From positions 822,513-886,512 of the forward strand of contig NZ_QPJS01000001.1 in assembly GCF_003337435.1 (NCBI RefSeq): a DNA stretch of 64,000 nucleotides. The letters run 5' to 3'. Under the pieces are notes generated by a model, which was given only the letters and a program-made list of their open reading frames with translations, had not been told where the DNA came from and searched no databases. Positions 1-64,000 of this stretch are shown one piece after another. This DNA is from Schleiferia thermophila. GTDB lineage: Bacteria > Bacteroidota > Bacteroidia > Flavobacteriales > Schleiferiaceae. Both the position numbers and the translations under genes were made by a program. Position 1 is the first letter of the stretch; every line of letters starts with the position of its first letter.

Positions 1-1330
1 GGTCAAAAGTTCCGGTTGTTTTTCCTAAAGATGGAACTTGCAGAATGTTTCCCATTTGTACATCTTCCAACTGAATGTAGGCTGAATATATTGGGGTATT
101 TTGTAGTTCGCTCAGAGAAAATTGTAAATTTAACTTCTCCTGTTTGTTGACCAGGAAGTCAATTTTAGCTTCCATTTTTGTAAAATTGCCTATTATCTGT
201 CCAGAAGCTGTAAATTCGGTTTCATTGTACAATATTTCCGGTAGCGAATCATTGAGAACTATTTGGTACAAATGAGCACTATGGATTAGATTGGATGTAA
301 ACTGATGTATTTGTAAATTGAGATACAAATCGGATGGATTTTCGATCAGATTTCTGAGGAAAAAGTCTCCGGAGAGTGTAGTTATATTACCTACATCCAA
401 TTGGTTTAGATTCAGCTGAAAATCGTTCAAACTTCCGTAGAATTTTCCTGCTAACCTGAAATCATCAATCATTGGGAATATGGGTAACAAAGACCTTATT
501 TCTCCTACACTGACTGTTGAGGGTTTGAAATCAACTTCCAACAGTATTGAATCAGCAAACTGATTGAAAGCTTCCGGTGAATTGTACAGCAATCTGGCTG
601 TAACGTTTAGATTGCTTTCAGATGTTTTGGCTTTTAAACCGAAAACCGATAAATGGTCGTCGGCATAAGTCAGGTCAGATTCCAGAAATTCGATGTTGAA
701 AAATCCATCATCGGTTCCGTAGGCTTTTGTGAGTTTGGCATGGATACTATCTTCGGAAAGGATAAAGTTTCTGAACCTCAAATGAGCATTGTACACATCA
801 AAAGCAGGTAACTTCGGATTATTGACATCAATGCGTTTGAAGCGGAATTTGTCGAAGTGAATGTCGTTGATACGGAGACGAAATGTGCCTGGAGTGCTAT
901 CTTGCTGAGAAGTTTGGAGTTTGTCCAAAAAATGCATAAATCCGTTAATGCTGTCGCCTGGGTGGGTGAGCAGATAGAAGTGGGTGCTGTCAAAATACGC
1001 TTTGCTAAGGACAATATTTTGAAAATCATTCCCAAAGGAGGTAAAGCTAAGGCGGAGTTTGTTGATATAAATCACCGTGTCGCCATAATCGTCATAGAGC
1101 ACCGCATTTTTTAGTCCTACCTGGTTAGGAAATATCAATTGCACTTTTTCTAATCGGATATCTATGTTCTTATTCTTTCTCAGCCACACTATGGCCTGTT
1201 GTGCCAGGTAGGATTGCACGATGGGATTGGCAAGAAGCAATGCCATTGATATGCCTGATATGATTATACCTTTGGCAAGAACTGAGGTAATTTTGAAAAT
1301 TCGTACTAAAAGTTTTTTCTTAATTCGCAA
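1..1330 (-). CDS. tamB: TamB-like translocation/assembly protein, N-terminal part (cut by window edge)
   Basis: The minus-strand frame stays open from 1330 to the window edge, giving the first ~443 residues. A basic start (residues about 2-10, RIKKKLLVRIF) is followed by one hydrophobic segment, then a long soluble part rich in short beta-like repeats on the pattern 'hydrophobic-D...G.F..F.L.DL', ending in view with a 'GKTTGTFD' stretch. That design (single N-terminal anchor plus beta-taco repeats) fits the TamB/AsmA-like proteins that bridge the periplasm to move lipids or outer-membrane proteins. In Bacteroidota this gene often lies divergently beside tsaD, as here. An in-frame stop lies two codons upstream, and the first usable start is TTG at 1330; the first ATG (1246) would cut into the membrane anchor. 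The assignment rests on architecture and synteny, since no catalytic motif exists. Confidence 0.72.
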   Translation of the reverse strand, partial: MRIKKKLLVRIFKITSVLAKGIIISGISMALLLANPIVQSYLAQQAIVWLRKNKNIDIRLEKVQLIFPNQVGLKNAVLYDDYGDTVIYINKLRLSFTSFGNDFQNIVLSKAYFDSTHFYLLTHPGDSINGFMHFLDKLQTSQQDSTPGTFRLRINDIHFDKFRFKRIDVNNPKLPAFDVYNAHLRFRNFILSEDSIHAKLTKAYGTDDGFFNIEFLESDLTYADDHLSVFGLKAKTSESNLNVTARLLYNSPEAFNQFADSILLEVDFKPSTVSVGEIRSLLPIFPMIDDFRLAGKFYGSLNDFQLNLNQLDVGNITTLSGDFFLRNLIENPSDLYLNLQIHQFTSNLIHSAHLYQIVLNDSLPEILYNETEFTASGQIIGNFTKMEAKIDFLVNKQEKLNLQFSLSELQNTPIYSAYIQLEDVQMGNILQVPSLGKTTGTFD

Positions 1331-1345
1331 CTTTTAAAGAATATA

Positions 1346-2374
1346 ATGAGCGAAAATATTATCATTCTAGGCATCGAAACATCTTGTGACGACACCTCGG
1401 CTGCTGTATTAAGCGGTCGCAAAGTTCTTACCAATATTGTTTCTTCACAAAAAATTCACGCACAATGGGGTGGAGTAGTCCCGGAGCTTGCTTCCAGAGC
1501 TCATCATCTCAGCATATTACCTGTGGTCGAAACGGCCCTCAAAGAGGCCGGAGTTTCAAAAAAACAGTTGACTGCTATCGCTTATACACGTGGACCCGGG
1601 TTAATGGGCTCCTTATTGGTTGGTTCCAGTTTTGCACGGGCGATGGGCAGTGCGCTCAATATTCCAACCATACCGGTACATCATATGGAAGCTCACATTC
1701 TGGCTCATTTTATAGAAGATGAGATTCAAACGCCACCCGAATTTCCATTTCTTTGTCTCACTGTATCCGGGGGTCATACCCAGCTGGTTTTGGTAAGTGA
1801 TTTTACCGCTATGGAAGTACTAGGTCAAACTACTGATGACGCTGCCGGTGAGGCATTTGACAAGATTGCTAAATTACTGGGACTTCCTTATCCAGGCGGA
1901 CCGATGATTGACCGACTGGCAAAAAGCGGCAATCCGTCTGCGTTTCAATTTGCCAGACCTGTGGTTGCCGGGTATGATTATAGCTTTTCCGGGTTGAAAA
2001 CATCTGTACTGTATACACTTGAGAAGTATATCGCCAAAGATCCTGATTTCATACAAAAAAACCTGAATGACATAGCCGCGTCAGTTCAGCAGGCCATCAT
2101 TGATACCTTACTAAAAAAACTCCTTCAGGCGTTAAAAGACACCAATATCAAACGCCTGGCTGTAGCAGGCGGTGTATCGGCCAATTCCGCGCTCAGGAAA
2201 TCACTGATAGAGCTGGCTGACAAAATGAAGATCAAACTGTATCTTCCTAATCCGGCATACTGTACGGATAATGGTGCGATGATTGCCATCACGGGATATT
2301 ATTATTTCACAAAAAAAATTTCGAGAACGGATGGGCATATGTCGCCTGTAGCTCGTTGGATGGTAGGAAAATAA
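1346..2374 (+). CDS. tsaD: tRNA N6-adenosine threonylcarbamoyltransferase TsaD
   Basis: TsaD transfers the threonylcarbamoyl group from TC-AMP to A37 of tRNAs that read ANN codons, working with TsaB and TsaE in the cytoplasm. The 342-residue length is normal for the family. The ASKHA-fold signatures are clear: the N-terminal ILGIETSCDDTSAA; the metal-binding histidines in HHMEAHI (about residue 112); the SGGHTQL phosphate loop; and the C-terminal GGVSAN and CTDNGAMIA motifs, whose Asp binds the metal. The partner tsaE lies at 23.2 kb in the same window; tsaB is not seen. The start codon is only 15 bases from the divergent tamB-like start, so each gene's promoter must lie inside the other gene's 5' region. 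Confidence 0.97.
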   Translation: MSENIIILGIETSCDDTSAAVLSGRKVLTNIVSSQKIHAQWGGVVPELASRAHHLSILPVVETALKEAGVSKKQLTAIAYTRGPGLMGSLLVGSSFARAMGSALNIPTIPVHHMEAHILAHFIEDEIQTPPEFPFLCLTVSGGHTQLVLVSDFTAMEVLGQTTDDAAGEAFDKIAKLLGLPYPGGPMIDRLAKSGNPSAFQFARPVVAGYDYSFSGLKTSVLYTLEKYIAKDPDFIQKNLNDIAASVQQAIIDTLLKKLLQALKDTNIKRLAVAGGVSANSALRKSLIELADKMKIKLYLPNPAYCTDNGAMIAITGYYYFTKKISRTDGHMSPVARWMVGK

Positions 2375-2448
2375 TTTAATCTTTAATTGATTATCGAAAA
2401 AATCTTTTTTTCCTACTTTCGCGGGCTAAAATTCAATGCCCGTAAGCA

Positions 2449-3504
2449 ATGAAGTATAAGCTGTCGCATTTTAATTACAAACTTCCAAAAGAACTTATCG
2501 CCATTCGCCCATTGCCTCATAGAGACGACAGCCGTCTGATGGTAGTGCACAAAGACAGCGGTAAAATCGAGCACAAAACCTTCAAAGATGTTCTTGATTA
2601 CTTCGAAGAGAAAGACCTTTTCGTATTCAATAATTCAAAAGTATTTAAAGCCAGACTTTACGGTTATAAGGAAAAAACGGGAGCGCGCATCGAGGTGTTT
2701 CTTCTACGAGAATTAAATGCTGAAACCCGTCTTTGGGATGTGCTGGTAGATCCAGCAAGAAAAATCCGTATCGGCAACAAAATTTATTTCGGAGAAGACG
2801 AATCGATGGTAGCTGAAGTTATCGATAATACAACAAGCCGTGGACGTTCCATTCGCTTCATTTTCGATGGCACATACGAAGAATTCCGAAAAAAACTAGT
2901 TGAACTGGGTCATATGCCCATTCCCAAATATTTGCAGCGCGAGGCCGACAAAGAAGACGAAGAACGCTACCAGACTATCTATGCCAAAGTTGAGGGAGCA
3001 GTAGCAGCTCCTGTTAGTGGTTTGCACTTTAGCAAGCAGATCCTGAAAAAAATGGAAATTAAAGGAATTGAGTCCACTGAAATAACCATGCATGTTGGTC
3101 TGGGTACTTTTAAGCCGGTAGAGGTTGAAGATCTCAGCAAGCATAAAATGGATAGCGAACAGGTCTGGATTTATCCGGAATCTGCAAGAAAGATAAACCA
3201 GGCCCTGGATGAAAACCGCAAAGTAGTGAGTGTAGGAACCACAACCCTTCGAGCCCTTGAAAGCTCACTTACCACCGAAAACCGAATCATCCCATTTGAA
3301 GGTTGGATCAGCAAGTTTATATATCCACCCTATAAATTCAGATTACCTCTGAAACTTATTACCAATTTTCATGCTCCAATGTCCACCATTCTGATGCTCA
3401 AAAGTGCTTATATGGGATATGAGCTGATGATGGAGGCATACAATGAGGCCATCAAGGAAAAATACAGATTTTTGAGCTATGGAGATGCCATGCTGATTTT
3501 GTAA
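2449..3504 (+). CDS. queA: S-adenosylmethionine:tRNA ribosyltransferase-isomerase QueA
   Basis: QueA carries out the penultimate step of queuosine synthesis: it transfers and isomerises the ribosyl part of SAM onto preQ1 at position 34 of GUN-anticodon tRNAs, giving epoxyqueuosine. The 351-residue protein starts with a family-typical [19 protein letters not shown], has the [12 protein letters not shown] block (about residues 64-75), GHMPIPKYL near residue 160, APVSGLHF near 188 and the [13 protein letters not shown] block near the end. All are recognisable QueA landmarks and the length is usual. It lies 74 bases after tsaD on the same strand, so two neighbouring genes modify the anticodon loop. 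A small DUF5522 gene follows after one base, an arrangement common in the phylum. Confidence 0.96.
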
Positions 3505-3505
3505 A

Positions 3506-3712
3506 ATGAAATTCAGAAGACCCTTTACTGAGCTGAAAGAGGGAATTGACTACTACAAAACTTCAGAAGGCTATATCGTTTACACCGCAAAATATCACCT
3601 CGACAGAGGATATTGTTGCCAAAGCGGTTGCAGACATTGCCCTTATGGTTTCAATAAATTGACCGGAAAATTTGATAGGCCCGGGAAAAGGTCAGAAGAT
3701 CATCTATCCTGA
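3506..3712 (+). CDS. DUF5522 small cysteine-rich protein
   Basis: A 68-residue protein recognised by its core RGYCCQSGCRHCPYGF (about residues 32-47), the hallmark of the DUF5522 family. The four cysteines and one histidine in 13 residues suggest a metal or Fe-S site, but I know of no established function. Its ATG comes one base after the queA stop, so it is almost certainly co-transcribed and perhaps translationally coupled. The pairing with queA is common in Bacteroidota, so a link to tRNA modification is possible but only inferred. It ends about 70 bases before the convergent glycosylase gene. Confidence 0.85.
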   Translation: MKFRRPFTELKEGIDYYKTSEGYIVYTAKYHLDRGYCCQSGCRHCPYGFNKLTGKFDRPGKRSEDHLS

Positions 3713-3782
3713 ACTATTCTATTTAAGGCTAAAAGTGGAGTTGGGGCTAAGCCATAAAAGTATTTGAGAGCATACTTCTGAC

Positions 3783-4316
3783 CTAAATGTTCAAAACATT
3801 TTTCCAGTCAAGTAGTTTCTGGTCAGTGATACCTCTTGATGGAGTGGGCAAGAAGGCAAATGCAATGCTTGCGCTTTGGCATGTGCTTTTGACTTGATGT
3901 ATCCGATGTCGAATAGCTGGAATCTTTTCAAAGGATTTTCTGGTAAATGCTACCAGCTTCAAGGTGGGGTGATTGAGAATGGCTTTTTCTACAGGAAACC
4001 ATTCCAACACTTTATCATCAAGATATTGGTCAGAAAAATTACATTCACAACCGGTTTCTACATTAACCGATAGTATAAGATCCGCTAATCCGATATGATG
4101 AATGCTGAGAAAATTCTGCTTTTCGGCCGGCGAAGCCTTTTTAAGATTGGGGTAATCGTATACAGCTGGTAAAATTCTCCAGAAGTGATTCTGAGGTCTA
4201 CTGTAATAAAAATGTGCCGCATTGCACGGCACATCAGGATTAAATGTTCCTATGATGAGGATTTTGATTCCGGGTGGAATAAAAGGATTGAATCGATGGT
4301 ATACTTTAACGGACAC
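3783..4316 (-). CDS. Uracil-DNA glycosylase superfamily protein
   Basis: A 177-residue protein with the UDG fold signatures: IIGTFNPD (about residues 20-27) is the water-activating loop, and YYSRPQNHFWRIL (about residues 38-50) is the next conserved block, resembling the 'YYxxPxNxFW' motif of the Mug-like and hypoxanthine-type (family 6) enzymes. The C-terminal LPTPSRGIT matches the 'LPSPS' minor-groove loop. It probably removes a deaminated or mismatched base in base-excision repair; the exact substrate cannot be read from sequence. It is preceded by two short minus-strand genes (DUF6952-like and thioredoxin) with a 1-base gap, so all three may form one transcript. It converges on the queA operon. 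Confidence 0.8.
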   Translation of the reverse strand: MSVKVYHRFNPFIPPGIKILIIGTFNPDVPCNAAHFYYSRPQNHFWRILPAVYDYPNLKKASPAEKQNFLSIHHIGLADLILSVNVETGCECNFSDQYLDDKVLEWFPVEKAILNHPTLKLVAFTRKSFEKIPAIRHRIHQVKSTCQSASIAFAFLPTPSRGITDQKLLDWKNVLNI

Positions 4317-4317
4317 G

Positions 4318-4554
4318 TTAGCTGATGGAGTTTCTCACTCTTTGTGTATATGCCCTGAGTGCCTCGTTTTCAGTCATTCCATTGGCAATCTGCTCTTTGA
4401 TCCAGATAGCTGCTAGCACATGGGTGAGTTGTTCGCCTTCATCCTCACCTTCAATCTGAATTTGCGTTTGTTTTTCATCGTACAAGTCTTTTTCAGCTTG
4501 TATCAGCTGGTCGAGGTCGAAGGAAAGCAATTTTTTTATTGCGGGTATTTTCAT
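4318..4554 (-). CDS. Small DUF6952-like protein
   Basis: A 78-residue acidic protein starting MKIPAIKKLLSF. The start and its position directly behind a thioredoxin gene resemble the small DUF6952 proteins that sit next to thioredoxin in Bacteroidota; I rely on that resemblance and cannot confirm it. No signal peptide, membrane segment or cysteine is visible. The start codon overlaps the thioredoxin stop by four bases (ATGA), which indicates translational coupling, and its own stop is one base from the glycosylase start. Function unknown; a redox role would be inferred only from the neighbour. Confidence 0.6.
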   Translation of the reverse strand: MKIPAIKKLLSFDLDQLIQAEKDLYDEKQTQIQIEGEDEGEQLTHVLAAIWIKEQIANGMTENEALRAYTQRVRNSIS

Positions 4555-4874
4555 GATTCGCTGAGTTTTGTAAGTAGTTTTCTCAGATATTCTTCTTTGC
4601 CCGATGCTCCGCCTTCTAGCAATTTACCATCTTTAAAAACAGCCAGATAGGGCAAATTATCGACTCCGGCTGCATGCCTTGCTTCTGGATTTTCTTCAGC
4701 ATTTACATCGAGGAAGAGTATTTCTTGGTACAATTCTTCTTCACTTATCCTGCGATATTTTGGGGCAAACATCTTGCAGGCACCACACCAATCAGCATAA
4801 TATTTGACGACTACTTTTGAATTTTTCTGAATCAGGTCGCTGAAATTTGAATCATTAGCTACAACTACTGCCAT
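4551..4874 (-). CDS. Thioredoxin-fold protein with WCGAC active site
   Basis: A 107-residue thioredoxin when started at the ATG at 4874. The active site WCGACK occupies residues 29-34 (cysteines 30 and 33), with the cis-proline in DNLPYLAVF. Alanine in place of the proline of the classical WCGPC box should raise or alter the redox potential slightly. No signal peptide is visible, so it is cytoplasmic. A longer version starting with TTG at 4892 is possible, but the promoter -7 element at 4890-4897 places the transcript start near 4883, which favours 4874. It heads the short minus-strand run thioredoxin / DUF6952-like / glycosylase. Confidence 0.85.
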   Translation of the reverse strand: MAVVVANDSNFSDLIQKNSKVVVKYYADWCGACKMFAPKYRRISEEELYQEILFLDVNAEENPEARHAAGVDNLPYLAVFKDGKLLEGGASGKEEYLRKLLTKLSES

Positions 4875-4889
4875 TTTTTGATTTTTTGG

Positions 4890-4897
4890 CAAAAGTA
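4890..4897 (-). promoter_or_regulatory. Bacteroidota -7 promoter element (TACTTTTG) for the thioredoxin gene
   Basis: The minus strand reads TACTTTTG, matching the TAnnTTTG -7 consensus of the phylum, 16 bases upstream of the ATG at 4874. No convincing -33 TTTG was found at 19-21 bases. Confidence 0.45.
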
Positions 4898-5015
4898 AAG
4901 CGTTAGAAAGTTAGTTTTTTTCAATAGAATCAATAATGTGATTGTTTATCGCTATGTTTTAAACAGCCGGATTTGCTTCGTCTCAGGAAATCAGCTCCGG
5001 ATTGGTTGTAACAGT

Positions 5016-8000
5016 TTATCTGAACAACGTCACCGTTCCTTTTCTTTGTCCGCGGTAGTGATAGAAGATATACGGATAGACACCTTGTGGGACATCTTTA
5101 CCCTGAAAGGTACCATCCCAGAATTCATTGAAGGGGTCATCTGTTTCAAATACAAGCTGTCCCCATCGGTTGTAGATTTCAAGCCGGGCTCTTTCGAGAC
5201 ATTCAGCACCTGCCAGGAAGAAAACATCGTTTAATCCATCGCCATTGGGGGTAAACGTATTTGGGATGTAAAAGAAATCTCCGTAGTAATCGACTGTTAC
5301 GGGTATTTCAAATTTGTATTCTCTGTTGCAAAGCGAATCAATTATTGTCAGTCGAATGGTATAATTACCGGATTCTGTATAATTAAAAACCGGGAAACGC
5401 CCAATCCGTATATTTCCGTTGCCAAAATCCCAGATGTATTGAAAGTGAGGTTCCGTATTGATGATCACAAACTCAAAGGAGCCTTCAGGACATTTGGGCT
5501 TTACGGAGGTAATTTCCGGTTCAGCTATAGTAGTATCGCTGAATTGTGCTGAGAAAAATACTGTATCACGCTGGTCACATACAGTATCAATCAGGACAAA
5601 AAAGCCCGTATATGAACCTTGTGACGGGTACTTGTGAGTGAGTTGACTAAGTCCAGTGTATGTAGTACCATCGCCCATATCCCAAAAAAACTGGTTGCCG
5701 TTGGTAGACCTGTTTTCGACTGTGATTTTATACTCGCTGTCGCATTCTCTAAAGAAGGTAGAGATTTCTGCCTTTGGAGGTGGAAACTCCGGTATGTATA
5801 CAGACAATTCTGTTGTGTCAAAAAGATTGCACAATGTGTCTTGTGCAATTAATTTTATTGTAAAGGTGTCAGGGCCTACAAAAACTATGGATGGATTGGC
5901 CTGTGTAGAGGTTTGACCATTTCCAAAATCCCAGAAAAACAGTTGAGCATTGACGCTATTGTTGCTAAAGACTACCATGTAATTGTTGCAAACGGAGTCA
6001 ATCTTGAGAGTGAGTTCTACTTCGGCCTCTGCCCGAACAAAGTTGTCAAAATCGATTTTGACTGCTCCAAGGTTGCAATTGGGTCCTCCCCTTGTGGGGC
6101 TAAATACTCCCGGAGTTGTGGGGAAGGTACCGTTCTGACAACCTGCGCAAATGGCCTGATAAATGATACCTTCCGGAGAAAAGCGACTTGTGCCGCCATC
6201 GACGTGTTCGTTGGAGCTTCCCCCAAAAAAAGTGGCATATTTCAGTGACGCTCCATCGGCTCCCAGGACCATAAAGTAAAAGTCGCTTCCGTCGGTTGTA
6301 CTTTGAAACGCATCGGAGGTCACGGGTAGTCCGTTGGTAGTTCCGTTGGCTATTGGATTAGCAGGAGGACTATTGACGGCTCCTCCCCATCCGCTCAGCA
6401 TAATATTAAAACATTCATCCACATTAAAAGCAGCCGGAGAGATGTTAATTACTCCCGGCGCACTGCCAAATGTGGTCAACCACTGTATGGTGGTCAGGTC
6501 TTGATTCATTTTAAAGACGATTTGACTTCTGCCGGATTGACCGTATTTGTCAGGGGTTTTGACAAAAGTTCCGAGTGTTTGCCCCATGGCATATACTTCT
6601 CCGTTGCGGTTGTGGTCGATAAAATACAGTTGGTCATATGCACTGGAGCCAAAATAGGTGCCCCTCTGAAAAGCACCGTTAAGTGCTGAGAAGCGTGCTA
6701 TGTAACCTTCGATGCCTCCAGCTAGGGTGTTTTGGAAGGCACCATTGTGGGTAGGCAAATTGGTACTTGTGGTACCTCCACAAAGGTAAACGAATTGATT
6801 GAACACCTTGACGGAGTACCCTGCATCCTGCGCTGTACCTCCGTAGAAGGTACCCCATGAGATTTGATTGAGATTGGGGGTGAATTTTACCAGAATAGCA
6901 TCTTGCTGGCCGGAGTAGTTAAATGCCTGTCCTGGAAATGAAAGGTTTGTGCTGTTGGTCGAAGAGGCGATGTAGATGTTGTTGACTGAGTCGACTATCA
7001 CTTCACCTCTTGCGTAGTCTCCGTAATTCCGGACTAGGGGTGCATTGTGGCCATCATTGCCATTGCCACCCAAATATGTGGAAGCCAAGAGTGCAGAGCC
7101 TGTTGCATTAAATCGCGTGATGTAAATATCACTTCCGTTTTGATAGGAATAGTTACCAATCTGAAAGTTGGCACCTCCGCCAAAGTTTGTTTGTACAGCA
7201 TTTGGAGTGACAGGAAAATTGCCTGAACCGGTGATGCCATATACAATCAGTTCATTGTTGCTGTTTACTACCATGCTATGAGGCTGTTCGCTGCCATTTC
7301 CACCCAAATAGGTCGAATAAATCAGCTGTGTGCCAGTGGGATTGAATTTTGATATGGCGACGTCTGTGGTGTTGAAGGGCCCGGAAGAACCCCCAAAATT
7401 TTCCTGAAAGGCTCCTTGTGTGGTGGGATATCCGTTTCCAAACGCAATTCCGCCGGCATAAAAATTTCCGTCAAGATCATATGTAGCGGTAAATCCCCAG
7501 TTGTCGGTAGTCGAGCCGGAAAATGTAGAAAATACTATTGTAGGATCGATTACTAGTTCATAGTTTGGATTATACTTTCCGATTTTGTAAGTAATTTCGT
7601 TGTCATTAAGTTGATAATGACAATTGACTCGTACCAATTGGCCGTGGATGATTTGGTAGCAAAACGGGGGACTTTCCCGTACTGGACCTGCATTGGTAAT
7701 GATGATTAGATTGCCCTCCGAATCTATGCGCATTCCGTCGGTATGCAAGTATTTGATCTTGACCTGCGATGGGTCACTGCCTGGTTTGACTCTAAATTCA
7801 TATTTGAAATCTCCATCATTGTCAAAGAATTTTAAGTCAATGCCCGGATATAGGTTTTCATACGTAACCCCACTGTAAACCTGCACATTTGATTTCCATC
7901 TTTTCGGATCGTTTCCCAAAAAATAGTTGTGATAAAATTCTTTTTTTCCGATTCCCAGTTTTTTTGAATTCGGATTGGAGTTGACAAATACCATTTGATA

Positions 8001-8288
8001 GGCATGAGCTCTGATTTGTCCGGGGACATATCCTGTCAGAGAGGCCCCGAAAGTTCGCGGAACATCTTCCCTGTGCTGAGGACCGTGAAAATTAGCCAGA
8101 TCCCATGGGTGTGCCAGCAGAATTTTTATCAGCCCATTTTCAAAATAGATCTGCCCGTTGCTGAGCTTGACTGTGTATTCAAAAGGTTGTGGCCATTGCC
8201 CTGCATTGTGAACAAATTGTGCGTTCTGTGATTTCAGCGCAAAACCAATCAGCATCAGAGCACATATTGTTAACAATCGTGGTACCAC
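5016..8288 (-). CDS. Large T9SS-exported protein: DUF7948, SBBP repeats, three PKD domains, type B sorting domain
   Basis: A 1090-residue exported protein. In order: signal peptide (about 1-20, ending FALKSQNAQ); an N-terminal domain starting FVHNAGQWPQP (DUF7948-like, about 25-240); a beta-propeller region with repeated 'YSTYLGG.G.E...S' and 'KFNPTG..LIYST' units (SBBP repeats, about 250-720); three PKD-like domains with FFWDFGNG, FFWDMGDG and YIWDFGNG cores (about 770-1000); and a C-terminal gliding-motility-associated domain (about 1005-1090) with NTFTPNGDGLNDVF and YNRWGQLVFE. The last is the known type B signal for the type IX secretion system, so the product should be secreted or anchored at the cell surface. 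A role as adhesin or matrix protein is inference. The start is GTG at 8288. It appears monocistronic, with its own promoter. Confidence 0.9.
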   Translation of the reverse strand: MVPRLLTICALMLIGFALKSQNAQFVHNAGQWPQPFEYTVKLSNGQIYFENGLIKILLAHPWDLANFHGPQHREDVPRTFGASLTGYVPGQIRAHAYQMVFVNSNPNSKKLGIGKKEFYHNYFLGNDPKRWKSNVQVYSGVTYENLYPGIDLKFFDNDGDFKYEFRVKPGSDPSQVKIKYLHTDGMRIDSEGNLIIITNAGPVRESPPFCYQIIHGQLVRVNCHYQLNDNEITYKIGKYNPNYELVIDPTIVFSTFSGSTTDNWGFTATYDLDGNFYAGGIAFGNGYPTTQGAFQENFGGSSGPFNTTDVAISKFNPTGTQLIYSTYLGGNGSEQPHSMVVNSNNELIVYGITGSGNFPVTPNAVQTNFGGGANFQIGNYSYQNGSDIYITRFNATGSALLASTYLGGNGNDGHNAPLVRNYGDYARGEVIVDSVNNIYIASSTNSTNLSFPGQAFNYSGQQDAILVKFTPNLNQISWGTFYGGTAQDAGYSVKVFNQFVYLCGGTTSTNLPTHNGAFQNTLAGGIEGYIARFSALNGAFQRGTYFGSSAYDQLYFIDHNRNGEVYAMGQTLGTFVKTPDKYGQSGRSQIVFKMNQDLTTIQWLTTFGSAPGVINISPAAFNVDECFNIMLSGWGGAVNSPPANPIANGTTNGLPVTSDAFQSTTDGSDFYFMVLGADGASLKYATFFGGSSNEHVDGGTSRFSPEGIIYQAICAGCQNGTFPTTPGVFSPTRGGPNCNLGAVKIDFDNFVRAEAEVELTLKIDSVCNNYMVVFSNNSVNAQLFFWDFGNGQTSTQANPSIVFVGPDTFTIKLIAQDTLCNLFDTTELSVYIPEFPPPKAEISTFFRECDSEYKITVENRSTNGNQFFWDMGDGTTYTGLSQLTHKYPSQGSYTGFFVLIDTVCDQRDTVFFSAQFSDTTIAEPEITSVKPKCPEGSFEFVIINTEPHFQYIWDFGNGNIRIGRFPVFNYTESGNYTIRLTIIDSLCNREYKFEIPVTVDYYGDFFYIPNTFTPNGDGLNDVFFLAGAECLERARLEIYNRWGQLVFETDDPFNEFWDGTFQGKDVPQGVYPYIFYHYRGQRKGTVTLFR

Positions 8289-8305
8289 AATTTCCGAATT
8301 TATTA

Positions 8306-8337
8306 CAAACTTACAGTATAACAGTTTCTACGTCAAA
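8306..8337 (-). promoter_or_regulatory. Promoter of the T9SS-exported protein gene
   Basis: On the minus strand TTTG (8337-8334) and TAAGTTTG (8313-8306) are separated by 20 bases, a good match to the Bacteroidota -33/-7 pair. The -7 element ends only 17 bases before the GTG at 8288, so the untranslated leader would be about ten bases. Confidence 0.6.
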
Positions 8338-8366
8338 AGTGCTTAAAAATTTTGCCAGACGTCCTT

Positions 8367-9566
8367 TTATAGAGCTATTTTTTTTGCTAAAATCCATAAA
8401 TTCTTGTTTTTGTAAGTTTTTGTAGCTACCAACAGTGTTATATCACTTTCATTAAACTTGTGTTTTTTTCTGATTTCACTGGCATTTTGCGGAAAAATGC
8501 CAGTTACGATCATCGCTTCTTTCACAGAGATATCTTTGAGCCGTGTTGTGCTGGTTATTGTTTCGAAAACTCTCCATCCTTTCAGCGGATAAGCTTGTTC
8601 TGCGGTGTAAATCTTAGCGAGTGGATGAAAAGCGCGCAAATGGTGTACACCGGCAAGGTGTGTATCGGCATGAATCTTACACAAGGCGGGATGCGGTATA
8701 TAAACATATTTTTCAGGCGAATCTACGAGTGGTACTTCCGCCTTTTGGGTCGTTGTACCGGAAAACATCAGTTCAGGTTCTTCGCTGCATAACCAGATTT
8801 CGATGTACTTCTGTTGGGTTTGTGGTTGATACAAAAGGACCAATTCTTTGAGTTCTTGTTCGACACCGAGTACCAGGACTTTTGAATTGGAGTCCAATTC
8901 TTTCCATATGTATTGAATATCGGCCATTGGGCTCAACTTTAGCATTAGATCCAATTGTAAATCTCTGCACTGCTTGAGTATCGCCTTTGGTTCCGGTTGG
9001 TAGTGGTGGAATAGAAATACTTTGTTTCCGGCTGTGTCTCTGCGAGCCGGATCTGCGTATACCAGGGCTCTCGTATAGCTTTTGCCGTTTTTTTCAAGCC
9101 ATGTCAGTGCTTCTTCATTGTGACATTCTACATTAGGCAGATATTTACCGAAATTGTACTCTGCAAAGCGGAAAATATCGCTGTTTTTTTCTACGTATAT
9201 CACTTTTTTCCCTGCGTTGGCAAATGCCCAGCTATCCATACCCAACCCACCGGTTAGGTCAATTACCGTGTGGTACTTCACGGCCAATGACGACTTGAGC
9301 TTTGCTGTAAAAGGATGGGATGACTGCTGCAGGGAAATACCGTGAGGAAAAATCCAACCTTTGTAACGCTCAATCAGAGGCTTAATCTTTCCTCGATATT
9401 TCTGTCTGATGTACAATTGGTTGAGGGCTTCATAGAAGAGCGGATTTTGCTGAAATTTCAGGCGACACTTTTCAAATCCAGTCTGATGAAGTTCTTTTAA
9501 GATAAAATCGAAGTTTCCTTGCTCAAGGCCTGATGACAGTTCATCATAAAGAGTAGTTAAAGACAT
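8367..9566 (-). CDS. Class I SAM-dependent methyltransferase with THUMP-like C-terminal domain
   Basis: A 399-residue protein. An N-terminal helical part (about 1-90) leads into a Rossmann-type SAM site: VIDLTGGLGMDSWAFA (motif I, near residue 100), then VIYVEKN (motif II), and LVYADPARRDTAG (motif IV, near residue 170), where DPAR replaces the DPPY/NPPY of many nucleic-acid methyltransferases. The C-terminal third matches the THUMP-like domain found with this methyltransferase type. The family is often annotated as a probable RNA methyltransferase; the target is unknown to me. It is the last gene of the ccm-lolD run, and its start overlaps the preceding DUF4159 gene by 23 bases, so it is probably translated from the same message. 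Confidence 0.8.
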   Translation of the reverse strand: MSLTTLYDELSSGLEQGNFDFILKELHQTGFEKCRLKFQQNPLFYEALNQLYIRQKYRGKIKPLIERYKGWIFPHGISLQQSSHPFTAKLKSSLAVKYHTVIDLTGGLGMDSWAFANAGKKVIYVEKNSDIFRFAEYNFGKYLPNVECHNEEALTWLEKNGKSYTRALVYADPARRDTAGNKVFLFHHYQPEPKAILKQCRDLQLDLMLKLSPMADIQYIWKELDSNSKVLVLGVEQELKELVLLYQPQTQQKYIEIWLCSEEPELMFSGTTTQKAEVPLVDSPEKYVYIPHPALCKIHADTHLAGVHHLRAFHPLAKIYTAEQAYPLKGWRVFETITSTTRLKDISVKEAMIVTGIFPQNASEIRKKHKFNESDITLLVATKTYKNKNLWILAKKIAL

Positions 9567-10197
9567 ATTGAAGGATGTTGCATCCCATTTTTAGTGCTTT
9601 TTGGCGAACTTCTTCAGGATTGTTGTGTACTTCCTGGTCTTCCCAACCATTTCCCAGGTCTGTTTCATAGGTGTAGAGCAAAACGATTCTTCCGTTGTGA
9701 AAAATGGCGAAAGCCTGAGCGGGTTTGCCATCGTGTTCGTGAATTTTCGGAATGTTTTTAAAAGGAAATTTTTGGGTGAAAATCGGATGAAAATCCGGTA
9801 GCAATTCTAGTTTTTTTTCGGGAAATAATTTTTGAATTTCCCTCCTGACATAGGGGTCCATTCCGTAGTTATCGTCAATGTGTAGAAATCCTCCGTTCAA
9901 CAGGTATTTTCTAAGATTTTTTACGTCGTTTTCGGTGAAAAAAATATTGCCATGACCTGTAGCATGAAGAAAGGGGTAGTTGAACAAGTCGGCCGACGAA
10001 GGTTCTACCACATCAGGTTCGGGGTGAATACGGGCGGGCAGGTGTTCGTTGCAGAATTTTATCAGATTTGGTAAGGAGGTAGGGTTGGCATACCAATCGC
10101 CCCCACCGGCGTATTTTAAGACGGCTATTTTAAGTGCCTGAGCAGCAGCGCCAAAGTGAACCAATGCCGATAGTACCAAAATCAAAGCAGTTTTCAT
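9544..10197 (-). CDS. DUF4159 domain exported protein
   Basis: A 217-residue protein with a cleavable signal peptide (about residues 1-19, ending GAAAQ). The DUF4159 domain fills the rest: KYAGGGDWYANPTSLPNL near the start, then LHATGHGNIFFTENDVKNLRKYLLNGGFLHIDDNYG (given here as several short blocks: HATGHGNI, GGFLHIDDN), and FHNGRIVLLYTYETDLGNGWED. The fold resembles a glutamine-amidotransferase-like Rossmann domain. The biochemical role is not established; in other bacteria DUF4159 proteins occur with MoxR/BatA-type membrane complexes, which are not present here. It lies four bases after the lolD-like gene and overlaps the methyltransferase gene. Confidence 0.85.
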   Translation of the reverse strand: MKTALILVLSALVHFGAAAQALKIAVLKYAGGGDWYANPTSLPNLIKFCNEHLPARIHPEPDVVEPSSADLFNYPFLHATGHGNIFFTENDVKNLRKYLLNGGFLHIDDNYGMDPYVRREIQKLFPEKKLELLPDFHPIFTQKFPFKNIPKIHEHDGKPAQAFAIFHNGRIVLLYTYETDLGNGWEDQEVHNNPEEVRQKALKMGCNILQYVFNYSL

Positions 10198-10200
10198 ATG

Positions 10201-10860
10201 CTACTGGATCTTCCCATCCCGTAAAAATATGATCTCATCTGAGGATCTGGCTAAGTTTTCATTGTGAGTTACAATCAGAAAAGTTATTCCCAATTCTGAG
10301 TTGAGGTCTTTAAAAATTTGGATAATGTGTTCTGTGTTTTTGGTGTCAAGATTGCCCGTTGGTTCATCGGCCATTACGATTTTTGGATGATTGATAAGTG
10401 CCCTTGCTATGGCAACCCGCTGCTGTTCGCCTCCGCTAAGTTGAGCGGGTTTGTGTTTTAATCTGTGAGATAGCCCGGTTTTCTCTAGCCAGTAAATGGC
10501 TTTTTGTTCTGCTTCTTTTTTTCCGAGGCCGGAAATCATGGCCGGAATGGCGACATTTTCAACTGCTGTAAACTCAGGCAGCAGATGATGAAACTGAAAA
10601 ACAAAGCCGATTTCTTTGTTTTTCAGGGCTGCAAGTTTTTTTTCTGATAGGGAAGCATAGGCTACATCTTCAAAAAATACGTCTCCTGTATCGGCTTTTT
10701 CCAGTGCTCCCAGGATGCTGAGAAGTGTACTTTTCCCAGCACCGGATGGGCCTACAATGGACACGATTCTGCTTTTAGGAATGGATACGGAAATGTCGTT
10801 AAGGACTTTGACCGTTCCGTATGTTTTTGAAATGTTTTTGGCTCTGATCAAAGAGGTCAA
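10201..10860 (-). CDS. LolD-like ABC transporter ATP-binding protein
   Basis: A 219-residue ATPase with Walker A GPSGAGKS (about residues 37-44), Q-loop FQFHHLLPEF, signature LSGGEQQR, Walker B IVMADEPTGNLD and the switch histidine in LIVTHN. The 'FHHLLPEF' Q-loop region and 'TGNLDT' are typical of the LolD/MacB class, which powers lipoprotein release or MacB-type exporters, not of CcmA. The start overlaps ccmF by four bases, so it is coupled to the cytochrome c genes, yet no permease (LolC/E or CcmB) is in view. The permease is presumably elsewhere. CcmA remains a less likely alternative suggested only by the position. Confidence 0.85.
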   Translation of the reverse strand: MTSLIRAKNISKTYGTVKVLNDISVSIPKSRIVSIVGPSGAGKSTLLSILGALEKADTGDVFFEDVAYASLSEKKLAALKNKEIGFVFQFHHLLPEFTAVENVAIPAMISGLGKKEAEQKAIYWLEKTGLSHRLKHKPAQLSGGEQQRVAIARALINHPKIVMADEPTGNLDTKNTEHIIQIFKDLNSELGITFLIVTHNENLARSSDEIIFLRDGKIQ

Positions 10861-13286
10861 TTTTTTCTGAGTTTATTTCGCTGATAGACGGCTAAAAAAA
10901 TCCCAAAGGTCATCATGATGATACCAGCCCATAACAAATTAATGGCCGGGAAGATGATGGCTTTCATAATGATAAAATCCGGTCCATCGTCGAGTTTTTT
11001 CCACGTGGTGAAAACAAGTTTGTTTTTTTCCTGGTCGATGTCCTTGAACCGTATTTTGATGCCAGCATCTTCAGATTCGGCATCAAGGTGATTGACCACT
11101 CCGTGTTCGTCAATAAAATACTTGGGCCTTAATTCATATCGATTGCCCACTGCTGAAATCAGACGAACTACTGCTTCGACTGAAACGGTTTTTATTTCAC
11201 CGGTTTTCAGGTCGCGGGTCGTATTGCCTAAAATGCTATCCAGTACCATAAAATATCTGTCAACGATGAATGTATCGCCTTTGCTTATCATAAATTCCAT
11301 TTCGTCTCCATACCCATCGGGTGAATTTCTGTTTTGTACGTCTGAAGCATAGGAGAGAAAAGTATATATGTCGTTATGTAAATAGTGCTTGGTTCCTGGT
11401 TCTGCTACCAAACCCATTCGGTCATTGATTTGAATGTGGGGAACCACGCTAAATGCGGGCCTGAGTTGTTCTCCATCAGGTTGAAGAAAGTCAATTTTGT
11501 AATACCTTCTGTAATTTTCCTGCCATACATCGGTCCAAACCAGATAATACGGGTTCATGCTGATGGTATCTCCCTTTTCTAACAAAACATTTTCACTTGC
11601 CGGAATATTTTCCGCAATGTAGGTGCGGTTTTTTGAAATGATTTTTTGGTTGGCCTGGCTGATCACTGTTCCCAGCATCATGAGCCCGAAGCCTGCATGT
11701 GCTACCGATGGACCTGATACAGTCCATTTACCTCTAGCGAGTCTAAGCCAGTAATCCAGGTTGGCAAAGAATGCCCATGCCGATGTAAATGTGAAGAGAG
11801 TATGCAGGGGATGTTTCCACATATCGAAGAAGGAGGCAAAAAATACTGTCACTACAAGGCTAATAGCGGCAGAGGTTGTTATGCTTTTCCAAAATCGCCC
11901 TGCCTTTTTTTGCCGGTAACCAAAAAACTGACCTACTGCCATCAGCAGTGTGATGATTATGGCAAAGGGCAGTTGGAACGAGTTGTAATGCTGGATGGCA
12001 TCCACTGGAGGGGCCATGTTTTCACTCAGTAACTTAACCAGACCTTCGGGTCCAATCAGCTTATTCAGTACAGGAATGGAAGTGCTGAATATGATTTGGA
12101 AACCAGAAACGAGCAATATTAAGGCACCCACAAACATCCAGAACTCTCTGCTGTAGAAAGTCTCGTCTTCCGATTTGTCAGGGATCTCCTTATATCTAAG
12201 ACCAAAAAATACAAAAGGGATGATGAGGAAAAACAGGAGAAGCGCCAGAAGCTGCCCGTTGAGCCCTAGATCTACAAAGGAGTGAACGGAAGCATCGCCC
12301 AATACTCCGCTTCTGGTGAGAAACGTGGAATAAAGTATAAAAAAATACGTCAGAAATATCATCCAATAGCTGGTGCGCAGTGCAGTGCCTTTTGTCCGGG
12401 CTATCATCATCAAATGTGCAGCGGCTGCCAATGTAAGCCAGGGAACCAAAGAAGCATTTTCGACTGGATCCCAAGCCCAGAAACCACCAAAACTCAAAGA
12501 TTCATAAGCCCAGGCTCCACCCATAAGGATACCGGCACCTAAAATTCCCAAAGAAAAATAAGTCCATGGCAAAGCTGGCATTAACCATTCTTTGTATTCA
12601 CGACTGATCAGGGATCCAAAAGCAAACGCAAATGGAATAACTGTAGAGGCAAATCCCAGAAATAGGGTAGGGGGGTGAATCGTCATCCACCAGTTTTGAA
12701 GTAAAGGGTTTAAACCCCGTCCGTCCATAAATCCGGGAAGTTTTTGCAGGTAATCTTCCATTTGTGTCCAGGGAAGCCCAATGTTTTCCGGCAATTCTCT
12801 GATCAAGACAAAGGGGGAACTTCCGATTTTTACCCCAAAGGGATAAACTCCCAGAATCATGGACACCAAAAAAGACTGAACCAAGAGCGATATGAGCAAT
12901 ACCGGTGTTTCAAACTTGTGATTGGTCAAAGTAAATACCAGTAAAAGTACCACATGCCAAAACATCCAGAGAATAAAACTACCCTCCTGACCTTCCCAGA
13001 ATGCTGAGAATATGTAGCGGTTTTCGAGACTTCTACTCGTGTGCTTCCAGGCATAGTCGTATTCAAAATAATGGCCTGAAAGCATAACAAGCATCAATGC
13101 CACTACTGATATAATGGAAAATGCATGGATGTAAAACATCCACCTGCCTGTTTGCTGGTAATACTCTGATTTTTTCTGTATATGCAAATAATAAAACAGT
13201 GCAGATAACAAAGCACTTACAAGCGCAAGAGAAGTAAATAGTCTTCCGGCTTCTCCAATCCACGTAGCTTCCCCGATGTACTTCAT
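10857..13286 (-). CDS. ccmF: Cytochrome c haem lyase component CcmF/CcsA-type
   Basis: An 809-residue multi-spanning membrane protein with the haem-handling WWD signature GGFWAWDPVENASLVPWL (about residues 265-282) and the conserved WTYFSLGILGAGILMGGAWAY segment just before it. The 'GLNPLLQNWWMTIHPPTLF' block is also typical of CcmF. About 15 membrane helices can be counted, followed by a long periplasmic C-terminal domain and a last helix near 785. CcmF takes haem from holo-CcmE and attaches it to apocytochrome c. The gene follows ccmE after 10 bases and overlaps lolD. The length is longer than the ~650 residues of proteobacterial CcmF because of the periplasmic C-terminal part. Confidence 0.93.
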   Translation of the reverse strand: MKYIGEATWIGEAGRLFTSLALVSALLSALFYYLHIQKKSEYYQQTGRWMFYIHAFSIISVVALMLVMLSGHYFEYDYAWKHTSRSLENRYIFSAFWEGQEGSFILWMFWHVVLLLVFTLTNHKFETPVLLISLLVQSFLVSMILGVYPFGVKIGSSPFVLIRELPENIGLPWTQMEDYLQKLPGFMDGRGLNPLLQNWWMTIHPPTLFLGFASTVIPFAFAFGSLISREYKEWLMPALPWTYFSLGILGAGILMGGAWAYESLSFGGFWAWDPVENASLVPWLTLAAAAHLMMIARTKGTALRTSYWMIFLTYFFILYSTFLTRSGVLGDASVHSFVDLGLNGQLLALLLFFLIIPFVFFGLRYKEIPDKSEDETFYSREFWMFVGALILLVSGFQIIFSTSIPVLNKLIGPEGLVKLLSENMAPPVDAIQHYNSFQLPFAIIITLLMAVGQFFGYRQKKAGRFWKSITTSAAISLVVTVFFASFFDMWKHPLHTLFTFTSAWAFFANLDYWLRLARGKWTVSGPSVAHAGFGLMMLGTVISQANQKIISKNRTYIAENIPASENVLLEKGDTISMNPYYLVWTDVWQENYRRYYKIDFLQPDGEQLRPAFSVVPHIQINDRMGLVAEPGTKHYLHNDIYTFLSYASDVQNRNSPDGYGDEMEFMISKGDTFIVDRYFMVLDSILGNTTRDLKTGEIKTVSVEAVVRLISAVGNRYELRPKYFIDEHGVVNHLDAESEDAGIKIRFKDIDQEKNKLVFTTWKKLDDGPDFIIMKAIIFPAINLLWAGIIMMTFGIFLAVYQRNKLRKN

Positions 13287-13296
13287 AACAGCCGAA

Positions 13297-13677
13297 TTAT
13301 TCTTCCAATTTATTTTGTTCGTTGTATTTTGATGGACATTTTAGCAAGATATCGTCTGCGATAAAAGCGGTATCCGTTGCAAAACCTTTCATAGTGATAT
13401 CTTCACTGCGCTCAAAGTCAGTAGGTTTTGGCTTAAAATAAAGGACTTTTCTAGATTCGCCTTCCTTGTCAATGGCGTAGAAGGAAAATACACCTGCTCT
13501 GGCATCAAAGTCCATTGGTTTGTCCCGGTTGAGCTGACCTATTACCGTATACACTTTGCCGGGGTTCTTCTCAGCTTTTTCAAATGTGACATATGTACTT
13601 GAATCACTAATCGTAGCTACTACTGCACCGATTGCAACGGCGATAAAAATCAGCAGCAGTATGTTAGATTTTTTCAT
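13297..13677 (-). CDS. ccmE: Haem chaperone CcmE, Cys-type (CxxxY)
   Basis: A 126-residue protein with an N-terminal membrane anchor (about 5-22) and a small OB-fold domain. CcmE binds haem covalently and hands it to CcmF at the periplasmic face. The usual haem ligand is the histidine of HxxxY; here the motif is CPSKY, with Cys114 and Tyr118. Such CxxxY forms are known from archaea and Desulfovibrio-type systems that lack CcmG/CcmH. Its place between ccmD-like and ccmF supports the call, as do the length and the VIGQLNRD and FYAIDKEGE beta strands. Confidence 0.88.
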   Translation of the reverse strand: MKKSNILLLIFIAVAIGAVVATISDSSTYVTFEKAEKNPGKVYTVIGQLNRDKPMDFDARAGVFSFYAIDKEGESRKVLYFKPKPTDFERSEDITMKGFATDTAFIADDILLKCPSKYNEQNKLEE

Positions 13678-13700
13678 CTTTTGATTGCTAAAAATATTGG

Positions 13701-13907
13701 CTATTTTTTTTCAAGTTTACTTATTCGTTTATCTAAATATACAAGGTATGAAATTAACCCGCCCAATACCAGAAGACAAACGATAACCACTACATAAATT
13801 TTGCCTTCAGCACGCAGTGTATCGGCCATTTCCACTTCCATAGCCTGAGCACTTGCCGATAGAGCAATGAGCCAGAAAAATACAAAAGTTAAAAGTCTGC
13901 AGTTCAT
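13701..13907 (-). CDS. CcmD-like small membrane protein
   Basis: A 68-residue protein with a signal-like N-terminus (about 1-20, ending SASAQA), one further membrane segment (about 36-58, VYVVVIVCLLVLGGLISYLVY) and a lysine-rich tail. Size, topology and position between ccmC and ccmE identify it as the CcmD equivalent, which in System I helps release holo-CcmE from the CcmC complex. Sequence similarity to proteobacterial CcmD is weak and the call depends on context. The start overlaps the ccmC stop by four bases. Confidence 0.75.
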   Translation of the reverse strand: MNCRLLTFVFFWLIALSASAQAMEVEMADTLRAEGKIYVVVIVCLLVLGGLISYLVYLDKRISKLEKK

Positions 13908-14623
13908 TTTTTAATACTAATTGTTTTACGGGCTGATGGTTCAAATTGACTGACCGATTTAAAATTCATTTTGTCCTCTAATCGGTATAGCCTGATTTTT
14001 AAATCAAGAATCCAAACAGCGATAAGCGTCCATCCGATTACAGCTGGATAGAATACCATTCGCATTCGATTGTCCAGATCGTAGGAACTAAATGCGGGAT
14101 TTCCACCGTTTCCGGGATGTAAACTATCAGTAAGGCGTGGCAATATTTGGATGAAGACAATCATGATAACAAAGGCAAATACATTGTAAACGGCTGAAAT
14201 TCTGGCTTTTTTGTCCTTGTCATCTACAGAACCTCTCAGGACAAAGTACGCCAAATAAGCTAATAAACTGACAGCTGCTCCGTTGAGTTTTGGATCGTTT
14301 ACCCAGAAAGCCCCCCATGTAAATCTTGCCCAAATCATTCCGGTTAATATCCCAATTACAGCTAATAATATACCAACCTGAGCCGATGATTGGGCAATCA
14401 GGTCGTTTTTCAAATCGAAATTGCAGAGATATTTAATGCTGTAGATAAGGCTTACCGCAAGTAAAATCAACATAGCCATCCACATCGTTACATGGAAATA
14501 GAGATTTCGAATGGTCTCATTTAAAATCGGCAGCCGTGGAACATCGCCCAAAAACCCAATCACTATGGTGTAAAACACCAAAACAACCCCAAGGATTTTC
14601 CACCAATATTTTCTGACTGCCAT
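13904..14623 (-). CDS. ccmC: Haem handling protein CcmC
   Basis: A 239-residue protein with six predicted membrane helices. The WWD-type motif reads WGAFWVNDPKLNGAA (about residues 104-118), the form common in Bacteroidota, where Asn replaces the second Trp and Lys the Arg of WGTWWVWDARLTS. Histidines that would ligate haem are seen in NLYFHVTMWM (before the motif) and in DSLHPGNGG (after it). CcmC loads haem onto CcmE. It is the first gene of the minus-strand ccm run and has a promoter immediately upstream. No ccmB or ccmA precedes it: the next gene upstream, purM, is divergent. Confidence 0.92.
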   Translation of the reverse strand: MAVRKYWWKILGVVLVFYTIVIGFLGDVPRLPILNETIRNLYFHVTMWMAMLILLAVSLIYSIKYLCNFDLKNDLIAQSSAQVGILLAVIGILTGMIWARFTWGAFWVNDPKLNGAAVSLLAYLAYFVLRGSVDDKDKKARISAVYNVFAFVIMIVFIQILPRLTDSLHPGNGGNPAFSSYDLDNRMRMVFYPAVIGWTLIAVWILDLKIRLYRLEDKMNFKSVSQFEPSARKTISIKK

Positions 14624-14634
14624 AATTTTTTTTG

Positions 14635-14642
14635 CAAATATA
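14635..14642 (-). promoter_or_regulatory. -7 promoter element (TATATTTG) of the ccm operon
   Basis: The minus strand reads TATATTTG, 11 bases upstream of the ccmC ATG. The predicted transcript start is about five bases before the ATG, so the message would be almost leaderless. No clear -33 element. Confidence 0.5.
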
Positions 14643-14818
14643 CTATTGTGTAAAAGGCTTAAATTTTCCAGAATATTGATTGATAAGAGCGTTCGATGAT
14701 TTATAGATTATTTAAAAGAAAGCGTTTACCGAACCTCACCCCCCGACCAGAAGGAGGTCTTATTGTCAGCGGACTTATAATTGCTTTAGGGTTGATGCAA
14801 TTCTGTAAACTGTTGAAG

Positions 14819-14826
14819 TAATTTTG
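14819..14826 (+). promoter_or_regulatory. -7 promoter element (TAATTTTG) at purM
   Basis: TAATTTTG ends five bases before the purM ATG at 14832. If used, the transcript would start at or next to the ATG. No -33 TTTG is found at the usual distance, so this is a weaker match than others in the window. Confidence 0.35.
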
Positions 14827-14831
14827 CCCTC

Positions 14832-16013
14832 ATGTTTTCAAAAGAGTCATCTCACTACCTCAGAAGAGGTGTTTCAGCCAGCAAAGACGATGTTCATTCC
14901 GCGATTAAAAACCTGGATAAAGGTCTTTTTCCAAAGGCCTTTTGTAAAATAGTACCCGATTATTTGTCAGGTGACGAGGAATTTTGTCTCGCTATGCATG
15001 CCGATGGTGCCGGTACTAAATCCTCCCTTGCCTTCGCATATTGGCGCGAAACCGGTAACGTAAATGTATGGAAAGGAATAGCCTGGGATGCTCTGGTGAT
15101 GAATATTGACGATTTGCTATGTATAGGGGCTACCGGTCCATTTTTAGTCAGCAGTACCATTGGCCGAAATAAGCGGTTAATTCCAGGTGAGATCATCAGC
15201 CGCATTATCAAAGGTAATGAAGAATTCTGTCAGATGATGAGCCAGTTCGGAATCGAGGTGCATCTCACAGGCGGAGAAACTGCCGATGTAGGTGACTTGG
15301 TCCGAACCATCATTGTAGACTCCACCGTGATTACCAGGTTGAAAAAAAGCCAGGTAATCGATAATGGTAACATTAAACCCGGACTTTCCATCGTGGGCCT
15401 ATCCTCCTTTGGCCAATCAACCTATGAAGAAAATTACAACTCCGGAATTGGCAGCAACGGACTTACAGCTGCTCGCCACGATCTTTTTCACAGTTATCTG
15501 AAAGATATATATCCTCAGACGTATGACCCAGATCTTGAACCAAATCTCATATACACCGGACCTTATCGTTTGACCGATAAATTGGAAGGCACACCACTTG
15601 ATTTTGGGAGTGCAGTCCTGAGCCCCACACGGACTTATGCGCCGGTGATAAAAGCCGTACTAGAGGCATGTAAATCTCACATTTATGGTATGGTCCACTG
15701 CAGCGGAGGCGGACAAACCAAAATTCTGAATTTTATCGAAAACGCACATGTGATCAAAGACAACCTCTTTGATACACCTCCCCTTTTCAAGGCTATTCAA
15801 AAAGTTGCTGGACTTTCCTGGAGGGAGATGTACACCATTTACAATATGGGGCATCGAATGGAAATCTACTGCGACCCTCAGGTGGCTGATCTGATTGTTA
15901 AAATCTCAGAAGAATTCAATATCGAAGCCAAAATAATCGGACGGGTAGAGCCCTCAGCAAATGGTAAAAAATTAACGTTAATTACCCCAACAGAAACCTT
16001 ACAGTATCGCTAA
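14832..16013 (+). CDS. purM: Phosphoribosylformylglycinamidine cyclo-ligase PurM
   Basis: PurM closes formylglycinamidine ribonucleotide to aminoimidazole ribonucleotide, the fifth step of purine synthesis. The 393-residue protein has the glycine-rich ATP-binding start ([16 protein letters not shown]), [14 protein letters not shown] (about residues 57-70), [11 protein letters not shown] (near 92), the [11 protein letters not shown] block (near 138) and [12 protein letters not shown] in the C-terminal half. It is longer than the ~345 residues of E. coli PurM but within the range of Bacteroidota versions. It is followed after eight bases by prfA, so purM-prfA-pyrF form a tight operon joining purine synthesis, translation termination and pyrimidine synthesis. 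Confidence 0.94.
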
Positions 16014-16021
16014 AAGAATCT

Positions 16022-17104
16022 ATGGACTCATTAGTTGAAAAATTAAATGCACTGGAGTTGAAATTCCAGGATATTGCGGACCAAATCGTCCAACCTCATA
16101 TCATTGCAGACCAGAAAAGATACATTCAACTCAACAGAGAATACAGAGAGCTCGAGGCAATAGTAGAGAAGGGCAGACAGTACAAACGGCTTTTCGAATC
16201 GATACAAGAAGCCAAAGAAATTTTAAAAAATGAAAAGGACAGTGAACTGAAGGAAATGGCAATGATGGAAATCGAAGAAGGTGAACCGAAACTCGAGCAA
16301 CTCAGAGAAGAAATCAGATTGCTGCTGCTGCCTAAAGATCCAGAAGACTCCAGAGGATGCACTGTGGAGATCAGAGCTGGCACCGGAGGTGATGAAGCAG
16401 CTATTTTTGCCGGTGACCTCTTTCGAATGTACTCCAAATATTGTGAAAAAAGAGGATGGAAAATAGAAGTACTCGACTACAACGAAGGTACCGCCGGAGG
16501 CTATAAGGAAATTATCTTCAAAGTAAACGGAGAGGGAGCCTACGGAGTATTGAAATACGAATCAGGTGTGCACAGGGTTCAACGGGTACCCCAGACCGAG
16601 ACACAAGGCAGGGTGCATACATCAGCTGCCACTGTAGCCGTATTGCCAGAGGCCGATGAAATTTCATTTGAGCTCAATCCGGCCGATATCGAAATGCAAA
16701 CAGCCAGGTCCGGAGGTGCGGGTGGACAAAACGTCAATAAAGTTGAAACCAAAGTGATGCTCACACATAAACCCACAGGTATAGTGGTCACCTGTCAAGT
16801 CGAGCGTTCACAACATGCAAACAGAGAGCGGGCACTCCAGATGCTCAGAGACAAACTCTTTGAAATCGAGTATACGAAAAGAATGGAAGAAGTAGCTTCC
16901 AAACGAAAAACAATGGTCAGCACCGGTGACAGGTCAGCAAAGATCAGAACCTATAACTATCCTCAAAGCAGAGTCACCGACCACAGAATCGGTTTGACGG
17001 TCTACAATTTGGACGAAGTAATGAATGGAGAACTCTTTAGGTTCTCTCAAGAACTGGAGCTAGCGGAAAATGCCGAACGGCTTAAAGAAAGCGCAGAGAT
17101 CTGA
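16022..17104 (+). CDS. prfA: Peptide chain release factor 1
   Basis: RF1 recognises UAA and UAG stop codons and triggers peptide release. The 360-residue protein has the coiled-coil N-terminal domain (about 1-100), the conserved [11 protein letters not shown] block (about 121-131), [23 protein letters not shown] region (the PxT-type anticodon loop lies at PQT), and the catalytic GGQ at residues 234-236 within [16 protein letters not shown] instead of PAT/PVT is a small variation in the codon-reading tripeptide. The stop overlaps the pyrF start by one base (TGATG). Confidence 0.97.
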
Positions 17105-17904
17105 TGTTTACAAAAAACAGCCTCGACCAACTCATCTTAAGCAAGCGAACAGTCCTGTGTGTCGGATTGGATACAGACCCCATGAAAATACCGCCTTGCA
17201 TTACCGGAACATTGCAACAAAGAGTGTTGGAGTTTAACCAAAAAATCATCCATGCCACAGCGCCTCGCTGTGTAGCTTTTAAAATTAATACAGCTTTTTA
17301 TGAAGCAATGGGTCATGAAGGTTGGTATATACTCATGAAAACCGCCCTCTACATCAAAGAGCAATATCCATCTGCTTTTCTAATCGCAGATGCCAAAAGA
17401 GCAGATATAGGCAACACCAGTGAAAAGTACGCACGGGCATTTTTGGAGGAAATGCCTTTTGATGCCATCACAGCATCCCCCTACATGGGTATTGACTCAA
17501 TACAACCATTCTTTAAAGAAGGGAAATACATCATTTTGCTGGCTCTTACGTCCAATAAAGGTGCTATGGATTTTCAGTTGCAGCCTATGGCTGATGGCAG
17601 GCCATTGTATCAACATGTCCTGCAAAAATTTTCAGACCATTACGATGAGGACAAACTCATGTTTGTGGCTGGAGCTACTCATGGAGAAATTTTAAAAGTA
17701 ATTCGCTCCATGGTCCCCGAACATTACTTATTGGTACCTGGTGTAGGTGCTCAGGGCGGAGACCTAAGCCTTACACTGCAGGCCGGCATCAATTCCGCCG
17801 GGGCCGGATTGTTGATCAACTCAAGCAGGGAAATACTCTATGCATCCAATGCCGAAAATTTCTGGGAAGCGGCAGCCATAGTTTCAGAAAAATATGGCAT
17901 TTGA
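17104..17904 (+). CDS. pyrF: Orotidine 5'-phosphate decarboxylase, type 2
   Basis: PyrF decarboxylates OMP to UMP, the last step of de novo pyrimidine synthesis. The 266-residue length and the layout VLCVGLDTDP (residues 17-26), FKINTAFYEAMG, and the catalytic ADAKRADIGNT (about residues 97-107) identify the type 2 class, which is longer than the E. coli form. The phosphate-binding end LLVPGVGAQGGD and GLLINSSREI are clear. It is translationally coupled to prfA. A 230-base gap with its own promoter separates it from the next genes. Confidence 0.95.
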   Translation: MFTKNSLDQLILSKRTVLCVGLDTDPMKIPPCITGTLQQRVLEFNQKIIHATAPRCVAFKINTAFYEAMGHEGWYILMKTALYIKEQYPSAFLIADAKRADIGNTSEKYARAFLEEMPFDAITASPYMGIDSIQPFFKEGKYIILLALTSNKGAMDFQLQPMADGRPLYQHVLQKFSDHYDEDKLMFVAGATHGEILKVIRSMVPEHYLLVPGVGAQGGDLSLTLQAGINSAGAGLLINSSREILYASNAENFWEAAAIVSEKYGI

Positions 17905-18106
17905 ATGGTATATGTAGCTACACTTAATTGAAATACGCTGAAAATCCATTAAGTATATACGTGGAGAGAAATCCTCATCACCAATCTGTTAAATATGTGT
18001 AAGTACAATAGTTAAAATAGTTACATGTATTACAGCATGCCTTATGAATTTCACTTATGTATCCGGGTCATCAGCAGTACGTGTTAAAAACAATTTGGAC
18101 GAGACG

Positions 18107-18136
18107 TTGGAATATTGAATTTGATATGTATTTTTG
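18107..18136 (+). promoter_or_regulatory. Promoter upstream of the small membrane protein gene
   Basis: TTG (18107-18109) and TATTTTTG (18129-18136) are separated by 19 bases, a good Bacteroidota -33/-7 pair. The transcript should start near 18143, which rules out the in-frame TTG at 18134 as a start and supports the ATG at 18158. The rest of the gap 17905-18106 shows no gene or repeat. Confidence 0.55.
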
Positions 18137-18157
18137 CGTTCGTTAATTGGTATTCGA

Positions 18158-18322
18158 ATGATCACATACACGCTCGGTTGGTTTTTATTTCTTTTTGTGT
18201 TTCTCATGGGATTTAGCATGCTGATTTTCCTTTCCCTTTTTATTGGTTATTGGCTCACCCTCATCACCATTGAGCAAATCAATCCGAAGCTAGCGCACAA
18301 AATCATAGGCCACAAAGAGTAA
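18158..18322 (+). CDS. Small two-helix membrane protein, unknown
   Basis: A 54-residue protein that is almost entirely hydrophobic for its first 35 residues (two closely spaced helices, TLGWFLFLFVFLMGF and MLIFLSLFIGYWLTL), then a polar tail ending HKIIGHKE. I do not recognise a family. Support for a real gene comes from the promoter just upstream and the perfect terminator hairpin 27 bases downstream, which frame it as its own short transcript. Confidence 0.55.
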   Translation: MITYTLGWFLFLFVFLMGFSMLIFLSLFIGYWLTLITIEQINPKLAHKIIGHKE

Positions 18323-18348
18323 TTATTCGCCACATATTTACTTGTCTG

Positions 18349-18380
18349 AAAAGAGGCTGTATGCCTCTTTTTGTATTTTT
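18349..18380 (+). terminator. Rho-independent terminator
   Basis: AAAAGAGGC (18349-18357) pairs perfectly with GCCTCTTTT (18363-18371) around a five-base loop and runs into a T-rich tail. It ends the small membrane protein transcript and overlaps the first possible ATG (18361) of the next reading frame. Confidence 0.85.
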
Positions 18381-18420
18381 AACCGCTTCAAAGTGCTTTC
18401 CGGCTAAAAAAGAACAACCC

Positions 18421-18978
18421 ATGAAGAAAAAATTCAGCATTTCAAAAACTTTTCAGCTGAATAAAGACGCCGGAGACGCAGAGCGGGTCCTCTACCAGCT
18501 GCTGCATGAGATGGGATACCGCGTAGTGACTGCCTATCACTGGGAATTATCAGGCCCGTTGGTATTGGGTATTTATAGAGTCAAATGGATTCCAAAACGC
18601 TACCTCGATGTAGAAATAATAGCTCACAAAAAGGATATTTCAGAAGTAACGCTTCATCTTTCCTATTACCTCAAACAAAAAAAATACAAGGATAAAATAG
18701 CTGCCATTTTTGAAAAAGAACTGAATACTATTTCCGAGATTCTAAAGTCCGATAAAAAACGATTCGAACAGTTGGAAGATTTGGAGATAAAAAGTCTCAA
18801 AGAAGAATCAGGAATCTTTAGAGATGTAGTACTGTCTGCAGCAATAGTAATAGCTTTTTTCGGGTTTTATCTATTGTCTAAATTTTTTCAAAAAGATTAT
18901 ATAGTTTGGCTATTTATGGTGATTATTTTGGTACAGATTTTTATAGTCTTCTGGTTCAGAAATCAAGATAGCAGATAA
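18421..18978 (+). CDS. Membrane-anchored protein of unknown function
   Basis: A 185-residue protein when started at the ATG at 18421 (MKKKFSISKTF). A soluble N-terminal domain (about 1-135) with mixed beta/helix character is followed by two C-terminal membrane helices (about 137-158 and 163-182) and a short basic tail. An in-frame ATG at 18361 would add 20 residues but lies inside the terminator hairpin, so it is unlikely. I do not recognise the family. It precedes xerD by 12 bases and may share its transcript; no functional link is apparent. Confidence 0.75.
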   Translation: MKKKFSISKTFQLNKDAGDAERVLYQLLHEMGYRVVTAYHWELSGPLVLGIYRVKWIPKRYLDVEIIAHKKDISEVTLHLSYYLKQKKYKDKIAAIFEKELNTISEILKSDKKRFEQLEDLEIKSLKEESGIFRDVVLSAAIVIAFFGFYLLSKFFQKDYIVWLFMVIILVQIFIVFWFRNQDSR

Positions 18979-18990
18979 GGCAGATTTCCA

Positions 18991-19893
18991 ATGACTTCAG
19001 AGGAATATTTGATTACAGATTTCATCACATATCTGCGCCTTGAGAGAGGTCTCTCAAAAAATACCATTTCTTCCTATTCAAATGACCTTTTTCAATTCTA
19101 TAAATGGTGTTCCCATTCTGGAATCTCAGTTACATCAGCTACGCAAAAAGATCTCGAAAGCTATTTGATAAAAACCCGTGAAATCAAAACATCAAGGACA
19201 ATTGCCAGAATTGTTTCTTCTTTAAAACAATTTTATAAATATCTGAGCATTGAAGAAATTATTCAAGACAATCCGGCAGAATTACTTGAAGTTCCAAAAA
19301 TTGAAAAATATTATCCTCAGGTGCTCTCTCTCGATGAAATCAATAGTATAATGGATGCAATTGATGTATCAACCGATGAGGGTTTCAGAAACAAAACTAT
19401 CATTGAACTTTTGTATGCTACCGGAATGCGCGTCAGTGAATTGACAGAGCTCCGGCTGAGCAGTATTTACTGGGATGAATCTGTGGTAAAAATTTCCGGA
19501 AAAGGCAATAAAGAACGATATGTCCCTGTTCACACTATTTGTCTCGGATATTTAAAGACGTATATACATGAAATACGACTAAAATATGTTGATGCCCGAA
19601 AGTCAGATACTTTCCTTTTTCTCAATAAGAATGGAACTAAATTAAGCAGGGTATCAGTTTTTAAATTTATAAAATCTTATGCCCAAAAAGCTGGTATCAC
19701 TAAAAATATTTCGCCACATACGTTTCGACACAGTTTTGCTACGCATCTGATAGAAGCAGGTGCAGATCTCAGAGTCGTGCAGGACCTGTTAGGTCATGAA
19801 AGTATACTGACTACTGAAATTTACACCCACTTAAGCAGAAAACACTTACGAGATGTGGTAGAGCAGTATCATCCCAGATCTAGTCGACAATGA
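18991..19893 (+). CDS. xerD: Site-specific tyrosine recombinase XerD-type
   Basis: A 300-residue tyrosine recombinase. The N-terminal SAM-like DNA-binding domain (about 1-90) contains the family-typical LRLERGLSKNTISSYSNDL. The catalytic residues are all present: Arg147 (in TGMRVSEL), His243 and Arg246 (HTFRHSFATHL), His269 (LGHES) and the nucleophile Tyr278 (IYTH). With XerC it resolves chromosome dimers at dif during division. There are no transposon ends or integrase-type neighbours, so this is the housekeeping enzyme. Whether it is XerD or XerC cannot be fixed without comparison, though the C-terminal form favours XerD. Confidence 0.92.
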   Translation: MTSEEYLITDFITYLRLERGLSKNTISSYSNDLFQFYKWCSHSGISVTSATQKDLESYLIKTREIKTSRTIARIVSSLKQFYKYLSIEEIIQDNPAELLEVPKIEKYYPQVLSLDEINSIMDAIDVSTDEGFRNKTIIELLYATGMRVSELTELRLSSIYWDESVVKISGKGNKERYVPVHTICLGYLKTYIHEIRLKYVDARKSDTFLFLNKNGTKLSRVSVFKFIKSYAQKAGITKNISPHTFRHSFATHLIEAGADLRVVQDLLGHESILTTEIYTHLSRKHLRDVVEQYHPRSSRQ

Positions 19894-19932
19894 TGTGTCA
19901 TTGATATTGCCAATTAATTGATAGTAAATTTG
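19888..19932 (+). promoter_or_regulatory. Promoter and candidate operator of the S24-type regulator gene
   Basis: TAAATTTG (19925-19932) is a -7 element with a TTG 21 bases upstream (19901-19903). The palindrome CAATGA-TGTG-TCATTG (19888-19903) covers that -33 element and the xerD stop codon. An inverted repeat in this position fits an operator for autoregulation by the downstream HTH protein; this is inference from position. Confidence 0.45.
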
Positions 19933-19951
19933 CCATTCAAAATAGAATGTC

Positions 19952-20779
19952 ATGGATATTTTGGCAAAAAACATCAAAGTGCTGAGGAAAAGGAAGCGTC
20001 TCTCACAGGAACAACTTGCACATGAAATAGGAATTACGCGTTCTGCTGTAAATTCCTATGAAAACCAATTGGCTGATCCTCCGCTTGTGGTCCTAGTAAA
20101 ATTGGCAGATTTCTTCAGGATTAGCATTGACCGATTGCTGAAACAAGATCTTTCTACCTTGAGAGAGTCAGAACTCAGCGCTCTTGAACGGGGCGAAGAC
20201 ATTGAAATGCTCAGCAGGAAATTGAGGATTCTGACCACTGCTGTAACTCCCTCAAATGAAAATCTCACCGAATTGGTGCCTGAAAAAGCAAAGGCTGGCT
20301 ACACGGCTGGATATTCCGATCCGGAATATATCAGCGAACTCCCTGTATTGCAGCTACCATTTTTGTCCAAAAACAGAAAATACAGAGCATTCACTATATC
20401 TGGCGACAGTATGTTGCCTCTGCCGGAAGGGGCCATTGTCATAGGTGAATACGTGGACCAGTGGATTTCTGTAAAGGACGGTACGCCCTGTATTTTGGTC
20501 ACCCGCACTGAAGGTATAGTTTTCAAAATTGTTTTTAATCATATCTTGAAAAACAGTGGACTTTTATTGGTTTCTACCAATCCTATCTACTCACCATATG
20601 AAGTTAAAATAGATGAAATCCTCGAGTTGTGGAAGTTTGTCTATTTCATCAGCTCTGATTTTTCTTTGCCGGAACTCAGTAAAGATCAGCTGACAACCGC
20701 GCTGATGGCCATGCAAAAAGACCTTCACGATATAAAAAACACATTGACTGTTGGAGACAGACCTGGCGAACCGGCTTAG
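19952..20779 (+). CDS. XRE-family repressor with S24 (LexA-like) peptidase domain
   Basis: A 275-residue regulator: N-terminal HTH_3 domain (about 1-62, LRKRKRLSQEQLAHEIGITRSAVNSYE region), a linker, then a C-terminal S24 domain. The candidate cleavage site is an Ala-Gly pair in KAKAGYTAGY (about residues 113-118); the nucleophile serine lies in ISGDSMLP (near 155) and the general-base lysine probably in GIVFKIVF (near 190). It therefore may undergo RecA-stimulated self-cleavage like LexA or phage repressors, although in this Bacteroidota family many members are thought to be non-phage regulators. No prophage genes surround it. The stop lies within pnuC, which starts 29 bases earlier. Confidence 0.88.
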   Translation: MDILAKNIKVLRKRKRLSQEQLAHEIGITRSAVNSYENQLADPPLVVLVKLADFFRISIDRLLKQDLSTLRESELSALERGEDIEMLSRKLRILTTAVTPSNENLTELVPEKAKAGYTAGYSDPEYISELPVLQLPFLSKNRKYRAFTISGDSMLPLPEGAIVIGEYVDQWISVKDGTPCILVTRTEGIVFKIVFNHILKNSGLLLVSTNPIYSPYEVKIDEILELWKFVYFISSDFSLPELSKDQLTTALMAMQKDLHDIKNTLTVGDRPGEPA

Positions 20780-21323
20780 TGCCATTGGTTTAAAAATATT
20801 GGAGGCAATTGCCGTAGTGTTTAGTTTTTTGTATACATGGCTATTGGCTTCCGGCAATATGTGGTGTTGGTGGTTTGCTATTCTTGCTTCTGTTATCTAT
20901 ATGTATTTGTGCTATATTAAAGGTATTTATGCCGAGTTTTTACTTCACATATTTTATCTCATAATGGCTTTTTATGGCCTTTCCGGATCGGAGCGATTTT
21001 TAAAAAGTGGTGCGGAAGAACCCTTTTCGGCCATGATCCACTTTTTAGTAATCGCTGTACTTGGAAGTATGGTTTATTTCAGCGGAAAATATTTGTCTTT
21101 AATCAATGGTGCCAAACAGGTTTATTTGGATGCATTTACTACAATATTTAGTATATGGGCTACATTTCTGATGGTGAATTACTTTCCTGAAAACTGGTTG
21201 TATTGGATAGTGATTGATTTGGCTTCAGTGGTACTTTACTGGAGACTTAATTTATATTTTACCTCTGGTTTGTATCTGGCATATACTATTTTAGCCGTTA
21301 GGGGATGGATTCTTTGGACTTAG
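20751..21323 (+). CDS. pnuC: PnuC-type vitamin (nicotinamide riboside or related) transporter
   Basis: A 190-residue inner-membrane protein with seven predicted helices. The conserved tryptophan block NMWCWWFAILASVIYMY (about 36-52) marks the PnuC family, which moves nicotinamide riboside or, in some members, thiamine by facilitated diffusion with trapping by a kinase. No riboswitch and no thiamine pyrophosphokinase or NadR gene is next to it, so the substrate is undetermined. It begins with TTG inside the S24 regulator gene (29-base overlap), which implies co-transcription and perhaps joint control. It ends three bases past the end of the convergent glycosyltransferase gene. Confidence 0.88.
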   Translation: METDLANRLSAIGLKILEAIAVVFSFLYTWLLASGNMWCWWFAILASVIYMYLCYIKGIYAEFLLHIFYLIMAFYGLSGSERFLKSGAEEPFSAMIHFLVIAVLGSMVYFSGKYLSLINGAKQVYLDAFTTIFSIWATFLMVNYFPENWLYWIVIDLASVVLYWRLNLYFTSGLYLAYTILAVRGWILWT

Positions 21324-22552
21324 GATTTTGCTGTATCCCTCTTTTCCAAGGTTTGATAAATGCCGTTCAATAGTTCGTTTACAGAGTTTTCCCATGTATG
21401 ACTTTTGGCCAATTCGATTCTTTTTTCAGCTTTTTTCAGATTGTTGGTTTCCTGCAATGCCTGCTCGATCAAATGTGCAAATTCTTCCGCCGTTTCAGCC
21501 AAATATACATGATCGCTGAAGGCTTCCATTGCCTCTGTCCTGGTGGCTACTACTGGTTTGCCCATGGCAAGATATTCATCTATTTTTCTCGGGTAGTTGC
21601 CTATGGTCATTGGATTTATTTCTTGTGGATTGATGGCCACATCAAAGTAGTATAAATAGGCTGGCAATTGTTCAGGTTTTTTAGGGCCTAGAAAATATAC
21701 GTTTTTCATTTCATGAAGCTTTGAAGCTTTGAAATGTTCATCTTCAGGTCCCACGAAAACAAAATTCCAATCGGACTTCTGACCAGCCAGTTTTTCCAGT
21801 AGTCCCAGGTCAAGACGCAGCTTTAGCAGGGCTCCGATATATCCTATCACAGGGTGCGTGATCCCTTCCATATCAGCTGGTTTTGCAAATTCTTTCGACG
21901 GATCAAATACCTCCAATTCGCACCCCTGACCTATGTAGTAGCTATTGGGATTAAATTGTGCACAATAGTTTTTGAGATAAATACTGTTGGCGGCAGCCAT
22001 ATCACTTTTAGCGATCAACCGGGGTTCCAGTCTTGTGCCGTGTTTTTTGAAGTATTCGGTAGAAATCAAATTATCTCTCGAATAATAAATGGAGAAAAAA
22101 GGATGAAGCAATTCTTTCATATAAAAGCTTCGAAACATATCGCTGTCGTTGAACAGAATAAAGTTTTTTATTTTCAATTTATTCATCGCATACTTCACTT
22201 GTTTTGCAATCCTTCGATTGTTGATTTTATTTAAAAAATCAAACATCCTTCCGTCGGGAAGCCAGTTAATGCTTTCGATGACGGTGGCCGGGGTGAATGC
22301 AGTCAGATGTTCATTAATTTTTTCAAAGGGATTTACTTGCCCATTGAGTACTGCTTTTCTGCGTTCGATATGTGTTTTATCTTCGGGCAAATTTCGAAGT
22401 AAAGTAGCTCTGTCCAGAGGAATATTGATGTAGAGTACGTTGAAATTTTTGCTCAATTCCAACGCTATGTTTTTACAATTGCTTCCAATGGGTGTATCCC
22501 ATGGTTGCTGTCCGAATATGATAAAGTTTTCTGGTATAGTGCGATTAAGCAT
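21320..22552 (-). CDS. Glycosyltransferase, GT4-like (GT-B fold)
   Basis: A 410-residue protein without signal peptide or membrane helices. The C-terminal half has the GT-B donor-site layout: HPVIGYIGAL (about residue 235), WNFVFVGPED, VYFLGPKKPEQLPAYL and the YPRKIDEYLAMGKPVVAT block near residue 335, where Glu and the following loop contact the nucleotide sugar. The N-terminal half begins with FGQQPWDTPIGSNCKNIA, a form seen in cytoplasmic glycosyltransferases acting on cell-surface polysaccharides. Substrate unknown. It stands alone on the minus strand, not in a polysaccharide cluster. Confidence 0.85.
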   Translation of the reverse strand: MLNRTIPENFIIFGQQPWDTPIGSNCKNIALELSKNFNVLYINIPLDRATLLRNLPEDKTHIERRKAVLNGQVNPFEKINEHLTAFTPATVIESINWLPDGRMFDFLNKINNRRIAKQVKYAMNKLKIKNFILFNDSDMFRSFYMKELLHPFFSIYYSRDNLISTEYFKKHGTRLEPRLIAKSDMAAANSIYLKNYCAQFNPNSYYIGQGCELEVFDPSKEFAKPADMEGITHPVIGYIGALLKLRLDLGLLEKLAGQKSDWNFVFVGPEDEHFKASKLHEMKNVYFLGPKKPEQLPAYLYYFDVAINPQEINPMTIGNYPRKIDEYLAMGKPVVATRTEAMEAFSDHVYLAETAEEFAHLIEQALQETNNLKKAEKRIELAKSHTWENSVNELLNGIYQTLEKRDTAKS

Positions 22553-22574
22553 TGCTTTCGGCCTTTAGAAGGTA

Positions 22575-22606
22575 CAAACTTACTTGCAGGTAGAAAATTT
22601 ATTCAA
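22575..22606 (-). promoter_or_regulatory. Promoter of the GT4-like glycosyltransferase gene
   Basis: On the minus strand TAAGTTTG (22582-22575) is preceded by TTG (22606-22604) at 21 bases. The -7 element ends 22 bases before the ATG. Confidence 0.5.
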
Positions 22607-22726
22607 TGTTTCCCGAAAAAATATTGATAAGATACCTGCATGATGATTTTTCTTATCTTTTGAGTTGATCCTGGTCATATTTCATATGAAGAAAAAATTA
22701 AAACTTGTGCTCAAAAAATAGGATTT

Positions 22727-23092
22727 ATGATTTTTGGTATATCATATTCCATACCTGAAGTAATCCTTAAATTGTCTGAAATCAATGAATCAACAGCTTT
22801 ATTGGCAGGTAAATATCACGACGTTCAATATCTATGCTCATTTTTCAAGGTTAAAGTTTTGTACTTGGTAGGTTCTGCAGCCAGAGCTCAGCATCAGCAG
22901 GGTGAAGATTTCGATTTTTTGGTAGATTTTACGGAAAATAATCCAGATGAAAGAGCCAAATTACTGATTGCTCTGAAAAATCAACTAAATAGCTTGTTTA
23001 ACATTCATATCGACCTTTATGAAATCAATGATCCAGAGGTGGAACAACCCATTCATCATAAGTCTGAAAAAATATTGATATACAGAAAGTAG
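22727..23092 (+). CDS. MNT-type minimal nucleotidyltransferase, no HEPN partner
   Basis: A 121-residue protein of the DNA polymerase beta-like nucleotidyltransferase fold. The G-S motif is VGSAARA (Gly49, Ser50, Arg53), followed by the metal-binding carboxylates Asp61 and Asp63 (EDFDFLVD) and the third aspartate, Asp96 (HIDLYEI). Members of this family usually pair with a HEPN protein, as an antitoxin that AMPylates or otherwise inactivates the toxin. No HEPN gene is next to it: the flanks are a glycosyltransferase and tsaE. It could be an orphan antitoxin or serve another function. Confidence 0.75.
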   Translation: MIFGISYSIPEVILKLSEINESTALLAGKYHDVQYLCSFFKVKVLYLVGSAARAQHQQGEDFDFLVDFTENNPDERAKLLIALKNQLNSLFNIHIDLYEINDPEVEQPIHHKSEKILIYRK

Positions 23093-23202
23093 TGTAGTTT
23101 GACGCTGTCTTTTGCTAAAATTCACCAGATTGTTTGGAGTCTAAGCAACTCCCCGATTAAAATCTATTGACAGGGTGCGTTGTTACTTGATTTTTCAGAC
23201 TT

Positions 23203-23661
23203 TTGCAAAAAGTGATTATTAAAATACAATCCGTGCAACACATTGAAATCAAAACCCTATGCGAGCTCGCCAGGGTTTCAATGGACATTTACAGAAGATA
23301 TTCGGATATTAAAGTATGGCTGTTGTACGGCGAGATGGGAGCCGGAAAAACCACTTTTATCTCCCAACTGCTCTCATCCATTGGGCTTTCGGATGCGGTT
23401 TCGAGTCCTACTTTTGCCATTGTAAATGAATATGCAACTCCTGAGGGGGAGGCGATCTATCATCTGGATTGTTATCGATTGAGGGACACTCAGGAAGCTG
23501 TGGCGTCAGGTTTGGAAGAGATTCTCCATTCTGGAAAATGGTGCCTGATCGAGTGGCCACAGGTGATGGAGCCATTGCTTTGGGGTGAAGTTTTGTGTAT
23601 TGAAATTTGTAAAAAAAACACCACAAGAAGTCTAAAAGTTAACACAAAAAAATATGAGTAA
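23203..23661 (+). CDS. tsaE: tRNA threonylcarbamoylation ATPase TsaE
   Basis: TsaE is the ATPase that resets the TsaB-TsaD complex during t6A synthesis. The 152-residue protein has the P-loop GEMGAGKTTF (about residues 43-52), the switch-like SSPTFAIVNEY, YHLDCYRL and the ending LIEWPQ motif, all family landmarks. The first in-frame start is TTG at 23203; GTG at 23212 or 23233 are equally possible and the sequence before about residue 10 is not conserved enough to decide. It overlaps the alanine dehydrogenase gene by eight bases and heads a six-gene coupled run. Confidence 0.9.
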   Translation: MQKVIIKIQSVQHIEIKTLCELARVSMDIYRRYSDIKVWLLYGEMGAGKTTFISQLLSSIGLSDAVSSPTFAIVNEYATPEGEAIYHLDCYRLRDTQEAVASGLEEILHSGKWCLIEWPQVMEPLLWGEVLCIEICKKNTTRSLKVNTKKYE

Positions 23662-24865
23662 CCCTACACAGCTCTGGAGTGTTCCGGGTTTTTCGTTGCT
23701 GCCAAAAGAAGAGATGCTCGAAGTAGCTGCTAAAGCTCAGCAGCTTTTTATAGGTATTCCAAAGGAATCATGGTTGCAGGAAAAGAGAATCGCTTTGACA
23801 CCCGAAGCTGTGCGACTACTGGTAAGCAACGGTCATCGGGTCAGAATAGAATCCGGTGCTGGCATCGGTGCCCGCTACAGCGACCTGGATTATTCGGAGG
23901 CTGGAGCTGAAATCGTCTATGATACAAAACAAGTCTATGATGCCGAAATCATCGTAAAAGTAGAACCTCCCCTGGTGGAAGAAATTGCTCACTTCAAGCC
24001 AAAGCAACTTTTGGTTTCAGCCATTCAAATCAAAACACGAACTCGAGAGTATTTTAAAAAACTGATGGACAAAAAGATTACGGCTTTGGCCTTTGAGCAC
24101 ATCAAAGACGAAGATGGCATTGTCCCGATTGTGCGCTCTATGAGCGAAATAGCCGGAACTACCTCCATTCTTATAGCTTCAGAGTATCTGAGCAACACAA
24201 GGGAAGGAAAGGGATATCTTCTGGGTGGTATTGCCGGCGTACCACCTACCGAAATTGTCATTGTAGGCGCTGGTACTGTAGGCCTCTTTGCGGCTAAAAC
24301 TGCTCTTGCTCTCGGCGCTATAGTCAAAGTATTTGACAAGTCCATCCTGCGATTGCGACAGTTGCAGGAGTCCCTCAACCAACCCATTTATACAAGCATC
24401 TTTCAACCCAATATTCTGGCTAAAGCATTGACCAGGGCCGATGTGGCCATAGGAGCGCTTCGACCTGAAAAGGGTCGAACGCCGACCGTCGTGACCGAAG
24501 AAATGGTGGAAAAAATGAAACCCGGCTCTGTCATAGTCGATGTGAGCATCGATAATGGAGGAGTCTTTGAAACATCAGAAATCACCACTCACGATTATCC
24601 TGTGTTTATCAAGCATGGAGTGATACATTACTGCGTACCTAATATAGCGTCGAGAGTCTCTCGAACTGCTTCTTTTGCCCTTAGCAACGTCTTGGCTCCC
24701 CTTTTGCTCGAGATTTCCGAAAAAGGCGGTTACATCAGTGCCCTGAAATCGTGTTCCCATCTTCGCTCCGGGCTCTATTTGTTTAATGGTATCGTGACCA
24801 ACAAAGCAATAGGTGAGTGGTACAACTTGCCTTTTAGCGACGCTGATTTATTGATTGGTTATTAA
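23654..24865 (+). CDS. ald: Alanine dehydrogenase
   Basis: A 403-residue NAD-dependent dehydrogenase converting L-alanine to pyruvate and ammonia, or the reverse. After a ~30-residue N-terminal extension the AlaDh/PNT N-terminal domain begins with IGIPKESWLQEKRIALTPEAV; the substrate-binding lysine lies in IVKVEPP and the catalytic histidine in ALAFEHI. The NAD-binding Rossmann motif is VIVGAGTVGLFAAKTALALGA (about residues 197-217). The N-terminal extension is a feature of Bacteroidota versions. Transhydrogenase subunit A is excluded by the size and the absence of a membrane part. It follows tsaE with an eight-base overlap. Confidence 0.9.
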   Translation: MSNPTQLWSVPGFSLLPKEEMLEVAAKAQQLFIGIPKESWLQEKRIALTPEAVRLLVSNGHRVRIESGAGIGARYSDLDYSEAGAEIVYDTKQVYDAEIIVKVEPPLVEEIAHFKPKQLLVSAIQIKTRTREYFKKLMDKKITALAFEHIKDEDGIVPIVRSMSEIAGTTSILIASEYLSNTREGKGYLLGGIAGVPPTEIVIVGAGTVGLFAAKTALALGAIVKVFDKSILRLRQLQESLNQPIYTSIFQPNILAKALTRADVAIGALRPEKGRTPTVVTEEMVEKMKPGSVIVDVSIDNGGVFETSEITTHDYPVFIKHGVIHYCVPNIASRVSRTASFALSNVLAPLLLEISEKGGYISALKSCSHLRSGLYLFNGIVTNKAIGEWYNLPFSDADLLIGY

Positions 24866-24882
24866 TCTCAGTAGGATCCCAT

Positions 24883-26019
24883 ATGTTCGTATTGCTGGAT
24901 GCATTTGCTTTGTTGTATCTGCTTGTCCCGACACTTGCATTTCAGTTTTTTATACTGATAAAAAATTTACAACTAAAAAAAGGAATTACACCTTCGGATA
25001 GGGTAAATGTGCCAGTATCGGTCGTAATCTGTGCACGAAACGAATTCGAAAACCTGAAAAAAAACCTGCCCTCAATTCTGAATCAAAACTATCCTTATTT
25101 TGAAGTGGTGGTAGTCAATGACAGGTCATGGGATGATTCCAGATTTTTCCTCGAGGATATGGCTGGAAGACACGCCCGACTGAAAGTGGTTCACGTCCCT
25201 GAAAACGACAAATTCTGGAGCGGAAAAAAATTTGCACTAACCCTCGGCATTAAGGCGGCATCATACGATACTTTGCTCTTTACAGATGCCGATTGCAGAC
25301 CTTCGTCGCAGTATTGGATTTCTGAGATGATGAGCGGATACTCCAATGCCGATAAAAAAATAGTTCTTGGCTATGGAGGATATGAAAAGAGACCCGGACT
25401 GCTTAATCTCATCATCCGGTTTGAAACTCTCCAGACCGGCTGGTTGTACCTTACCTCTGCCATCGCCGGTATGCCCTTTATGGCCGTAGGAAGAAATCTT
25501 TCTTACACACGCGACCTATTTTTCCAAGCGAAGGGATTCAGTACTCATATGCATATCCCATCCGGCGACGACGACCTGTTTGTCAACCAAACTGCCACTC
25601 ATCGAAATACTTCAGTAGTCATCAATCCAAAGGCCATTACCGTCAGTACGCCTAAATCCAGCTGGAGCGATTACATATACCAGCGTCGACGACATTTTAC
25701 TACCTCTGCACATTACCATCTGACTTCTAAAGTGTACCTGGCCATCTATCAGCTTTCAAGGATGCTTGTTTTTTTGATATCTGCCATTTCGCTCGCTGGT
25801 AGTGTCTATGGAATAGACGATTATATCGTACCGCTGTTGCTCACATTGACCTATTACTCTTTCAGGTGGTATTCCCTTGTCACCTTTGGCAAGCTTTCCG
25901 GCGATGGAACCCTGGGATGGTGGTATCCGCTACTGTCGGTTGCTGTGGTCCTGGTGCAGTTGAGAGTCTGGATTGAAAACCTGATTTTTGGTTCTCCCAA
26001 AGCATGGAAAAGAAAGTAA
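24883..26019 (+). CDS. Family 2 glycosyltransferase, membrane-bound
   Basis: A 378-residue protein with an N-terminal membrane helix (about 5-25), a GT2 catalytic domain and two or three C-terminal helices (about 285-365). The catalytic domain shows VSVVICARNE (start of the Rossmann fold, near 46), VVVNDRSWDDS, the metal-binding TDADC (near 140), GDDDLFVN (near 225) and the QRRRH motif (near 268), giving the D, DxD, D, QxxRW-like set of processive synthases. The product is likely a surface polysaccharide or glycolipid; substrate unknown. It lies 17 bases after ald and overlaps the rimB-like gene by 16 bases. Confidence 0.88.
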   Translation: MFVLLDAFALLYLLVPTLAFQFFILIKNLQLKKGITPSDRVNVPVSVVICARNEFENLKKNLPSILNQNYPYFEVVVVNDRSWDDSRFFLEDMAGRHARLKVVHVPENDKFWSGKKFALTLGIKAASYDTLLFTDADCRPSSQYWISEMMSGYSNADKKIVLGYGGYEKRPGLLNLIIRFETLQTGWLYLTSAIAGMPFMAVGRNLSYTRDLFFQAKGFSTHMHIPSGDDDLFVNQTATHRNTSVVINPKAITVSTPKSSWSDYIYQRRRHFTTSAHYHLTSKVYLAIYQLSRMLVFLISAISLAGSVYGIDDYIVPLLLTLTYYSFRWYSLVTFGKLSGDGTLGWWYPLLSVAVVLVQLRVWIENLIFGSPKAWKRK

Positions 26020-26492
26020 TCAACAAACCAAAGGAAAGACCCATATATTTAATCGGAGATTCAGACCATATCGATTTGCCCGAATTTAATGTGTTTGATC
26101 TAGCATGTAGGATCGACACAGGAGCGGCCACCTCAGCTCTGCATTGCCACAATGTAGAGCTGCACACCATCAATGGCAAACCGGCTATTTCATTCATGCT
26201 CCTCGATCCGGAGCATCCCAGCTATCAAAACAAAAAATATTACTCCTTTGAGTTTTTCGAAAAAGTAATAAAAAATTCATTCGGACAAACCGAAAAACGC
26301 TACTCCATAAAAACCACCGTAGTACTTTTCGGTAAAAAATTTAAAACCGAAATCACCCTGGCTGACCGCGAGAAAATGAAATTCCCTCTGCTGCTGGGAA
26401 GAAAATTGCTCAGACGAGGTTTTCTCGTCGATGTCAGACAAAAAGACCTTTCCTACAGGCTTAAATATCAAAATTTTATCAACTTGCCTTAA
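26004..26492 (+). CDS. RimB-like retropepsin-type protease (RimK partner)
   Basis: A 162-residue protein of the 'ATP-dependent zinc protease' family (PF05618), whose fold is that of retroviral aspartic proteases. The active-site motif is RIDTGAATSALHC, with the catalytic aspartate near residue 37, and the second conserved block is FPLLLGRKLLRRGFLVD near residue 130. In Pseudomonas, RimB of this family acts with RimK in adjusting glutamate tails on ribosomal protein S6. Here it lies directly before rimK with a one-base stop/start overlap (TAATG), so the same partnership is likely. Confidence 0.85.
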   Translation: MEKKVINKPKERPIYLIGDSDHIDLPEFNVFDLACRIDTGAATSALHCHNVELHTINGKPAISFMLLDPEHPSYQNKKYYSFEFFEKVIKNSFGQTEKRYSIKTTVVLFGKKFKTEITLADREKMKFPLLLGRKLLRRGFLVDVRQKDLSYRLKYQNFINLP

Positions 26493-27397
26493 TGAACATC
26501 CTCATTCTATCCACCAATAGAAATCTGTACTCTACCCGAAGATTGGTAGAAGCTGCTCAAGCCCGCGGTCATGCCATCAAGGTGATGAACCACACCAAAT
26601 GCTACGTGGTGATGGACGCCAATAACCTGGATGTGTACTATGGCGACCACGTAGTTGCCAACGTCGATGCCATCATTCCCAGAATTGGCTCTTCCGTCAC
26701 TTTCTATGGGTCCAGCATCATTCGCCAGTTTGAAATGAAAAAAGTCTTTACTACCCTAAGCTCGCTGGCGTTAGTAAGGTCCCGCGATAAGCTTCGCGCC
26801 CTGCAAATCCTGGCCTCCAAAGGAATCCCCATACCACGCACAGCCTTCGCTAAATTTCCCAGCGACATCGACCATTTAATCAAACAAGTAGGAGGACCCC
26901 CGCTTGTCGTCAAGTTACTCGAAGGTACCCAAGGCCTCGGCGTCGTCCTGGCTGAAACCAAAAAGGCCGCCAAATCCGTCATTGAAGCCTTCTACGGTCT
27001 GGAGGCCAATATTCTGGTCCAGGAATTCATAGAAGAATCTGCCGGACGCGATGTCAGAGCTTTTGTAATCGATGGAAAAGTAATCGCAGCCTATCGTCGA
27101 ATCGGAAAGGAAGGAGACTTCAGAAGCAACCTCCATCGGGGCGGTACCGGCGAAGCCATTAAATTGACCAGAAAGGAAAAGGAAATTGCTGTAGCCGCTG
27201 CCCAAAGCCTTGGACTTTCCATAGCTGGTGTAGATATGCTGCAGAGCAATAGAGGCCCACTAGTAATGGAAGTAAACAGCAGCCCCGGACTGGAAGGCAT
27301 CGAACGATACAGCAACATCGATATAGCCACGGCCATCATTCAATATGTAGAAAAACAAGTCAACAAACCTAAAAAATCAGATAAAATCGGCGCCTGA
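26492..27397 (+). CDS. rimK: Ribosomal protein S6 modification enzyme RimK
   Basis: RimK is an ATP-grasp ligase that adds glutamate residues to the C-terminus of ribosomal protein S6. The 301-residue length is usual. The N-terminal pre-ATP-grasp domain (about 1-95, MNILILSTNRNLYSTRRLVEAA) leads to the ATP-grasp domain with VVKLLEGTQGLGVVLAE (about 134-150, phosphate loop), VQEFIEESAGRDVRAFVI, and the metal-binding MEVNSSPGLEGIERYS near residue 260. It is coupled to the rimB-like gene upstream and to rsmE downstream (TGATG), so three ribosome-modifying genes are co-translated. Confidence 0.93.
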   Translation: MNILILSTNRNLYSTRRLVEAAQARGHAIKVMNHTKCYVVMDANNLDVYYGDHVVANVDAIIPRIGSSVTFYGSSIIRQFEMKKVFTTLSSLALVRSRDKLRALQILASKGIPIPRTAFAKFPSDIDHLIKQVGGPPLVVKLLEGTQGLGVVLAETKKAAKSVIEAFYGLEANILVQEFIEESAGRDVRAFVIDGKVIAAYRRIGKEGDFRSNLHRGGTGEAIKLTRKEKEIAVAAAQSLGLSIAGVDMLQSNRGPLVMEVNSSPGLEGIERYSNIDIATAIIQYVEKQVNKPKKSDKIGA

Positions 27398-28092
27398 TGA
27401 ATTTGTTCTTCGCACAGCCATTGCACACCGGTACCATACAACTTGACACGGAGGAGAGCCATCACCTCGTTAAAGTCCTCAGGCTCCAAACCGGTGAACC
27501 AGTCCTACTGACCGATGGTCGCGGTCTCTTGGCAAAAGGAGTAGTGCTCGACACGCATCCCAAAAAAACCACAATAGAAGTAACCGAGCTGAACACACAG
27601 CCCAACCACCATCCTCAAATTCACCTCTTCACATCACCGACACGCACTACCGACCGAACCGAATGGCTCATAGAAAAAGCTACCGAACTTGGCGTCACTT
27701 CCCTGAATTTTGTCCAATGCCAACGTACTGCAAGAAGCAAATTCAACATCGACCGATACCACAGAATCAGCCAGGCTGCCTGTAAACAAAGCCTCAACCC
27801 ATATTTCCCACACATTACATACTACTCCACCTTCCAGGAAGCCATTGCACACGCCCGGGGCCTCAAAGCACTTGCTACATGTGCTCATACGCACAAAACA
27901 CCCATTACAGCATGGTCCCCCGATGCCGAGGTAGTGAGTCTGTATATCGGACCGGAAGGCGATTTCACACCTGCCGAAATTTCTGCCGCACTCCATTCAG
28001 GTGCATCCATCATCTCCCTTGGAAGCCTTCGACTGCGTACAGAAACCGCAGCTATTGCCGCCCTCTCATTCCTCCGTTTGCGAAACCTCTAA
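27397..28092 (+). CDS. rsmE: 16S rRNA (uracil-1498-N3)-methyltransferase RsmE
   Basis: RsmE methylates N3 of U1498 in 16S rRNA in the 30S subunit. The 231-residue SPOUT-class protein has an N-terminal PUA-like domain (about 1-65) with ESHHLVKVLRLQTGE, and the knot domain with EWLIEKATELGVTSLNFVQCQRT (as blocks EKATELGV and QCQRT), VSLYIGPEGDFTPAEI and the final LGSLRLRTETAAIAALS, which forms the SAM-binding trefoil knot. It closes the tsaE-to-rsmE run; a 170-base gap holding the tRNA-Asp promoter follows. Confidence 0.94.
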   Translation: MNLFFAQPLHTGTIQLDTEESHHLVKVLRLQTGEPVLLTDGRGLLAKGVVLDTHPKKTTIEVTELNTQPNHHPQIHLFTSPTRTTDRTEWLIEKATELGVTSLNFVQCQRTARSKFNIDRYHRISQAACKQSLNPYFPHITYYSTFQEAIAHARGLKALATCAHTHKTPITAWSPDAEVVSLYIGPEGDFTPAEISAALHSGASIISLGSLRLRTETAAIAALSFLRLRNL

Positions 28093-28204
28093 TCCCTCTT
28101 CAACCCACCCTTTTCTTTCCTAACCAAAAGTTAATACCCTTAAAATAGTTGATAAACTCCTGAAAGTGACTTGTAAAAAAAATGCCCTTTAGCAAATAAA
28201 AGAT

Positions 28205-28234
28205 TTTGCGGTTTCGATTACAGCCATATCTTTG
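28205..28234 (+). promoter_or_regulatory. Promoter of tRNA-Asp
   Basis: TTTG (28205-28208) and TATCTTTG (28227-28234) are separated by 18 bases, 31 bases before the mature 5' end of the tRNA. Confidence 0.6.
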
Positions 28235-28265
28235 CCACCGCTTTTCCAAAGTTCATTGCATCTCT

Positions 28266-28339
28266 GGTCCGGTCGTTCAGTTGGTTAGGATGCCGCCCTG
28301 TCACGGCGGAGATCGCGGGTTCGAGTCCCGTCCGGACCG
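28266..28339 (+). tRNA. tRNA-Asp (anticodon GTC)
   Basis: A complete 74-nt cloverleaf: the seven-base acceptor arm GGTCCGG (28266-28272) pairs with CCGGACC (28332-28338), with discriminator G at 28339. The anticodon stem CCGCC/GGCGG encloses the loop CTGTCAC, so the anticodon is GTC (Asp). The T arm is CGGGTTCGAGTCCCG. CCA is not encoded. GUC is one of the anticodons modified to queuosine, so this tRNA is a substrate of the queA pathway at the start of the window. Confidence 0.97.
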
Positions 28340-28352
28340 CTTACAGCAAAAG

Positions 28353-28388
28353 TGCAAAAAGGGGCTCATCAGCCCCTTTTGCATTTTA
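28353..28388 (+). terminator. Rho-independent terminator after tRNA-Asp
   Basis: AAAAGGGGCT (28357-28366) pairs with AGCCCCTTTT (28371-28380) around a four-base loop, extended by TGC/GCA beyond a one-base bulge and followed by CATTTTATT. It lies 14 bases past the tRNA. Confidence 0.85.
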
Positions 28389-28581
28389 TTCCCACCGCAT
28401 CCCGAACCATCTCCTGCCTCTCAGACCTCCATGCAAGTTATTATCCACTATTACCTGTATCACCGCCACTCACAGCCAATCCCCAAAATCTCCAACCTCA
28501 TCCAGAAGGGACATCACCCAGGTGTCAGAAACCCATCCCTCTCACACCCCTGCTTACCCGCAAAAAGCAGTATGAACCCCC

Positions 28582-28589
28582 TATCTTTG
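28582..28589 (+). promoter_or_regulatory. -7 promoter element (TATCTTTG) of lysS
   Basis: TATCTTTG lies 40 bases before the lysS ATG. No TTTG is seen at 19-21 bases upstream. The stretch 28389-28581 otherwise shows nothing recognisable. Confidence 0.45.
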
Positions 28590-28629
28590 CAGCCGTTTTG
28601 TACAATCAAAGAAATCAACCACTTTTCCC

Positions 28630-30351
28630 ATGCTGTCCGAACAAGAACTCCAACGCAGAGAATCCCTTAAAAAACTCATCGAACTCGGCATCAATCCCTA
28701 TCCGGCCGACGAATATCCTGTCACCCATCACGCCACCGATATCCTTCAACACTTCAGCGACGACCAGCCCCAGGAATTTGCATCAGTATCCCTGGCTGGC
28801 CGCATCATGAGCAAGCGGCTAATGGGCAAAGCCGCCTTTTTCGACCTGAAAGACGCCACCGGCAAAATCCAGATATACTTCCAGCGCGACCAAATTTGTC
28901 CCACCGACGACAAGACCCTCTACAACGAAGTCGTTAAAAAACACATCGACATTGGCGACTTCATCGGAATCAAAGGCTATGTGTTCCGCACACAAATGGG
29001 TGAGCTCACCGTCCATGTACACACTTTTACCTTTTTGAGCAAAGCCCTCCGCCCCCTGCCCATTGTAAAAGTAGATGCACAAGGTCAGGTACACGACGCC
29101 TTTACCGACCCCGAACAGCGCTACCGCATGCGCTACGTAGACCTCGTCGTCAACCCCCACGTCAAAGACATCTTCATCAAACGAACCCGTATCATCCAGG
29201 CCATGCGCGAGTATTTCAATTCCTTCGGATATCTCGAGGTCGAAACCCCCATTCTCCAGCCCATCCCCGGCGGAGCCACGGCCCGCCCCTTCATCACCCA
29301 TCACAACGCACTCGACATACCCCTCTACCTCCGCATAGCAAATGAGCTCTACCTCAAGCGCCTCATTGTAGGCGGCTTCGAAGGCGTGTACGAATTTGCC
29401 AAAAACTTCCGAAACGAAGGCATGGACCGCACCCACAATCCCGAATTTACCGGCATGGAAATCTATGTAGCCTACAAAGACTACCACTGGATGATGCAAT
29501 TCACCGAAAACCTCCTTGAGCACGTCACCAAAGCCATCAACAACGGCAGCACACAAGTCCTCTTCGGCAAACACACCATCGACTTCAAAGCCCCCTACCC
29601 ACGCATCACCATGTACGAAGCCATTCGCCGATACACCGGCATCGACATCTCCGGTATGGACGAAGACCAGCTCCGCCAGACCTGTCACCAGCTCCACATC
29701 GACGTCACCCCCGAAATGGGCAAAGCCAAACTCATCGACGCCATCTTCGGCGAAAAATGCGAACCCCACTTCATCCAGCCCACCTTCATCATCGATTACC
29801 CCATCGAAATGTCGCCCCTCTGTAAAAAACACCGCCACGACCCACAGCTCACCGAGCGATTCGAACTCATTGTCAACGGCAAAGAAATCGCCAACGCCTA
29901 CTCCGAGCTCAACGATCCCCTCGACCAGCGCCAGCGCTTCGAAGAGCAGCTCCGCCTCAGCCAGCGAGGCGACGACGAAGCCATGTTCATCGACCACGAC
30001 TTCCTCCGCGCCCTCGAATACGGCATGCCACCCACCGCCGGCCTCGGCATCGGCATCGACCGCCTCACCATGCTCCTCACCGGTCAGACCAGCATACAAG
30101 AAGTCCTCTTCTTCCCTCAGATGAAACCCGAGCAGTTTACCACCGCCCCCAAAACCGACACATGGGCCCATGCAGGCATTCCTGCAGAATGGATCCCCCT
30201 AGCCCAGGAAGCCTTCGGCAGCCTCGACACCATGCGCAGCCTCAAGCCCACCCAAGTACACCAGCAGCTCAACGGCCTTCGCAAAAAGAAAAAACTCACC
30301 ATCCCCGCCCTCCAACTCTCCGAAGTCGAAGCCTGGTTTACCCAAAACTAA
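28630..30351 (+). CDS. lysS: Lysyl-tRNA synthetase, class II
   Basis: LysS charges tRNA-Lys. The 573-residue protein has the N-terminal OB-fold anticodon-binding domain (about 50-175, with SLAGRIMSKRLMGKAAFFDLKD), then the class II core: motif 1 near residue 185 (FNSFGYLEVETPILQPIPGGA), motif 2 near 260 (FRNEGMDRTHNPEFTGME) and motif 3 near 475 (AGLGIGIDRLTMLLT). About 70 residues follow motif 3, an extension common in Bacteroidota LysS, making it longer than the 505 residues of E. coli. Base use is unlike its neighbours: codons end in C very often (a sample 60-base row has 21 C and 10 G), which also opens long empty frames on the other strand. Confidence 0.97.
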   Translation: MLSEQELQRRESLKKLIELGINPYPADEYPVTHHATDILQHFSDDQPQEFASVSLAGRIMSKRLMGKAAFFDLKDATGKIQIYFQRDQICPTDDKTLYNEVVKKHIDIGDFIGIKGYVFRTQMGELTVHVHTFTFLSKALRPLPIVKVDAQGQVHDAFTDPEQRYRMRYVDLVVNPHVKDIFIKRTRIIQAMREYFNSFGYLEVETPILQPIPGGATARPFITHHNALDIPLYLRIANELYLKRLIVGGFEGVYEFAKNFRNEGMDRTHNPEFTGMEIYVAYKDYHWMMQFTENLLEHVTKAINNGSTQVLFGKHTIDFKAPYPRITMYEAIRRYTGIDISGMDEDQLRQTCHQLHIDVTPEMGKAKLIDAIFGEKCEPHFIQPTFIIDYPIEMSPLCKKHRHDPQLTERFELIVNGKEIANAYSELNDPLDQRQRFEEQLRLSQRGDDEAMFIDHDFLRALEYGMPPTAGLGIGIDRLTMLLTGQTSIQEVLFFPQMKPEQFTTAPKTDTWAHAGIPAEWIPLAQEAFGSLDTMRSLKPTQVHQQLNGLRKKKKLTIPALQLSEVEAWFTQN

Positions 30352-30385
30352 CCCACATCCACTTCCTATTTCTTTGCTTTTCTTT

Positions 30386-30509
30386 GGGCGTGCCCCCGCG
30401 CGCCGGCCACCTCACGGTAGCCTTACCGCGCGGGGTCGGGCTGCTGCGGGGTACGCTTCGCTCCCGTGCTCCGCACCGCCCTGCGGGCGCCCTCCGCATC
30501 CCTCACGCA
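30386..30509 (+). repeat. Structured GC-rich intergenic repeat element (Bacteroidota type)
   Basis: A 124-base GC-rich block in an otherwise AT-richer gap (30352-30856). It opens GGGCGTGCC and closes ATCCCTCACGC, and contains GGGGTCGGGCTG. The outer ends pair (GCGTG 30388-30392 with CACGC 30504-30508) and a perfect nine-base inverted repeat CCCCGCGCG/CGCGCGGGG lies inside (30394-30402, 30427-30435). I recognise these ends and the GGGTCGGGC core from intergenic repeats found many times in Bacteroidota genomes, usually just after a gene, as here after lysS. The orientation is arbitrary. From 30510 to 30802 I see nothing else. Confidence 0.7.
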
Positions 30510-30802
30510 CTACTCCCACAACCAGCAAACCCATCCGAAAAACCTGCACAAACCCGGAAGACAACCCTCAGACAAGAAACCAACCCACTGAAAGTCATAT
30601 AAATCCTATTAATAGAGTAGAAATGCAGGGAAAAAGCAGTAGAAAAACAGTGATATAACCTACTCAGAACTCTCACACAGCCCAAACCTGCATTCCGACA
30701 TGACACTCGAGATATCCGAAAAGAGACCCTCTGAAAAAATCCTCTCCAATCCATTGAAAATAAATCAAGTAAAAAAATCTTCTCAATCGTTCCTTCAGAT
30801 AG

Positions 30803-30833
30803 TTTGATACGTTAAACATTTGCTCTAACTTTG
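30803..30833 (+). promoter_or_regulatory. Promoter of the coiled-coil/zapA/6S/rny region
   Basis: TTTG (30803-30806) and TAACTTTG (30826-30833) are exactly 19 bases apart, the best -33/-7 pair in the window, 24 bases upstream of the ATG at 30857. Confidence 0.7.
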
Positions 30834-30856
30834 CAGCGCAAGGCGTAGAACCTGAT

Positions 30857-31144
30857 ATGAATTCTCTGGAAATGTTGGTCAGCAGACTAAAGGAGAAAGT
30901 AGAAGAAGCCACCCATCTGCTGCAAGAGGCCAGAGAAGAAAATATCAGACTCAAAGTCGAAGTCGTCCGATTGCGCAAGAGGGTACAGGACCTTCAGGCG
31001 CTCAACCAAAACCTCATCGAGCGACAAGGCTCCTTGCAAATGGAATTGGAGCGAACCGACACCCTCACGTCGATTCAAACCAAATCCAGAATTAATGAAC
31101 TGGTGCGGGAGATAGACAAATGTCTTGCGCTGTTGGAGCAATAA
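30857..31144 (+). CDS. Coiled-coil protein upstream of zapA (possible division protein)
   Basis: A 95-residue, highly charged protein that is predicted to be almost one continuous coiled coil (heptads from about residue 5 to 70; leucines in ENIRLKVEVVRLRKRVQDLQALNQNLIERQ). No membrane segment. A coiled-coil gene in front of zapA is common in Bacteroidota, and by size and form it could play a ZapB-like role in linking FtsZ-bound ZapA, but that is inference. It ends five bases before the zapA ATG and shares its promoter. Confidence 0.75.
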   Translation: MNSLEMLVSRLKEKVEEATHLLQEAREENIRLKVEVVRLRKRVQDLQALNQNLIERQGSLQMELERTDTLTSIQTKSRINELVREIDKCLALLEQ

Positions 31145-31149
31145 AAATT

Positions 31150-31467
31150 ATGGAAATAAATTCCGGAGAGTTTATAAAGATAAAGGTTCAGATAGCAGGC
31201 AGATGGTATCCGCTCAAAGTGCGAAGGTCCGAAGAACAAACCTTGAGAAATGCCATCAAACTGCTGGAAGACTGCCTGAATCAGCTGGAAAGAAACTACG
31301 ACGTAGCCACCAAGCAGGACCTGCTCGCCATGTGCGCCCTGCAATTGGCCAATCGATTGATTTCCAACGAAAAAAAACGCGAAGAAGAAACACAACGCCT
31401 CGAATATCAGCTCTCTGAAATTTATTCAATGCTCGAAACAAGTACGCAAGGTTTGCCATCAGCCTAA
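31150..31467 (+). CDS. zapA: Cell division protein ZapA
   Basis: ZapA bundles FtsZ filaments at the division ring. From the ATG at 31150 the product is 105 residues: an N-terminal beta-hairpin head (IKIKVQIAGRWYPLKV, about 9-24), then RRSEEQTLRNAIKLL and a long C-terminal coiled coil with MCALQLANRLIS, all as in the family. An upstream in-frame ATG (31120) lies inside the preceding gene and adds residues that do not fit the family. The gene order coiled-coil/zapA/6S RNA/rny is a recognisable Bacteroidota arrangement, and 6S RNA also follows zapA in enterobacteria. Confidence 0.88.
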   Translation: MEINSGEFIKIKVQIAGRWYPLKVRRSEEQTLRNAIKLLEDCLNQLERNYDVATKQDLLAMCALQLANRLISNEKKREEETQRLEYQLSEIYSMLETSTQGLPSA

Positions 31468-31487
31468 CGTTCTTTTTACACCCCATT

Positions 31488-31683
31488 GCCCGCACTGAAC
31501 GACTATGTGCTAAACTCAACAGTAATCCTAATAAGGAGCACTGCCTGGGGAGACTAAAGTAGGTCGCAACCCGCCCTTTGGGCCGGTGAAGCATACCGGC
31601 TTCCAGCGAAAACTTGAAGCTTGCCCGGCATCCTAAACGTGTCTAACCGGAGTTTAGACATCCAATTCAGTGCGGGTTTTTTT
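31488..31683 (+). ncRNA. ssrS: 6S RNA
   Basis: The gap between zapA and rny holds a long, self-closing RNA. CCCGCACTGAA (31489-31499) pairs perfectly over 11 bases with TTCAGTGCGGG (31666-31676), followed directly by seven T residues that act as terminator. Inside are an apical hairpin GCCGGT/ACCGGC (31582-31600) and a 3'-side hairpin GTCTAA/TTAGAC (31641-31659), leaving a large unpaired centre, as expected for the RNA that mimics an open promoter and binds sigma70-RNA polymerase. Length (~190 nt), closing stem and position after zapA all fit 6S RNA. No protein is encoded here; the rny frame could be extended into it but should not be. Confidence 0.8.
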
Positions 31684-31701
31684 ATTCAAAATTTTAAAGA
31701 A

Positions 31702-33243
31702 ATGGAAATCGTATTAATCGTATCATCGCTTATAGTCGGTGCGACAGCCGGGTGGTTTGCCAACCAGACCATCACCCGTAAAAAACTGCTGAAAAGAGGC
31801 TCCGCTATCATTCGCCAGGCAGAACAAGAAGCTGAAGCCATCAAAAAAGAAAAACTTCTGCAAGCCAAAGAAAAATTTCTCGAACTGAAAAATCAGCATG
31901 AAAAATCCATAACTCAAAGAGAAAAAAAGGTACAGGACGCTGAAATCAGAATCCGGGAAAAAGAATCCAAGGCCAATTCCATGCTCGAAGAAGTCAACCG
32001 AAAAGACAAGGAATTGACCCGAAAACTCGAACAAGTCGAAAGACAAACAGAACTCCTCGAACGAAAAAACCAGGAACTGGAAAAAATCCGCCTCTCCCAA
32101 ATCCAGCAGCTCCAGGTCATCAGCGGATTTACCGCCGAAGAAGCCAAAAACCAGCTCATCGAAAATCTCAAAGAAGAAGCAAGAGCACAGGCAGCCATTT
32201 ACATCCAAAACACACTCGAGGAAGCCAAAATGACCGCAGCCCAGGAAGCCCGTAAAGTTGTCATCAAAACCATACAGCGCATAGGCACCGAAACCGCCAT
32301 AGAAAATGCCGTTTCCGTATTCAACATCGACAATGAAGAGGTAAAAGGTCGCATTATAGGTCGTGAAGGCCGAAACATCAGAGCCTTTGAAGCTGCTACC
32401 GGAGTAGAAATTATCGTAGATGACACTCCGGATGCCATCATCCTCTCCTGCTTCGACCCGGTTCGGCGTGAGATTGCCAGACTCTCCCTTCACCGACTCG
32501 TGACAGATGGCCGCATTCACCCGGCACGAATCGAAGAAGTCGTAGCCAAAGTCACCCGACAAATCGAAGATGAAATAGCCGAAACCGGCAAGCGGACCAT
32601 CATCGATTTGGGCATTCACGGCCTCCATCCCGAACTGGTAAAAATTGTCGGCCGAATGAAATACAGGTCCTCCTATGGCCAAAACCTATTGCAACACTCG
32701 CGCGAAGTAGCCAACCTTTCCGCCGTCATGGCTTCCGAACTTGGTCTCAATCCAAAGATTGCCAAGCGAGCAGGATTGCTACACGATATAGGCAAAGTAC
32801 CTACCGAAGAAACCGACCTCCCCCACGCACTGCTCGGAATGCAATGGGCCGAGAAATACGGCGAAAAACCCGATGTCTGCAATGCCATTGGAGCTCACCA
32901 CGACGAAATAGAAATGACCTCCATTTATTCACCCATCATCCAGGTCTGCGATGCCATTTCCGGAGCACGTCCCGGCGCCCGCAGACAGGTGATGGAAAGC
33001 TACATGCAGCGCCTTAAAGACCTGGAAAGCCTGGCCATGAGTTACGACGGAGTAACAAAGGCGTATGCCATACAGGCAGGCCGCGAACTGCGCGTGATGG
33101 TCGAAAGTGAAAAAATAAGCGATTCCGCCTCACAGGAATTGTCATTCGAACTATCCCAGAGAATCCAAAATGAAATGACCTATCCGGGACAAGTAAAAGT
33201 CACCGTAATCAGGGAAACCAGAGCCGTAAATATCGCTAAATAA
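31702..33243 (+). CDS. rny: Ribonuclease Y
   Basis: RNase Y is the membrane-bound endonuclease that starts mRNA decay in bacteria lacking RNase E. From the ATG at 31702 the product is 513 residues: one N-terminal membrane helix (about 2-20), a long coiled coil (about 25-195), a KH RNA-binding domain with [21 protein letters not shown] (about 218-238), and an HD phosphohydrolase domain with [13 protein letters not shown] (catalytic His-Asp) and GAHHDE. The length matches the family. An upstream in-frame ATG at 31621 lies within the 6S RNA and is rejected. The stop overlaps the next start by one base (TAATG). Confidence 0.96.
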
Positions 33244-34118
33244 TGACTCGCCCCATTCAGTGGATGATTGCTTTGGCCTTTAGCTGGGTAGCATCCCCGG
33301 GCATGTCACAGACCTTGGTCATCACTGCCCGGGATGGCATTCAATTTACTGCCGGAGTCGATTCAGTGTATTACAACCTTCGATGGAAAAACAGTATAGC
33401 CTTCCCCTTGCGACAAGGAATGAAAAGCTTTTTTGTAGTTACCAAAGGCGATTCGGCCGTTTTTCAAAAGAAGATACCCTCTCTCAATGAAATTCATCAT
33501 TTTGTATTGGAGCAAAAAGAAAATTCCAACCAGGTAGCCTTGTTTTATAGAGGATTGCTGTCAGCTGTACCAGATACCGTCGAACTTGTCAGAGAAAAGA
33601 CATCCATAGCCCTTCAAAAGGCAAAATCAACCTTGCCATCCTTCAACCGCAAAGACACCTCTCCGGTATCGGTCATACCCACTCCGCCTTCCGAATTGAG
33701 TACCCAAGAGTCTGACCAGTCCCTGCATCGGCACAACAGAGAATCCCCAACCCACGATTCAAAGGAGCCCCCCAACATTGTACCTGCGCATCAGGACACC
33801 ACTCAAACCAAACCAAAGGAAGAAAACCCACTCCCAAACGCCTTTGCATCTGTGGTCAGCGCAGTAAAACAGGCCGAATTCGAATTCGAAAAAATAATGC
33901 TTCTCCGGGGCTACATCACCGAGCATAAAACCAATACAGAGGAGCTAAAAGTCTTTGCCGGATTGCTGACCTATGACCTCACACGATTGCAATTGCTCAA
34001 AGAAGCATTTCCCTATACACTCGACAAATTCAACTACAGAAACCTGATTTCTGTCTTCGATTTTGAGCTTTCGAAGCAAACTTTTGAAAATTTCATAAAA
34101 GAAAATGATCAACAATAA
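33243..34118 (+). CDS. Exported protein with C-terminal DUF4476-like domain
   Basis: A 291-residue protein with a signal peptide (about 1-23, ending SPGMSQ). The N-terminal part (about 24-115) is beta-rich; the middle (about 120-200) is low-complexity, rich in Ser, Pro, Thr and Gln. The last ~85 residues carry the DUF4476 pattern: LLRGYITEHKTNTEELKVF, LLTYDLTRLQLLKEAFPYTLD and VFDFELSKQTF. That domain is common in exported Bacteroidota proteins and has no known function. It is coupled to rny by a one-base overlap and overlaps the DUF423 gene by 14 bases. Confidence 0.75.
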   Translation: MTRPIQWMIALAFSWVASPGMSQTLVITARDGIQFTAGVDSVYYNLRWKNSIAFPLRQGMKSFFVVTKGDSAVFQKKIPSLNEIHHFVLEQKENSNQVALFYRGLLSAVPDTVELVREKTSIALQKAKSTLPSFNRKDTSPVSVIPTPPSELSTQESDQSLHRHNRESPTHDSKEPPNIVPAHQDTTQTKPKEENPLPNAFASVVSAVKQAEFEFEKIMLLRGYITEHKTNTEELKVFAGLLTYDLTRLQLLKEAFPYTLDKFNYRNLISVFDFELSKQTFENFIKENDQQ

Positions 34119-34497
34119 ATTCCTCCTGTATGTCGGTCTTGCACTTCTCATCACCGGCATCATCCTGGGCGCACTTGGTGCGCACGCACTTAAAACAATG
34201 CTCAACGAACAGCAATTCGACAGCTTTAAAACAGGTGTTTTCTATCAACTGCTTCACTCGGCAATATTCATTTCCTTCGGACTTAGCTCACAGTCATTGC
34301 ATCAAAACAAAACGTTTAAAGCAGGAACCACTATGGCCATTACGGGTGTGCTATTGTTCTCTGTATCCATTTATGTACTCAGTATTTCAGCGGTTTACGA
34401 CATTTCACTTCGGTGGCTGGGTCCGGTGACCCCACTTGGGGGGTTGCTTATGATTGCCGGGTGGTCAGTGGTATTTGCCTCCTTTCTAAAGAAATAA
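34105..34497 (+). CDS. DUF423 small membrane protein (YgdD-like)
   Basis: A 130-residue protein with four predicted membrane helices and the family-typical GLALLITGIILGALGAHALK at the N-terminus (with the conserved GAxGAHxL), FYQLLHSAIF near residue 47 and the ending GPVTPLGGLLMIAGW. These are the landmarks of DUF423/YgdD. Function unknown. It overlaps the preceding gene by 14 bases. Confidence 0.9.
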   Translation: MINNKFLLYVGLALLITGIILGALGAHALKTMLNEQQFDSFKTGVFYQLLHSAIFISFGLSSQSLHQNKTFKAGTTMAITGVLLFSVSIYVLSISAVYDISLRWLGPVTPLGGLLMIAGWSVVFASFLKK

Positions 34498-34577
34498 GCA
34501 AATTGCTCCGGCATTCGAGAAATACAATTGTTTAGGACTTTATTTTTACCCGGTCATTAATAGCATCGACCAACCTG

Positions 34578-36410
34578 ATGAAGCGCATTGCAGCCGGATT
34601 ACTGTTATTTTTCGCATTTATATCTTTTGTAGCTTGTCATCCACCAGGGCTGGATTCAAATCCCGATACAATGAAAGATCCTCACAGTTTTGCAAATTTC
34701 CCTGAGGTAAAAGTGGTGCATCTCGATTGGAATGCATTTGTCGATTTTACGCAGCGGAAAATCAAAGCCACCGCCACTTGGACTTTAAGCGGTCAGTCCG
34801 AACACCTGATTTTGGATAAAAACGGACTTAGAATATTGTCAGTCAGAGACCAGGATGGCAATCTTCTGCCCTTCGAAGAACACGATGCAGACAGCATCAG
34901 AGGTGGTTGGATCGACATACAGATGACCAAAGATGTCACGCAGGTATCAATCGATTACGAAACATCTGACCGGGCCGGAGCCTTGCAATGGCTGGAAGCT
35001 CCTCAAACCATGGGCAAAAGGCATCCAATTCTCTTTACGCAGAGTCAGGCCATTCTGGCCCGAACATGGATTCCTTGTATGGACTCGCCTTCCATCAGGT
35101 TTACCTACAAAGCTACCGTCAGAGTCCCCTTGGGCACCATTGCTTTGATGAGCGCTTCCAATCCACAAAAAAAATCACCAGATGGCACCTATACCTTTGA
35201 AATGAAACAACCCATCCCTTCCTACTTAATGGCATTGGCCGTGGGGGATTTTGAATTCATGGAAATAAGTGACAGAGCAGGCGTCTATGCAGAACCCGAC
35301 ATGCTGGAGTCAGCTGCACGCGAGTTTTCAGATCTGGAAAAAATGATTGCTGCTGCCGAATCCCTATACGGCCCCTATCTGTGGGAGAGATATGATCTGC
35401 TGGTCATGCCCCCCTCTTTTCCCTTCGGTGGTATGGAAAATCCAAGGCTTACCTTTGTGACGCCCACTATTATCGCCGGTGATAAATCGCTGACTTCACT
35501 CGTGGCACACGAATTAGCCCATTCCTGGTCAGGCAATTTGGTGACCAATGCAACCTGGAACGATTTCTGGCTCAACGAAGGTTTCACCGTCTATTTCGAA
35601 TTGCGGATTATGGAGCAGCTCTATGGCCCTGAATATGCTGAGATGCTGGCACAGCTTTCTTTTAACGAACTGCAACAAGCCCTGAATACCCTACCTGAAA
35701 ACGAAACCATTCTCAAAGCCGACCTCAAAGGTAAAAATCCGGATGATGCAGTTGGACCTATTGCGTACGAAAAGGGCTATTTTTTCCTGCGTACAGTTGA
35801 GCGAAAAGTGGGAAGACGATACTTCGACCAGTTTCTTCGGGCGTATTTTGATGAACATAAATTCCAAAGCGTCACCACCGAAGACTTTCTCAGCTACCTT
35901 CGAAAGCGCCTGCTGAAAAGAAAAGACTGGCGGGAGCTCGAAATAGATCGTTGGATCTATGAACCCGGACTACCTGAAAATGTCTCCAAACCTCTCTCCA
36001 CCCGATTTTCTGTAGTCGAAAGTGCTGTAACCGCTCTTTTGACGATGAAAGTACTGCCCGTCACCAAGCACTGGTCAGCACACGAATACATCTACTTTTT
36101 GCAGCAACTCTCCGGCAGAGCCAACAAGGAAATACTTGCAAGACTTGACAGCGCCTTTCAATTCACTCGCTCGCCCAATGCTGAAATACTTTTTGCCTGG
36201 CTGAGGCTTTGTATTGAACAAGACTACACACAAGCCACTCCTGTGCTGGAAAACTTCCTCATCAATACAGGCCGGAGAAAGTTTGTCCTACCTCTTTATA
36301 AACAACTCATTGAACGTGGACAAAAGGAAATGGCACTTCAAATCTTTCAAAAAGCCGGAACCAACTACCATCCAATTACGTACAGCAGTGTAAAAAAATT
36401 ATTTGAATAA
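34578..36410 (+). CDS. M1-family aminopeptidase, leukotriene A4 hydrolase-like lipoprotein
   Basis: A 610-residue zinc peptidase. The N-terminus has a lipoprotein signal (FISFVACHP, lipidated Cys near residue 21), so the enzyme is anchored in an envelope membrane. After the N-terminal beta domain the GxMEN exopeptidase motif is FGGMENPRL (near 287) and the zinc site is HELAHSW with His311, His315 and Glu334 (WLNEGFT), the canonical HExxH-18-E. The C-terminal helical domain (about 450-610) matches that of leukotriene A4 hydrolase-type aminopeptidases. It probably trims peptides in the periplasm. It overlaps the DUF5686 gene slightly. Confidence 0.93.
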   Translation: MKRIAAGLLLFFAFISFVACHPPGLDSNPDTMKDPHSFANFPEVKVVHLDWNAFVDFTQRKIKATATWTLSGQSEHLILDKNGLRILSVRDQDGNLLPFEEHDADSIRGGWIDIQMTKDVTQVSIDYETSDRAGALQWLEAPQTMGKRHPILFTQSQAILARTWIPCMDSPSIRFTYKATVRVPLGTIALMSASNPQKKSPDGTYTFEMKQPIPSYLMALAVGDFEFMEISDRAGVYAEPDMLESAAREFSDLEKMIAAAESLYGPYLWERYDLLVMPPSFPFGGMENPRLTFVTPTIIAGDKSLTSLVAHELAHSWSGNLVTNATWNDFWLNEGFTVYFELRIMEQLYGPEYAEMLAQLSFNELQQALNTLPENETILKADLKGKNPDDAVGPIAYEKGYFFLRTVERKVGRRYFDQFLRAYFDEHKFQSVTTEDFLSYLRKRLLKRKDWRELEIDRWIYEPGLPENVSKPLSTRFSVVESAVTALLTMKVLPVTKHWSAHEYIYFLQQLSGRANKEILARLDSAFQFTRSPNAEILFAWLRLCIEQDYTQATPVLENFLINTGRRKFVLPLYKQLIERGQKEMALQIFQKAGTNYHPITYSSVKKLFE

Positions 36411-36423
36411 TCCTGTGCCGGCC

Positions 36424-38619
36424 GTGAGATTAGCTTGTAGTGCCGTATTCCTTTTCTATGCTTTGACTTCGGACCTCTGTGCACAGGTACTCGACGTCAG
36501 CAGCCAGGCTGAGCTGAATCAGCTGCTCTTTCGCCTCTTAGAACAGTCCCATGAAGTACAGCGCAGGATTGCAGATGTACAGTCGTCTTATTTTAAAAGC
36601 TCTGAAATTTACATCGACAACTATCCGGAAAAAATTCCTTTTTTGAGTGGAATTGTCTTTCCTCCTCATTCCGACACAGGTATTATTTATGCCCGCTGGC
36701 TTCAAGGTGATTGGATTATCAGAAAAAAAGATAAATTTCAAAGTATTAACCGAAAAATTGAGCTTGGAAAAGTCAGAAATTATCCCATTAAAGGCATAGA
36801 AGAATATTTGATCAATCCGTACAAAAAATACAATACTTTACCCTATGTGGAAAACAATTTTTACATGTTGCCATTTCATGAAGAAAATCTATCAAAATAT
36901 ACTTTTGAAATCTATAGTAAAGAAAAAGGGGTTTTCAATGTGTTCTACAAGCTCAATTTTAAACCAAAAAATGAATTCGGGAGTTTTGTTTCAGGCACTG
37001 CTTTGATAGATTCTGCTTCGGCCCAGATTGTGTTTTTGCACTTAAACATCTATGCGCAAAATAAGCTCAATCTCGCTGATAGTCTTACTATAGCAGTAAA
37101 ATTTACAGAACACAACAAATTCTATCTTCCGGAAAAATATCAATATATATATTACTACAGTATCAGAGGATATTCAGGACGTCACGAGCTGTTTGTTTCG
37201 ATACGTTATGGAGAGGCTGAAGAATCAAATCCCTCGATAAGGGATATAAAAATAAAAATGCAAAATCCAGGGATTTTCTCTTACCACGAACTCGATCAAA
37301 ACACCTTACAACTCTACACAGAAGACTCCGTTTATGAATATCGAAGATCCAAAGGCCTGGTCGCCGATTCAATACTGTCTTATGCTGTCCGAAATCCGTT
37401 CAGAACCGTAGTGCTTTCAGGTTTGAAATACCCTGCCTTCAACGCCAATGGATTAATGAATTTCGCTCCCTTATGGACGGGATTTGGCTTCAATGCAGTC
37501 GAATCATTTTATCTCAGGTTGAGGATGAAAATTTCCCTAAACAATCCTCAAAACTTTACCCATGAACTGGATTTGAGACCTTCCCTGGCAGAAAATACGC
37601 TTCGCTGGAAACAGACCTTTACCTGGGAATACCTCCATCGACTTAATGGCAAGGGTGAGGTGAGTTTTGGAAATTACATTTTCCAAATAAACGAAAACGA
37701 CCCGGTTCTTCCGGTGATCAATTCATTTTATTCTTTGTTTCTGAATCAAAATTTTGCCAGTTACTATCAGAAATCATTTGTAAAGGGAACTTTCAGCATT
37801 TCTGCCGGTGCATTTGATTTCAGATTGATAACAGAATATTCTGACAGAAACCCTCTTTTTAACAATCTGGAAAGAAGTCCGCTTTTTCGGACCGGAAAAT
37901 ATTTGGCCAATAATCCCGATCGTCCGCCGGTAATCGATGCCTCAGGTTTTGTGAAGCACAGCGGGCTTACTCTTGATCTGGACCTGAGCTACCACTTTGG
38001 CCGAAAGTACTTTCTGAAAGATCAAAGGAAAATTCCACTGGGTTCTGAAATGCCGGTGTTGTTTGCCAATTATCGAAAAGGCATCCAAAGCCCCGTATCG
38101 CAGACCGACTTCGATCAGGTCATAATTGGCATTCAGGTTAAAAGAAAAATTCCCGGGTATGGCATCAGTACTCTCGACCTGCAGTATGGCAACTTTCTAA
38201 ACAATCGCAGGGTGGAATTTGTGGATTTCAAGCATTTCAACGGCATACAGACGCTTTTCCTTCAGCAGACCTCTGACCGATGGAGCGACATTCGGCAGTT
38301 CCGAACTCTCCGGTACTATGAATTCAGCACCAACAGATATTTCGTAGAGCTTCATTACATACACAATTTTGGCGGTGCCTTGCTAAACAATTTCAGGCTG
38401 TACAGCCGGCTCAACATCCACACCACCGCAGGGCTGAATCTGCTGATCACCGATCAGGAAAAAATTTATATCGAACCATTTCTCGGACTGGAAAACCTCT
38501 TTAAAGTATTCAAAGTCCAAATCGCCTATGGTGTGGATTACACCCAGATCAACAGACTAACACTGCGAATTGGTTTTAATTTCAATCCCGGCCTCTATCA
38601 GAAATACAGGAGAATATAA
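36424..38619 (+). CDS. DUF5686 family outer-membrane protein
   Basis: A ~731-residue exported protein. The signal peptide is best read from GTG at 36424 (RLACSAVFLFYALTSDLCAQ); TTG at 36403 or GTG at 36415 are alternatives, no ATG being available. The first third is soluble, with YFKSSEIYIDN and SFV-SGTALIDSASAQIVFLHLN-like strands; the rest consists of alternating amphipathic beta strands ending in an aromatic-rich last strand (LRIGFNFNPGLYQKYRRI), which points to an outer-membrane barrel. The DUF5686 family often has an N-terminal carboxypeptidase-like domain that this copy lacks. Function unknown. Confidence 0.75.
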   Translation: MRLACSAVFLFYALTSDLCAQVLDVSSQAELNQLLFRLLEQSHEVQRRIADVQSSYFKSSEIYIDNYPEKIPFLSGIVFPPHSDTGIIYARWLQGDWIIRKKDKFQSINRKIELGKVRNYPIKGIEEYLINPYKKYNTLPYVENNFYMLPFHEENLSKYTFEIYSKEKGVFNVFYKLNFKPKNEFGSFVSGTALIDSASAQIVFLHLNIYAQNKLNLADSLTIAVKFTEHNKFYLPEKYQYIYYYSIRGYSGRHELFVSIRYGEAEESNPSIRDIKIKMQNPGIFSYHELDQNTLQLYTEDSVYEYRRSKGLVADSILSYAVRNPFRTVVLSGLKYPAFNANGLMNFAPLWTGFGFNAVESFYLRLRMKISLNNPQNFTHELDLRPSLAENTLRWKQTFTWEYLHRLNGKGEVSFGNYIFQINENDPVLPVINSFYSLFLNQNFASYYQKSFVKGTFSISAGAFDFRLITEYSDRNPLFNNLERSPLFRTGKYLANNPDRPPVIDASGFVKHSGLTLDLDLSYHFGRKYFLKDQRKIPLGSEMPVLFANYRKGIQSPVSQTDFDQVIIGIQVKRKIPGYGISTLDLQYGNFLNNRRVEFVDFKHFNGIQTLFLQQTSDRWSDIRQFRTLRYYEFSTNRYFVELHYIHNFGGALLNNFRLYSRLNIHTTAGLNLLITDQEKIYIEPFLGLENLFKVFKVQIAYGVDYTQINRLTLRIGFNFNPGLYQKYRRI

Positions 38620-38667
38620 CTTCCCTCTGTACATTTTTTGGATAGAACCGCATCATGAAGTAGCTGC

Positions 38668-39162
38668 TTAGCTTTTGCCCACCATTTCATCGATTAAATA
38701 CTTGTAAGGGCCTTCCTTACCAATCAGATTTGCTTTTTCAATCAGCGATCGCGCCTGATTTTCTTCTTCATGTTGCTCTTTTACATACCACTGCAAAAAA
38801 TTCACAGCGTTGTAATCACCGTCATCTTCGGCCGTCTTCAGCAGCTTGAAAACCGCAGCAGTCACACTCTGTTCATTGGCATAAAACTGATGCAATACGT
38901 CGAAAATGTCCTTAACGGGAGCCGGAGAGTGGTCAGTGCCGTGTTTTGCTGCAGTTATGGGCCGGCCTTCTCGCTCAATCACATAGTGTATCAGCTTGAG
39001 CATGTGTTCGCGCTCTTCATCGCTTTGTTTGAAAAAGAATTTTGCGGCTCCGTCAAAACCATTGGATGCGCACCAGATGGCCAGATTCAGATATCCATGT
39101 GATGCAGATGATTCTATTTCTATTTGTTCATTAAATGCTTGTAACAGTCGTTCTGAAATCAT
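38668..39162 (-). CDS. Ferritin
   Basis: A 164-residue ferritin, of the bacterial non-haem type (FtnA-like). Iron-site residues are visible: Glu in NEQIEIESSASHGYL (helix A), EEREHMLKLIHYVIEREG (helix B, the EExxH pair) and the helix D block WYVKEQHEEENQARSLIE. The start at 39162 is chosen because a -7 element lies at 39190-39197; the in-frame ATG at 39192 would lie upstream of the transcript start. It stores iron and limits Fenton chemistry in the cytoplasm. It is monocistronic. Confidence 0.92.
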   Translation of the reverse strand: MISERLLQAFNEQIEIESSASHGYLNLAIWCASNGFDGAAKFFFKQSDEEREHMLKLIHYVIEREGRPITAAKHGTDHSPAPVKDIFDVLHQFYANEQSVTAAVFKLLKTAEDDGDYNAVNFLQWYVKEQHEEENQARSLIEKANLIGKEGPYKYLIDEMVGKS

Positions 39163-39189
39163 AGATGCAGATTTTGGTTTGTTTTTGTG

Positions 39190-39197
39190 CAAATTTA
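39190..39197 (-). promoter_or_regulatory. -7 promoter element (TAAATTTG) of the ferritin gene
   Basis: The minus strand reads TAAATTTG, 27 bases upstream of the ATG at 39162. No -33 TTTG at the usual spacing. Confidence 0.45.
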
Positions 39198-39246
39198 ATG
39201 GACAGATACCGGTGTTGGATGTTCGGCGGTCAGAGGCCTTACCCGA

Positions 39247-39819
39247 TCAGTCAAACAGGTACAGGTCCGGCCCATCGGACAGACGGCTGTTGCTTCGTAT
39301 GCCGTTCGGCTCAATATATCTCTTCTGGACGGCTTCGTCTGGTGTCGGATTTCGGATAAATAGTACTTTTCCGCTGAAATGAAGATCTTTACCGGCCAAA
39401 GAGTGGTTAAAATCAACTACGATCGAATTGGGCAAAACTTCTGTGACCACACCGGTTGCATGGCTTGCCGAAGAGTCAAAACTAAAACTGACGAAATCGC
39501 CTTTTTCAAACACCCGGTTGGGAAAAAATTCACTATCGGGCAGTTCACTCAAATTTATTTCCCTTATCAAATCTGCCCTGATATGACCGTAAGCCTCAGA
39601 TGGGGTAAGGGCAAACGAAAAATGGTCGCCTTCCCTCAAACCATGCAAATGGGCTTCAAATGCTGGCAGCATCATTCCCGAACCGAAATAGAACTTCAGC
39701 GGCCAATTTTCGCTCATCACTTCCAGCAAAGGCCCGAAAGGCCCGCCATCTCTCAGTTCGTAGCTCAATTCCACGATGGTATCGTGGTCGATGTATTTAG
39801 GTCTTTTGTTCGATTTCAT
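39247..39819 (-). CDS. FKBP-type peptidyl-prolyl isomerase, SlyD-like
   Basis: A 190-residue cytoplasmic protein. The FKBP domain is split by an inserted flap as in SlyD: VELSYELRDG at the start, LKFYFGSGMMLPAFEAHLHGLREGDHFSFALTPSEAYG (about 47-84, as blocks PAFEAHLHGL and LTPSEAYG), then the insert-in-flap segment (about 90-150) and VVDFNHSLAGKDLHF, which closes the domain. The tail lacks the His-rich metal-binding end of E. coli SlyD. It should speed prolyl isomerisation and assist folding. It overlaps the marR gene by 23 bases, so the two are co-transcribed. Confidence 0.85.
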   Translation of the reverse strand: MKSNKRPKYIDHDTIVELSYELRDGGPFGPLLEVMSENWPLKFYFGSGMMLPAFEAHLHGLREGDHFSFALTPSEAYGHIRADLIREINLSELPDSEFFPNRVFEKGDFVSFSFDSSASHATGVVTEVLPNSIVVDFNHSLAGKDLHFSGKVLFIRNPTPDEAVQKRYIEPNGIRSNSRLSDGPDLYLFD

Positions 39820-40435
39820 AGGAGCTTAATAGTTTGTCTTTAATTACCTGATAGTTATTTTGATGAAATTCATCGAGTTTTGACAAGAGTTCTATGAGGT
39901 TTCGGACTTCCTCATCGCTCAGTGGCCCTGTAATTACTTCGTTAAGAGGTGATAATATTCTGAAGGCTTCCAATACTTTTTCTCTGCCATAGGGAGTAAG
40001 CCCTATCCGAAGGGCCCGCTTGTCATCGGCATCCTGAATTTCCATCAGGATTCCTTTGTTTACGAGTCTTTTCAAAATTGCCATACCTGTCGGTACTTCT
40101 ACAACCTCCTTACCCAGCAATTCCGTTTTCTTTGGCGTTTTTCCGTGAATCAGGCTTGCAGCTAACCCGAATTCCTCAGGCGTGGCAAAATCGGTATGCC
40201 TTAATAGCTCTCTGTTGTAAAACCTGGCATATCGGCACATTTTTCCAATGAGATACCCTATTGATTGCTTTTTATTAAAACTGTTTTGCACAATGTAGCG
40301 GAGATGACCTCCATTAAACCGCTTGTAGAGTGTATACCGGCAGAAGGACTCCACAGACTTGTCTTCGGCTTCTTCGTCCGCCCAAAACACATCCAGCAGT
40401 TCCAATAGCTCTTTTATGACCTCGTACTTGTTCAA
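39797..40435 (-). CDS. MarR-family transcriptional regulator
   Basis: A 212-residue protein, longer than the usual ~150, with the winged-helix domain in the centre: TPEEFGLAASLI, KTELLGKEVVEVPTGMAILKRLVNKGIL (recognition helix region, about 107-134) and the wing DADDKRALRIGLTPYGREKV (about 138-157). The first ~75 residues are a helical dimer extension. It is the first gene of a two-gene operon with the FKBP and is divergent from the TonB-dependent receptor at 40511, which it may control. Ligand unknown. Confidence 0.82.
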   Translation of the reverse strand: MNKYEVIKELLELLDVFWADEEAEDKSVESFCRYTLYKRFNGGHLRYIVQNSFNKKQSIGYLIGKMCRYARFYNRELLRHTDFATPEEFGLAASLIHGKTPKKTELLGKEVVEVPTGMAILKRLVNKGILMEIQDADDKRALRIGLTPYGREKVLEAFRILSPLNEVITGPLSDEEVRNLIELLSKLDEFHQNNYQVIKDKLLSSYEIEQKT

Positions 40436-40453
40436 TATTTTATGATTTTATAA

Positions 40454-40491
40454 CAAATATACCAAACAATTTTATAATCATGTTGTATTTG
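40454..40491. promoter_or_regulatory. marR promoter and candidate MarR operator
   Basis: On the minus strand TATATTTG (40461-40454) is a -7 element 19 bases before the marR ATG. CAAATA (40454-40459) and TATTTG (40486-40491) form an inverted pair across the 75-base divergent gap, a placement that fits self-regulation and control of the receptor gene. No clear promoter for the receptor gene was found. Confidence 0.35.
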
Positions 40492-40510
40492 ATATGGCAA
40501 AAATAAAAGC

Positions 40511-42883
40511 ATGAAAAAGCTTTGTACCTTACTAACAGTATTTTTGAAAATTAGTTTGTTATCGGCTCAAAATGGCATCATTCGTGGCACAGTGCGCGAT
40601 GCCATCACCAACGATCCGCTCCCGTTTGCCAACGTCGTTATCAAGACACTCAACAAAGGAGCCACCACTGACGAGAACGGCCGGTTCGAAATCACAGGAA
40701 TTCCACCGGGGCTTTACAATGTGGAAGCTTCCTATGTAGGCTACATCAGCCGTACCGAATTTGAAGTGCAGGTGACTCAGGCTCGTCCGGCGGTGATCAA
40801 CTTTCGCTTGCGCGAAAACACTGCCCAGCTCAGCGAAGTTACCGTTACGGCACAAAACAGTTTCAACCGCTCGCAAGAGAGTCCGGTATCGCTCAACACC
40901 ATAGGAATCAACGAAATACAGCGAAATCCCGGTGCCAATCAGGACATTTCCCGGGTCATCCAATCGCTGCCGGGCGTGGCCAGTACCCCTAATTTCCGCA
41001 ACGATATCATCATCCGTGGTGGAGCACCCAATGAAAACCGCTTCTACCTCGACGGCATTGAAATTCCCTCCATCAATCACTTTGGCACCCAGGGCAGCAG
41101 CGGTGGTCCGGTTGGGCTGATCAACGTGCAGACCATCCGCGAGGTGGACTTTTACACGGGAGCTTTCCCCGTCGAGCGCAGCAATGCCCTCTCCTCTGTC
41201 ATGGATATCAAACTCAAAGAAGGCAACGAGGAAAAGCTGAAATACGTCTTTCAAGTCGGTGCTTCGGAAGCCGGTCTTACGGTTGATGGCCCTCTGAGTC
41301 CGACGACCACCTTTGTAGCCTCTGCCCGCCGTTCGTATCTGCAATTTCTCTTCTCCCTGCTCGACCTACCATTTTTGCCCACCTACAACGATTTTCAGTT
41401 TAAAACACGCACCAAACTCACTGAAAAAAGCCAACTGGTCATCCTGGGTCTTGGTGCCATCGATTACGCACCCCTCAATGCCAACGCCAATGAAACAGAG
41501 GAACAACGCTACATCCTTTCTTACCTGCCGGTCTTTAATCAATGGAACTACTCCATCGGGGCCCGGTATACATACTTTGGCAAAAATTCATTTACCAATG
41601 TAGTCCTCAGCCGCTTTATGCTCAACAATGAATCCTTCAAATACCCTGATAACAACGAAAACCTGCAGAAACTTCTCGATTACACCAGTCGTGAAATCGA
41701 AAACAAACTCCGCATTGAAAATTTTGCACGGCTCGGACGACTAAAAATTACCACCGGTGGACTCTTTGAAGAAGTAAAATACAACACCTCTACGGTCGAC
41801 CGGCGGTTTGCGAACGGATTTGTACTGGATTACGCATCAGATCTGGTCCGCTACAAATACGGAGCATTTACGCAGGTATCGGGTAGTCTGCTCAACGGCA
41901 AGATTGACTATTCTGCCGGTGTCCGTGCCGAAGGGCTTAATTTCAATAACCACATGGCCAATCCCCTTAACCAGCTGTCGCCACGTGTTTCCCTGGCCTG
42001 GAACCTCACCAGCGAATGGTCGCTTAACGCGAACTGGGGCATCTACTACCAATTGCCACCCTTTCCTACCCTTGGCTACAGGGACCAATCAGGTGCACTC
42101 GTCAATACGGATGCGCGCTACATTCGCGCCGACCATTACATCACCGGCATCACCTGGTACCCCATCAACACTGCCAAAATCTCCCTCGAAGGTTTTTACA
42201 AAAAGTACTTTAATTACCCCTTTTTGTTGCGCGACAGCATTTCACTGGCCAATCTCGGCAGCGATTTCGGCGTCATTGGCAATGCTCCCGCTTCTTTTAC
42301 CAATCAGGGGCGGGCTTATGGTCTTGAGCTGAGCTATCAGTATAAGCTTTACAAAGGGTATTTCGGAATTCTTGCCATCACCGCGGTCCGCAGCGAGTTT
42401 CAGGACAAAAACGGCATTTACCTGCCCTCCGCCTGGGACAATCGCCTTATCTCTACCCTTACCTTCGGCAAAAAATTTGGCCGCAACTGGGAAATCGGCG
42501 TCCAATATCAATTTCTCGGGGGTGCACCCTACACGCCTATCGACACCGTTAAATCGGGATTTATCCCAAATTTTCAAAACAATCCCATTGGATTTCCTGA
42601 TTTCAACCGAATCAATTCACAGCGAGTAGAGAGCTTTCACCGACTTAATGCCCGCATTGACAAAAAATGGTTCTTCCCGCGCTACAACCTGAACATCTAT
42701 TTTGATATCCAGAATGCTCTGGGCCTGGCTCCACAGGGTCCTCCGCGCTTTGATGCGGTACGCGATGAAAGTGGAAGGCCCGTCATGGATCCAAACGATC
42801 CTACCCGGTATCTGACCCGGTTGATCCCAAGCAGTTCCACTGGTCCGGCTTTGCCTTCCGTAGGACTGATCGTTGATTTTTAA
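40511..42883 (+). CDS. TonB-dependent receptor with carboxypeptidase-like regulatory domain
   Basis: A 790-residue outer-membrane receptor: signal peptide (about 1-19), carboxypeptidase-regulatory-like beta domain (about 21-108, GTVRDAITNDPLPFANV), TonB plug (about 115-225, with IIIRGGAPNENRFYLDGIEIP), and a 22-strand barrel to the end, closing with LPSVGLIVDF. The ligand cannot be read from sequence. No SusD partner follows, so it is not a typical polysaccharide-utilisation pair. It is divergent from the MarR regulator with a 75-base gap. Confidence 0.92.
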   Translation: MKKLCTLLTVFLKISLLSAQNGIIRGTVRDAITNDPLPFANVVIKTLNKGATTDENGRFEITGIPPGLYNVEASYVGYISRTEFEVQVTQARPAVINFRLRENTAQLSEVTVTAQNSFNRSQESPVSLNTIGINEIQRNPGANQDISRVIQSLPGVASTPNFRNDIIIRGGAPNENRFYLDGIEIPSINHFGTQGSSGGPVGLINVQTIREVDFYTGAFPVERSNALSSVMDIKLKEGNEEKLKYVFQVGASEAGLTVDGPLSPTTTFVASARRSYLQFLFSLLDLPFLPTYNDFQFKTRTKLTEKSQLVILGLGAIDYAPLNANANETEEQRYILSYLPVFNQWNYSIGARYTYFGKNSFTNVVLSRFMLNNESFKYPDNNENLQKLLDYTSREIENKLRIENFARLGRLKITTGGLFEEVKYNTSTVDRRFANGFVLDYASDLVRYKYGAFTQVSGSLLNGKIDYSAGVRAEGLNFNNHMANPLNQLSPRVSLAWNLTSEWSLNANWGIYYQLPPFPTLGYRDQSGALVNTDARYIRADHYITGITWYPINTAKISLEGFYKKYFNYPFLLRDSISLANLGSDFGVIGNAPASFTNQGRAYGLELSYQYKLYKGYFGILAITAVRSEFQDKNGIYLPSAWDNRLISTLTFGKKFGRNWEIGVQYQFLGGAPYTPIDTVKSGFIPNFQNNPIGFPDFNRINSQRVESFHRLNARIDKKWFFPRYNLNIYFDIQNALGLAPQGPPRFDAVRDESGRPVMDPNDPTRYLTRLIPSSSTGPALPSVGLIVDF

Positions 42884-43016
42884 TTCACTCGGAACTGCTT
42901 AAAAAACATAGCCTGAGCCTCCCCTCTCCTCGTCGGGAAGATACAGCAATAGTATCTACAGATGAAGCCTTGAGCATTGCAAGTGAGCAGTAACCTTTGG
43001 CGATGAGGGAACGCTT

Positions 43017-45050
43017 TTACAAAAGGCCGGCTCGACGGAGCAATGCACTCGGATCTGGTTCTCGACCCTTGAAATCGATGAAAAGTTTCATGGGATCTAC
43101 CGTACCTCCGGCACTGAGCAGACGGCGAAACTTCCGGGCTGTAGGACGGTGGAAGAGGCCGTTTTGCTCAAAGCTTTCAAAGGCATCTGCGTCGAGCACT
43201 TCGGCCCACTTGTAGCTGTAATATCCGGCTGCATACCCTCCGTGAAAAATATGACTGAAAGCAGTGGAAATGGCCGTACCTTCCACCGCTGGTAGCAGAT
43301 CGAGGTCTTTTATCAGTTGGTTTTCAAAGGATTTCAGGTCCGATGGAGGAGCATCAAGCTGGTAATGCCAACCCATGTCGAGATATGCAAAGGAAAGCTG
43401 CCGATAGGTAGAGTAGCCCTCCATGAAGGATTTCATGCGTCGGAGCCGGGCAGTGAAATCGGTCGGAAGGGGTTCGCTGCTCTGGTAATGCCTGGCCATA
43501 AGAGCCAGCATTTCAGGGGTGTAGCACCAGTTTTCGAGTATTTGAGAAGGCAGTTCTACAAAATCCCAGTAAACATTGGTGCCACTGAGGGAGGGATATG
43601 TGGTATCTGCAAGCATGCCGTGCAGGGCATGTCCAAATTCGTGAAAAAGAGTGAGAACCTCCTGAAAAGTGAGCAAAGATGGGCGGGTGGCAGTGGGCTT
43701 GCTGAAGTTGCAGACTATGGATACGATTGGACGGACGTCGCGACCGTTGAGTCTGTATTGTCCGCGGTATTGGGTCATCCAGGCGCCGGCACGTTTACCT
43801 TCACGGGGAAAGTAGTCCGCCATAAACACAGCAAGGGTTTGCCCGTCGTGGTCTTTTACTTCATAGGTTTGAACGTCGGGATGGTATTTAGGCAGGTCAT
43901 CGCGTTTGATAAAGGCCAGTCCGTAGAGCCGTGCTGCCAGTTCGAAAATGCCTTTTTCAACTACCTGGCTGAGTGGGAAATAAGGTTTTAGAAGCTCATC
44001 GTCGATACCGATTTCATCCTTTTTTATTTTTTCCATCAGCCAGTGTACATCCCATCGATTCAAGGTGTCGAGTCCTTCCCGTCGGGCTCTTTCGCTGAGT
44101 TTTTGGTGGTCCCTTAAGGCACCTTCACGCACTTTTTCTTTCAGGAAGTGAAGAAAGTCCATCACACGCTCAGGGCTGGCAGCCATTCGTTCTTCGAGTA
44201 CGTAGTGTGCGTGGGAGGGAAATCCGAGCAGTCTGGCTCTCTCTTTCCGAAGGTGAGCGATTTTGAAAACGATTTCGGTATTGTCGTTCGAGGTTTGGTA
44301 GGCTCGGGCGCCATAGGCCCGGTAGAGCTGTTCGCGCAGGTCGCGTCTGTTGCTGTAGGTCATGAAGGGGATATAGCTATCGGCCTGCAGGGTGATGAGG
44401 TATTTGTCGGGCTGGCCTTTTTGCGCAGCTGCTTCTTTGGCAGCCTCTCTGACATACTCAGGCAGGCCATCGAGGTCACTTTCATCGAGCCACAGCTGAA
44501 AGGCATTGGTATCGGCCAGTACGTTTTGAGCAAACTTTTGCGTCAGGATGGCAAGTTGTCTGTCAATGTCTCTGAGCTCGGCCTTGTCAGCATCGGACAG
44601 CAGGGCGCCGTTTCGGGTAAATGCACGGTAGGTTTTTTTCAGCAGCATCTGCTGTTCTTCCGTAAGTGTATGTGGGGTGGTCGTTAGGTATACGGTTTTT
44701 ATTCTTTGAAAGAGTTGTTCGTCGAGCAGCACATCGTTGGCGTATTCAGCGAGCATAGGGCTGATTTGCTGTGCAAGTTGCTGAATCTGGTCGTTGGTTT
44801 CGGCACTATTGAGGTTGAAGAAAATTTCTGCGATTTCGTTAAGCTTCATTCCAGCATATTCGAGGGCTTCAATGGTGTTGGCAAAGGTTGGAAGTTCATC
44901 GCTATGGGCAATGCGATGGACTTCTTCGCGGGCATGGGCGAGGGCTTGCTCAAAGGCCGGCATGAAATGCTCTGGTTTGATGGCTTCGAAGGGAGGTATT
45001 TCGAAGGGGGTTTGACAAGGTGTAAGAAGGGGGTTGTCGGACTGTGTCAT
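43017..45050 (-). CDS. M3-family oligopeptidase (Dcp/oligopeptidase A-like)
   Basis: A 677-residue cytoplasmic metallopeptidase with the HEFGHALH zinc motif (His470, Glu471, His474) and the third ligand in the LPSQILENW helix about 25 residues on. Other family blocks are YFPREGKRAGAWM (near 418), FHEFGHALHGMLADTTYPSLSGTNVYWDFVELPSQ (cited in parts), and YYSYKWAEVLDADAF near residue 620. It degrades oligopeptides, as dipeptidyl carboxypeptidase or oligopeptidase A does; which cannot be decided here. No signal peptide is present. It follows the aminotransferase gene on the same strand after five bases, and the codons end in C often, as in lysS. Confidence 0.92.
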   Translation of the reverse strand: MTQSDNPLLTPCQTPFEIPPFEAIKPEHFMPAFEQALAHAREEVHRIAHSDELPTFANTIEALEYAGMKLNEIAEIFFNLNSAETNDQIQQLAQQISPMLAEYANDVLLDEQLFQRIKTVYLTTTPHTLTEEQQMLLKKTYRAFTRNGALLSDADKAELRDIDRQLAILTQKFAQNVLADTNAFQLWLDESDLDGLPEYVREAAKEAAAQKGQPDKYLITLQADSYIPFMTYSNRRDLREQLYRAYGARAYQTSNDNTEIVFKIAHLRKERARLLGFPSHAHYVLEERMAASPERVMDFLHFLKEKVREGALRDHQKLSERARREGLDTLNRWDVHWLMEKIKKDEIGIDDELLKPYFPLSQVVEKGIFELAARLYGLAFIKRDDLPKYHPDVQTYEVKDHDGQTLAVFMADYFPREGKRAGAWMTQYRGQYRLNGRDVRPIVSIVCNFSKPTATRPSLLTFQEVLTLFHEFGHALHGMLADTTYPSLSGTNVYWDFVELPSQILENWCYTPEMLALMARHYQSSEPLPTDFTARLRRMKSFMEGYSTYRQLSFAYLDMGWHYQLDAPPSDLKSFENQLIKDLDLLPAVEGTAISTAFSHIFHGGYAAGYYSYKWAEVLDADAFESFEQNGLFHRPTARKFRRLLSAGGTVDPMKLFIDFKGREPDPSALLRRAGLL

Positions 45051-45055
45051 AGGGT

Positions 45056-46195
45056 TTAGAGGTTTTTTAATCTTTCAGCGGCAAGTTGCAGTGTTTCGGG
45101 CTTTTTGGCAAAGCAAATGCGGATGAGGTATTGATTTTTTGGAGGTTTTTGATAAAATGCCGATACGGGAATTGTGGCTACGCCTTGTTCCCGGACCAGG
45201 CGCTCGGTAAATGCCATATCAGATTCATCTGAAATTTGAGAATAGTCGTAGAGTTGAAAGTACCCACCCCGGGCAGGTAAAGGAATAAAACGGGAAGAGC
45301 CCATCAGGTTCTGCAGAAGATCTCTGCCCGATTGGATTTGTGCAGCGATGGCTGATGGACTAAAAACGGGCAGAAAATCCGCAAGTGCAGATTGCAGGAA
45401 ACTGTTGACAGCAAAAACTTCGTACTGGTGAATCTTCCGGATTTCACGGGTGTAGTATTCATGGGCTACTATATAACCAACCTTCCAACCCGTGGCGTTC
45501 AGACTTTTACCGAATGAAAAAACACAAGCGGATTTCTTTCTGAGCTCGGGATACATCAGCGCTGAATGATGCGTTCGGCCATCGAAAACCAGATGTTGGT
45601 ACACCTCATCGAAGAGAAACCATAGCTGCTTGTGTTGCATGCTGAGCGCCTGAAGTTGCATCAACTCGTCGTGGCTTAGACAGGCACCGGAGGGATTATG
45701 AGGGTTGTTGACTATGATCAGCCGGGTGTGGTGTGAAATGTTTTGTTGGAGTTGTTCGATGGGCAGGGAAAAGTCGTCATTCAGGTGAATTTCTTTTACC
45801 CTGGCTCCCATCAGTTGTGCTGCAGGTGCGTAGCTGTCGTAGGCAGGTGCCAATACAATGACTTCATCCCCATCCCTTACCAAAGCTGCAATGGCTGCAA
45901 AAAGCCCCTGTGTAGCTCCTGCAGTGATGGTGATTTCGCTATCCGGATCGATTAGTTCACCACGGGTGCGATGATGCAGCTCTGCAATGGCACTTCGCAA
46001 AGCCGGCAATCCGGGCATGGGTGCGTATTGGTGGTGGTGCTTGCGCAGCTGCAGGGCAATGTGGTCGATTAACTCCTGCGGTGGACCAAAATCCGGAAAT
46101 CCCTGCGATACGTTAACTGCTTTATACTCGTTGGCCATTGAAGTCATTTTGGTAAAAATGGTAGTGGCCATGTCCGGAAATTTAGAAGGAAACAT
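45056..46195 (-). CDS. PLP-dependent aminotransferase, methionine/KAT-type (YbdL-like)
   Basis: A 379-residue fold-type I aminotransferase. The start VNVSQGFPDFGPPQELIDH (about residues 29-47), the PLP-phosphate block AGATQGLFAAIAAL, NNPHNPSGACL (with the conserved Asn) and the Schiff-base lysine in SFGKSLNATGWKVGY are those of the methionine aminotransferase/kynurenine aminotransferase group. ATG at 46195 is preferred over the ATG at 46312 because a -7 element lies at 46216-46223 and the added residues do not fit the family. It likely salvages methionine from its keto acid; substrate range is uncertain. Confidence 0.88.
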   Translation of the reverse strand: MFPSKFPDMATTIFTKMTSMANEYKAVNVSQGFPDFGPPQELIDHIALQLRKHHHQYAPMPGLPALRSAIAELHHRTRGELIDPDSEITITAGATQGLFAAIAALVRDGDEVIVLAPAYDSYAPAAQLMGARVKEIHLNDDFSLPIEQLQQNISHHTRLIIVNNPHNPSGACLSHDELMQLQALSMQHKQLWFLFDEVYQHLVFDGRTHHSALMYPELRKKSACVFSFGKSLNATGWKVGYIVAHEYYTREIRKIHQYEVFAVNSFLQSALADFLPVFSPSAIAAQIQSGRDLLQNLMGSSRFIPLPARGGYFQLYDYSQISDESDMAFTERLVREQGVATIPVSAFYQKPPKNQYLIRICFAKKPETLQLAAERLKNL

Positions 46196-46215
46196 AAGGT
46201 CGGTTTCTTTTTGAC

Positions 46216-46223
46216 CAAAGGTA
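46216..46223 (-). promoter_or_regulatory. -7 promoter element (TACCTTTG) of the aminotransferase gene
   Basis: The minus strand reads TACCTTTG, 20 bases upstream of the ATG at 46195. It decides that start over the upstream ATG at 46312. Confidence 0.5.
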
Positions 46224-46332
46224 GATTCCTGTTGCGACTTTTTCCTGAGCCATCGCTCAAGCCGGGCAGAAAGAACAGGAGGCTGCAGCATGGTGTGTAT
46301 AACTTTATCCATGCTTTAACCTCAGAGGGGTG

Positions 46333-46340
46333 TAATTTTG
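46333..46340 (+). promoter_or_regulatory. -7 promoter element (TAATTTTG) of the transketolase genes
   Basis: TAATTTTG lies 37 bases before the ATG at 46378. No -33 TTTG at the usual spacing. Confidence 0.45.
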
Positions 46341-46377
46341 CGCGCAGTTCTATTTAACTATTTGATATTCAGAAGTA

Positions 46378-47340
46378 ATGAAAAACACTTATACCGATTC
46401 CGGCGCTAAGGACACGCGTTCTGGTTTCGGAGCCGGGCTACTGGAGCTCGGCCGGAGAAACGACCGGGTTGTAGCACTCTGTGCCGATCTGACCGGATCG
46501 TTGAAAATGGACGGATTTAAAAAGGCATTTCCCGAAAGGTTTTTTCAGGTAGGCATTGCCGAAGCCAATATGATGGGAATAGCCGCCGGACTGACGATCG
46601 GAGGTTTTATTCCTTTTACAGGCACATTTGCCAATTTTTCGACCGGAAGAGTATACGATCAGATTCGGCAATCGATCGCCTATTCACATAAAAACGTTAA
46701 GATCTGTGCATCACATGCCGGCCTTACTTTGGGCGAAGACGGAGCGACTCATCAGATACTGGAAGACATTGGTCTGATGCGCATGCTACCGGGCATGGTG
46801 GTGATCAATCCGTGCGACTACAATCAGACCAAAGCAGCCACATTGGCTATTGCAGAACATTATGGGCCTGTGTATCTGCGGTTCGGAAGACCAAAATGGC
46901 CTAACTTCACCCCTGAAGACCAAACGTTTGAAATCGGTAAGGCTATCACTTTGGTAGAGGGTAAGGATGTGAGCATCTTCGCCACGGGACACATGGTGTG
47001 GATGGCCTTACAGGCTCAAAAGCTGCTTGCTGACAGAGGTATTGAAGCTGAAATCATTAACATACACACCATAAAACCCATAGACCGCGAGGCGATATTG
47101 AATTCAGTGGCCAAAACCGGATGTGCTGTTACAGCTGAAGAACACAACCGATACGGTGGTTTGGGAGATGCAGTCGCTCAAGTGATTCTTACAGCTCATC
47201 CGGTACCACAGGAATATGTGGCCGTAAACGACTCATTTGGCGAAAGCGGAAAGCCAGAAGAATTGCTAGCCAAATACGGACTTACACCTGAAAATATCGC
47301 AGCTGCGGCCGTACGTGTAATGGAGAGAAAAAAACACTAA
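46378..47340 (+). CDS. Transketolase, C-terminal subunit (split enzyme)
   Basis: A 320-residue protein covering the pyrimidine-binding and C-terminal domains of transketolase. [11 protein letters not shown] (about residues 33-43), [18 protein letters not shown] (about 58-75, with the TPP-activating Glu) and [23 protein letters not shown] are the Pyr domain; the C-terminal domain begins near residue 190 with [13 protein letters not shown]. With the N-terminal subunit it moves two-carbon units in the pentose phosphate pathway. The gene precedes that of the N-terminal subunit by 11 bases, the reverse of the domain order in fused transketolases. Confidence 0.92.
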
Positions 47341-47351
47341 ATCCCAAGGAA

Positions 47352-48209
47352 GTGAGCATTACAAAAGACATTAAGGAATTGGAAGCATGGCTGCCTCAGG
47401 TGCGCCGTGATATCGTGAGGATGGTTCACGCTGTACAAAGTGGCCATCCGGGTGGTAGTTTGGGCTGTACGGAGTTTTTCGTCGCGCTGTTTCAATACAT
47501 TATGGACCACGATCCGAAAAAATTTACCATGGACGGACGCGATCAGGACATCTTTTTCCTGAGCAATGGCCACATCACACCGGTGTACTATTCTGTATTG
47601 GCCAGGAGTGGTTTCTTTCCAATAGAGGAATTGAGGACTTTCCGAAGGATCAATTCGCGTTTGCAGGGCCATCCGGCTACACATGAAGGCTTACCGGGCA
47701 TCCGGGTGGCTACCGGATCACTCGGACAGGGGCTCAGCGTAGCTTTAGGTGCTGCTTTGGCTAAAAAGCTGAATGGTGATTTACATACCGTGTTTACCCT
47801 TCAAGGCGATGGTGAGCTCCAGGAGGGACAGATCTGGGAAGCAGCCATGTTTGCTGCCCATCACAAAGTGGACAACATCCTAGTGACCATAGACCGGAAC
47901 AATCGCCAAATCGACGGTGACGTGTCGGACGTAATGGATCTCGGAGACCTGAAAGCCAAGTTTGAAGCCTTTGGCTGGCTGGTGGCAGAATGCGAAAATG
48001 GAAACAACCTGATCGAAATAGCCGATGCACTGCTCCTGGCCAAAAGCCTGACCAGAAACGAAAAACCCGTAGTACTCATCATGCACACTGAAATGGGACA
48101 TGGAGTGGATTTTATGATGGGCAGTCACGAGTGGCATGGCATAGCCCCCAACGATGAACAGCTTCAAAGAGCCCTCGAACAAAACCCGGAAACTTTGGGT
48201 GATTATTAA
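47352..48209 (+). CDS. Transketolase, N-terminal subunit (split enzyme)
   Basis: A 285-residue protein with the TPP-pyrophosphate domain of transketolase: GHPGGSLGCTEFFVAL (about residues 31-46), FFLSNGHITPVYY, ATGSLGQGLSVALGAALA and the metal-binding LQGDGELQEGQIWEAAM (GDG plus Asn in IDRNNRQIDG). The start is GTG at 47352, preceded by AAGGAAG. It forms a functional enzyme with the product of the preceding gene. Alternative two-subunit TPP enzymes are less likely because both halves match transketolase. Confidence 0.93.
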   Translation: MSITKDIKELEAWLPQVRRDIVRMVHAVQSGHPGGSLGCTEFFVALFQYIMDHDPKKFTMDGRDQDIFFLSNGHITPVYYSVLARSGFFPIEELRTFRRINSRLQGHPATHEGLPGIRVATGSLGQGLSVALGAALAKKLNGDLHTVFTLQGDGELQEGQIWEAAMFAAHHKVDNILVTIDRNNRQIDGDVSDVMDLGDLKAKFEAFGWLVAECENGNNLIEIADALLLAKSLTRNEKPVVLIMHTEMGHGVDFMMGSHEWHGIAPNDEQLQRALEQNPETLGDY

Positions 48210-48228
48210 GTTATAACATCTGCTGTAA

Positions 48229-48927
48229 ATGCGAGCTTCCGGATATAAGACTGTATTTTTTGACCTTGATCACACGCTGTGGGATTTTAAAACCAATAGT
48301 CAAAAAGTGCTCAAAGAGCTGTTTACAGAAACAGGCTTATATCGAAAGGGGCTTGACTTTCAGGAGTTTTACCAGGTCTACAATCAGATAAATGACCAGA
48401 AGTGGACCCTATACCGACAGGGTAGGATCGATAAATTTAGGCTTCGAAAAGAGCGTTTTGTCGATACTCTGCTGCATTTCAGCATTGATGAAAGACAGCT
48501 GGGCGAGTATTTCGAAAGCCAGTATGTGGAGCGATCACCCCTGCAAACGGCCCTGATGCCTGGTGCTTTGGAGGTACTCGATTACCTGTTTGAAAAATAT
48601 CAGTTGGCCATCATTACCAATGGTTTTGCCTCGGTACAGATGACGAAGCTAAAATCCACCGGACTGGAAAAATATTTTACAACGGTCATCACCAGTGAAA
48701 TGGCAGGTGCCAACAAACCGGAGGCAAAGATCTTTGTAGCAGCATTGAAACAAACGGCTACCAAAAGACCGGAGGCCGTAATGATAGGGGATCACATCGA
48801 TGCCGATGTGGTCGGGGCAAAAAATGCAGGCATTGATCAGATCTGGTACAATCAGGAGGAAATCGTATCCGATTGTAAACCGACTTATCAGATCAGGGAA
48901 CTAACCGAGATTATTGAATTGCTTTGA
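48229..48927 (+). CDS. HAD-family nucleotidase, YjjG-like
   Basis: A 232-residue phosphatase of the haloacid-dehalogenase class. The catalytic motif I is VFFDLDHTLWDF (nucleophile Asp and acid/base Asp), followed by a helical cap (about 20-95), motif II ITNG, the lysine in NKPEAKIF and motif IV MIGDHIDADVVGAKNAG. The DHTLWDF form and the length fit YjjG, which dephosphorylates non-canonical pyrimidine nucleotides. It lies 19 bases after the transketolase subunit and overlaps the MATE gene by four bases (TTGA). Confidence 0.87.
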   Translation: MRASGYKTVFFDLDHTLWDFKTNSQKVLKELFTETGLYRKGLDFQEFYQVYNQINDQKWTLYRQGRIDKFRLRKERFVDTLLHFSIDERQLGEYFESQYVERSPLQTALMPGALEVLDYLFEKYQLAIITNGFASVQMTKLKSTGLEKYFTTVITSEMAGANKPEAKIFVAALKQTATKRPEAVMIGDHIDADVVGAKNAGIDQIWYNQEEIVSDCKPTYQIRELTEIIELL

Positions 48928-50288
48928 AGTCTGAAGCCGTAAGGGATCACTACCGGGAAAACTTTCGTTTGGCCTGGCCAGTGATGATTGGCCAGCTTGG
49001 ACAAATCACCGTATCCGTAGCTGATAATGTAATGGTAGGTCAGTTGGGGACCGAACCTCTGGCTGCTGCATCCCTGGTCAACGGATTATTTACCGTCGTA
49101 CTTGTTTTTGGGATAGGAGTAGCATACGGTTTGACTCCTTTGGTAGCCAATGCCCGCGGTGCAGGAAAGAAGCATCTTTTACCAGGACTGCTGAATGCTT
49201 CGCTGTGGGTAAACCTTTTTACTGGTGCAGCTTTGTTTTTGATCCTTCTGATGCTGAATCCGGCTTTGAACCACATGCGGCAGAATCCCCAGGTTGTGGA
49301 GCTGGCTGCACCTTACCTGAGCATCACCGGACTGTCGGTAATTCCGATACTGGGATTTTTTGCGTTCAAACAATTTGCAGAAGGATTAGGTCATACCCGC
49401 CAGGCTATGCAAATCACCATTGCCGTCAATGTGTTGAATATTGTACTGAACTATTTATTGATTTTTGGCAAGTTTGGTTTTCCTGCACTGGGTTTAAATG
49501 GTGCGGGCTATGCAACTCTCATCTCCAGGCTGGTCATGTGGGCCGCTATGGCTGCATTTGTCCTGCACAGCAGGCTGTTCAAAGGCATAGACTTTACCTT
49601 TTCGCTGCCGGGAGTTCAACGGCGTACTTCCTATGAAATTCTCAGTATAGGAGTGCCTTCAGGTTTTCAGTATATTTTTGAGGTGAGCGCATTTGCTGCC
49701 GCATCTGTACTGGCGGGTATGATCAGTCCGGCCAGTCAGGCAGCGCATCAGATCGCCATCAATCTGGCTTCTATTTCGTATATGGCGGCCACCGGTTTGG
49801 CCGCAGCATCTACCATACGCGTAGGCCATTTGTTGGGCATGCGCGACAGTTTCAACCTCCATCTGGCAGTCCGAACCATTCTGGTCATGACGGTCACCTG
49901 GATGACGTTTGCCGGTTTGGTATTTCTTTTCGGAAGGCATTTCTTCCCGACTCTATACAGCAGCGATCCGGAGGTGCTTCAGATAGCCAGATCTCTTTTG
50001 ATCGTGGCGGTTTTTTTTCAAATATCCGATGGGGTACAGGCCGTAGGACTGGGTGTGATGAGAGGGCTGAAGGATGTAAAAATTCCCACATTGATCACTT
50101 TTGTTTCGTACTGGATTTTTGCTATGCCCGGCAGTTGGATTTTTGGTGTGAGGTTGGGTGGGGGAGTGGTAGTGATCTGGTACTTTCTCGCCATTGGGCT
50201 TACCGTATCGGCTGCTTTGCTCCTATGGCGCTATCGGGTTGTGATTACGCGGCTCCATACCGTTCATAACGAAAACCAGACACTCTAA
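48924..50288 (+). CDS. MATE-family efflux transporter (NorM-like)
   Basis: A 454-residue inner-membrane protein with 12 predicted helices in two similar halves. The MATE landmarks are WPVMIGQLGQITVSVADNVMVGQLG (about 17-41) and in the second half PSGFQYIFEVSAFAAASVLAG, with the cation-related polar residues of helices 1 and 7. It exports drugs or metabolites against sodium or protons. It starts with TTG at 48924, overlapping the preceding nucleotidase gene, so it depends on coupled translation. The next stretch (50289-50744) has no gene: it holds a candidate small RNA and a riboswitch. Confidence 0.92.
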   Translation: MKSEAVRDHYRENFRLAWPVMIGQLGQITVSVADNVMVGQLGTEPLAAASLVNGLFTVVLVFGIGVAYGLTPLVANARGAGKKHLLPGLLNASLWVNLFTGAALFLILLMLNPALNHMRQNPQVVELAAPYLSITGLSVIPILGFFAFKQFAEGLGHTRQAMQITIAVNVLNIVLNYLLIFGKFGFPALGLNGAGYATLISRLVMWAAMAAFVLHSRLFKGIDFTFSLPGVQRRTSYEILSIGVPSGFQYIFEVSAFAAASVLAGMISPASQAAHQIAINLASISYMAATGLAAASTIRVGHLLGMRDSFNLHLAVRTILVMTVTWMTFAGLVFLFGRHFFPTLYSSDPEVLQIARSLLIVAVFFQISDGVQAVGLGVMRGLKDVKIPTLITFVSYWIFAMPGSWIFGVRLGGGVVVIWYFLAIGLTVSAALLLWRYRVVITRLHTVHNENQTL

Positions 50289-50310
50289 AATTTAGGTACG
50301 AACTTTTCAC

Positions 50311-50395
50311 TATATTTGTACAGGCAAACAAAATGGGGGGTTTTGTTTGTGTTTTCATGTGTTTTGTGTAGGGCGCTGTGAAGCGCCCTATTCCT
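50311..50395 (+). ncRNA. Candidate small RNA: promoter, G-loop hairpin, terminator-like hairpin
   Basis: TATATTTG (50311-50318) is a -7 element predicting a start near 50325. Exactly there begins a perfect nine-base hairpin, CAAACAAAA (50325-50333) with TTTTGTTTG (50341-50349), around the loop TGGGGGG. A second perfect hairpin, TAGGGCGCT/AGCGCCCTA (50369-50377 and 50382-50390, loop GTGA), is followed by TTCCTTT. The unit would be a ~70-nt RNA with no gene in it beyond a 12-codon frame. I do not recognise a known family. It could instead be the 3' end of the MATE transcript. Confidence 0.45.
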
Positions 50396-50521
50396 TTACA
50401 GAGCTTACCCGGCCTATCCTATGAATTACGGGCCGTAGCCTTTTTAGCTACGAAACATGGCTGCAAACTGACCTCCGACGGAGCCGGTGCGCAATATTGT
50501 ATCCACATTGGTTTTTCTGAT

Positions 50522-50529
50522 TACCTTTG
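50522..50529 (+). promoter_or_regulatory. -7 promoter element (TACCTTTG) of the B12-uptake transcript
   Basis: TACCTTTG lies directly before the riboswitch; the predicted transcript start (~50536) coincides with the first base pairs of the aptamer. A TTG stands 22 bases upstream. Between 50391 and 50521 only a small hairpin (CGTAGC/GCTACG, 50434-50452) is seen. Confidence 0.5.
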
Positions 50530-50533
50530 CAGC

Positions 50534-50699
50534 GTCTGCAGGTGGCTGTAAAAAGCCTTAATAGGGAATGCGGTGCAAATCCGCAACTGTACCCGCAGCT
50601 GTGAGCTTCAACAAAAAGGTCTGACATCAGAAGCCACTGTTCTGCCAGCAGAATGGGAAGGCAGTCCGACCGAAGCAAGTCAGAAGACCTGCCGCAGAC
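50534..50699 (+). promoter_or_regulatory. Cobalamin riboswitch
   Basis: The aptamer is closed by GTCTGC (50534-50539) pairing with GCAGAC (50694-50699). Inside are the conserved cobalamin-box parts: TAATAGGGAATGCGGTGCAA and AATCCGCAACTGTACCCGC early on, GCCACTG (50633-50639), TGGGAAGGC and the final GAAGCAAGTCAGAAGACC. It binds adenosylcobalamin and represses expression of the downstream genes. About 45 bases separate it from the receptor ATG, with no strong terminator, which suggests control at translation start. I inferred the box by recognition, without a covariance search. Confidence 0.95.
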
Positions 50700-50744
50700 A
50701 GTAAATCAACCGCTTGTCTCTCGGGAATAAGGGACAGCCAGGAT

Positions 50745-52631
50745 ATGAAGAAACACATATTTACGACAACCCTGATATTGCAGGGATTTATTTGTTTTGG
50801 GCAATCGTCCTTGTTGCCTGAAGTGGTCGTTACGGCATCCAAAGCGCATTTCAGTGCTATTGAGCCGATAGAGTACACATGGGACAGTTTGGCAGCCAGG
50901 CACAAGGACCAATTTTCCCTGGCCGAAATATTGAGATTGTACTTACCCGCTCATGTCAGATTGTACGGTCCGGGATTGATCAGTACCATCAGGGTCAGGG
51001 GTCAGAGCTCTGAACATTTTAAAGTGGTCTGGAACGGACTATCGCTCAACAATGCTGCTCTTGGACTTTTTGACTTTTCCGGTGTTCCAGCCTTACTTTT
51101 TGACCATTTACAAATGTATCACGGGAATTTGGCCGGCTTTTACGGGTCAGGCTCGGGCAGTGGTGCCTTGGTGCTCAACGACTTGCCGGTAAAAAAAGGA
51201 TTTTCCGTGAATGCACTTCAAGCGGCAGGTTCCTTTGGGTATCGTCAGAGAATTGCATCTTTGGAGTCTTCCGCGGGCAGGTGGTCCTTGAAAGTGGTCA
51301 ATCAACTTCAATACGCGGACAACAATTACCCTTTCAAAAATTTATCCAATCAGCTTCAGCCGCTTGCTAACGGGGGATATATTCATCACAATGTTACAGC
51401 CGGCGCAATTTACCGGCTCTCGGATAAATCGGCCGTCAACATATCGTCCTGGTTTCAAAATTCGGCCATCAGCATTCCTCCCTCCAGAGTAGAATCGCGT
51501 TTCAATACTTCCCGGCAGTGGAATAGGAACCAGAGAAGTGTAATCAACTACACCTTTACCGGCACAAAACTGAGGCTCGCAGCCGGTGGCGGGGCTATTG
51601 CTGAGCAGATAGTGTATCATCATGACCTGCTAGGACTGAAGGACACCAGCGAAGTCAACGGATGGCAATTCTTCGCAAGGGGTGCTTTTTCAGCTGGAAA
51701 AAGGTCTAATGTTACCTATAATGCTGAGCATCACCGATATCAGGCACCCTCTGCCAATAGACTTCCTGAAGTGGGAACGCATATCAGTCTTTTGAACGCC
51801 GGCTATGAATACCAGCTCACCGATGCGCTGCAGCTCAGTGCTACGCTGCGCAACGAATGGCAGGATGGCAGGGCTTCTCCGCTAATCGCACGATTGGCCG
51901 GGCGCTACAGCGTGGCTAATTGGAGCATCCAAGCTACTGGAGGCAATCACTTTCGCTGGCCCACTTTGAATGAAAGGTATTGGGTACCGGGAGGAAATCC
52001 CAACATCTTGCCGGAATCAGGTTACACTGCTGATGTAATGATTTCCTATGCCTCGAAAAAACATCGGACGGAAGGAAAAATTTTCCTGACGCCTTTCGTG
52101 CAATCTTTAGAAAACCAAATCATCTGGCAGCCTCAGGGCAGTCTCTGGTCTCCGGTTAATCTGAGAAAAACATTGGCAGGTGGAGCGGAAACACGCGTAG
52201 AAGGCAGCGTACAGCTCTTCTCAAATACATTGGCTCACTTAATAGTTGCCTATACATACTGCCGAAATGTGATCCAGGGGTCAGATGCAGCAGCCGGCAA
52301 ATTGGCCATTTACACCCCGCAGCACATCGGAAATGCACATCTAGGCGTAAAGACACAAGTGTGGCATGCAGGTGTACAAATGGTGTATCAATCTTCCCAA
52401 CACACGCTCTCCGACAATCACCCATCCGGAATCTTGCCCGGATTTACAGTGTTGAACTTATTAGTTTCCAGATTTGTGTCCCTTCAGAAATTCACCCTCA
52501 GACTCAGCGGTGAAGTGCGCAATCTGGCAAATACGGAGTATGCGTACATACCGCACAGGCCTATGCCTGGCCGCGAATTTAGATTTACCCTGAACCTTCA
52601 GTTTACTAACCCTAAATACACCAAATCATGA
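50745..52631 (+). CDS. BtuB-like TonB-dependent cobalamin receptor
   Basis: A 628-residue outer-membrane receptor: signal peptide (about 1-20), TonB-box-like LPEVVVTASK (about 23-32), plug domain (about 50-160 with IRVRGQSSEHFKVVWNGLSLN) and a 22-strand barrel ending in aromatic-rich FRFTLNLQF. It has no carboxypeptidase-like domain, as is usual for BtuB. The riboswitch directly upstream identifies the substrate class as cobalamin or a related corrinoid. The stop overlaps the BtuG-like gene by four bases, so surface lipoprotein and receptor are made together. Confidence 0.9.
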   Translation: MKKHIFTTTLILQGFICFGQSSLLPEVVVTASKAHFSAIEPIEYTWDSLAARHKDQFSLAEILRLYLPAHVRLYGPGLISTIRVRGQSSEHFKVVWNGLSLNNAALGLFDFSGVPALLFDHLQMYHGNLAGFYGSGSGSGALVLNDLPVKKGFSVNALQAAGSFGYRQRIASLESSAGRWSLKVVNQLQYADNNYPFKNLSNQLQPLANGGYIHHNVTAGAIYRLSDKSAVNISSWFQNSAISIPPSRVESRFNTSRQWNRNQRSVINYTFTGTKLRLAAGGGAIAEQIVYHHDLLGLKDTSEVNGWQFFARGAFSAGKRSNVTYNAEHHRYQAPSANRLPEVGTHISLLNAGYEYQLTDALQLSATLRNEWQDGRASPLIARLAGRYSVANWSIQATGGNHFRWPTLNERYWVPGGNPNILPESGYTADVMISYASKKHRTEGKIFLTPFVQSLENQIIWQPQGSLWSPVNLRKTLAGGAETRVEGSVQLFSNTLAHLIVAYTYCRNVIQGSDAAAGKLAIYTPQHIGNAHLGVKTQVWHAGVQMVYQSSQHTLSDNHPSGILPGFTVLNLLVSRFVSLQKFTLRLSGEVRNLANTEYAYIPHRPMPGREFRFTLNLQFTNPKYTKS

Positions 52632-53692
52632 AGAAAACGCGACTATTACTCCTGGCTGGAATCGTAGCCATTGCCTGTTCGAAAAAAGAAGACGACATCC
52701 AACTGCCCGACAAACTCTATCAACCAGGCGTGTTGGTTGTAAATGAGGGGCCGTTTGGCACCGGTACAGGTACGCTCGACTTCTACGATCCGCAGAGCAA
52801 ACAGGTAGAGCACGACATTTATCAAAAAGTCAACAACTTGCCCATCGGCAATATTTTCCAATCTGCGTATTTTGACTTATCGTACGGATATCTGGTAGCT
52901 AACAATTCGGGTGCAGTGCGCATCGTAGATGCCAACAACATGAAACTTTTTCGTTCCCTGGAAGACATGGCCTCACCGCGGTATGCCATGAGAACGGGCA
53001 GTTCTACAGTTGCATTTTCCGATTGGGCTTCCGGCAAGGTTTTCTTTTATCAGACGCAAATCTTTGAGAAAGTGGGAGAAGTGCTTAGTGGCAGCGGCCC
53101 GGAGAAGATGTACTTTCACTCTCAGGGCAATAAGCTCTATGTGCTGAATTCCGGTGGATTTTCGACAGACTCCACAGTGAGCGTGATTAATGCAAGTACC
53201 TATCAGCTGGTGAAGAAGATTCAGGTACCCTACAACCCCAACTCCTATGCACTGGACAAAAACGGCAAGCTATGGGTGCTGTGCGGTGGAAGGAAAGACT
53301 GGACCAATCCTGCCAACAGCACGCCCGGGGCCCTGGTGAGAATAGACCTGAATACAGATGAAGTAGAGGCAGTTCTCAACTTTGACAATCCCGACCAGTT
53401 TCCTTCGAATTTGTGCATCAATAAGGAAAAGGATGTCCTGTATTTTGTAGACGACAAGTATTTTGGTGGAGTATTCCGCATGTCTATTACATCAGCGACA
53501 CTGCCTACCACTCCGGTAATCGAGCGGACAGCCTATGCCCTCGATATTGACCCTATAAGAGGTGACCTATATCTGGGCGATGCCGGCAACTTCAACCAGG
53601 CCGGAAAAATCATCCGCTATGCAGTACCCACACTTACTCCGGTCGATTCGTTTACTGCAGGTGTGATTCCGGGTAACTTCTTCTTCAGATAA
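52628..53692 (+). CDS. BtuG-like surface lipoprotein (beta-propeller)
   Basis: A 354-residue lipoprotein: signal ending AIACSKK (lipidated Cys at residue 17), then a propeller-like fold with repeated short strands ('..LYVLNSGGF...VSVINAST..', 'GALVRIDLNTDEVEAVLNF', 'LYLGDAGNFNQAGKIIRYAV'). This YncE-like architecture next to a BtuB-type receptor under a cobalamin riboswitch matches BtuG of Bacteroides, which captures B12 with very high affinity at the cell surface and passes it to BtuB. I infer the role from position and fold. A degenerate copy of its 3' half lies at 61.1-61.4 kb. Confidence 0.85.
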   Translation: MKKTRLLLLAGIVAIACSKKEDDIQLPDKLYQPGVLVVNEGPFGTGTGTLDFYDPQSKQVEHDIYQKVNNLPIGNIFQSAYFDLSYGYLVANNSGAVRIVDANNMKLFRSLEDMASPRYAMRTGSSTVAFSDWASGKVFFYQTQIFEKVGEVLSGSGPEKMYFHSQGNKLYVLNSGGFSTDSTVSVINASTYQLVKKIQVPYNPNSYALDKNGKLWVLCGGRKDWTNPANSTPGALVRIDLNTDEVEAVLNFDNPDQFPSNLCINKEKDVLYFVDDKYFGGVFRMSITSATLPTTPVIERTAYALDIDPIRGDLYLGDAGNFNQAGKIIRYAVPTLTPVDSFTAGVIPGNFFFR

Positions 53693-53695
53693 CTC

Positions 53696-53727
53696 AGGGA
53701 CCAAGGGACTACCTCCCGGTGGTCCCT
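53696..53727 (+). terminator. Hairpin after the B12-uptake operon
   Basis: AGGGACCA (53696-53703) pairs perfectly with TGGTCCCT (53720-53727), three bases past the btuG-like stop. There is no T run after it, so termination is probable but not certain; it may instead protect the 3' end. Confidence 0.5.
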
Positions 53728-53888
53728 CACCTGTAGCGCATTGCATGACAAACGGCATATTTTTAATCAACATTCCGAAACATGCCCTGTGACGGATAGC
53801 CTGGATGAATTCAAGGGCTAATCCGATTCAGGGGCATTAATAATTTTTTTAATTCTGCATTAACTTATCGGCAGTACTTTCAATTCTG

Positions 53889-53896
53889 TACTTTTG
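53889..53896 (+). promoter_or_regulatory. -7 promoter element (TACTTTTG) of the dab operon
   Basis: TACTTTTG lies 16 bases before the ATG at 53913. It is the only -7 match between the B12 genes and dabA, so it probably drives the unknown small gene and dabA-dabB-sulP together. No -33 TTTG at 19-21 bases. Confidence 0.45.
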
Positions 53897-53912
53897 CATG
53901 AGATTTTGATAC

Positions 53913-54317
53913 ATGTTGATAGCAAAATACTTTCTTTTTCTCATTTTAAATGCCTATCAACTGATTCTGCCGGGTTTCGGAGGTCTGGAATCTTCAAGTC
54001 AGGCCCCGAATCAAATTTTTATCAATAAAGTTCAACTATTTGAAAGAGCCCAGGTTACTTCTCCTGTGGCAGTAAACCCAACTACTTATCCGGAGTATAT
54101 CTTCTATATTGCTGAATCATCTGAAAAAGAGTCTGAAGAAGAAGGCATTCACCAAACTGATCACACAACTTTTTTAAGCAGGAAGATATCTTTCCTTCTA
54201 AAAAATCGAAAAACAAGCACGTATCAAAAGTTTTCATCAAAGTCCCTTTTTCATTTAAATACTTCACTTTGCATCCTTTTTGGCACTTTGAAACTGGATT
54301 CGCTCTCTGCTGTTTGA
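53913..54317 (+). CDS. Unknown exported or membrane-anchored small protein upstream of dabA
   Basis: A 134-residue protein. An N-terminal hydrophobic segment (about 2-22, LIAKYFLFLILNAYQLILPGF) looks like a signal anchor; a hydrophilic, Ser/Glu-rich middle with IAESSEKESEEEGIHQ (about 68-83) follows, then a basic stretch and a weakly hydrophobic end. I recognise no family. It ends 61 bases before dabA and has the only promoter in the region, so it is probably the first gene of the operon. The acidic His-containing patch could bind metal, but that is speculation. Confidence 0.5.
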   Translation: MLIAKYFLFLILNAYQLILPGFGGLESSSQAPNQIFINKVQLFERAQVTSPVAVNPTTYPEYIFYIAESSEKESEEEGIHQTDHTTFLSRKISFLLKNRKTSTYQKFSSKSLFHLNTSLCILFGTLKLDSLSAV

Positions 54318-54378
54318 ATTTTCAGCTGTAAAGTGCCTTTTACTCTTTCTTCTTATACGTAAAAATACCTGAAATTTT

Positions 54379-56880
54379 ATGGTCACTGCTCAACGTGCAC
54401 ATGACTTGATTCATGCACTCAAACATTATTTGCCAACACAGAATCCTTTAAAAGACTTTGTGCATCACAATACTTTACATGCTTTTCAGCATGATGAGTT
54501 TCACAAAGCGATGGAAAAAGCGTCAAAAATTTTTGGATATCGCACTTATTTACCACTTGACGAATATCGTAAATTGTATCAAGAAGGAGTAATAAATCAG
54601 GTATTTTTTGAAAAATATTTGGCTAAAAAATTTAATCACGACCTACTGAATATCTGGAGAGAAAAGCTGCTTTACAAAACATATGATGAATCCATAGAGG
54701 AAAAAGTTGGTTCACTTCGTGAGCAGTGGAAAGATGCATTAAAGTTTGAGATTGATAAGGTTACCCATCCTATTTTATTTAGAACAGTATGTAATTTTTT
54801 AGACCAAGGCATTTCTGTCTGGCATTTTCCATTAAAAAACAGGGATTTTTTAAATGCCATCAGAGAATTGCAAAGGCTTACGTTTATTAAACCTTTTCGA
54901 AGTAAACGCGCGGAAAAATTATTGTTGCATAAAAATTTGAATTTAGACGAATTATTAAAGATTGTAGTGGAGGATGAATCGTTGTATGAACATTATTTGT
55001 TTGACCAACAATTCGCACATCCGGGATGGTCGGGTATGGTTGCTGTATTGGAGGAAAACCCTCATTTACTATTGGATCATCGGAAAATTTCCCTTGAAGA
55101 GTTTATCGCTTTTGAATTGCTGCTTGAAATAGATGCATTAGACATAAAATTTGGTGAAGGTAAATGGCACTCTGCAGCCTTTTATGCAGATAAAAATTTT
55201 GATAAAAATATCATTGGAAACATTACTCCATCTGAGCTTTTTGAAATATATGCGCTCTGGCAGGAAATTTACGAATGGAGCTACTATGACCAGGTGTTGT
55301 TTGGCTTGAAAGTGCCGGTTGAGGAAGAACAATCAAAAATCAAGCAGGTACAAGCCATTTTGTGCATTGATGACCGTGAATGTTCGTTCCGGCGATACAT
55401 CGAAGAATTGATACCGGGAAGTGAAACTTTCGGAACGGCCGGATTTTTTAATGTGGAGTTTTACTTTCAGCCCGAACACGGTAAGTTTTTTACCAAGTCA
55501 TGCCCAGCACCGGTTCAGCCCAACTACTTGATCAGAGAATATGAAGCCAGGAAGCGCCATAAAACTGATTGGCACATGCGTAAAGAAAGTCATGGGGTGG
55601 CAGGCGGTTGGCTACTTAGCCATTTTTTAGGCTTAGGCTCCATGTTTCGACTAACCAAAAACTTATTCTATCCCTCTGATTCGCCTTTGCATGTGTCTTC
55701 TTTCAGGCATATGGACAAGTACGGAAAACTGAAGATTGAAGCACAAAATCCGATTAAATTTTCACAGGGACTACAACTTGGATTTACGGTCGATGAAATG
55801 ACTGACCGAATCGAAGGATTGCTGCGAAGTATAGGTCTGGTGGAAAATTTTGCACCCTTGATATATGTGATAGGGCATGGTGCCAGCAGCGTAAACAATA
55901 CCCATTACGCTGGATATGACTGTGGCGCATGCAGCGGCAGGGCAGGTTCGGTAAATGCCAAAGTAGCAGCCTATATGGCAAACCATCCTTCAGTGAGAGA
56001 TCAATTAAAAAGACGAGGTATATACATTCCGGATACAACCCACTTTATTGCCGCCTTGCACGATACCACCAAGGATGAAATTGAATTTTACGATGAGCAT
56101 CAAATACCATCTGATCTGATTGAAAAACATCAAGTAAACAAAACGCTCTTTGAAGCCGCCCTGCAGAAAAATGCCAAAGAACGTTCGCGAAGATTTTTGA
56201 TGATTGATTCTTCGAAAACTGATAAGGAGGTACATGAGCAAGTAAAACTCAGAGCTTTATCGCTTTTTGAACCTCGCCCGGAATGGAATCATGCCACCAA
56301 TGCAATTTGCTTTGTTGGTCGACGCTCAAGCATCAAGCATTTGTTTTTAGACAGGCGGTCGTTTTTGAATTCCTACGATTATCAAGTGGACCGGGATGGG
56401 GAATATTTGGTAGACATTCTGCGAGCTGTTGCTCCGGTATGCGGAGGTATTAATCTGGAATATTACTTTTCAAAAGTAGATAATCATCGCTTAGGTGCAG
56501 GTACCAAATTACCCCATAATGTAATGGGATTGATAGGTGTGGCAAATGGGATGGATGGTGATTTGCGAACTGGTTTACCTGCGCAAATGCTCAACATTCA
56601 CTCTCCGCTTCGATTGATGGTCATTATCGAACAGTTGCCCGCATTGATTTTATCTGCTCTCAAACAGCATGAATCCACCTATGAGTGGTTTAAAAACAAC
56701 TGGATCCATTTGTGTGCCCTGCATCCGGAAACTAAAGAAATCTATCACTTTGACCATCAGACGGAAGAGTTTAAGGCCTATCAGCCGATCTGTACCTCCT
56801 TGCCGGTTGCTGACCAGTTAGAGCAAATTTTTGAAACAGATTGCCTGGATTTGCCTGTATACATTTTAAAACATTCATAA
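54379..56880 (+). CDS. dabA: Inorganic carbon transporter subunit DabA (DUF2309/UPF0753)
   Basis: DabA is the beta-carbonic-anhydrase-like subunit that, with DabB, takes up dissolved inorganic carbon. The 833-residue protein starts NPLKDFVHHNTLHAF, a family landmark. The zinc site is intact: Cys329 and Asp331 in LCIDDREC, His500 in GHGASSVNN and Cys515 in YDCGACSGR, the same spacing (2 and 15) as in characterised Halothiobacillus DabA. It is a peripheral cytoplasmic protein. In known operons dabB usually precedes dabA; here dabA comes first, with dabB three bases after it. Confidence 0.93.
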   Translation: MVTAQRAHDLIHALKHYLPTQNPLKDFVHHNTLHAFQHDEFHKAMEKASKIFGYRTYLPLDEYRKLYQEGVINQVFFEKYLAKKFNHDLLNIWREKLLYKTYDESIEEKVGSLREQWKDALKFEIDKVTHPILFRTVCNFLDQGISVWHFPLKNRDFLNAIRELQRLTFIKPFRSKRAEKLLLHKNLNLDELLKIVVEDESLYEHYLFDQQFAHPGWSGMVAVLEENPHLLLDHRKISLEEFIAFELLLEIDALDIKFGEGKWHSAAFYADKNFDKNIIGNITPSELFEIYALWQEIYEWSYYDQVLFGLKVPVEEEQSKIKQVQAILCIDDRECSFRRYIEELIPGSETFGTAGFFNVEFYFQPEHGKFFTKSCPAPVQPNYLIREYEARKRHKTDWHMRKESHGVAGGWLLSHFLGLGSMFRLTKNLFYPSDSPLHVSSFRHMDKYGKLKIEAQNPIKFSQGLQLGFTVDEMTDRIEGLLRSIGLVENFAPLIYVIGHGASSVNNTHYAGYDCGACSGRAGSVNAKVAAYMANHPSVRDQLKRRGIYIPDTTHFIAALHDTTKDEIEFYDEHQIPSDLIEKHQVNKTLFEAALQKNAKERSRRFLMIDSSKTDKEVHEQVKLRALSLFEPRPEWNHATNAICFVGRRSSIKHLFLDRRSFLNSYDYQVDRDGEYLVDILRAVAPVCGGINLEYYFSKVDNHRLGAGTKLPHNVMGLIGVANGMDGDLRTGLPAQMLNIHSPLRLMVIIEQLPALILSALKQHESTYEWFKNNWIHLCALHPETKEIYHFDHQTEEFKAYQPICTSLPVADQLEQIFETDCLDLPVYILKHS

Positions 56881-56883
56881 GTC

Positions 56884-58761
56884 ATGAGCATCGAATGGTT
56901 GCTGGCGCTTTTTGTTTTGCTGCCTTTTGTGGTGTTTTTTATCTCTTTGTTTATTCCGGAGCGAAATGAGAGGTATTTGTCACGGCTTGCATTCTATGGC
57001 ACCTTCTTTCACTTTCTAGTGACCCTTTTTTTTACGGGGTGGTGGGTGTTCAATGGATTTGAGCAGATCAATGTGAAGGAAGTAGCGCTGTATGAGACCG
57101 ACCGGTATGTATTCCTGATTGATTTTTATTTTGATAAGGTTTCAGCTGTATATCTGTTGGTAGGATCGCTTATAACTCTCCTGATCATTCGATATAGCTG
57201 TTATTACATGCACATGGAACCGGGATACAAACGTTTTTTCAATACTGTGTTGTTTTTCTTTTCGGCCCACAATTTAACTGCGCTTTCCGGCAACTTTGAA
57301 ACCCTTTTCCTGGGATGGGAAATGCTGGGCATTTCCTCTTTTTTGCTCGTAGCATTTTATCGGGAGCGGTATTTGCCATCGCGCAATGCAGTAAAGGTGT
57401 TTTCAATCTATCGAATTGGTGATGTCGGGATCTTTCTGGCGATGTGGGGTAGCCATCATCTATGGCATGAAAACGTCACGTTCATGAAGCTAAGTAATGC
57501 TCAATTGGTACACGAGCATCTTCTGGGCCAAAGCAGCATCGGATTATTTATTTCCGTGTGCCTTTTAGTGGCTGCTGCGGCCAAATCTGCCCAGCTTCCC
57601 TTTAGCGCATGGTTGCCAAGAGCTATGGAAGGCCCTACGCCTTCTAGCGCTATTTTCTATGGGTCGCTGTCGGTCCATTTTGGTGTTTTCATTTTGTTGC
57701 GCACAGAACATTTCTGGGGAGAACAGCCACTTGCACGAATCATCATAGCGCTTACTGGATTGATGACCACCCTGGTGGCCTTCCCAATATCGAGAGTACA
57801 GTCAACCATCAAAACACAGATCGCCTATGCCTCCATTGCACAAATTGGCATCATGTTCATTGAAATAGCCCTTGGGCTGGAAATCCTTGCTTTACTCCAT
57901 TTTGTGGGAAATGCTTTCTTGAGAACGTATCAGCTTCTGATCTCTCCATCGGCTGTTGCTTATCTGATCAGGGATATGTTTTATCACTTCAAACCTGCAC
58001 CGCACAGTTTTGAAGAAAGTTTTTCAAGAAAAGTGCAATATAGCGTCTATTGGCTGGCTTTGAGAGAATTTTATTTGGATGATTTGATAAATAAAGTAGT
58101 ATTTTATCCTTTTAAGAGGATTGGAAATTTGTTAGGGTTTATACATTATCGAAATTCATTTTACATTTTAATTCCACTGATAATCTCTGGAATATTAATG
58201 AAGATCTATGAAAATATTTTATCGCCTGAAATGCTTCATCAAATTCCACTGATTTTTACTTTCATCGGATTTGTTTTAGTCTTAAAAGCTTTTTCCGAGA
58301 GGACATATCCCAGGGTTAGTGTTTTACTGGTACTTACCAATCATGTTCTGGTGGCCATTGGGGTATCGTTCAACGATCATTTTGACTACGAGCACCTGTT
58401 GATATATTTATCGGGTATAGTGCCCTCTGCTTTGATAGCACTGGTATGTCTAAACATACTTCATAAAAAGGAGCCTCAATTTTTTGATTTAAAAAAGTAT
58501 TACGGACACATTTATGAGCATAAAACTTTGGCTTTTATCTTCTTTGTATCTGTTTTGGGATTGATGGGATTTCCGGTCACTCCATCGTTTATTGGCGAGG
58601 ACCTGATTTTTGGCCATATTCGGGAAGATCAGTTTTTACTGGCCTTTTTCTTTGCTTCTTCTTACATCCTTTCCGGAATTGCTTTGATCCGGGTTTATTC
58701 GCGATTATTTCACGGAACTCATATCAAAAATTATCACGCAAAAGCTTTAAAAGCAGCATAA
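56884..58761 (+). CDS. dabB: DabB-type proton-conducting membrane subunit (NuoL-like)
   Basis: A 625-residue protein related to NuoL/MrpA antiporter-like subunits with about 15 predicted helices. The core block SAQLPFSAWLPRAMEGP (about residues 237-253, with the proton-path lysine) and the preceding glutamate-bearing LGWEMLGISSF (about 143-153) are visible. DabB provides the ion gradient coupling for DabA. The length is close to NuoL but the position directly after dabA fixes the role. The C-terminal third includes additional helices and ends ALKAA. sulP follows after 22 bases. Confidence 0.88.
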   Translation: MSIEWLLALFVLLPFVVFFISLFIPERNERYLSRLAFYGTFFHFLVTLFFTGWWVFNGFEQINVKEVALYETDRYVFLIDFYFDKVSAVYLLVGSLITLLIIRYSCYYMHMEPGYKRFFNTVLFFFSAHNLTALSGNFETLFLGWEMLGISSFLLVAFYRERYLPSRNAVKVFSIYRIGDVGIFLAMWGSHHLWHENVTFMKLSNAQLVHEHLLGQSSIGLFISVCLLVAAAAKSAQLPFSAWLPRAMEGPTPSSAIFYGSLSVHFGVFILLRTEHFWGEQPLARIIIALTGLMTTLVAFPISRVQSTIKTQIAYASIAQIGIMFIEIALGLEILALLHFVGNAFLRTYQLLISPSAVAYLIRDMFYHFKPAPHSFEESFSRKVQYSVYWLALREFYLDDLINKVVFYPFKRIGNLLGFIHYRNSFYILIPLIISGILMKIYENILSPEMLHQIPLIFTFIGFVLVLKAFSERTYPRVSVLLVLTNHVLVAIGVSFNDHFDYEHLLIYLSGIVPSALIALVCLNILHKKEPQFFDLKKYYGHIYEHKTLAFIFFVSVLGLMGFPVTPSFIGEDLIFGHIREDQFLLAFFFASSYILSGIALIRVYSRLFHGTHIKNYHAKALKAA

Positions 58762-58783
58762 ACTTCATCAAATACATCTATAA

Positions 58784-60379
58784 ATGGAACCACAACGCAA
58801 AGCAGGGATCGAAACAGGATGGAAGGCTCTCAGGCTGTATTGGAAAAAGGACTTAGTTTCCGGATTTCTGGTTTTTTTACTCGCATTACCCTTAAGCTTA
58901 GGAATTGCCAAAGCAAGCGGTTTTCCGGCTGCCATGGGAGTGCTCTCAGCGATGGTGGGCGGATTGGTTACGGTGATTTTTAATGTAGCCGAACTTTCAA
59001 TAAAAGGTCCTGCCGCAGGCCTGATCACCATTGCTGCCGGTGCCATAACAGACTTTGGTGGGGATGAACAAGGCTGGAAAATTGCCGCTGCCGTAGTAGT
59101 TGTCATGGCGCTGTTTCAGATGCTCTTTGGTTTTCTGAAACTTGGCACCGTGAGTGATTTCTTCCCTCACTCTGCGGTTCATGGCATGCTGGCTGCCATC
59201 GGTTTAATCATTATCGCCAAGCAAATTCCTGTACTGCTGGGCGATGATCCTACCTTGTACAAAGGCGAAAGTCCTATCGAGCTGTACATGGATATTCCCA
59301 AGTTTGTATTGCATGCACACTGGCATATTGCGGCCATTGGAGTGATCGGGCTTTTGATCATGTTTGTTTTTCCTTTCTTAAAAATCAATTTTTTTAAAAA
59401 AATACCGGCGCCCATGATCGTATTGCTGGTTGCCGTGCCATTGACCACTTACTGGCATTTTAAAGAAAGTGAACCCTCGTATGCGCTGGTAAGCATCGGT
59501 AATTTCTGGGAAGAGCTAAACTTCAATGCAGACTTTTCCGTGATTCATACTGGGACATTCTGGAAATATGTAATCATGTTTTTGTTTGTAAGTACTTTGG
59601 AATCCTTGCTCACCGTCAAGGCTCTCGAAAGCCTTGATCCGTATAAAAGACAGCCCAATTACAACGGCGATCTGATAGGTCAGGGGGCCGGAAATCTCGT
59701 TTCCGGATTATTGGGGGGATTACCTATGATTTCCGAAGTGGTGAGAAGTACTTCCAATATAAGTTTTGGTGCAGTCACCAAATGGTCAAACTTCGTTCAT
59801 GGACTGTTTCTTTTGCTCAGCATGATTTTTTTAATTCCAATCATTGAGCTCATACCAAACTCAGCGCTTGCAGCCATGTTGATTTATGCTGGTTATCGGC
59901 TAGCTGCCCCCAAAGAGTTTGTCCATACCTACCAGATCGGCAAAGAACAACTCATTATTTTTCTGACCACAATAGTGGTCACTTTAGCTGAGGATTTACT
60001 ACTGGGGGTCTTAGCCGGAATGCTTGTCAAAATTCTGTTTCATCTCTACTACGGGGTACGGATCAAAAATTTGTTTTTCCCGAAGTATTCTGTGGAAGTA
60101 AAGGAAGAAAACAATCAGAAAATCATTACTTTACATTTTAAAGGCGCTGCGGTTTTTACCAACTTAATCGCGTATAAAAAAATCATCAACCGTTACCTCG
60201 AACAGGGATATGTGTTTATCAATCTAGAAAAAGTCAAATTGATAGATCATTCGTTTATGAGCTTTATCCATTATTTTGAAATTGAAAAAGAGCGATTTGA
60301 AGATAAGATGACCATCGTTGGATATGAAAAGCACAAACCCCTATCCAATCACCCATTGGCTACGCGTATTTTGGAATAA
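58784..60379 (+). CDS. SulP-family anion transporter with STAS domain
   Basis: A 531-residue protein: SLC26/SulP transmembrane domain (about 1-430, 14 helices, with the family start DLVSGFLVFLLALPLSLGIA and SIKGPAAGLITIAAG) and a C-terminal STAS domain (about 437-531) with KLIDHSFMSFIHYFE, whose Ser corresponds to the possible phosphorylation site. Family members carry sulfate, bicarbonate (BicA) or other anions. Its place directly after dabA-dabB suggests bicarbonate, but sulfate cannot be excluded. It shares the transcript with the dab genes. Confidence 0.88.
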   Translation: MEPQRKAGIETGWKALRLYWKKDLVSGFLVFLLALPLSLGIAKASGFPAAMGVLSAMVGGLVTVIFNVAELSIKGPAAGLITIAAGAITDFGGDEQGWKIAAAVVVVMALFQMLFGFLKLGTVSDFFPHSAVHGMLAAIGLIIIAKQIPVLLGDDPTLYKGESPIELYMDIPKFVLHAHWHIAAIGVIGLLIMFVFPFLKINFFKKIPAPMIVLLVAVPLTTYWHFKESEPSYALVSIGNFWEELNFNADFSVIHTGTFWKYVIMFLFVSTLESLLTVKALESLDPYKRQPNYNGDLIGQGAGNLVSGLLGGLPMISEVVRSTSNISFGAVTKWSNFVHGLFLLLSMIFLIPIIELIPNSALAAMLIYAGYRLAAPKEFVHTYQIGKEQLIIFLTTIVVTLAEDLLLGVLAGMLVKILFHLYYGVRIKNLFFPKYSVEVKEENNQKIITLHFKGAAVFTNLIAYKKIINRYLEQGYVFINLEKVKLIDHSFMSFIHYFEIEKERFEDKMTIVGYEKHKPLSNHPLATRILE

Positions 60380-60694
60380 ATGGTAGTACAAGAACTGTTT
60401 TTGACCATCCAAACTGCCTGTTTGCTTCTTGATTCGATAGATCTCTGCTGAGAGTGCTTAAAATGCATTGTGTGGCACCTTTTCATCAATGGCATCTATG
60501 AAAAACGCATTTTTAGAGCGATATTTCAATAGATTATTTGTTTAGCTTTCTTTTGGCCTTCACATGAAAAACGATGACCATGTTTAATCGAATATTTAGA
60601 CCCAATGAAACTGAAAACAACGGCAATTGTATTGATTGCAAACTCGCCTTGTGCGATGGATTGATCAATGATTTGGATTAACGATGCAATCATC
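60380..60694. other. Gap between sulP and the DUF167 gene
   Basis: I see no gene, terminator or clear promoter in this 315-base stretch. A minus-strand frame (60526-60741, 71 codons) encodes a hydrophobic peptide and overlaps the DUF167 start; it has no ribosome binding site or promoter and I do not call it. The stretch may be decayed sequence. Confidence 0.5.
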
Positions 60695-60967
60695 ATGACT
60701 GTAAAAATTGAAGCCAAGCCAAATTCCAGGAAAAATATCATAGAAGTAGTAGACGATTTTACTCTTAAAGTACGAATTGCATCTCCACCTGTAGAAGGTA
60801 GAGCTAATAAAGTTTTAATTGAATATCTCTCTGAGATTTTCGAAATTTCAAAATCAAAAATTCACCTTATAAAAGGCCAGAGTTCAAAAATTAAGTGGAT
60901 AAAAATCGATCTGGAAGAAGATGAATACCGAACTAAGATCGAAAAAATAAGGAATCATCATCGGTGA
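60695..60967 (+). CDS. DUF167/UPF0235 family protein (YggU-like)
   Basis: A 90-residue cytoplasmic protein when started at the ATG at 60695 (MTVKIEAKPNSRKN). The family block VRIASPPVEGRANKVLIEYLSEIF (about 27-50, cited as PPVEGRANKVLIE) is intact and near-invariant in DUF167, followed by IHLIKGQSSKIKWIKI. No function is established. A start at 60668 would add nine residues unlike the family. It marks the last core gene of the window; everything after it looks accessory or decayed. Confidence 0.88.
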   Translation: MTVKIEAKPNSRKNIIEVVDDFTLKVRIASPPVEGRANKVLIEYLSEIFEISKSKIHLIKGQSSKIKWIKIDLEEDEYRTKIEKIRNHHR

Positions 60968-61137
60968 TTTAATGGGTTCCAGATTACCATTATCTTCAAA
61001 TAAGCCCAAAAATCAAAAAGTAATATGAACATTATAGATCGGATCAAAAAGTGCCATTGGGTAGGGCAGAGGGTAAAGAGTGGCCTGATGGTTAGAGCTG
61101 ACTAAGAAGTCTGAAAAATTGAGAAAGATTCAAAAAC

Positions 61138-61425
61138 GTCAGCTGTCAGCAAACTGTTCATCAAAAAAAAAGGAGGTGTTGTAGTACGTAGACGAAGTAC
61201 TTCGGTGGAGTATACCGCATACCGCTCACTGCTAAAGAGCTGCCTGCAACACCGGTAATCGAGTAACCAGCCTACACACTGAATTAGGAGGTGACCTCTC
61301 CATCGGCGATGCCAGTGGCTCCAATCAGGCCGGAAAAATCATCCACTATGCAGTGCCCTCACATACTCCCGTGGCTTCATATACCGCAGGAGTCAGACCC
61401 GATAGCTTTTTCTTCAGATCATCTG
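61138..61425 (+). pseudogene. Degenerate 3' part of a second btuG-like gene
   Basis: This stretch aligns base by base with the 3' part of the btuG-like gene at 53390-53692. Identical runs include CAGGCCGGAAAAATCATCC (61326-61344 against 53597-53615) and the end TTCTTCAGAT. The reading frame is destroyed: the aligned position of an Arg codon is now TAA (61264-61266), there are deletions (for example about nine bases before GAGGTGACC), and no start exists. Weak similarity may reach back to about 61050. The rest of 60968-61561 shows no gene; a small inverted repeat ACTACC/GGTAGT lies at about 61452-61470. Confidence 0.85.
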
Positions 61426-61561
61426 TTTTGCCGGACTGTTTTTTACTGGTACTACCTCTTGCGGTAGTTCCGATTATAGTGAAAGAAGAAAAGCAGAAAA
61501 TTCTATATCCTTTAAATCTTACAAAATCTCACTTTTAGTCTTGCACTTCAATAAAAGAAAA

Positions 61562-61798
61562 TCAATTCCGAGGTTCAGTTTCATCAATATCGTCTGAAAA
61601 CCGAACTTTATGCGCTTGTTTTTTTATTTTGAGAGCAAAATAAATCATTGCCAATCCGGTGAAAAATAATAGTGCTGAACCCCAAACATAGCCTTTTCCG
61701 TAATTCGATAGAATACCATAGTCAAAAACGTATGGATATCCCTGAAAAAATCCAAAGACCGATGAAGCTATCCCAGTGATAAAAAGAATCTTTTTCAT
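61562..61798 (-). CDS. Small membrane protein, unknown
   Basis: A 78-residue protein from the ATG at 61798 with two predicted helices (about 3-20 and 39-58) and a charged C-terminal tail (KIKKQAHKVRFSDDIDETEPRN). I recognise no family. It lies just downstream of the terminator of the Bor-like gene, on the same strand, so it is either read from its own promoter or through that terminator. The possible upstream ATG at 61804 changes little. Confidence 0.55.
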   Translation of the reverse strand: MKKILFITGIASSVFGFFQGYPYVFDYGILSNYGKGYVWGSALLFFTGLAMIYFALKIKKQAHKVRFSDDIDETEPRN

Positions 61799-61807
61799 TG
61801 CCAAAAA

Positions 61808-61842
61808 TTAAAAAAATAAGGGCTATTTGTACAAATAGCCCT
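61808..61842 (-). terminator. Terminator of the Bor-like lipoprotein gene
   Basis: A perfect 24-base palindrome (61819-61842, arms AGGGCTATTTGT/ACAAATAGCCCT) lies nine bases past the stop of the minus-strand gene and is followed on that strand by TTATTTTTTTAA. It also lies just before the next small gene. Confidence 0.85.
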
Positions 61843-61851
61843 GAAGATGAA

Positions 61852-62145
61852 TTATTTCTTAACGATCGTAGTAGTAAGCGTGTAAATTCCGCCTGTAATT
61901 GCGTTCAAAAGACCATCAACAAATGTGTGGGTGATGGTTACGGTGTAATCTTTTGCACCACCTGCCATTATAGATGGATCAGCGGTTTTAACCGGAGCTA
62001 AACCATAAATTAAGTAATGGTTTTTCTCACATACTTCAATGCCTGTTTTTGCACCTTCTCCCACTGAAAAAGTTAAAGTGTAACAAGATGTCATCAAAAC
62101 AGAAATTGCCATAACCAAAATCAAATTGAAAAGAACTTTTTTCAT
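61852..62145 (-). CDS. Bor-family lipoprotein
   Basis: A 97-residue lipoprotein: signal ending VLMTSC (lipidated Cys near residue 21), then FSVGEGAKTGIEV, KNHYLIYGLAPV and DGLLNAITGGIYT, the last being a strongly conserved block of Bor-like proteins (named after the lambda Bor lipoprotein) in Bacteroidota. Bor gives serum resistance in the lambda lysogen; whether this product does anything similar is unknown. The ATG at 62145 is chosen over 62163 because the signal peptide begins there. It ends in a strong terminator. Confidence 0.85.
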   Translation of the reverse strand: MKKVLFNLILVMAISVLMTSCYTLTFSVGEGAKTGIEVCEKNHYLIYGLAPVKTADPSIMAGGAKDYTVTITHTFVDGLLNAITGGIYTLTTTIVKK

Positions 62146-62962
62146 TTTTATAGACGTAATCATTTTTTCCTACTCTTTTGGCTTTTCGGTATTTGCCCCG
62201 TTTTTTGAGTGGTTTCTGGCCTCCATACGCTGTATTTGCATCTCAATAGAGTGTGGTCAGCCCCGTTGTTTTTTTTTATTTTTTTGACCCACGAATTTTT
62301 AAAGCATAATGTTGTTCTCAAGCGCAAAAAAGCAATATCCATTATTTTTTATTTTTTAGGGCATAAGGATCATCATCAATGCATTTTTAATACAACAAAA
62401 CTAACATCACTTATTTTACAAATTTTGCGTTTTAAATTTTATCTTTTCGTAAATTTTATTTGTAGCAACATGAATTTGAATCCGTTGATTCGCTACACTA
62501 CAAAATCCCTTTTTTAAAAAGGATTGAACGGAGGGTTTCTACCTTCGCAAGGATGGTTGATTACTAAGCAACCACCTGAAATTTTTTTTTATTTGGAGAC
62601 AAATCCAAACAGCAATGGATTTAGTACTAAACGCTTCGGTATCTGATTCAAAATTTCATTTGATAAAACTTATTTTGGAGTAAATTGTCTAAGTATAATT
62701 TTTTTTTGCCGTCCTGGTAGGGACTTCCCAATTGTTCCCTATCTATTATTTTATGTGAATTTAGCGGTAAAGAATCCAGGCTATTTTATTCTATAAAGAG
62801 ATCGCTAATACAGATACAGATCATCGCAAAACGCATGACCAATATTTTACTTAAATGACGGTACTTTTTGTGTTGTAATACCCGGAGCTAATGCTATCGC
62901 CCGGGAGCCGTATGTCATCGGATAGTTGATGTGAAGGCAAGGCTTGCGGGCCATATGGGAAG
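62146..62962. other. Long AT-rich non-coding stretch with several hairpins
   Basis: No gene is supported in these 817 bases. Hairpins are seen on the plus strand: TGTAGC...GCTACA (62461-62497, with GAAT/ATTC inside), AATCC/GGATT around a run of T and A (about 62500-62525), and TGGTTG/CAACCA followed by AAATTTTTTTTT (about 62553-62590), which resembles a terminator. ATGAC/GTCAT bracket another structure (about 62854-62917) next to the methylase remnant. Together they could be an unrecognised RNA or decayed sequence. Confidence 0.4.

Positions 62963-64000
<1,038 letters not shown>

Follow-up and report, generated by a model that had tools for sequence, protein, structure and literature searches.

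The gap between a MATE gene and a cobalamin riboswitch in Schleiferia thermophila (genome of 2.6 Mb in 23 contigs) raises the question of what is encoded by two exact hairpins that follow a promoter-like box at this place. A sequence-only reading of the window, i.e. the whole 64-kb stretch of DNA analyzed here, had described the box, both stems and a TGGGGGG loop, all of which are present at the positions given. The element spans 50324–50390 of the forward strand, comprises two hairpins and an unpaired linker downstream of a TAnnTTTG box, and starts 35 nt past the MATE stop codon. As judged from the comparisons below, the stretch from 50324 to about 50395 very probably encodes a trans-acting small RNA, some 70–75 nt in length, that represses translation of a porin/DUF4212 operon. 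Its features are as follows:

50311–50318, +: −7 box TATATTTG (TAnnTTTG, Bacteroidota-type promoter), with a predicted start at ~50324
50324–50350, +: hairpin 1 (fold prediction), 11 pairs with a G-rich loop, sealing the predicted 5' end
50335–50340, +: G6 loop of hairpin 1, common to both genera compared, predicted second contact with porin codons
50352–50369, +: linker TTTTCATGTGTTTTGTGT, the putative seed, complement of the porin mRNA and of the DUF4212 start
50367, +: covarying base U (G in Thermaurantimonas aggregans), predicted to pair with A(−9) or C(−9), respectively, in both targets
50369–50390, +: hairpin 2 (fold prediction), 9 pairs with a GNRA loop, probable terminator
50391–50398, +: 3' tail TTCCTTTA, presumed transcript end, T-richer in T. 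aggregans

Conservation in a second genus

Hairpin 1 is built from the stem CAAACAAAA/TTTTGTTTG around the TGGGGGG loop, and fold prediction extends this stem to 11 pairs. Hairpin 2 reads TAGGGCGCT–GTGA–AGCGCCCTA, with a GUGA loop that is GAGA in T. aggregans. The S. thermophila fold is better than 200 of 200 dinucleotide shuffles (z −3.99). The T. aggregans fold is weaker on the same test (z −2.96, with 4/200 shuffles equally good). In the predicted folds of both copies, the linker between the hairpins is unpaired.

A DNA search of 149 genomes (the source genome included) returned one strong further match, which lies in T. aggregans, a member of the same family (Schleiferiaceae, Flavobacteriales) but of a different genus (93% over 75 nt, E 3.5e-25); a 33-nt match in G127 follows at E 7.8e-4. 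The two copies are identical in 67 of 71 aligned columns, and the ungapped identity of their flanks amounts to about one third (13/38 nt upstream, 32/100 nt downstream). Moreover, the blastn match, which runs through MATE, ends where the element ends (50397). At four-fold codon sites, identity is 23% for MATE (184 sites), 31% for the porin (178 sites) and 35% for DUF4212 (23 sites); hence, silent sites have nearly reached saturation, and strong selection acts on the element. Two of the four differing columns reflect the replacement of a U·G closing pair in hairpin 1 by A-U plus an added U, while the others are the change from GUGA to GAGA and a U to G exchange in the linker.

A covariance-model search of relatives, as proposed by the sequence-only reading, likewise recovers the copy from the second genus, with the G6 run kept in both. 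The model (R1) was built from these two sequences and strict filters were applied in searches of more than 40 genomes, so that distant relatives may be missed. Among 88 family genomes, strong matches are confined to S. thermophila and T. aggregans, with one match each (E up to 1), and six other genomes give weak ones (E 0.11–0.78, best 22.5 bits). Of 395 sampled genomes from the order, G596 (39.1 bits, E 1.5e-5) and, with a lower score, G127 (26.3 bits, E 0.0064) gave matches; 395 sampled genomes from the phylum gave four weak ones of 23.5–25.3 bits, none with the full seed. The G596 match was rejected as a homologue: three pairs of hairpin 1 are broken, the alignment is gapped and the TTTTCATG seed is absent. 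It corresponds to a hairpin (1501–1568 of its locus) that overlaps the terminal part of an apparently msrA/B-like gene (by eye), and this gene faces a convergent one. A score of 39 bits without the seed illustrates a trap for searches with models built from few sequences.

The position of the element is also conserved. In T. aggregans it again lies directly 3' of MATE, and the next gene (ABC-F-like by eye) is convergent. MATE matches occur in 112 of the 149 genomes; at 28 other inspected MATE loci of the family, the element is absent and the following sequence is different. Several family members carry a BioY-like gene (by eye) directly after MATE, where S. thermophila and T. aggregans have the element.

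No Rfam family matches at gathering score over 50311–50395 or at the T. aggregans copy. Coding on the forward strand (from an ATG in hairpin 1 or a GTG in the linker, by eye) was rejected since these frames are not kept between the genera. The candidate small RNA of the earlier reading is well supported as such: its position, sequence and fold are shared by two genera, and it belongs to no Rfam family at gathering score.

Predicted pairing of the linker with two start codons

The linker is U/G-rich and complements the mRNA from about −11 to +7, i.e. across the AUG, of a porin gene and a DUF4212 gene. In both genomes these genes are adjacent, with sites 1.5 kb apart and the linker match antisense to the start codons; the S. 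thermophila linker recurs exactly over 17–18 nt in its own genome and almost exactly in T. aggregans. The perfect complement comprises 18 nt for the porin and 17 nt for DUF4212 in S. thermophila, and 17 and 18 nt, respectively, in T. aggregans. Both partners have low predicted opening costs, with 3.0 and 5.6 kcal/mol for the linker and 0.2–2.3 kcal/mol for the targets, and in both genera a seed predicted to be accessible is found together with conserved target complementarity.

The target cluster encodes, in this order, a porin-like outer-membrane-type protein of 503 aa, a DUF4212/Na_symport_sm subunit and a VC_2705-family Na+/solute symporter (887 bits). The 503-aa protein has no Pfam match and a weak match to the porin ExtI, below the cut-off. 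Intergenic gaps of 32 and 22 nt make a porin–DUF4212–symporter operon likely. The RNA is encoded away from its putative targets, on contig C1 versus C4 in S. thermophila and C3 versus C8 in T. aggregans. The substrate could perhaps be a monocarboxylate such as acetate, a guess from weaker matches of the symporter to acetate/monocarboxylate transporter models. In the open-access collection searched, no work on DUF4212 was found, and none of the titles of its papers on Schleiferia thermophila and Thermaurantimonas concerns a small RNA.

Among 613 sampled start regions (325 from S. thermophila, 288 from T. aggregans), the perfect complement to the linker reaches at most 10 nt and none attains the pairing energy of the two targets; the sample consists of ATG-initiated longest frames of at least 120 aa (47 of the 325 from the window), genes as short as DUF4212 being excluded and the choice of starts being approximate owing to the longest-frame sampling. 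A whole-genome search with the 16-mer of the linker, allowing at most two mismatches, found 13 places in S. thermophila and 10 in T. aggregans, the element itself included. At zero or one mismatch, S. thermophila has only the element and the two target start codons, and in T. aggregans a single site with a 9-aa frame joins the corresponding three. Among the remaining places, one belongs to a plausible full gene, a response regulator of S. thermophila with −14.4 kcal/mol; the others are without start codon or have frames of 2–98 aa (88- and 98-aa frames among them). Moderate energies were obtained for four T. aggregans sites: L154 (−28.9 kcal/mol, 13-aa frame), L144 (−26.8 kcal/mol, 9-aa frame), L156 (−26.0 kcal/mol, 88-aa frame) and L152 (−25.9 kcal/mol, 2-aa frame). 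The exact sequence AAAACACATGAA occurs at four places in S. thermophila and six in T. aggregans, element and both targets included. The extra site in S. thermophila heads a 32-aa frame. In T. aggregans, two of the extra sites (complement of ~12 nt) are likely to be gene starts, with a frame of at least 501 aa in one case and at least 219 aa in the other, and the third heads a 2-aa frame. On both strands of the window, only the linker complements either target over at least 13 nt.

Relatives of the targets served as a further control. Porin relatives are present in 26 of 88 genomes, including S. thermophila and T. aggregans. Leaving aside L186, another copy in G043, 24 loci of relatives were processed, five of which are uninformative because the wrong gene was retrieved (L170, L177, L182, L183, L184). 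None of the 19 usable loci, in whose genomes no RNA was detected, shows the complement at the porin start; the best reaches −25.0 kcal/mol, near the weakest true target (−25.2 kcal/mol) but without long complement. Likewise, the complement is missing from the DUF4212 start at 12 loci of relatives in which no RNA was detected (one genome contributes two copies), with a best value of −22.5 kcal/mol. The 13-nt core is antisense to apparent single gene starts in four genomes without a detected copy of the RNA (G004, G006, G035 and G045). U-rich complements are favored by the A-rich start regions of these bacteria, which raises the chance of such partial matches.

Conceivably, then, the element could be only the terminator region of MATE, with its complementarity a side effect of A-rich starts. 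Its place directly after MATE in both genera and the likeness of hairpin 2 to a terminator stem would fit; yet a terminator needs neither a fixed 18-nt linker nor a G6 loop, the 28 other MATE loci do without the element, and a complement of 17–18 nt over two start codons by far exceeds that of the sampled starts. We regard this explanation as improbable.

The strongest single evidence for direct pairing by a small RNA is a natural base swap. The linker ends in ...UUUUGUGU in S. thermophila versus ...UUUUGGGU in T. aggregans, and position −9 is A in both S. thermophila targets and C in both T. aggregans targets, which suggests the exchange of a U-A for a G-C pair or the reverse. With its −9 base matched to the linker base of its own genome, each of the four targets pairs better with its own linker than with that of the other genus (−31.3/−28.9, −25.2/−22.9, −40.0/−34.0 and −34.7/−27.5 kcal/mol). 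The compensatory change concerns one base, at both targets, in two lineages; as the element occurs in only two genomes, covariation rests on two sequences, with one seed base and one hairpin pair.

A concerted change at one base in three similar sites of 17–18 bp per genome might also be expected if these were bound by a DNA-binding regulator whose preferred sequence has shifted between the genera. However, two of the sites coincide exactly with start codons, in opposite sense to the element, and one of these two falls within the likely operon, between porin and DUF4212. The third is unpaired in the predicted fold, between conserved hairpins downstream of a promoter-like box and in the orientation of an antisense RNA. 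Such a regulator is therefore very improbable.

According to the proposed small RNA mechanism, transcription would begin at hairpin 1, expose the 18-nt linker as seed and end at hairpin 2. The seed would then pair across the AUG of two consecutive cistrons, porin and DUF4212, covering from −11 to +7 the start codon and most of the stretch just before it. This could block binding of the 30S subunit and would repress, rather than activate, uptake of the substrate. The large subunit of the symporter would likely follow the repression of porin and DUF4212.

A possible second contact of the G-rich loop

The sequence-only reading had suggested that the exposed G6 run could pair with C-rich sequences such as a Shine-Dalgarno complement. 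As main pairing site this was dropped, since the linker provides the strong complement and the fit of the loop to DUF4212 is ordinary. On the porin mRNA, the loop seems to act as a secondary contact, and its predicted partner is the motif CCC(C)UC, which lies among the first codons, ~20 nt into the coding sequence. If the loop and the 3' arm of hairpin 1 are added to the linker, the porin duplex reaches −48.2 kcal/mol in S. thermophila and −53.4 kcal/mol in T. aggregans, compared with −32.8 and −35.9 kcal/mol for the best sampled gene. The extended DUF4212 duplex (−32.9 and −37.6 kcal/mol) barely exceeds these latter values. When loop and arm are paired with the codons alone, the porin is equalled by 0/325 and 1/288 sampled genes, and DUF4212 by 114/325 and 207/288. 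For the G6 contact, hairpin 1 must be assumed to open or to form a kissing interaction; cofold predictions for both genera open it for the porin and keep it closed for DUF4212. By eye, the porin leaders of both genera contain, besides the site in the codons, a further copy of the motif CA(G/A)AACCC ahead of the start codon (locus L130, ~3685–3710, −; locus L131, ~2500–2530, +), which is a possible alternative docking site for the loop.

Promoter-like box and 3' end

The TAnnTTTG box matches the promoter consensus described in PMC7366714 and, taken by itself, predicts the start at ~50324. TAnnTTTG alone is not above chance in the window (46 seen, 54.7 expected), and no −33 TTTG element is evident by eye upstream of the box; its weight comes from TAACTTTG in T. 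aggregans, which is found within one base of the place held by the S. thermophila box. At the 3' end, a terminator scan of 50250–50750 detected no T-tract terminator. Hairpin 2 is followed by TTCCTTTA in S. thermophila and by TTCTTTTTCTT (by eye) in T. aggregans. It is a probable terminator, although the S. thermophila tail is weak for an intrinsic one.

Alternatively, an RNA with the same seed and targets may be processed from the MATE 3'-UTR and lack a promoter of its own. The short distance to the MATE stop codon (35 nt) and the chance frequency of TAnnTTTG in the window would agree with such an origin. Nevertheless, the place of the box is kept within one base although the upstream 38 nt are otherwise unconserved (13/38), and processing from MATE is therefore rather unlikely compared with transcription from a dedicated promoter.

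The functional transcript might also derive from the opposite strand and act as a decoy by mimicking the start regions of the targets. Its sequence does resemble the porin start region and includes short frames of 37 and 34 aa, but coding on this strand was rejected because these diverge after the first few residues, and both the promoter-like box and the T-rich end belong to the forward strand. A decoy is barely conceivable.

Comparison with known small RNAs

RbpB, which is relevant to the comparison below, is an RRM protein. Neither the RRM_1 nor the Hfq profile gave a match in S. thermophila or T. aggregans (for Hfq and RRM_1, controls were positive in 5/14 and 2/14 genomes). The RNA may hence act alone, helped by its long seed, or use another protein. 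That it works without Hfq or RRM protein, with one seed on two start codons and a G6 lock on the porin mRNA that together give more than 30 bp of near-continuous pairing, is in our estimation an even matter.

According to PMC7366714, Bacteroidota mRNAs lack a classical Shine-Dalgarno sequence and are enriched in A at −3, −6 and −11 to −15. In PMC11697453 and PMC7366714, those trans-acting small RNAs of Bacteroidota whose targets have been identified come from gut Bacteroides. FopS of Bacteroides thetaiotaomicron is reported to pair at the start codon of the porin SusC, which heads its operon, and to block translation (PMC11697453). The RNA described here resembles it in being a Bacteroidota small RNA predicted to pair over the start of a porin-like outer-membrane protein gene that heads a likely operon. 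FopS differs by its 14 paralogous copies, a seed near the 5' end, targets that are first cistrons, and by being bound and counteracted by RbpB, as described in PMC11697453. The present RNA has a single copy per genome, a 5' end predicted to lie in an 11-pair hairpin instead of an open single-stranded seed, a linker seed, two consecutive cistrons as putative targets, RRM_1 in 0/2 genomes and no Hfq match, and its porin, without Pfam match, gives no sign of being SusC. GibS, also of B. thetaiotaomicron, shares a long seed over start codons of metabolic mRNAs and pairs in vitro without protein cofactor; it is distinguished, in the description of PMC7366714, by a mainly single-stranded 5' seed (positions 1–38), two meta-stable hairpins and other targets. 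The earlier statement that no similar family exists is accordingly valid with respect to Rfam, while FopS and GibS act in the same way. By analogy, the element would encode a trans-encoded small RNA that works like FopS and GibS and is set apart from that family by the features compared.

A related arrangement may be seen in GcvB of enteric bacteria, which likewise presents an unpaired G/U-rich stretch between hairpins to the C/A-rich starts of transport genes. GcvB is larger, depends on Hfq, controls many mRNAs and often pairs upstream of the start codon, as in the case of yifK. The unusual parts of the present RNA are one seed on two consecutive start codons and a loop-borne second contact, neither of which is claimed to be unprecedented; a search of the same open-access collection found no report of one small RNA targeting both cistrons. 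If the proposal is correct, a single seed is able to serve two cistrons of the same operon in bacteria with neither classical Shine-Dalgarno sequences nor the known RNA chaperones tested, and start-codon control of outer-membrane uptake extends beyond Bacteroides through a differently built RNA. The proposal is directly testable in this RNA from Flavobacteriales, for which the targets are predicted, the pairing sites are given exactly and a compensatory change has arisen naturally.

Neighboring RNA elements

The position beside a B12 riboswitch, which the sequence-only reading had mentioned, is not shared by the T. aggregans copy. Here, a cobalamin riboswitch at 50522–50710 (106.7 bits) is the nearest Rfam match to the element and precedes a gene for a TonB receptor with weak BtuB similarity. 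A search of the 3,075 bases around the T. aggregans copy, which reach 1.5 kb to either side, gave no such riboswitch, and the riboswitch is a mere neighbor of the element. The Rfam match begins with a TACCTTTG box of its own (50522–50529), so that the riboswitch probably has a transcript separate from the small RNA. Elsewhere in the window, a DUF805 RNA (RF03081) scores above its gathering threshold at 62163–62231 of the reverse strand.
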